In this document: positions 1 to 23,536 of the stretch, one piece after another
How the letters are laid out: each line of letters starts with the position of its first letter
Position numbering within the stretch: the stretch's first letter is position 1
IMG/VR virus record: IMGVR_UViG_3300046467_000560
Coordinates: 1-23,536 of that record
Direction: 5' to 3' (one strand)
DNA length: 23,536 nucleotides
Source: a virus
The notes under the pieces: model-generated
The model's database searches: none
The model's input: only the letters and a program-made list of their open reading frames with translations
What the model was told of the DNA's origin: nothing
Position numbers and translations under genes: made by a program

Positions 1-1130
1 CTCTTGAGGTTACTGCAGACGCAGATATGCTTCTTGAGTACTTGAAAAATGAATATGCTCAAAAAGAGATTCTGGATTCGTTAGAAGATTATATTGAGAA
101 TTCTGTCGCATTTGAAAATGCACAGGAATCAGTAAACCACCTACACCAAATCGTTTTAGACGTAGAGGAGAAGGTGGATCTTGAAGACCCACAGGAAAGT
201 ATGCAACGTATTGACCTGTTCGAGCCAGAGGAAGAAATAGCCAGGTACATACCACTTGGCCTCAATACGGATTATGACCGTGATATTCAATTCTCTCCTA
301 GAGATTTGGTTATGATCGGTGGTAAACGAGGGGCTGGTAAGTCGGTTATATGTGCAAATATTGCTAATAATATTTACGCTTCTGGGAAGTCTGCTCTCTA
401 TTTCACTATTGAAATGGATAGCAGGTCTGTCCTGCAGCGTTGTTGTTCTATAGCCACCGATGTTCCTTTTTCACGTCTTCGTACTAAAAATCTTAGTGTA
501 GGAGAATGGGAGAGAGTAGCAAATTGGTGGGCTAATCGTTTTGTTGTAGGACAGGACCGTTTGAAAGAATATAAAGAACACCGTGATTTTGAGAAATTTC
601 ATTCCACACTTAAAACTGGCGAGCTCCTCCCGACTCAACAGTTAGATGTTATCTATGATCCTTCTCTTACCTTATCTAAAATTCGTGCAGAGCTTGATAA
701 AAAAGTCAAGCCCTTGAATGTTGGAGTTATCATTGTAGACTATATAAATCAAGTAAAACGGTCAAGTCTTCCTAACAGAGGAGGTCAGTATGACTGGACA
801 GAACAAATAGAAGTTTCTAAAGCATTAAAGTCAATGGCACAAGAGTTTGATTGTACTGTATTTTCACCTTATCAAACAGATGCTACTGGTGAAGCTCGCT
901 TTGCAAAAGGTATTTTAGACGCAGCTGATGCTGCATATGCACTAGAAACCTATGACCATGACGATGCTTGTATCACACTTAATTGTGTTAAAATGCGTTC
1001 AGCAGCTATGCGATCTTTCACATCTACAGTAGACTGGGAGTCATTAAAAATTGGACCAGGTACTGCGTTAACACCTCAAGAAAAAGAAGACTCTGCCCAT
1101 AAAACAGGTGAAGATATAAATGATATCTAA
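1..1130 (+). CDS. DnaB-like replicative helicase, C-terminal part (5' end outside window)
   Basis: This is the RecA-like ATPase half of a replicative DNA helicase, the ring motor that unwinds the fork and works with the primase encoded next. The frame is open to the left edge, so the start is missing; the first ATG in the window (27) is probably internal. Numbering from that Met, Walker A is GGKRGAGKS (98-106), the second acidic motif is around FTIEMD (126-131), Walker B is VGVIIVDY (232-239), and PYQ (281-283) fits the DnaB motif 3 glutamine. KMR near 322-324 may hold the arginine finger. The last 25 or so residues are polar and probably disordered. Family knowledge: DnaB/gp4-type helicases have this motif order. 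The primase is a separate gene, unlike the fused T7 protein. ATPase assignment is secure; the DnaB subfamily is an inference from motif spacing and context. Confidence 0.85.
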   Translation, partial: LEVTADADMLLEYLKNEYAQKEILDSLEDYIENSVAFENAQESVNHLHQIVLDVEEKVDLEDPQESMQRIDLFEPEEEIARYIPLGLNTDYDRDIQFSPRDLVMIGGKRGAGKSVICANIANNIYASGKSALYFTIEMDSRSVLQRCCSIATDVPFSRLRTKNLSVGEWERVANWWANRFVVGQDRLKEYKEHRDFEKFHSTLKTGELLPTQQLDVIYDPSLTLSKIRAELDKKVKPLNVGVIIVDYINQVKRSSLPNRGGQYDWTEQIEVSKALKSMAQEFDCTVFSPYQTDATGEARFAKGILDAADAAYALETYDHDDACITLNCVKMRSAAMRSFTSTVDWESLKIGPGTALTPQEKEDSAHKTGEDINDI

Positions 1131-1139
1131 AAATAGTTC

Positions 1140-1168
1140 TTGATTTTTGAGGCCAGTTATAGTATAAT
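1140..1168 (+). promoter_or_regulatory. Sigma-70-type promoter upstream of primase
   Basis: TTGATT (1140-1145) and a perfect TATAAT (1163-1168) are separated by 17 bases. It lies in the 78-base gap between the helicase and primase genes, with an A/T-rich stretch upstream. The predicted transcript starts near 1175, leaving a leader of about 34 bases before the primase GTG. The flanks match the promoter at 6120: both have TTCTTGA at the -35 and GTATAAT followed by one base and ATGTT at the -10. Confidence 0.75.
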
Positions 1169-1208
1169 AATGTTGTATAAATAAGAAAAGTAAATAGGAC
1201 ATCAGTAA

Positions 1209-2036
1209 GTGATAGTAGAAGAATTACTAAAGCAGAGAGACATATATTTTATACCTAAGGGTGCTGATTTCTTAGTTAACTGTCTCAATCCGGAACACGA
1301 TGATAAGAACCCTAGTATGAGGATTGATCAAATTACAGGTATTTATCAGTGTTTTTCTTGTGAGTTTAAAGGCAATATATTTACATATTTTGGGGAAAGG
1401 GCAAATCAATTACAGCTAAGACGAGAATTTCTAAAACGAAAAATTAGAGAAAAGAGGTCTGAAAGTATTGGTTTGTCCTTCCCCCAGGGTGTTATTCCTT
1501 ATATTGGAAATTGGAGGCAGATTAAACCCGAAACATATAAAAGATTTGAAGCATTTCAATCAGTAGAAAGTAATTTTATAGGAAGAATTAACTTTCCTAT
1601 AAGGGATATATCAGGACGTATAGTAGCATTTAACGGACGTCATACTACAGGAGGAACCCCTAAGTATATGATATCGCCAGCGGGTGCAAAGCTACCTTTA
1701 TTTCCCGTAGTAGAACCTATACAAGGTAAAGTAGTTTTAGTGGAAGGTATATACGACATGCTTAATCTACAAGATAAAGGAATGACAAATGCAATTTGTA
1801 CTTTTGGAACAAAAAATATTAATGAAGATAAATTAAGAATGCTTTCTATACAAGGAGTTGATAGTATAGATGTATTTTTTGATGGAGATGAGGCAGGACA
1901 GACTGCCGCAATAAAAGTAAAAGAGATGTGTAAACAAGTAGGTTTATTACATCGGAATATTTGTCTCAAGAATACAGATCCTGGGGCATTAAAACAACAA
2001 GCAGTAACCACTTTAAAGAGAAAATTATATGGCTAA
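1209..2036 (+). CDS. DNA primase (CHC2 zinc finger plus TOPRIM)
   Basis: It makes RNA primers for lagging-strand synthesis and should act with the upstream helicase. Seen in the 275-residue product: a zinc-binding set C25, H30, C48, C51 (CHC2 type); a DnaG-core-like segment RINFPIRDISGRIVAFNGR (126-144); KYMISP (152-157); and a TOPRIM domain with VVLVEGIYD (175-183, catalytic E179) and DVFFDGDEAG (221-230, D225 and D227). The length suits a stand-alone phage primase without a helicase domain. The start is GTG at 1209, supported by AGGA at 1196-1199 nine bases upstream; no ATG in frame fits better. The gene is served by the promoter at 1140-1168 and overlaps the polymerase start by 8 bases. 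Confidence 0.92.
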   Translation: MIVEELLKQRDIYFIPKGADFLVNCLNPEHDDKNPSMRIDQITGIYQCFSCEFKGNIFTYFGERANQLQLRREFLKRKIREKRSESIGLSFPQGVIPYIGNWRQIKPETYKRFEAFQSVESNFIGRINFPIRDISGRIVAFNGRHTTGGTPKYMISPAGAKLPLFPVVEPIQGKVVLVEGIYDMLNLQDKGMTNAICTFGTKNINEDKLRMLSIQGVDSIDVFFDGDEAGQTAAIKVKEMCKQVGLLHRNICLKNTDPGALKQQAVTTLKRKLYG

Positions 2037-4305
2037 GGTTGCCCTAATAGAAACCAAACCGAGTAGAACCAATTTTAAAAAAGAATTCGATAATGAAATA
2101 GAGTTTGATCAATATCAACTATGTTCTGATCGAAATATAAAAAAAGTATTAAAACGAGACTGTGACATTGAGATTGATACAAATGCATATGACTGGCTGA
2201 TTCTTATAGGTAGTGATGCGCTAAAGTATTTTACTAAAATTAATTCAGTTACAGAATATTCAGGTAAAAGGGTAGATGAGAAATTTCTTCCTATTATTAA
2301 TCCTGCCATGCTTTCTTTCAAGCCAGAGGCACAGCGTACATGGGACGATTCTAAGAAAAGTATTTTAGAGTATATAAACGATAATAAACAAGACACTGTT
2401 ATTACAGAAGAGAATGTTAAAGGTATACAAAATACTAAAGAATGTAATGAATACATTAGAGCAGCTATAGCCTCCCCCTCTCCTTATATAGCACTTGATT
2501 CCGAAACCACAGGTTTATATCCTAGAGATGGATATATTCTTGGGGTTTCTTTATCTTATGAAAAAGATCGCGGGGTTTATATAGATACAGAGTGTTTCGA
2601 TGAAACTACAGAAGAGTTATTACAACAGTTATGGAATGAAAAAATAGTAGTATTCCACAATGCCAAATTCGATATAGCTTTCTTTGAGTATCATTTTAAT
2701 TTTAAGTTTCCTTGTTTTGAAGATACCATGCTACTGCATTATCTTATTGATGAGAATCCAGGCACACATGGCCTAAAGCAATTAGCTATGAAATATACCG
2801 TGTATGGAGATTATGAAAAGCCTCAAAATGATTGGATGGCACAATATAGAAAAGATAATGGTATGAGAAAAGATGACTTCACATGGGATTTAATTCCTTT
2901 TGATATCATGAAAACTTATGCAGCTATGGATGCTGTAGTAACTTTCTTACTTTACGAGAAATTTATAAAAATTAAAAGCAATAAAAGATTGGCTAAGGTA
3001 TACGATAATATTCTTATACCAGGATGCCGATTTTTAACAGACATACAGGACAATGGTGTACCTTTTGATAAGAATAGGTTAATCAAGTCCCAAGAACTTA
3101 TGCAGGTAGAGATTGATAATGCAGTTGCAGAACTGTATAAGCATCCTGCGATTGGCAAATTTGAGGAAATAAATGGAAAAGATTTTAATCCAAATTCTAC
3201 TGTGCAGCTTCGTAGTTTATTGTTCGACTTCATTGGGCTTAATCCTACTGGAAAGAAAACTGGCACAGGCGCAAATAGCACAGATGCGGAAGTTCTTGAA
3301 GAGTTGGCACAACAATCCGAAGTCCCCCAACTTATCCTTACTATCCGACAAAAGTCTAAAATTAAAAATACTTATCTGGACAAAATCATACCTCAGTTGG
3401 ACAGGGATAATAGATTACGTACGGGTTTTAACTTACATAGTACAACTAGTGGTAGGCTTAGCTCTTCTGGCAAGCTTAATATGCAACAACTGCCTAGGGA
3501 TAATCCAATAGTTAAAGGATGTATTAAAGCAGCTCCTGGACATAAAATTATTTCAATGGATTTAACTACCGCTGAAGTATATGTTGCAGCAGTTTTAGCT
3601 GATGATACAGCACTTATGGACGTGTTTCGCTCAGGAGGCAATTTTCACTCACAGATTGCAAAAAAAGTATTTAAACTATCTTGTGAAGCCAGCGAAGTAG
3701 CAGAGTTCTATGGCATGCAAAGACAGGCAGCAAAAGCAGTAACCTTTGGCATCATGTATGGTGCTGGACCTAAAAAGATAAGTGAACAAGTTACCAAAGA
3801 TAGTGGTAAAGCTTTCACCGTAAATGAAGCTAAGGAAGTTATTGATGATTACTTTACTGAATTTCACAAATTAAAAACATGGATCGAAAATAACCAAAAT
3901 TTTATTAAGCAGAATGGATTTATTTATAGCTACTTCGGTCGTAAAAGGAGATTACCTAATGTCAAATCGACAGACAAAGTTATCCAGAGCCATAGCGTTA
4001 GGTCTGGTCTTAATTTTTTGGTGCAGTCTGCTGCTTCTGATATTAATCTTCTAGGAGCAATAGATATGGATTCATGGATTAAAGCAAACGGAAAGAAGGC
4101 TCGTATATTTGCTCTAGTACATGACTCGATTTTAGCAGAAGTACCTGATGATGAGATAGAAGAGTATAAACAAAAATTAACAGGATTTATTCAAATGAAT
4201 AGAGGCATCTCTATTCCGGGAACTCCTGTAGGCTGTGACTTTGAAATTGTACATGATGACTACTCAGGTGGTAAGTTCGAGAAGCTTTATGGTAATAACG
4301 TATAA
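2029..4305 (+). CDS. Family A DNA polymerase with 3'-5' exonuclease
   Basis: This is the replicative polymerase, with proofreading. In 758 residues: the N-terminus (1 to about 120) has a segment WLILIGSDALKYF...LPIINPAML (56-95) resembling the C-terminal half of a uracil-DNA glycosylase-like fold; the DnaQ-like exonuclease has Exo I DSET (D157, E159), Exo II HNAKFD (N211, D215) and Exo III YAAMD (Y297, D301). The polymerase has motif A at MDLTTAEVYVAA (D511, E516), motif B at RQAAKAVTFGIMYG (R565, K569, F573, Y577) and motif C at LVHDS (H698, D699). F573 aligns with E. coli Pol I F762, the state reported mainly in virulent phages. Motif A has Tyr where DYSQIELR has Arg. Start ATG 2029 overlaps the primase end by 8 bases, with a purine-rich stretch (AAAGAG) upstream. 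Confidence 0.95.
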   Translation: MAKVALIETKPSRTNFKKEFDNEIEFDQYQLCSDRNIKKVLKRDCDIEIDTNAYDWLILIGSDALKYFTKINSVTEYSGKRVDEKFLPIINPAMLSFKPEAQRTWDDSKKSILEYINDNKQDTVITEENVKGIQNTKECNEYIRAAIASPSPYIALDSETTGLYPRDGYILGVSLSYEKDRGVYIDTECFDETTEELLQQLWNEKIVVFHNAKFDIAFFEYHFNFKFPCFEDTMLLHYLIDENPGTHGLKQLAMKYTVYGDYEKPQNDWMAQYRKDNGMRKDDFTWDLIPFDIMKTYAAMDAVVTFLLYEKFIKIKSNKRLAKVYDNILIPGCRFLTDIQDNGVPFDKNRLIKSQELMQVEIDNAVAELYKHPAIGKFEEINGKDFNPNSTVQLRSLLFDFIGLNPTGKKTGTGANSTDAEVLEELAQQSEVPQLILTIRQKSKIKNTYLDKIIPQLDRDNRLRTGFNLHSTTSGRLSSSGKLNMQQLPRDNPIVKGCIKAAPGHKIISMDLTTAEVYVAAVLADDTALMDVFRSGGNFHSQIAKKVFKLSCEASEVAEFYGMQRQAAKAVTFGIMYGAGPKKISEQVTKDSGKAFTVNEAKEVIDDYFTEFHKLKTWIENNQNFIKQNGFIYSYFGRKRRLPNVKSTDKVIQSHSVRSGLNFLVQSAASDINLLGAIDMDSWIKANGKKARIFALVHDSILAEVPDDEIEEYKQKLTGFIQMNRGISIPGTPVGCDFEIVHDDYSGGKFEKLYGNNV

Positions 4306-4783
4306 ACAATTTCATACATTAAGATTTCCTATATTTATATTACATAGTGAAACATGGGAGATTGTTGATGGGCTTTTCTTTTGCGAAGGGAAGTTAGTAG
4401 ATGATACTAATATGACAGGTAATAGTTTAGGGGCACGTAGAATACAAACTCCTTTCTCTAAACTATTTCCTTTAAAGAAAGCAATCATGGCCCCCAATGG
4501 TCTATTAAAACAAAAAACAAAATATTTTATAGATAGTAATGGTGTGCCTTTTATATATGAGAAAACAAAATTTATGAGCTTGAAATACTTAAAAATACAG
4601 AAAGTAACCTTAAAAGATACTGCATCGCTTTTAACAATAAAAGGAATAAGTACCCCTTTTACTGTTCCACGTCCTCCTTCCCCTGGATATGATTGGGCAG
4701 GCATATTGCATGTACAAAACCTACCCTGGATGCTTTACGAGTATGCGGAAACAAAACTTAAAGATACAAAAAGAAAAGTATGA
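4289..4783 (+). CDS. Hypothetical protein between polymerase and helicase
   Basis: I do not recognise this protein. An open frame runs from 4235, but the ATG at 4289 (164 residues) is preferred because it overlaps the polymerase end by only 17 bases and has a weak GAGAAG about 4 bases upstream. The product is mixed alpha/beta in appearance, with no signal peptide or membrane segment. It has a run of aromatic and hydrophobic residues near the N-terminus (FPIFILHSETW), a proline-rich PRPPSPGYDWAGIL segment near the C-terminus and a basic tail (KLKDTKRKV). It ends in an ATGA overlap with the helicase gene. Its fixed place inside the replication operon suggests a role in DNA metabolism or host takeover, but nothing in the sequence shows which. 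Confidence 0.7.
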   Translation: MVITYKQFHTLRFPIFILHSETWEIVDGLFFCEGKLVDDTNMTGNSLGARRIQTPFSKLFPLKKAIMAPNGLLKQKTKYFIDSNGVPFIYEKTKFMSLKYLKIQKVTLKDTASLLTIKGISTPFTVPRPPSPGYDWAGILHVQNLPWMLYEYAETKLKDTKRKV

Positions 4784-6108
4784 ATCCCATAACACAACTC
4801 TACTACAAAAACAAAAAGAAAAATATGAAAGCAGTAATAAGTAATAGAATTTATATGGATTGTACTATTGAACTCCAAAAGAGTATCGATAAAGAACTTA
4901 CATATGCAATCCCCACTCACAATCCACTTGATCCTCCTCAGATAATTAAAAATATGGGGCTTATTCGTAATGGGTTAATATCAATGCCGATAGGGAGATT
5001 AGATTTAATCCCAGAACATTACGAAGTAATAGATAAACGCATTAAAAAGCCAGTAGAATTTCCTGAGTTTAAGTTCGAGTTACGATCTAGTCAAAAAAAG
5101 GTTTATGAAGAGCTTGAAGACAATGCTATAATTAACGCTTGGGTCAGTTGGGGAAAGACTTTTACAGGTCTCGCAATAGCGGGCAAGTTAGGTCAAAAAA
5201 CACTTGTTGTTACTCATACTGTTCCTTTAAGAAACCAATGGGCAAAAGAAGTAGAAAAAGTATTTGGTATTATACCTGGCATTATAGGTAGTGGAAGATT
5301 TGAACTTGATGCTCCTATCGTAATAGGGAATACTCAAACTTTGTACCGAAATATAGACAAGATTCGTAAAGAATTCGGGACTGTTATCCTTGATGAAATG
5401 CATCACGTTAGTAGTCCAACCTTTTCCAAAGTTATAGATACAAATTATTGTCGATATAAGATAGGACTGTCAGGTACTATCGAAAGAAAAGATGGAAAAC
5501 ATGTAGTATTTCGAGATTATTTTGGTAATACTATATTCAAACCACCAAAAGAAAACTACATGACTCCTAGTATACATTTAGTTGCATCTGAAGTAAGGTT
5601 CATGGACGGGGCCAGAATACCGTGGGCTAATAGAGTAACACAGTTAGCAAACGATGAGGAATATCGTCATACAATAGCAATGCTGGCGGCGGCCTACGCC
5701 GCAAGAGGGCATAAAGTATTAGTAGTAAGTGACCGAGTAGCTTTTCTAAAAGCCTGTGCTGAACTAACGGGTGATAAAGCAATTTGTGTAACAGGAGATG
5801 TTTCTCATGAAGAGAGAGAAGTATTAATAGAAAAAATGCTAACTGAAGATAAAAATGTTTTATATGGTACTCAAGCAATTTTCTCAGAAGGTATATCAGT
5901 AGATACACTCAGCTGCCTCATACTTGGTACACCTATAAATAATGAACCTTTGCTCACTCAGTTAGTGGGACGAGTAATTAGGAAAAGGGAAGGAAAAATA
6001 AACCCTGTAGTAATAGATATACATCTGAAAGGAAATACTGCTCGAAAACAAGCTTCAAATCGTGTGGGGTTCTACATGAAGCAGGGCTGGCATATGAAGT
6101 ACCTTTAA
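4780..6108 (+). CDS. SF2 DNA helicase, UvsW/RAD25-like
   Basis: This is an ATP-dependent helicase of superfamily 2, likely remodelling recombination or stalled-fork intermediates as T4 UvsW does (family knowledge). In the 442-residue form: LRSSQ (101-105) fits the LRxYQ element; the Walker A site is SWGKT (123-127), lacking the usual first glycine; THTVPLRNQW (145-154) is motif Ia; DEMHH (205-209) is motif II; SGT (231-233) is motif III; and QLVGRVIR (394-401) is motif VI with its arginine finger. The start is uncertain. ATG 4780 overlaps the previous stop in ATGA; ATG 4825 (16th codon, MKAVISNRIY) has almost the same upstream sequence and looks like a natural helicase N-terminus. A promoter follows in the 41-base gap after the stop. 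Confidence 0.88.
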   Translation: MNPITQLYYKNKKKNMKAVISNRIYMDCTIELQKSIDKELTYAIPTHNPLDPPQIIKNMGLIRNGLISMPIGRLDLIPEHYEVIDKRIKKPVEFPEFKFELRSSQKKVYEELEDNAIINAWVSWGKTFTGLAIAGKLGQKTLVVTHTVPLRNQWAKEVEKVFGIIPGIIGSGRFELDAPIVIGNTQTLYRNIDKIRKEFGTVILDEMHHVSSPTFSKVIDTNYCRYKIGLSGTIERKDGKHVVFRDYFGNTIFKPPKENYMTPSIHLVASEVRFMDGARIPWANRVTQLANDEEYRHTIAMLAAAYAARGHKVLVVSDRVAFLKACAELTGDKAICVTGDVSHEEREVLIEKMLTEDKNVLYGTQAIFSEGISVDTLSCLILGTPINNEPLLTQLVGRVIRKREGKINPVVIDIHLKGNTARKQASNRVGFYMKQGWHMKYL

Positions 6109-6119
6109 AAAAATAATTC

Positions 6120-6148
6120 TTGACAATATATCAATTTTAGAGTATAAT
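6120..6148 (+). promoter_or_regulatory. Consensus sigma-70 promoter (TTGACA-17-TATAAT)
   Basis: Both hexamers are perfect: TTGACA (6120-6125) and TATAAT (6143-6148), with the optimal 17-base spacer, in the largest gap after the one at 1131-1208. It would drive the ssDNA-binding protein and the downstream recombination and nucleotide genes. Its -10 box sits one base before the ATG at 6150 of the next frame, so a transcript starting near 6155 would miss that start codon. Confidence 0.85.
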
Positions 6149-6149
6149 T

Positions 6150-6551
6150 ATGTTCTTATTTGACTGGAAAAAAATCTACAATGTGACAGAAGGGAATATT
6201 TATCACTGTAACTTAGTTATGGAAATGCTCATAAAAAAGAGTGTTCCTAAAAATAAGTATGACCCTATTTATAGATTTTTTGAAATGGATTTCCATGGGC
6301 ATAGTTTTATGCTACACCCTGATCTTCTTTTATACCACTCTTATAAGTACCCAGTTCGTGATATTTCAGTATACTATGCGCTTGCTTCGTTGAGAAGTTT
6401 GCCAGAGTATATAGTATCACAAAAAATAACACTAGATCTACTGCATTTGCCTGTAGGACTAGACCTAATCATAGACAATAGGCTACTTACGATAGATTAT
6501 GATTCTATTCATTTTTTATACGAAGAAGTCACAACGGAGAACATACACTAA
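6150..6551 (+). CDS. Hypothetical protein upstream of SSB
   Basis: I do not recognise this 133-residue protein with confidence. It is rich in aromatic and aliphatic residues: an N-terminus MFLFDWKKIY, a central HPDLLLYHSYKYPVRD, and LDLLHLPVGLDLIIDNRLL towards the C-terminus. There is no clear membrane helix or catalytic motif. It joins the SSB gene through TAATG, a one-base overlap, which argues that it is translated. The start is a problem: ATG 6150 lies directly after the TATAAT of the promoter at 6120, so only read-through mRNA from upstream would carry it; AGAG at 6139-6142 could act as a weak ribosome site on that mRNA. Met codons at 6219 and 6225 are alternatives for promoter-derived transcripts but lack a good ribosome site. 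Confidence 0.65.
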   Translation: MFLFDWKKIYNVTEGNIYHCNLVMEMLIKKSVPKNKYDPIYRFFEMDFHGHSFMLHPDLLLYHSYKYPVRDISVYYALASLRSLPEYIVSQKITLDLLHLPVGLDLIIDNRLLTIDYDSIHFLYEEVTTENIH

Positions 6552-7183
6552 TGGCTTTATCATTTAACAAACAAACTGGCGGCGCCCAGAAATCCTCAAT
6601 TAACTCTTTTCAATACAAAGATGGCGACAATAAAATGCGTGTTGTAGGAGATATCCTTGCTCGTTACGTTTACTGGATTCAAGGAGAGAATGGAAAAAAC
6701 ATTCCTTTAGAATGCTTATCCTTTGATCGTAATAAAGAGCGTTTTAATAACAAAGAACAAGATTGGGTTCGTGAATACTACCCTGATTTAAAGTGTGGCT
6801 GGAGCTATGCTACTCAGGTAATCGACCCTAATGATAATACTATAAAAGTAGCAAATTTAAAGAAAAAACTGTGGGAGCAAATAATTACTGCTGCAGAAGA
6901 TCTTGGAGATCCTACTGATACTAAAACTGGTTGGGATATATGTTTCAAAAGAGTCAAAACGGGCCCTTTACCTTACAATGTAGAGTACCAACTTCAAGCA
7001 TTGAAGTGCAAGCCTCGTGCTCTTACTGAAGCTGAATTAGTACTTATTGCTGATCTTAAATCTATGGATGATGTTATGCCTCGTCCAACTGCTGATGCTC
7101 AGAAAGAACTTCTTGATCGCATTCGTAATGCAAATCAAGATAATGATGATGAAACTCTTGAAGAACAGTTCAATGTAGCATGA
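6551..7183 (+). CDS. Single-stranded DNA-binding protein
   Basis: It coats single-stranded DNA at the fork and during recombination and recruits partners. In 210 residues I see a core typical of phage gp32-type SSBs: MRVVGDILARYVYWIQG (29-45), a SFDR segment, CGWSYA, LKKKLWEQI, and GWDICFKRVKTGPLPYNVEY in the second half. The C-terminus is acidic (DNDDETLEEQFNVA), as in proteins that use a tail to contact polymerase and helicase. It is the first gene wholly downstream of the strong promoter at 6120, fitting the high expression SSBs need. It joins its upstream neighbour by TAATG and overlaps the nuclease gene by ATGA. Assignment is by motif recall, not by search. Confidence 0.8.
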   Translation: MALSFNKQTGGAQKSSINSFQYKDGDNKMRVVGDILARYVYWIQGENGKNIPLECLSFDRNKERFNNKEQDWVREYYPDLKCGWSYATQVIDPNDNTIKVANLKKKLWEQIITAAEDLGDPTDTKTGWDICFKRVKTGPLPYNVEYQLQALKCKPRALTEAELVLIADLKSMDDVMPRPTADAQKELLDRIRNANQDNDDETLEEQFNVA

Positions 7184-8142
7184 TCTTATTTACAGCGGAT
7201 TGGCATATAAAACTGGGACAGAAAAATGTCCCAGTTGATTGGGCTTTTAACCGTTATAAAATGTTTTTCAAACAAATTTACGATGTAGAAAAACAATGTG
7301 ATATGCACATAATTGGGGGCGATATTTTTGATCGTCTACCGAACATGGAGGAATTAGAACTTTACTTCTCTTTTATTAGAGAGGTAAAGATTCCTACGCT
7401 TATATATGATGGAAATCACGAAGCTACCAAGAAAAATAAAACATTTTTCTCTAGGCTAAAACAAGTATCCAGAGATATTAATCCTTTAATTAACATAGTA
7501 GATATTTCTTATGTTGATAAAGATTTAGGTTATGGTATATTACCTTATGCAGATTTACATCGTAAAAATATTATTGAACATTTTGATACGACTCAGCCTT
7601 TATTCACACATGTGAGAGGAGAAATTCCGCCACATGTTAAATCAGAGGTAGATTTAAATATATTTGCAGATTTCCCAATAGTTTTTGCAGGAGATCTACA
7701 TGCTCATAGTAATACACAACGAAATATAGTATATCCTGGTAGTCCTATGACTACTTCGTTTCATAGAAGCAAAGTAAAAACAGGATATTTACTAATAGAT
7801 GAAAAAGATGCATGGTCTTGGCAATGGAAAGAATTCGATCTTCCACAGTTACTTAGAAAAACTGTATCTGATCCAACTGAAATGGTTCCTACTAATTTTG
7901 ACCATACTATCTACGAGATTCAGGGAGACATACAAGATCTAGCACGAGTCAAGAACTCAGAACTACTAGACAAGAAAGTAGTTATTAGAAAGTCTGAAGC
8001 AGCTTTAATTATAGATAAGGATATGACTATTGAAGAAGAATTAATAGAGTATCTAACCTATATTTTAGAAATTTCTTCGGACAAGATACCAGATATTTTA
8101 GGGACTTATAATGATTACGCTACAAACTCTCAAATGGGATAA
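7180..8142 (+). CDS. SbcD/gp47-like metallophosphoesterase nuclease subunit
   Basis: This is the nuclease subunit of an Mre11-Rad50-type complex that processes DNA ends for recombination; its partner is the next gene. In 320 residues the metal-binding motifs are all present: DWH (D7, H9), GGDIFD (D48), GNHE (N79, H80), LFTH (H144) and GDLHAHS (D172, H174, H176), followed by YPGSP (185-189), typical of the family. The C-terminal third should hold the capping and partner-binding region. Its ATG lies in an ATGA overlap with the SSB gene, and its 3' end overlaps the ATPase gene by 32 bases. A perfect hairpin lies over codons 11-19. The set resembles T4 gp47 and T5 D12. Confidence 0.93.
   Translation: MILFTADWHIKLGQKNVPVDWAFNRYKMFFKQIYDVEKQCDMHIIGGDIFDRLPNMEELELYFSFIREVKIPTLIYDGNHEATKKNKTFFSRLKQVSRDINPLINIVDISYVDKDLGYGILPYADLHRKNIIEHFDTTQPLFTHVRGEIPPHVKSEVDLNIFADFPIVFAGDLHAHSNTQRNIVYPGSPMTTSFHRSKVKTGYLLIDEKDAWSWQWKEFDLPQLLRKTVSDPTEMVPTNFDHTIYEIQGDIQDLARVKNSELLDKKVVIRKSEAALIIDKDMTIEEELIEYLTYILEISSDKIPDILGTYNDYATNSQMG
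7211..7236 (+). other. Perfect 10-bp inverted repeat inside the SbcD-like gene
   Basis: AACTGGGACA (7211-7220) and TGTCCCAGTT (7227-7236) are exact reverse complements around a six-base GAAAAA loop. The hairpin begins about 31 bases after the start codon at 7180, just past the SSB stop. No T-run follows, so it is not a standard terminator. It could be an mRNA processing or stability element or a translation modulator. Confidence 0.75.
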
Positions 8143-9901
8143 CTGCTTTAGTTATGGTAGTAAAAATATTTTACAGCTTGATGATAACACAGTAACACAA
8201 ATTATTGGAACTAATGGTATGGGAAAGTCTTCTATACCTTTAATCATTGAAGAAGCATTATTTAATAAAAATTCCAAAGGTATTAAGAAGGCGAACATAC
8301 CTAATAGGTATATTAATAAAGGATACAGTATATATCTGTCTTTTACTAAAAATGAAGATTGTTATGAAGTAACTATTCAACGCAAGACAAGTATTAAAGT
8401 AAAGTTAGAAAAGAATGGAGAAGATATCTCTAGTCATACTGCAACAAATACCTATAAAAGTATACAAGAAATCATAGGAGTAGATTTTAAAACCTTTTCC
8501 CAGTTAGTTTATCAGAATACTAATGCAAGTTTACAGTTTCTTACTGCTACTGATGCTAATCGTAAAAAGTTTTTAATAGATTTACTACACCTAGAAAAAT
8601 ACGTTGAATTATTTGATGTATTTAAAGAAGCTGTAAGAAGCGTTGCTTTGCAGACAGTATCTGTAGCATCAAAATTAGCAACTATTGAAAAATGGCTTCA
8701 AGATAATAAATTGAGTGATACTAACATACTACCCATGTTAGATTTAGATATCGAAACATCTGAAGATGAAGAGCTCTTACGTTTTTTAACAATAGAGTTC
8801 CAAAATATCTCGGAAAAAAATAAAAAGATATCGAAAAATAATCAATTCAAGAAGTTACTACAAAGTATAGATATAGGGAGTATTCAAAGTCAAAGGTTAG
8901 AGTTAATAGACTATGACTCATTAGTATATGAACATGGAGAGGTACGAGCAGCCATAGCGGGGTCGGAACAGACTTTAAATAGTCTGAAAAAACTAAAAGA
9001 AACATGCCCTACCTGTAATCAATCTATAGATAGATCTGTAGAAAAAGATATGATTGTGTCAGAACGTACAAAACTAGAAAAATCTAAAGGACGAGAAAGT
9101 GATCTTATCGAAGAAACTAAACGAGTTAAAAAACATAATGACCAAGTCTTTGCTAATGAAAAGTCTCGAGTTGATTGGGAAAATTTGTATAGATCTATCG
9201 ACCATAGCTTACCAACACAGTCGCTTGATCCTGGACAGCTTGATAGTAGGATTTGTAGCATTCGAGAAAGACTTCAAGAAACAAAGAAAACAATACTTGA
9301 AATCACAGGAGAAAATGAAAAAAGAACAAAACGTAACACGAGGATCCAAGTAATAAAGGAACAAACAAATGAGTTCACCATACAGCTAGAAGAATGTATA
9401 AAGGAAATAGAAATACAGAATAAATTAGAATCTAATTTAGAAGTATTAAAAAAATCCTTTAGTACAAATGGGCTTCTTGCATATAAAATAGAAAACTTAG
9501 TAAAAGAATTAGAAGAGTTAGCAAATGAATATTTAGCGGAACTTTCTGATGGTCGTTTTACTCTCGAATTTGTAGTTTCTAACGATAAACTCAATGTGCA
9601 AATTACAGATAATGGTAATATAGTAGATATTCTTGCACTCTCCTCTGGAGAGCTTGCAAGAGTAAATACGGCTACCTTGATTGCAATTCGCAAACTTATG
9701 AGTAGTATATCTAAGTCTAGGATCAATGTATTATTTTTAGATGAGGTTATCAATGTTTTAGATGAAGCAGGTCGTGAAAAAATGATAGAAGTATTACTGA
9801 GTGAAGATCTAAATACTTATGTAGTATCTCATGGTTGGACACATCCTTTATTAGAAAAAATTGAAGTCGTCAAGCACGGAAACGTTAGTGGATTAGAGTA
9901 A
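8111..9901 (+). CDS. SbcC/gp46-like recombination ATPase with zinc hook
   Basis: This is the Rad50-type ATPase partner of the preceding nuclease. In 596 residues: Walker A GTNGMGKSS (33-41) with the preceding Cys-Phe-Ser-Tyr strand typical of gp46; the Q-loop region near FSQLVYQ (129-135); coiled-coil arms from about 165 to 295 and 310 to 470; a zinc hook CPTC (C299, C302) between them; the ABC signature LSSGE (510-514); Walker B NVLFLDE (539-545); the D-loop VLD (549-551); and the switch histidine in VVSHGW (H574). The arms are short compared with cellular SbcC, as in T4 gp46. ATG 8111 follows AGGGA (8100-8104) at good spacing and overlaps the nuclease gene by 32 bases. The stop forms a TAATG junction with the next gene. 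Confidence 0.95.
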   Translation: MITLQTLKWDNCFSYGSKNILQLDDNTVTQIIGTNGMGKSSIPLIIEEALFNKNSKGIKKANIPNRYINKGYSIYLSFTKNEDCYEVTIQRKTSIKVKLEKNGEDISSHTATNTYKSIQEIIGVDFKTFSQLVYQNTNASLQFLTATDANRKKFLIDLLHLEKYVELFDVFKEAVRSVALQTVSVASKLATIEKWLQDNKLSDTNILPMLDLDIETSEDEELLRFLTIEFQNISEKNKKISKNNQFKKLLQSIDIGSIQSQRLELIDYDSLVYEHGEVRAAIAGSEQTLNSLKKLKETCPTCNQSIDRSVEKDMIVSERTKLEKSKGRESDLIEETKRVKKHNDQVFANEKSRVDWENLYRSIDHSLPTQSLDPGQLDSRICSIRERLQETKKTILEITGENEKRTKRNTRIQVIKEQTNEFTIQLEECIKEIEIQNKLESNLEVLKKSFSTNGLLAYKIENLVKELEELANEYLAELSDGRFTLEFVVSNDKLNVQITDNGNIVDILALSSGELARVNTATLIAIRKLMSSISKSRINVLFLDEVINVLDEAGREKMIEVLLSEDLNTYVVSHGWTHPLLEKIEVVKHGNVSGLE

Positions 9902-10347
9902 TGGTAGATTCTAGAGCGAAAGGAGCAAGAGGGGAGTATTTAGTACGTGATATGCTTCGTGAATTTACAGGTTTAAAGTTTGAAAGAGTACCTGCCTCAG
10001 GTGCTCTTGAATATCTAAAAGGAGATATATATGTTCCTAACAGTAGAAATTTTTTCTGTATTGAAGTAAAGAACTATAAAGAATCTCCTTTAACTGATAA
10101 AATATTTACCCAACCTAAGACTAGCAATCTTATACGTTGGTGGAAAAAAGTTGTAAGACAGGCGGAAGGTGGTGATCAAAAACCCCTTCTATTTTTTAAA
10201 TATGACCGATCCAAAGTATTTGTTTGCACTGAAAATAAGCCAATGAATACGCCAAACTATATACATATTGCCTTTCTAGGTTGCTATGTATTATTAGCAG
10301 AGGATTGGTTAGCAATTGAGAATACGGAGTTTATAAGTGGCTTTTAG
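9901..10347 (+). CDS. PD-(D/E)XK nuclease, Holliday junction resolvase-like
   Basis: This is a small nuclease, 148 residues, likely resolving recombination or replication junctions. The N-terminus KGARGEYLVRDMLRE matches the helix of Hjc/RecU-type resolvases, with E12 as an expected metal ligand. The catalytic core is GD (D42) followed by CIEVKNYK (E55, K57), giving the E...D...E-x-K pattern of the PD-(D/E)XK superfamily. WWKKVVRQAE (120s of the gene's second half, roughly residues 80-89) may be the helix that carries a conserved Gln. The length fits a stand-alone resolvase. It starts by TAATG overlap with the ATPase gene and overlaps the exonuclease by 11 bases. The superfamily is secure; junction specificity is inferred from the N-terminal motif and context. 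Other small restriction-fold nucleases remain possible. Confidence 0.8.
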   Translation: MVDSRAKGARGEYLVRDMLREFTGLKFERVPASGALEYLKGDIYVPNSRNFFCIEVKNYKESPLTDKIFTQPKTSNLIRWWKKVVRQAEGGDQKPLLFFKYDRSKVFVCTENKPMNTPNYIHIAFLGCYVLLAEDWLAIENTEFISGF

Positions 10348-11167
10348 TTTTAATGAGGGTATGGCCGGCGTAGCTGGTAGAACACTTATTGTTGACGCAT
10401 TAAACTTAGCTTTTAGATGGAAACATCAAGGACGTACTGATTTTCGCAATGATTATATACTTACAGTAAAATCTTTAGCAAATTCCTATAAGTGTAGTAA
10501 TGTTATTATTACTGCTGACTGGGGTTCTTCTACATATAGACGAAAGATTTCACCTGAATATAAACAAAACCGTAAAGATAAATACGCAGATCAAACAGAA
10601 GAAGAGAAACAAGCGTTTAAGGACTTCTTTGAAGAGTACGAAGAAACATTAGAATTATTATCAGAAAGTTATAAAGTATTAAGATTTCAAGGTGTAGAGG
10701 CAGATGATCTTGCTGCCCACCTTGTAAAGGAAAAGAAAAAGTATGGCTTAGATGATATATGGATGGTCTCAAGTGACCGAGACTGGGATTTACTAATTCA
10801 AGAAGGAGTAAGTAGATTTTCTTACGTGACTAGAAAAGAGGTAACAATAGGTAATTGGGGGGAGCACTACAATGTAGCCCCTGAAGAGTATATTTCTTTC
10901 AAATGCTTAACAGGAGATAAAGGTGACAATGTTCCAGGAATAACAGGAATAGGACCTAAACGTGCAGAACAGCTTATTAAAGACTATGGAGATGCTATGA
11001 CAATATATGATAACATCCCTATAGCAGGTAAGTATAAGTATATTCAAGAGTTGAATGCTAATGCCGAAATTCTTCTAAAGAACTATGAATTGATGGACTT
11101 AATAACATATTGTGATGATGCAATAGGTGAGCACAACGTGCTTGAGATTGAGGGGATGATGAAGTAA
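10337..11167 (+). CDS. FEN-type 5'-3' exonuclease / flap endonuclease
   Basis: It removes RNA primers and 5' flaps, complementing a family A polymerase that lacks its own 5' nuclease domain. In 276 residues: LIVDALNLAFR (D20), ITADWG (D61), the helical-arch residues around YKQNRKDK (75-82), VEADDLAAH (E121, D123, D124), SSDRDWDLL (D147, D149), LTGDKGDNVPG (D194, D197) and a helix-hairpin-helix GITGIGPKRAEQLI for DNA binding. The start is GTG 10337, with GGAG at 10326-10329 seven bases upstream; the next in-frame ATG at 10361 has a ribosome site that is too close. It overlaps the nuclease gene by 11 bases and ends in TAATG with the reductase gene. Related to T7 gp6, T5 D15 and T4 RNase H. Confidence 0.93.
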   Translation: MAFSFNEGMAGVAGRTLIVDALNLAFRWKHQGRTDFRNDYILTVKSLANSYKCSNVIITADWGSSTYRRKISPEYKQNRKDKYADQTEEEKQAFKDFFEEYEETLELLSESYKVLRFQGVEADDLAAHLVKEKKKYGLDDIWMVSSDRDWDLLIQEGVSRFSYVTRKEVTIGNWGEHYNVAPEEYISFKCLTGDKGDNVPGITGIGPKRAEQLIKDYGDAMTIYDNIPIAGKYKYIQELNANAEILLKNYELMDLITYCDDAIGEHNVLEIEGMMK

Positions 11168-13044
11168 TGGATAAGTATCAGCAATTTATACATAAAAGCC
11201 GTTATGCACGCTGGCTGGATAAAGAAAAACGTAGAGAAACTTGGGAAGAAACAGTACAAAGATATATTAATTTTTGGAAAAATAGAGAACAGTTGAATGA
11301 TGCCGAAGGTTTAGAGTTGTTTACAGCTATTCAAACTTTAGAAGTTATGCCTTCTATGCGCTGTTTAATGACAGCAGGCGAAGCTTTAGATAGAGATAAT
11401 GTAGCAGGGTTTAACTGTAGTTATTTACAGATAGATCATCCTCGAGCTTTTGATGAGCTCATGTATGTTCTTATGTGTGGAACAGGAGTAGGCTTTAGTG
11501 TAGAACGTAATTTTATAGCTAAACTACCAGAAGTGGCTGAAAGTTTTCATAAAACCAGTTCAATAATTGTAGTAAGCGATAGTAAATTAGGATGGTCTAG
11601 TGCGTTCCGAGAGCTTATAGCAATGCTTTATGCAGGAAAAATACCTAAGTGGGATATGAGTAGAGTACGTCCTGCAGGTGCAAGACTTAGAACTTTTGGG
11701 GGTAGGGCCAGCGGTCCAGAACCTTTAATAGATTTATTTAATTTTTGTGTACAAGTATTCTCTAAAGCAGCAGGACGCAAACTTACAAGTATTGAATGTC
11801 ATGATATATCTTGTAAAATAGCAGATATTGTAGTTGTGGGAGGCGTTCGTAGATCAGCTTTGATTAGTTTATCTAATTTATCAGATCCTAGAATGGCAAA
11901 AGCCAAGTCAGGAGCTTGGTGGGAGTCAGAAGGACAGCGTAGATTAGCCAATAATAGTGTGGCATATACTGAGAAACCTGATTTTCAGTCTTTTCTTTCT
12001 GAAATGCAGAATATGTACGAAAGTAAGGCAGGAGAAAGAGGAATTTTCAGTAGAATAGCTGCACAAAAAATTGCGGCAAGAAACGGACGTAGAGATGCTG
12101 AACATGCTTTTGGTACTAATCCCTGTTCAGAAATTATTTTACGAAGCAATGAATTTTGTAATCTTTCAGAAGTAGTAGTTCGAGAAAAAGATACTTTAGA
12201 AGTTCTAAAACGTAAAGTAAGATTAGCTACAATTATTGGCACGCTACAATCTACACTTACAGACTTTAGGTATCTACGAGTTCGTTGGAAGCGTAATACA
12301 GAAGAAGAAAGTTTGCTGGGCGTAAGTCTCACAGGTATAATGGATCATCCTTTATTAGGGCACTCTTGTTCTGAACTGGAAGAATGGTTAACACAAATGA
12401 GGGAGGTAGCAATTGAAACAAATAAAGAGTGGTCTGCGCGTCTTGGGGTCAATCAGTCTACAGCTATTACATGCGTTAAACCTAGTGGTACTGTCTCTCA
12501 GCTGGTTGATTCTGCTAGTGGGATTCACCCTAGGTTTTCTAAGTATTATATTAGAAGAGTACGTTCGGACAAAAAAGACCCGTTGGCAGAATATATGATA
12601 TCTGCAGGTTTCCCTGTAGAACAAGATGTAATGACAACAAGTTCAGTAGTATTTAGCTTTCCTGTAAAGTCTCCTGGAACAAGTAAAACTGTAGAAGAAG
12701 TAGGTGCAATGGAACAACTAAAGTTGTGGAAAACATATCAAGATTTTTGGTGTGAACACAAACCTAGTGTAACTGTGTACTATACAGACAACGAATTTTT
12801 ACAGATAGCTCAGTGGATTTGGGAAAACTTTGATACTGTTAGCGGCATTAGCTTATTGCCGGTAAGTGACCATGTTTATCAGCAGGCTCCTTACGAAGAT
12901 ATAAGTAAACAAGAATATGACGAATTTTTAGCCACAATGCCTAAAGATGTTATATGGGAAAATCTTGCTCAATTCGAGCAGGAAGACAATACAACCGGAT
13001 CACAAGAACTCGCCTGTACAGGCGGTGCATGTGAAATAGTATAG
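11167..13044 (+). CDS. Class II (adenosylcobalamin-dependent) ribonucleotide reductase
   Basis: It converts ribonucleotides to deoxynucleotides to feed phage replication; class II enzymes generate a thiyl radical from adenosylcobalamin and need no oxygen or second subunit. Landmarks in 625 residues align with the monomeric Lactobacillus enzyme: C84 in FNCSY (reducible pair), NPCSE (318-322, with radical C320, N318 and E322), C331 exactly 11 residues later (second of the reducible pair), the phosphate-binding KPSGTVSQL (438-446), and a C-terminal shuttle pair C617 and C622 spaced CxxxxC. It is about 110 residues shorter than the Lactobacillus protein. No activase subunit, iron-binding small subunit or reductant gene is in the window, so host cobalamin and thioredoxin are presumably used. 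The start is ATG 11167 in a TAATG junction. Confidence 0.93.
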   Translation: MDKYQQFIHKSRYARWLDKEKRRETWEETVQRYINFWKNREQLNDAEGLELFTAIQTLEVMPSMRCLMTAGEALDRDNVAGFNCSYLQIDHPRAFDELMYVLMCGTGVGFSVERNFIAKLPEVAESFHKTSSIIVVSDSKLGWSSAFRELIAMLYAGKIPKWDMSRVRPAGARLRTFGGRASGPEPLIDLFNFCVQVFSKAAGRKLTSIECHDISCKIADIVVVGGVRRSALISLSNLSDPRMAKAKSGAWWESEGQRRLANNSVAYTEKPDFQSFLSEMQNMYESKAGERGIFSRIAAQKIAARNGRRDAEHAFGTNPCSEIILRSNEFCNLSEVVVREKDTLEVLKRKVRLATIIGTLQSTLTDFRYLRVRWKRNTEEESLLGVSLTGIMDHPLLGHSCSELEEWLTQMREVAIETNKEWSARLGVNQSTAITCVKPSGTVSQLVDSASGIHPRFSKYYIRRVRSDKKDPLAEYMISAGFPVEQDVMTTSSVVFSFPVKSPGTSKTVEEVGAMEQLKLWKTYQDFWCEHKPSVTVYYTDNEFLQIAQWIWENFDTVSGISLLPVSDHVYQQAPYEDISKQEYDEFLATMPKDVIWENLAQFEQEDNTTGSQELACTGGACEIV

Positions 13045-13055
13045 GAAAATAAAAA

Positions 13056-13292
13056 ATGAGTGAAGTAACTGAAAATGCAGTACAAACTATTTCTATAAAT
13101 GATAAAGAGTACAAAGTAGATGAGATTTCTGATAGAGCTAAGTATCTTGTGGCACAAATTCAAGATATGCAGACACAAGCAAATCAAACTCGTGCTCGTC
13201 TTGATCAAATAGAAGTAGGTATGAGAGGTTTTACAAGCTTGCTACAGGAGGAGCTGGAAAAACCTAGTGATGAAGGTGAACTAGTACAATAA
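13056..13292 (+). CDS. Small helical protein, DUF6447-like
   Basis: A 78-residue acidic protein. The N-terminal third (ISINDKEYKVDEISDRAK) looks like a short beta element followed by a helix, and the rest (LVAQIQDMQTQANQTRARL) has the heptad pattern of a coiled coil. This layout matches small phage proteins annotated as DUF6447, but I recall that family only by pattern. No catalytic motif is visible. AGGA lies about ten bases before the ATG, 11 bases after the reductase stop, so it closes the operon. The terminator starts at its stop codon. Confidence 0.75.
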   Translation: MSEVTENAVQTISINDKEYKVDEISDRAKYLVAQIQDMQTQANQTRARLDQIEVGMRGFTSLLQEELEKPSDEGELVQ

Positions 13293-13317
13293 AAAGGGGC
13301 TTCGGCCCCCTTTTTTT
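13291..13317. terminator. Bidirectional Rho-independent terminator with UUCG loop
   Basis: GGGGC (13296-13300), TTCG (13301-13304) and GCCCC (13305-13309) form a hairpin with the very stable C(UUCG)G loop. Seven T residues follow on the + strand and a five-T run on the − strand. It sits between convergent genes: the small + strand gene stops at 13292 and fibre gene A, on the − strand, stops at 13316 inside the T tract. Confidence 0.92.
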
Positions 13318-14460
13318 ATCCTCCTATGAAGATATATGCTGCACCAGCAGCGCTTCCTCCAGTATCTTCAGCCCATGCACCTACAATAATTATACCCTCG
13401 TCCTCGTCTATTGCTGCTGCATTCCCAAACTGATCGCCACCTTGATCATCAGATGCTACTATTTTTTTAGCTTGTGTCCATGTAGTTCCATCACGAGTAA
13501 AGATATATGCTGCACCAGCACTGCTTCCTCCAGTATCTTCAAGACGAGCACCTACAATAACTGTATCACCTGATATGTTACTAGAATAACCAAAATCATC
13601 ACTAGCTGCTGCATCAGATGCTTGTATTTTTTGTTGTTGAGTCCAAGTGGTTCCAGAACGAGTAAAGATATATGCTGCACCCGCGTTGCTTCCTCCAGTA
13701 TCTTCTCTAATAGCACCCACAACAACTGTATTACTGTCTATTCCAACGGACTGTCCAAATCGATCATCTGCCGCTGCATCTGATGCTGTTAGCTTTTGTT
13801 GTTGAGACCAAGTAGTGCCGGAACGAGTAAAGATATAAGCAGCACCCGCATTGTCTCCTTCAGTATCTTCAAAAGTGGCACTTACAATAGCTGTATCCCC
13901 TGATAGTCCAACATGGTCCCCAAAATAATCACCAGCTTGTATATCAGATGATTGTATTTTTTGTTGTTGAGTCCAAGTGGTTCCTGAACGAGTAAAGATA
14001 TATGCTGCACCCGCCTCGGCTCCTCCAGTATCTTCAAAGGCGGCACCTATAATAGCTGTGTCACCACTTATTGCTACTGAGTACCCAAAATGATCACGAA
14101 ATTGTGGATCAGATGCTGTTAGCTTTTGTTGTTGAGACCAAGTAGTTCCAGAACGAGTATAGACATATACTGCACCCGCCTCGCCATAAGTAACCTGTTT
14201 GCTATACGCACCTGCAATAAGTGTGTCACCGTCTATTGAGACTGAGTGACCTAAATAATCATCAGTTGCTGCATCAGATGCTGTTAGCTTTTGTTGTTGA
14301 GTCCAAGTAGTTCCAGAACGAGTATAGACATATGCAGCGCCTTTATTACTGTTTTCCTTATAAGCACCCACGACAACTGTAGTGCCTGATATATCAACCT
14401 CCTTTCCAAAATAATCATCTGCCGCTGCATCTGATGCTACTATTTTAGCTTGTTGAGTAG
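13316..14460 (-). repeat. Seven FG-GAP repeats in fibre A
   Basis: Seven tandem coding repeats of roughly 150-170 bases. Each begins with a codon run for QQ(Q/A)K followed by (L/I)xASD and a D-x-FG turn, and ends at SGTTWT or SGTTWS. Repeat 2 has a divergent insert (YSKQVTYGEAG) and repeat 7 ends the protein with AAYIFIGG. Confidence 0.85.
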
Positions 14461-15163
14461 TAGCAGTCCAATCGTACGCAAATTCTAATGTAAATGCACC
14501 TATTGAATTTACAGCACCATTGACACCATCTGTAACAGTAAAGGTGATAGAAAAAGTACCTGCATAAGCCTCCGTAGTAGTAGGTGTTATAGTAAATACA
14601 TTTGCACTTTGAGAGACTGTAGCAGTAGCTCCTCCTCCATTGGTTAAAGAACCCGTAGTAACTGCATATGACCATGTTAACGGGAACCCTTCTGGGTCTG
14701 TAGATACCGCAGTAATGACAGTTGCAGTTGCATCTGTAGCCAAGGTATAAGCAGAACTAACTCCAGTGATAGCTGTGGGGGAAGCATTTGATACAGTAGC
14801 TACAAGAAACCACCCGTTAACTGAATATAAGTACAATTTATTAGTAGCTGTAACATATGCCAAATCTCCAGTAGACATTCCCGTAGCAGCTATTAAAAGA
14901 GCAAAAGTTGCATATACAGTAGTACTAAATCCACCAGAAACTACAAGGTCAAGAGTACCATCACCATCATCATATGTTGCTGCTATATTTGTCTCTGTAT
15001 TACCAGTAAACATTGCACCAACAACATCCTGTACCTCCTCTGTATTTAAGCCGCCACCAGCATCAGACTCCCATCTGGTGGTAGTAGAATTATAAGTATA
15101 TGTAAGTCCTCCTCCTATAATGGTATCTCCATTAGAAGGGGAATTTGTAAAATTAACAGGCAT
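13316..15163 (-). CDS. Fibre protein A: head, Ig-like module, seven FG-GAP repeats
   Basis: A probable tail-fibre or receptor-binding structural protein, 615 residues, last of four tandem paralogues in transcription order. Residues 1-75 are the shared head (MPVNFTNSPSNGDT, then VQDVVGAMF). Residues 83-123 carry the shared VYATFALL and LYLYSVNGWFL segment, and 127-228 an Ig-like domain (SNASPTAITG to AFTLEF). From about 236 to the end there are seven repeats of 50-56 residues, each with the pattern QQKLTASDAAADDRFG, then a DTVVVGA strand and a GAAYIFTRSGTTW strand. Seven such FG-GAP-type repeats predict a closed seven-bladed propeller, suited to binding surface glycans or proteins. There is no signal peptide, as expected for a virion protein. 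ATG 15163 has AAGGAGA seven bases upstream and lies 13 bases past the stop of gene B. Confidence 0.82.
   Translation of the reverse strand: MPVNFTNSPSNGDTIIGGGLTYTYNSTTTRWESDAGGGLNTEEVQDVVGAMFTGNTETNIAATYDDGDGTLDLVVSGGFSTTVYATFALLIAATGMSTGDLAYVTATNKLYLYSVNGWFLVATVSNASPTAITGVSSAYTLATDATATVITAVSTDPEGFPLTWSYAVTTGSLTNGGGATATVSQSANVFTITPTTTEAYAGTFSITFTVTDGVNGAVNSIGAFTLEFAYDWTATTQQAKIVASDAAADDYFGKEVDISGTTVVVGAYKENSNKGAAYVYTRSGTTWTQQQKLTASDAATDDYLGHSVSIDGDTLIAGAYSKQVTYGEAGAVYVYTRSGTTWSQQQKLTASDPQFRDHFGYSVAISGDTAIIGAAFEDTGGAEAGAAYIFTRSGTTWTQQQKIQSSDIQAGDYFGDHVGLSGDTAIVSATFEDTEGDNAGAAYIFTRSGTTWSQQQKLTASDAAADDRFGQSVGIDSNTVVVGAIREDTGGSNAGAAYIFTRSGTTWTQQQKIQASDAAASDDFGYSSNISGDTVIVGARLEDTGGSSAGAAYIFTRDGTTWTQAKKIVASDDQGGDQFGNAAAIDEDEGIIIVGAWAEDTGGSAAGAAYIFIGG
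14610..14767 (-). repeat. 158-bp exact copy shared by fibres A and D (Ig module)
   Basis: This stretch is identical base for base to 19958-20115 in gene D. It encodes the middle of the Ig-like module. Mismatches begin at once on both sides (T/C at 14609/19957 and G/A at 14768/20116). Confidence 0.95.
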
Positions 15164-15176
15164 TTTCTAATCTCCT

Positions 15177-16709
15177 TTAACTGTCGTCTGATAGAGCGGT
15201 TTGTGTACTTGGATATGCTCTTCCAGTACCCCAAATGATTTGAATGGTAGCATCTCCACCAGGATTCGCATTATATCCGGCGCCTCCACCATAATCTCCA
15301 CCGGCACTATTTCCTGCACCTCCTCCATCTGAACCACCACTACCACCTTTACCGGTACCTCCCCATCCACTACCATTATTTGTTCCACCAGCTCCATTAC
15401 TGCCTTGACCATATCTTCCAACACCGCCACCGCCAGTAGCAGCGCTACCAGATGATGAACCACCACCACCGCCTCCAGAGCCAGCAAGTCCATTCTCGTA
15501 TGAACCAGTACCATATCCTCCACGGCCACCGTTTCCAGCATATCCTGCCGCGCCTCCACCACCGCCCCATTTACCATCAGTTAAAGAGCCACCAGCACCA
15601 CCAGTGCCACCACCTGAAGTACCAGTACCGTAAGTACTACTACTTGATGACCAACCTGTTCCACCAGCGGCGAGGGTCGAGTTGCTTTGAGGCGACTCAC
15701 CACCGTTTGCATATAGAATATTAGTACCTCCACTTGTCTGAAAGGCTGTTCGTGTCGCATCACCAGAGTCATTTCCACCATCACCACCAGCAGTTCCTAT
15801 AACAGCTTTGTATGTTGCTCCAGGCACGACAGGGATATCATTTTTCCATCTCAAACCACCACCAGCACCTCCAGCAGAACCACTACCACCATAATCTCCT
15901 CCAGCTCCTATACAAAGAACACATATACTAGTAACATCAGTAGGGACTGTGAAAGTGTAAGTAGATTGATATGCTGGACCAGAAATACTGCCAGCTTTAT
16001 AATATGCCTGACGGCCACGGGGATGAAATGCTAATGTAAATGCACCTACTGCATTGACAGCACCATTGAGGTTATCTGTAACACTAAAAGTGATGGAGAA
16101 AGCACCTGCATAAGCCTCTGTAGTAGTAGGTGTTATAGTAAATACATTATCACTTTGAGAGACTGTGGCAGTAGCTCCTCCTCCATTGGTTAAAGAACCC
16201 GTAGTAACCGCATATGACCATGTTAAAGGAAATCCTTCTGGATCTGTAGATACCGCGGTAATAACAGTTGCAGTTGCATCTGTAGCTAAGTCATAAGTAG
16301 CACTAACTCCAGTGATAGCTGTGGGAGAGGCGTTAGCTACAGTAGCTACAAGAAACCAACCATTGACCGAATATAAATATAATTTATTAGTGGCTGTAAC
16401 ATATGCCAGATCTCCTGTAGACATTCCAGTAACAGCTATTAAAAGAGCAAAAGTTGCATAGACACTAAGTCCTGCAGCTTCAGAAACTACAAGATCAAGG
16501 GTACCATCACCATCTTCATATGTTGCTGTTATGCCTGTTCCAGCACTATCAGTAAACATCGCACCAACAACATCTTGAACCCCTTCTGTATTTAAGTCGC
16601 TGCCACCACTAGATTTCCACCTAGTAGTAGTAGAATTATAAGTATATGTAAAACCCCCTGATGTAATGGTATCTCCATTAGACGGGGAGTCTGTAAAATT
16701 AACTGGCAT
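15177..16709 (-). CDS. Fibre protein B: shared head and Ig module, glycine-rich adhesin-like tip
   Basis: A 510-residue paralogue of fibres A, C and D up to residue 228, with the same head (1-75), LYLYSVNGWFL segment (110-120) and Ig-like module (127-228). It then diverges completely. Residues 235-300 form a beta-rich segment (YTFTVPTDVTSICVLCIG, then LRWKNDIPVVPGATYKAVIG) that commonly introduces glycine-rich phage adhesins. Residues 305-487 are dominated by Gly, Ser and Asn, with runs such as WGGGGG and SGGGGGG. The end (IQIIWGTGRAYPS) is a motif I associate with marine phage structural proteins. Such tips can pack as polyglycine helices, as in gp38 adhesins of T4-like phages (family knowledge). 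It is therefore a likely alternative receptor-binding protein. ATG 16709 has AAGGAGA upstream at ideal spacing. Confidence 0.8.
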   Translation of the reverse strand: MPVNFTDSPSNGDTITSGGFTYTYNSTTTRWKSSGGSDLNTEGVQDVVGAMFTDSAGTGITATYEDGDGTLDLVVSEAAGLSVYATFALLIAVTGMSTGDLAYVTATNKLYLYSVNGWFLVATVANASPTAITGVSATYDLATDATATVITAVSTDPEGFPLTWSYAVTTGSLTNGGGATATVSQSDNVFTITPTTTEAYAGAFSITFSVTDNLNGAVNAVGAFTLAFHPRGRQAYYKAGSISGPAYQSTYTFTVPTDVTSICVLCIGAGGDYGGSGSAGGAGGGLRWKNDIPVVPGATYKAVIGTAGGDGGNDSGDATRTAFQTSGGTNILYANGGESPQSNSTLAAGGTGWSSSSSTYGTGTSGGGTGGAGGSLTDGKWGGGGGAAGYAGNGGRGGYGTGSYENGLAGSGGGGGGSSSGSAATGGGGVGRYGQGSNGAGGTNNGSGWGGTGKGGSGGSDGGGAGNSAGGDYGGGAGYNANPGGDATIQIIWGTGRAYPSTQTALSDDS

Positions 16710-16759
16710 TTTCTAATCTCCTTAATACTAGCATAATATAGTTTTTATTTATCATAATT

Positions 16760-18613
16760 CTATTCTGCCACAAAAATATAAGCAGCACCCGAATTGCTTG
16801 CTGTAGTATCTTCGGTCCAAGCACCTACAATAACTGTGTCACCTGATATTGCTGCCCCAATCCCAAAGTTATCACCCGATCCTGTATCAGAACCTTGTAT
16901 CTTTTTCTGTTGAGACCAAGTAGTGCCAGAACGAGTAAAGATATATGCTGCACCCGCATCGGTAGCTCCAGTATCTTCCTGATATGCACCTACAACAACT
17001 ACGTTACCATCTATTTCTACGTGATATCCAAATCTATCACCAGCAGCTATATCAGATGATTGTATTTTTTGTTGCTGAGTCCAAGTGGTTCCAGAACGGG
17101 TATAGATATATGCAGAACCTGCATCGGTTCCTCCAGTATCTTCCATATATGCACCTACAATAACTGTATCTCCTGATATTGCTACAGTAAACCCAAATCT
17201 ATCACCAGCGGCTGCATCAGACGCTGTTAGTTTCTGTTGTTGAGACCAAGTAGTGCCAGAACGAGTAAAGATATATGCTGCACCCGCATCGGTTCCTCCA
17301 GCATCTTCATAAGAAGCACCTATTACTACTGTATTATCATCTATTGCTACAGCAAACCCAAGTTTATCACCAGCGGCTGCATCAGACGCTGTTAGTTTCT
17401 GTTGTTGAGACCAAGTAGTGCCAGAACGAGTAAAGATATATGCTGCACCCGCATCGGTTCCTCCAGCATCTTCCGTATAAGCACCTACAATAACTGTGTC
17501 ATCTGATATTGCAACTCCGCGTCCAAATCTATCTTCAACTGCTTTATCAGATGCTTGTATTTTTTGTTGTTGAGACCAAGTAGTGCCAGAACGAGTAAAG
17601 ATATATGCTGCACCCGCATCGGTTCCTCCAGTATCCTGCCTGTAAGCACCCGCAATAATTGTATCACCTGATATTGATATTGCAATCCCAAAGTTATCAG
17701 TAACTGCACCATCAGATGCATATATATTTTGTTGTTGAGACCAAGTAGTACCAGAACGGGTAAAAACATATGCAGAACCTGCATCTGTATTACTAGTGGG
17801 TTGGTCCCCGAAGGAACCTACAACAGCTGTGTCACCATCTATTCCTACCTTATATCCAAAATAATCACTAGCGCCAGCATTGGATGCTTTTACTTTTTGT
17901 TGTTGAGCAGTAGCAGTCCAATCGTATGCAAATGTTAATGTAAATGCACTTGCTGCATTGACAGCACCATTAACTCCATCTGTAACGGTAAAAGTGATAG
18001 AAAAAGTACCTGCATAAGCCGTAGTAGTAGTAGGAGTAATAGTAAATACATTCGCATTCTGAGAGACTGTAGCAGTAGCTCCTCCTCCATTGGTTAAAGA
18101 ACCCGTAGTAACTGCATATGACCATGTTAAAGGGAACCCTTCTGGGTCTGTAGATACCGCAGTAATGACAGTTGCAGTTGCATCCTCAGCCAAGCTATAA
18201 GTAGCACTAACTCCAGTGATAGCTGTGGGAGAGGCGTTTGATACAGTAGCTATAAGAAACCACCCATTAACTGAATATAAATACAATTTATTATTGGCCG
18301 TAACATATGCCAGATCTCCAGTAGACATTCCCGTAACAGCTACCAAAAGAGCCATAGTTGCATAGACAGTAATTCCTGAAGCGTCAGGAACTACAAAGTC
18401 AACAGTACCATCACCATCTTCATATGTTGCTGTTATACCTGTTTCTGTATTACTACTAAACATCGCTCCAACAACATCTTGAATTCCTTCTGCTGCTAAG
18501 GTATTGCCGCCACTAGACTCCCACCTGGTAGTAGTAGAATTATAAGTATATGTAATTCCTTCTACTACGACGGTATTTCCATTAGACGGGGAGTCTGTGA
18601 AATTAACAGGCAT
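16760..18613 (-). CDS. Fibre protein C: head, Ig-like module, seven FG-GAP repeats
   Basis: A 617-residue protein with the same architecture as fibre A: head 1-75 (MPVNFTDSPSNGNT), VYATMALL and LYLYSVNGWFL segment, Ig-like module to about 228, then seven FG-GAP-type repeats (about 236-617). The repeats are more alike than in A or D; blades 3 to 5 are encoded by almost identical DNA at a 165-base period. The blade loops GGTDAG and EDTGGTDAG recur, while residues after the D-x-FG turn and in the GAYxED loop vary. ATG 18613 has AAGGAG upstream (spacer differs from the other three). The gene ends in TAG, and about 20 bases beyond it match the sequence after gene D, pointing to whole-gene duplication. 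Confidence 0.82.
   Translation of the reverse strand: MPVNFTDSPSNGNTVVVEGITYTYNSTTTRWESSGGNTLAAEGIQDVVGAMFSSNTETGITATYEDGDGTVDFVVPDASGITVYATMALLVAVTGMSTGDLAYVTANNKLYLYSVNGWFLIATVSNASPTAITGVSATYSLAEDATATVITAVSTDPEGFPLTWSYAVTTGSLTNGGGATATVSQNANVFTITPTTTTAYAGTFSITFTVTDGVNGAVNAASAFTLTFAYDWTATAQQQKVKASNAGASDYFGYKVGIDGDTAVVGSFGDQPTSNTDAGSAYVFTRSGTTWSQQQNIYASDGAVTDNFGIAISISGDTIIAGAYRQDTGGTDAGAAYIFTRSGTTWSQQQKIQASDKAVEDRFGRGVAISDDTVIVGAYTEDAGGTDAGAAYIFTRSGTTWSQQQKLTASDAAAGDKLGFAVAIDDNTVVIGASYEDAGGTDAGAAYIFTRSGTTWSQQQKLTASDAAAGDRFGFTVAISGDTVIVGAYMEDTGGTDAGSAYIYTRSGTTWTQQQKIQSSDIAAGDRFGYHVEIDGNVVVVGAYQEDTGATDAGAAYIFTRSGTTWSQQKKIQGSDTGSGDNFGIGAAISGDTVIVGAWTEDTTASNSGAAYIFVAE
17200..17308 (-). repeat. 109-bp exact direct repeat, copy 1 (fibre C blades)
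   Basis: Identical to 17365-17473, offset 165 bases (55 codons). A third copy at 17565-17631 matches 67 bases of it exactly, at offset 330. Confidence 0.93.
17365..17473 (-). repeat. 109-bp exact direct repeat, copy 2 (fibre C blades)
   Basis: Partner of 17200-17308. Each copy covers the end of one propeller blade and the start of the next, so recombination between them would remove or add exactly one 55-residue blade in frame. Confidence 0.93.
17973..18130 (-). repeat. 158-bp exact copy shared by fibres C and D (Ig module)
   Basis: Identical base for base to 19871-20028 in gene D. It encodes the C-terminal half of the Ig-like module. The match breaks at 17972 (A against G) and at 18131 (A against C). 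Confidence 0.95.
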
Positions 18614-18648
18614 TGTTTTTCTCCTTACTGTTTCTGTTTGTCATAATT

Positions 18649-19805
18649 TTATTCTGCCAGGAAGACATATGCGGAACCCGCACCTGAGGCCGTGGTATCT
18701 TCACCAGTGGCTCCTACTACTACTGTATCATCATCTATTGCTACGGCAGTTCCAAATTTATCATCAGCACCCGCATTTGATGCTGTTAATTTAGCTTGTT
18801 GAGACCAAGTAGTACCGGAACGAGTAAAGATATATGCTGCACCCGCATTTGAGCCTCCAGCATCTTCATTATGGGCCCCTACTACTACTGTAGCCGGTGA
18901 TACAGATACATCTATACCTACCTTTGTTCCAAAATTATCGCCAGCTTCTCCATCTGATGCTGTTAACTTGGCTTGCTGAGACCATGTAGTACCTGAACGA
19001 GTAAAGACATAAGCGGAGCCGGAAGAGGTTCCATCATCATCATCATACCAAGCTCCTACAATTATGTTATCACCATCTATTCCTACTGAAAACCCAAATT
19101 GATCACTAGCTGCTGCATCAGATGCTACTATTTTAGCTTGTTGAGTCCAAGTAGTTCCAGATCGAGTAAAGACATATGCGGAACCCGCAGCTGAATTTTC
19201 CAAATATGCTCCTACAACAAGTGTGTCACCTGATACTGATACGCTGGCAGAAGACCCACCAAAATAATCACCAGAAGCCCCATCAGATGCTGTTATTTTC
19301 TGTTGGACAGACCATGTAGTACCGGAACGAGTAAAGATATATGCTGCACCCTGACCCGAATTGTCGCCGTAATTTACAGCACCTACCACAATAGTATTAC
19401 TATCTAGTGCTACAGAACCCCCAAAATTGGCGTACGATGGATGGTCTGCTGATTGTATTTTTTGTTGCTGAGACCAAGTAGTTCCAGAACGAGTAAAGAC
19501 ATATACTGAACCCGCACTTGATGCTCCAGTAGCTTCCATATAAGCCCCTACTGCTACTGTATCACCATCTATTTCTACTGCATTACCAAAATGGTCCCCC
19601 GCTGCTAGATCTGATGAAACTAACTTTTGTTGCTGAGACCATGTAGTGCCAGAGAGATTAAAGACATATGCTGCACCTGCATCGTTTCCTCCTCCAGCCT
19701 TTGTTGCATAGTCAGCACCTACAATAGTATAAGCACCATCTACTGAAACGGCCTGTCCAAAATAATCATTTGCCCCTAATCCAGATCCTTGTATCCTTTG
19801 CTGAG
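18649..19805 (-). repeat. Seven FG-GAP repeats in fibre D
   Basis: Seven coding repeats, more diverged than those of fibre C. Blade 1 starts QQRIQGSGLGANDYFG; blade 4 has an insert after the FG turn (GGSSASVSVSG); blade 6 has a short insert (DVSVSPA). Three blades use QQAK in place of QQQK. Confidence 0.83.
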
Positions 19806-22659
19806 TAGCACTACCCCAATCGTATGCAAATGTTAATGTAAATGCACCTACTGCATTGACAACTCCATTGACTCCATCTGTAACGGTAAAAGTGATAGAA
19901 AAAGTACCTGCATAAGCCGTAGTAGTAGTAGGAGTAATAGTAAATACATTCGCATTCTGAGAGACTGTAGCAGTAGCTCCTCCTCCATTGGTTAAAGAAC
20001 CCGTAGTAACTGCATATGACCATGTTAACGGGAACCCTTCTGGGTCTGTAGATACCGCAGTAATGACAGTTGCAGTTGCATCTGTAGCCAAGGTATAAGC
20101 AGAACTAACTCCAGTAATAGCTGTGGGAGAGGCATTTGATATAGTAGCAACAAGAAACCAACCGTTAACCGAATATAAGTATAATTTATTAGTGGCTGTA
20201 ACGTATGCCTGATCTCCAGTAGACATTCCAGTAGCAGCTATTAAAAGTGCAAAAGTTGCATAGACAGTAACAGTTCCTGAAGCTGCTATAGTAATAGAAT
20301 TATTAGCAACAGTAGTGTTTACTCCGGTACCCCCACTAAAAGTTAGGGTGTCTGTACCAACAGTAACTGCGTCATTACTACCAGAATCTGCAGCGATAGT
20401 AAGAGTAGAAGCTGAGGCGGCTTTTGAAACAAACTCAACCCATTGAGAGCTACTACCATCATTATAATATATATAAGGATTGAGATCATCAGAATCCCAC
20501 CAAACGTCTCCCGAGGAAGGGCTACCAGGAGCAGAAGCTCCGGGAGTAATACTACTACCACCAGCAGCAACGGCTCCCCATTCAAGAGTAGTACCTGAAG
20601 AAGGTGCTTTAAGAACTTGACCTGATGAACCTATACTATTTGGTATGGTAAAAGTAGGTAAGGACAGTGTGCCTGTTACTGCTACACCCGCTGCACTTGT
20701 TTCAATTTTTACTACATTATCATAATATAATTTTACCGCACCATCTATATCAGCACGAATCATTATTTCAGTTCCACCTGGATTCATCAGATAGAAATCT
20801 TCGGCTCTTATTGATAAATTACCAGCACCAGTATCAGCAATAACTGAATCAGAACCATCATGATAAATTTGTAAATCATCTCCTGTGCCTAAAAGAATTT
20901 TGGCATTATCTGGCATATCAATATGAGTAGTTGGACTGATAACACCTGTAACACCTAAGGTTCCACCAACAGTTTGGTTACCACTAACTGCTAAACCTGT
21001 TAAAGTGCCTACAGAAGTAATAGCGGTTTGAGCTGCACCTGTAACTGTAGCTGCTGTACCAGTAGTATTTTGATTTAGAGTACCAACAACAAGATCAACA
21101 GTTCCATCACCATCTTCATATGTTACTGTTATACCTGTTTCTGTATTACTACTAAACATCCCACCAACAATATCTTGTACTGCTTCAGTGGATAAACCTG
21201 CGTCAGCCGACCAAGCAATATCTGTTCCATCTGATTTTAATACTTCGCCACTGCTACCTACTGCTAATAGAGCAGGATTTCCTGAAGCATCACCATAAAT
21301 AATCTTACCTCTTGCTATTCCTGCTAGTTCAGCAATTCCAACTGTGTTATCTTGAATTGCTGAACTAAGGGTAATGTTACCTGTGCCATCAAAACTAACG
21401 CCTGAAGCTACTACATCACCTGAGAGAGCTACTGTGCGACCTGTCGCTAATGCGGTTGCAGTTGACGCATTACCAGTAACATTTCCTTCAAGAGCTGCTA
21501 CTAGTGTTCCTACGGCATAGCCTGTACCACTTGTATTTACAGTAGTTGTAGGGGCTGCCTGAGTGTCTTTAAATAATTTCCACTTACCACTATCAGAAGC
21601 ATCTCTAAATAAACCTGAGTAAAGATCTTGAGAACCACTAGTATCATATAAACCATAGAGTCCTATATCTACTGCATCTGCAGCATTATTATTACTTGCT
21701 AGTGCTACTAACGGGTCGGCAACTGTAATTGTTGTACTAGAAACTGTTGTTTGAGTTCCAGCAACTGTTAAGTTTCCTGCTATTGTTACATTAGTAGGTA
21801 AACCAAGATTAATCTTATTATTTGAAACTGTTGTTTCTATTTCGTTTGCAGTACCTTCAAAAGTTAGGGTATCTGTTCCAACTGTAACAGTATCATTACT
21901 ACCACTATCTGCAGCGATTGTAAGTACTGAACTTGTAGCTGCTGTACTTGCTGCTGTTACACGTCCTTGAGCATCAATAGTTAATACAGGAATTGCTGAA
22001 CTTGAACCATATGCTGCGGCTGTTACTGCAGTATTAGCTAACTTAGCTGCTGTTACTTGATCATCTGCTATATGTGCAGTATCAATACTACCATCAGTAT
22101 AATGTTCGCTGTCTATAGCATCGTCAGCTATTTTAGCACCCGTAATTGCATCTGCTGCTATATATCCACTTGCTATAGCTGTGCCTTGCCATACACCTGT
22201 TCCAATTGTTCCAACAGTAACAAGATTAGCTGCACTTGTAATAGCGGCTTGTGTTGCACCAGTAACTGTAGCTGCTGTACCAGTTGTATTTTGAGTACCC
22301 GCAGCATTAACGCCAGGTAAGTTAATATTAGCTGATCCATTAAATGATACTCCACCAATAGTTCTTGCTGTCGTTAGAGTAGCAGCACTACCAGTTGTAT
22401 TTTGATTCAGAGTACCTATAGTAGCATCTAAAGCTCCATCTCCTGCATCATCATAAGCAAAAGAAATACCTGTATGAGATGCATTAGTTACTAACTGATT
22501 TCCTACAACATCCTGTACCTGCTCTGCTGTTAAGCCAGTACCCGTACCACTACTGGTAGCTTCCCACCTAGTGCTACTGGAGCTATAAATATATGTAACT
22601 CCTCCTACTGTAATGGTATCATCATTAGAGGGTGAGTTTGTAAAATTAATTGAGGTCAT
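18649..22659 (-). CDS. Fibre protein D: long tail fibre with stalk and seven-bladed propeller
   Basis: The largest fibre, 1336 residues. It starts with a head module (MTSINFTNSPSNDDT, VQDVVGNQL, ending near DATIGTLNQNTTG). A long repetitive stalk of about 700 residues follows, rich in Thr, Ala, Gly and Val and fitting a beta-rich trimeric shaft. The stalk holds a second partial head (LSTEAVQDIVGGMF, again followed by GTLNQNTTG), two copies of LTIAADSGSND, a segment with GTGDDLQIYHDGSDSVI (about 580-655) and one with SSGDVWWDSDDLNPYIYY (about 707-745), both of a type seen in marine phage tail fibres. The Ig-like module (about 844-945) and seven FG-GAP repeats (about 950-1336) complete it. ATG 22659 has AAGGAGA upstream. 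It is probably the main fibre of which A-C are shorter relatives. Confidence 0.85.
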   Translation of the reverse strand: MTSINFTNSPSNDDTITVGGVTYIYSSSSTRWEATSSGTGTGLTAEQVQDVVGNQLVTNASHTGISFAYDDAGDGALDATIGTLNQNTTGSAATLTTARTIGGVSFNGSANINLPGVNAAGTQNTTGTAATVTGATQAAITSAANLVTVGTIGTGVWQGTAIASGYIAADAITGAKIADDAIDSEHYTDGSIDTAHIADDQVTAAKLANTAVTAAAYGSSSAIPVLTIDAQGRVTAASTAATSSVLTIAADSGSNDTVTVGTDTLTFEGTANEIETTVSNNKINLGLPTNVTIAGNLTVAGTQTTVSSTTITVADPLVALASNNNAADAVDIGLYGLYDTSGSQDLYSGLFRDASDSGKWKLFKDTQAAPTTTVNTSGTGYAVGTLVAALEGNVTGNASTATALATGRTVALSGDVVASGVSFDGTGNITLSSAIQDNTVGIAELAGIARGKIIYGDASGNPALLAVGSSGEVLKSDGTDIAWSADAGLSTEAVQDIVGGMFSSNTETGITVTYEDGDGTVDLVVGTLNQNTTGTAATVTGAAQTAITSVGTLTGLAVSGNQTVGGTLGVTGVISPTTHIDMPDNAKILLGTGDDLQIYHDGSDSVIADTGAGNLSIRAEDFYLMNPGGTEIMIRADIDGAVKLYYDNVVKIETSAAGVAVTGTLSLPTFTIPNSIGSSGQVLKAPSSGTTLEWGAVAAGGSSITPGASAPGSPSSGDVWWDSDDLNPYIYYNDGSSSQWVEFVSKAASASTLTIAADSGSNDAVTVGTDTLTFSGGTGVNTTVANNSITIAASGTVTVYATFALLIAATGMSTGDQAYVTATNKLYLYSVNGWFLVATISNASPTAITGVSSAYTLATDATATVITAVSTDPEGFPLTWSYAVTTGSLTNGGGATATVSQNANVFTITPTTTTAYAGTFSITFTVTDGVNGVVNAVGAFTLTFAYDWGSATQQRIQGSGLGANDYFGQAVSVDGAYTIVGADYATKAGGGNDAGAAYVFNLSGTTWSQQQKLVSSDLAAGDHFGNAVEIDGDTVAVGAYMEATGASSAGSVYVFTRSGTTWSQQQKIQSADHPSYANFGGSVALDSNTIVVGAVNYGDNSGQGAAYIFTRSGTTWSVQQKITASDGASGDYFGGSSASVSVSGDTLVVGAYLENSAAGSAYVFTRSGTTWTQQAKIVASDAAASDQFGFSVGIDGDNIIVGAWYDDDDGTSSGSAYVFTRSGTTWSQQAKLTASDGEAGDNFGTKVGIDVSVSPATVVVGAHNEDAGGSNAGAAYIFTRSGTTWSQQAKLTASNAGADDKFGTAVAIDDDTVVVGATGEDTTASGAGSAYVFLAE
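19871..20115 (-). repeat. Mosaic Ig-module segment of fibre D
   Basis: Bases 19871-20028 are identical to 17973-18130 of gene C, and bases 19958-20115 are identical to 14610-14767 of gene A. The 71 bases 19958-20028 are common to all three genes. Identity switches partner across this overlap. Confidence 0.95.
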
Positions 22660-22699
22660 TTTCTAATCTCCTTAGTGCCGACTTTTTTGCATATGCCAT
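22646..22699 (-). CDS. Possible 17-codon mini-ORF overlapping the start of fibre D
   Basis: ATG at 22699 is preceded by AGGAG at good spacing and opens a frame MAYAKKSALRRLENDLN ending in TAA at 22646, 14 bases inside gene D in another frame. The RRLEN part is encoded by the ribosome site and start region of gene D itself, so it may be accidental. If translated, it could couple ribosomes onto the fibre start, or be the remnant of a small coiled-coil gene. Weak support. Confidence 0.35.
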   Translation of the reverse strand: MAYAKKSALRRLENDLN

Positions 22700-22708
22700 T
22701 ATTTTCTC

Positions 22709-22954
22709 CTACACCGCTGCTTGATGTGCTGCCCAAGCCGCTTTTACCGCATCTGTCCAGACTGCTGCCGCGATTGCTTTAACCTCTGTACTTTCTCCTG
22801 ATACGTCATCATCTGGACTACAAACGTGACGATGGAATGATCGTGAAATTTCCACACTATCTCGTTCAATTATAGTAGCAGTTCTGACCTGAATCATCTT
22901 GTAGTCGCCTACAATTTCAATTTTATCTTCTACACTTTTTTCTGTTAGTGCCAT
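22709..22954 (-). CDS. Small phage protein near tail genes
   Basis: An 81-residue protein, MALTEKSVEDKIEIV at the N-terminus, with a beta-strand QVRTATIIERDSVEISRSFHRHV and an Ala/Trp-rich C-terminal helix (AAVWTDAVKAAWAAHQAAV). This pattern recurs in small proteins beside tail-fibre genes of marine phages, whose function is unknown to me. There is no signal peptide or membrane segment. ATG 22954 has AAGGAAA upstream; it lies 55 bases after the preceding structural gene and about 50 bases before fibre D, so it belongs to the same late operon. A structural or chaperone role is only a guess from position. Confidence 0.75.
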   Translation of the reverse strand: MALTEKSVEDKIEIVGDYKMIQVRTATIIERDSVEISRSFHRHVCSPDDDVSGESTEVKAIAAAVWTDAVKAAWAAHQAAV

Positions 22955-23009
22955 TTTATTTTCCTTTTTGTCCGTGCCTATCTCCGATAGACATAATTGT
23001 TAAATTTGT

Positions 23010-23536
23010 TTAAACATCAGTGTAATATACTATAGTACCTTTAAAATGTTCATTGCCACCAATATAACTTGTTGGTATATACATAGATGATGTACCACCA
23101 GCAGCAGCAACACCTACCAGCCACATAACAGACCCAGTAGAGGATGTATCAAATGCTAATTTAGATACTGCTGTCTCTAATCCAGTAAAGTAATCAATAT
23201 GTCCTGTTCCGTTATAAGCGAGAGTTGGATGAGCGAAAGGCAAACTACTCAGGAGACAATAATTGCCAGTCATAGAGCCTTTACTACTTAACGTTATATT
23301 GAAATTTAAAATTACTTGTCTACCAATTTTAGTATATGAACCTAAAGCTGAAGAAAGTGTTGCTAAATTACCAGCTAAATCTTGGAATGTTGGAGTCCAT
23401 GTGCCTTCCTCATAATCGTCTAATAATTCGCTCGTCATTCCGGCTACATTAGTGTGAAGTGCAAAAGATATACCCCTGCCAGATGCCATAATTACATCTG
23501 CGCCAGGTTTAAAATCACCACTGGTTGAAACAACGC
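23010..23536 (-). CDS. Phage structural protein, C-terminal part (5' end outside window)
   Basis: The frame is open to the right edge, so the gene continues beyond the window. An internal Met codon at 23489 is not the real start, because GDFKPGADVIMASG reads through it without a stop. The visible 175 residues contain SELLDDYEEGTWTPTF, a motif typical of the C-terminal domain of marine phage tail-fibre or tail-associated proteins. A beta-rich region follows (YTKIGRQVILNFNITLS), and the protein ends FKGTIVYYTDV. This fits a trimeric beta-structured fibre tip or neck-fibre domain. It shares no obvious head or propeller module with fibres A-D. It is first in the visible order of the − strand operon. 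The exact virion location is unknown. Confidence 0.75.
   Translation of the reverse strand, partial: VVSTSGDFKPGADVIMASGRGISFALHTNVAGMTSELLDDYEEGTWTPTFQDLAGNLATLSSALGSYTKIGRQVILNFNITLSSKGSMTGNYCLLSSLPFAHPTLAYNGTGHIDYFTGLETAVSKLAFDTSSTGSVMWLVGVAAAGGTSSMYIPTSYIGGNEHFKGTIVYYTDV

Follow-up and report, generated by a model that had tools for sequence, protein, structure and literature searches.

We think it probable that the fibre set in the right part of the window – a 23,536-bp IMG/VR virus record, analysed over its whole length – is a tandem series of genes for tail fibres (receptor-binding proteins), carried by a marine, uncultured tailed phage that is probably a siphovirus, and that a portable connector in these proteins bears tips which are exchanged immediately after an Ig-like domain. 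The host range of an uncultured marine phage is not readable from its genome. Should many of the adhesive tips prove to sit on one portable connector with a fixed joint, it becomes possible to catalogue them, to match them between phage families and to test them singly.

The genes are numbered by order of transcription, F1 to F4 (D, C, B and A of an earlier sequence-only reading), and all lie on the minus strand. F1 (18649..22659, minus strand) encodes a long, fibre-like protein of 1336 aa that comprises a head, a shaft, a hairpin module and Ig domain (residues 799–841 and 842–944; together 19828..20265, minus strand), and a tip of seven FG-GAP_2 blades (18652..19827, minus strand). The remaining three are short fibre genes, all on the same strand: F2 (16760..18613; 617 aa) and F4 (13316..15163; 615 aa) end in an FG-GAP propeller and F3 (15177..16709; 510 aa) in a glycine-rich tip. 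Each short gene begins with a base of residues 1–228 – head, linker, hairpin and Ig in F2 – located at 17930..18613 in F2, 16026..16709 in F3 and 14480..15163 in F4; the tips of F2 and F3 occupy 16763..17929 and 15180..16025 (all minus strand). An N-terminal head of ~36 residues, a beta-hairpin module and an Ig-like domain are common to all four, in agreement with the earlier proposal of four tandem genes sharing head and Ig-like modules: all are intact open reading frames, with protein identity of 88–95% over Mod2 plus Ig, and the resemblance greatly exceeds what chance would give. F1 is more than a simple paralogue, for a shaft of about 700 aa has been added between head and hairpin, and this shaft also holds extra base-like repeats. 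The gaps between genes measure 35, 50 and 13 nt; an AAGGAG-type ribosome-binding site precedes each gene, and AAGGAGATTAGAAA stands directly before the ATG of F1, F3 and F4. Among the promoter types scanned there was no excess over shuffles inside the array, and thus no sign of separate regulation.

The alignments also show the point at which the genes cease to resemble one another. Over nt 1–684 F2, F3 and F4 share 86% DNA identity, and the alignments of F3 with F2, with F4 and – in its own coordinates – with F1 all stop at nt 684 (residue 228), precisely where the sequence-only reading had placed the switch in this gene (right after the Ig module, residue 228/229). The base of F3 is 82–84% identical to those of its sisters and 57% to that of L162; its tip is unrelated to the sisters' tips and 64% identical in amino acids to that of L162, the nearest relative found. 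By these alignments F3 is the clearest chimera of the set.

The uniformity of the base extends to positions at which the encoded protein is indifferent to the nucleotide. At fourfold-degenerate sites Ig identity is 0.86 within the window, 0.80 within the related contig L007 and 0.58 between the two, while the corresponding values for the tips are 0.60, 0.50 and 0.50. Given that Ig identity is only 0.58 between phages, the uniformity within each phage is not a matter of constraint on the DNA itself. A tree of the bases groups the paralogues by phage with strong support; a tree of the tips does not group them so. Tip phylogeny was considered as proof of horizontal origin and set aside, its topology being unsettled: in AU tests a single origin of each phage's tips was not rejected (p 0.30 and 0.38). 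The argument is based instead on the synonymous-site contrast, on F3 compared with L162 and on the swaps between close relatives. A base of this uniformity would result from gene conversion among the bases, and equally from a recent duplication after which tips were imported. With its base homogenised, a phage would have a concrete mechanism, open to test, by which several specificities could be kept interchangeable.

The sharpest contrast at fourfold sites is that between F1 and F2, which are identical at 63/66 sites in the Ig domain and 79/136 in the tip (Fisher p 7e-9). This could be the trace of a recent exchange between long and short genes, as would follow if F1 – the only member with a long shaft – did the work of a fibre alone and the short genes were kept mainly as a store of tips, available for recombination with F1 or with other phages, a reservoir rather than a mixed virion. 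We regard this as unlikely: F2–F4 have retained their heads, starts and ribosome-binding sites as well as uninterrupted reading frames, which is unexpected for silent cassettes, and related arrays likewise hold several intact short genes. Intact genes and ribosome-binding sites favour co-expression of F1–F4; since the genes also lie head to tail, all four are likely to be made, with more than one tip type per burst.

The nature of the tips was addressed by domain searches and structure models. Pfam finds seven FG-GAP_2 stretches (PF14312) in each of F1, F2 and F4 (E 1e-108 to 1e-123, above the curated cut-off), and Gly_rich_2 (PF21722) in residues 249–448 of F3; the latter match is marginal (E 1.5e-5; 25.5 bits against a curated cut-off of 24.3), and the homologous tips of L041 and L045 score 40.3 and 37.6. 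Three FG-GAP tips and one glycine-rich tip, in the third gene, are what had been read from the letters. Structure prediction had been proposed for all four proteins, and F2 and F3 were modelled. The F2 model is a confident propeller (mean pLDDT 86, propeller blocks mostly >90), and the PDB folds that match it best belong to integrin alpha chains, with E values as low as 4.6e-18; all of the 50 best matches listed are integrin chains. On this basis the tips of F1, F2 and F4 are predicted to be seven-bladed propellers of the integrin-alpha type, the parallel being one of seven blades in a high-confidence model, although identity is about 18% and the domain here is a putative phage fibre tip. The F3 model is poor in its glycine-rich part, and the linker (~residues 40–80) is of low confidence in both models. 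The sole fold match of F3 below 0.001 is the fibre gp24 of cyanophage Pam3 (PDB 7ypx; TM 0.22–0.40). Pam3 gp24 also has a glycine-rich domain, which serves in host recognition within a trimeric fibre (PMC9608196), but the match is a weak one to a low-confidence model and the Pam3 protein has a helical N-terminus and a separate chaperone; we treat the likeness as a lead. A sequence search of the PDB returned nothing useful, the Fab and NBR1 matches being due to chance.

Scans with F2, an alignment of bases, NrdJ and F1 yielded several hundred viral loci, related IMG/VR contigs among them. In the loci from three of these scans the Ig module is present in 162 proteins across 88 loci, and at least two hairpin-Ig genes occur in 37 loci (the window counted), with up to seven per locus. 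Clustering of the tips of 110 Ig proteins (after dereplication, the window's four added) gave 22 clusters. The largest are a LamG-type cluster of 51 and an FG-GAP-centred cluster of 27, which also took in four glycine-rich members; the others are smaller – TolB-like propeller, ConA-like, many glycine-rich kinds and single oddities – and the class names of the small clusters are our own reading of the sequences. For the 883 pairs that combine a similar Ig domain with tips from different clusters, the final four Ig residues show an identity of 0.65, and the four residues that follow one of 0.08. The pairs are not mutually independent, and it is the model that sets the end of the Ig domain, but same-tip pairs stay near 0.4 past that point.

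The connector is no more bound to one head than to one tip. Among 105 dereplicated Ig proteins with an uncut N-terminus the head is found in 54 and other N-termini in 51, and 45 further proteins (not dereplicated) carry the head with no detected Ig. Three parts can be told apart, head, connector and tip, and each is exchangeable independently of the others. The earlier idea of a common attachment base with exchangeable tips therefore needs to be divided: the shared N-terminal part and the changing tips stand, but the base is not one fixed unit, because about half of the hairpin-Ig proteins have some other N-terminus.

Direct examples of replacement in place come from other phage groups with the same modules, not the window's closest kin. 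A 1692-bp stretch shared by L183 and L178 at 96.1% identity ends 1 nt (L183) and 13 nt (L178) before the end of the Ig domain; their tips, both glycine-rich, then differ (67% over one 228-nt piece), and identity returns to 95.9% over 2009 bp downstream. The next gene, which is LamG-tipped, likewise differs in its tip. Comparison of L183 with L210 or L213 again shows flanks of 96–97%, here enclosing a glycine-rich tip in L183 and a ConA-like one in its counterparts. Replacement at the same junction across related phages, which the sequence-only reading had suggested looking for, is thus seen both in these loci and in the 883 pairs; at the level of the aligned genes, the comparisons show that phages have exchanged tips with one another, and always at one boundary, where the Ig domain ends.

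Closer to home, the nearest relative found, L081, is 90.3% identical in DNA to the window over 6633 bp of the replication half. The homology extends almost to the end of the small gene that follows NrdJ and no further, and the fibre gene nearest to NrdJ in L081 terminates in an S74 chaperone instead of a propeller; more distant NrdJ relatives carry entirely different fibres at that place. Conservation of all four genes unchanged, with no exchange of tips, is consequently not what relatives display.

The window is a fragment lacking its own tail operon, and tail context was accordingly read from relatives. The 44.8 kb contig of L007 carries a head-tail adaptor, followed by neck, tail terminator, major tail protein and tape measure genes; there follow Dit, a central fibre J of 2211 aa, other fibre genes, five head-bearing genes (four FG-GAP, one S74) and a convergent NrdJ. 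No sheath gene was recognised in this contig, and for this reason the window's phage group is most likely siphoviral; by analogy with this relative, the array would be the side-fibre region of the group. In the L213 contig an analogous array lies beside T4-type neck (gp13/gp14-type) and tail-sheath-stabiliser genes, which indicates that the modules cross tail types. Both of these relatives' arrays thus have the tail-region location typical of receptor-binding proteins (RBPs), and the combination, across related phages, of a conserved N-terminal part and C-terminal parts that lack homology is that of RBP domain mosaicism. The position of the arrays in the two contigs supports, by analogy, a tail-fibre role.

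Ig-like domains occur on phage capsids, and the short proteins could in principle be Ig-like, lectin-like decorations of capsid or neck that stick to surfaces or polysaccharide; that cyanophage FG-GAP proteins are mostly annotated just as 'structural protein' would accord with this. The order of genes argues otherwise – the L007 array comes after the tail-tip and side-fibre genes, and that of L213 adjoins neck and tail-sheath-stabiliser genes – as does the fact that the same head begins a protein with an S74 fibre chaperone end, and we consider decoration highly improbable. Fibre proteins might alternatively be assembled as a branched complex, the short ones joining an F1 trunk via the common head, rather than each being fixed to the tail by itself, in the manner of Ackermannviridae tailspikes, for which there is precedent (PMC11414711). 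The presence of one head on long and short members, together with the base-like repeats inside the F1 shaft, is compatible with such a complex, but F1, too, begins with this head, and the gp10-like XD domains by which the Ackermannviridae arrangement is recognised (compare T4 gp10) have no match in F1–F4 by Pfam or PHROGs. A branched complex appears to us quite unlikely.

Under the tail-fibre reading that we prefer, the N-terminal head would dock to the tail, the portable hairpin and Ig-like connector would link it to the distal tip, and the tip would contact the host surface. The uniform DNA of the base could supply the homology through which paralogues recombine with one another and with genes of co-infecting phages, such that homologous recombination in the connector would swap tips and leave assembly undisturbed. 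Several fibre types would be made in one infection, and the virions of one burst probably carry more than one tip type. A more ambitious proposal – a dedicated tip-exchange system, with Ig DNA homogenised by gene conversion into a standing platform for recombination, tips of many unrelated folds shuffled within a genome and between marine sipho- and myoviruses, and mixed-fibre virions – is one we advance tentatively and with some doubt.

Exchange of RBP tips is familiar from other phages, and this set is mostly an unusually clear further instance of it; what is new is the homogenised base with its fixed, portable joint. Domain shuffling of RBPs among phages has been described (Smug et al. 2023, PMC10684548); by comparison, the window has several such genes in tandem within one genome, and their homogenised Ig connector has a single fixed joint that serves many tip folds. 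In Ackermannviridae tandem tailspike (tsp) genes recombine through conserved N-terminal parts, and these branched tailspikes likewise give one phage several receptor-binding proteins with conserved N-terminal parts (PMC11414711), but the head and the tip folds of the window differ. Receptor switching by fibre recombination is known from marine vibrio phages (PMC12028318). Pelagimyophages and cyanomyophages possess host recognition clusters or islands, hypervariable for tail fibres (PMC7029224), and the L213 array resembles these in lying next to gp13/gp14-type neck genes. That island, however, is situated between VrlC and gp14 of T4-like myoviruses, whereas the array of the window's siphovirus-like group lies between fibre genes and NrdJ, and the logic of head, connector and tip is not described in the available part of that source.

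The left part of the window, on the plus strand, is by ORF annotation a replication module: a DnaB-like helicase, DnaG-like primase, family A DNA polymerase, UvsW-like helicase, SSB, SbcCD-like pair, PDDEXK nuclease, 5'-3' exonuclease and NrdJ, the last a B12-dependent class II ribonucleotide reductase. Among the ORFs of this half that were scanned no reverse transcriptase, as a diversity-generating explanation would call for, was seen within the window, and Rfam gave no hits. The polymerase (2029–4305) is closest among annotated phages to those of T5-like and vibrio siphoviruses (about 44% identity), and NrdJ to those of an unclassified spring-water phage and roseophages (about 60%); at such distances the group has no cultured close kin. 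Nor was a cultured member found by way of the fibres, since a search of annotated phage genomes at E 1e-5 left F3 unmatched, and matches to its base were weak (E 0.06–0.3). Bacterial genomes were examined for a hint of the host: four phage-like MAG contigs (L232–L235: NZIV01000030, NHFY01000018, NHFY01000045 and NZIV01000047) sit in a Flavobacteriales MAG and a Neomarinimicrobiota MAG, and as the same two contig names are binned into two phyla they are mis-binned and uninformative.

The fibre set is convergent with the replication half, and a terminator-like GC hairpin (13296..13309, no strand assigned) lies between it and the NrdJ side; the homology with L081 ends just before this hairpin. 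The small conserved gene after NrdJ (13056–13292; 78 aa; phrog_21153, with weak similarity to a tail fibre family) marks, in several relatives, where the stable replication half gives way to the variable fibre locus. Beside NrdJ some relatives have, instead of the array, very long S/T-rich repeat proteins of the NTSRSTxTS... type (L084 14494-17580, L088 13774-18339, L093 6348-10574, L097 14059-18477 and L104 14071-19416). A head-bearing gene that starts with MPISLP is found in L180, L181, L183, L178, L210 and L218: its start is near-constant, and its C-termini vary by contig – two glycine-rich kinds, a ConA-like one, a 515-aa form, and forms of 116-122 aa with a collagen-like end.
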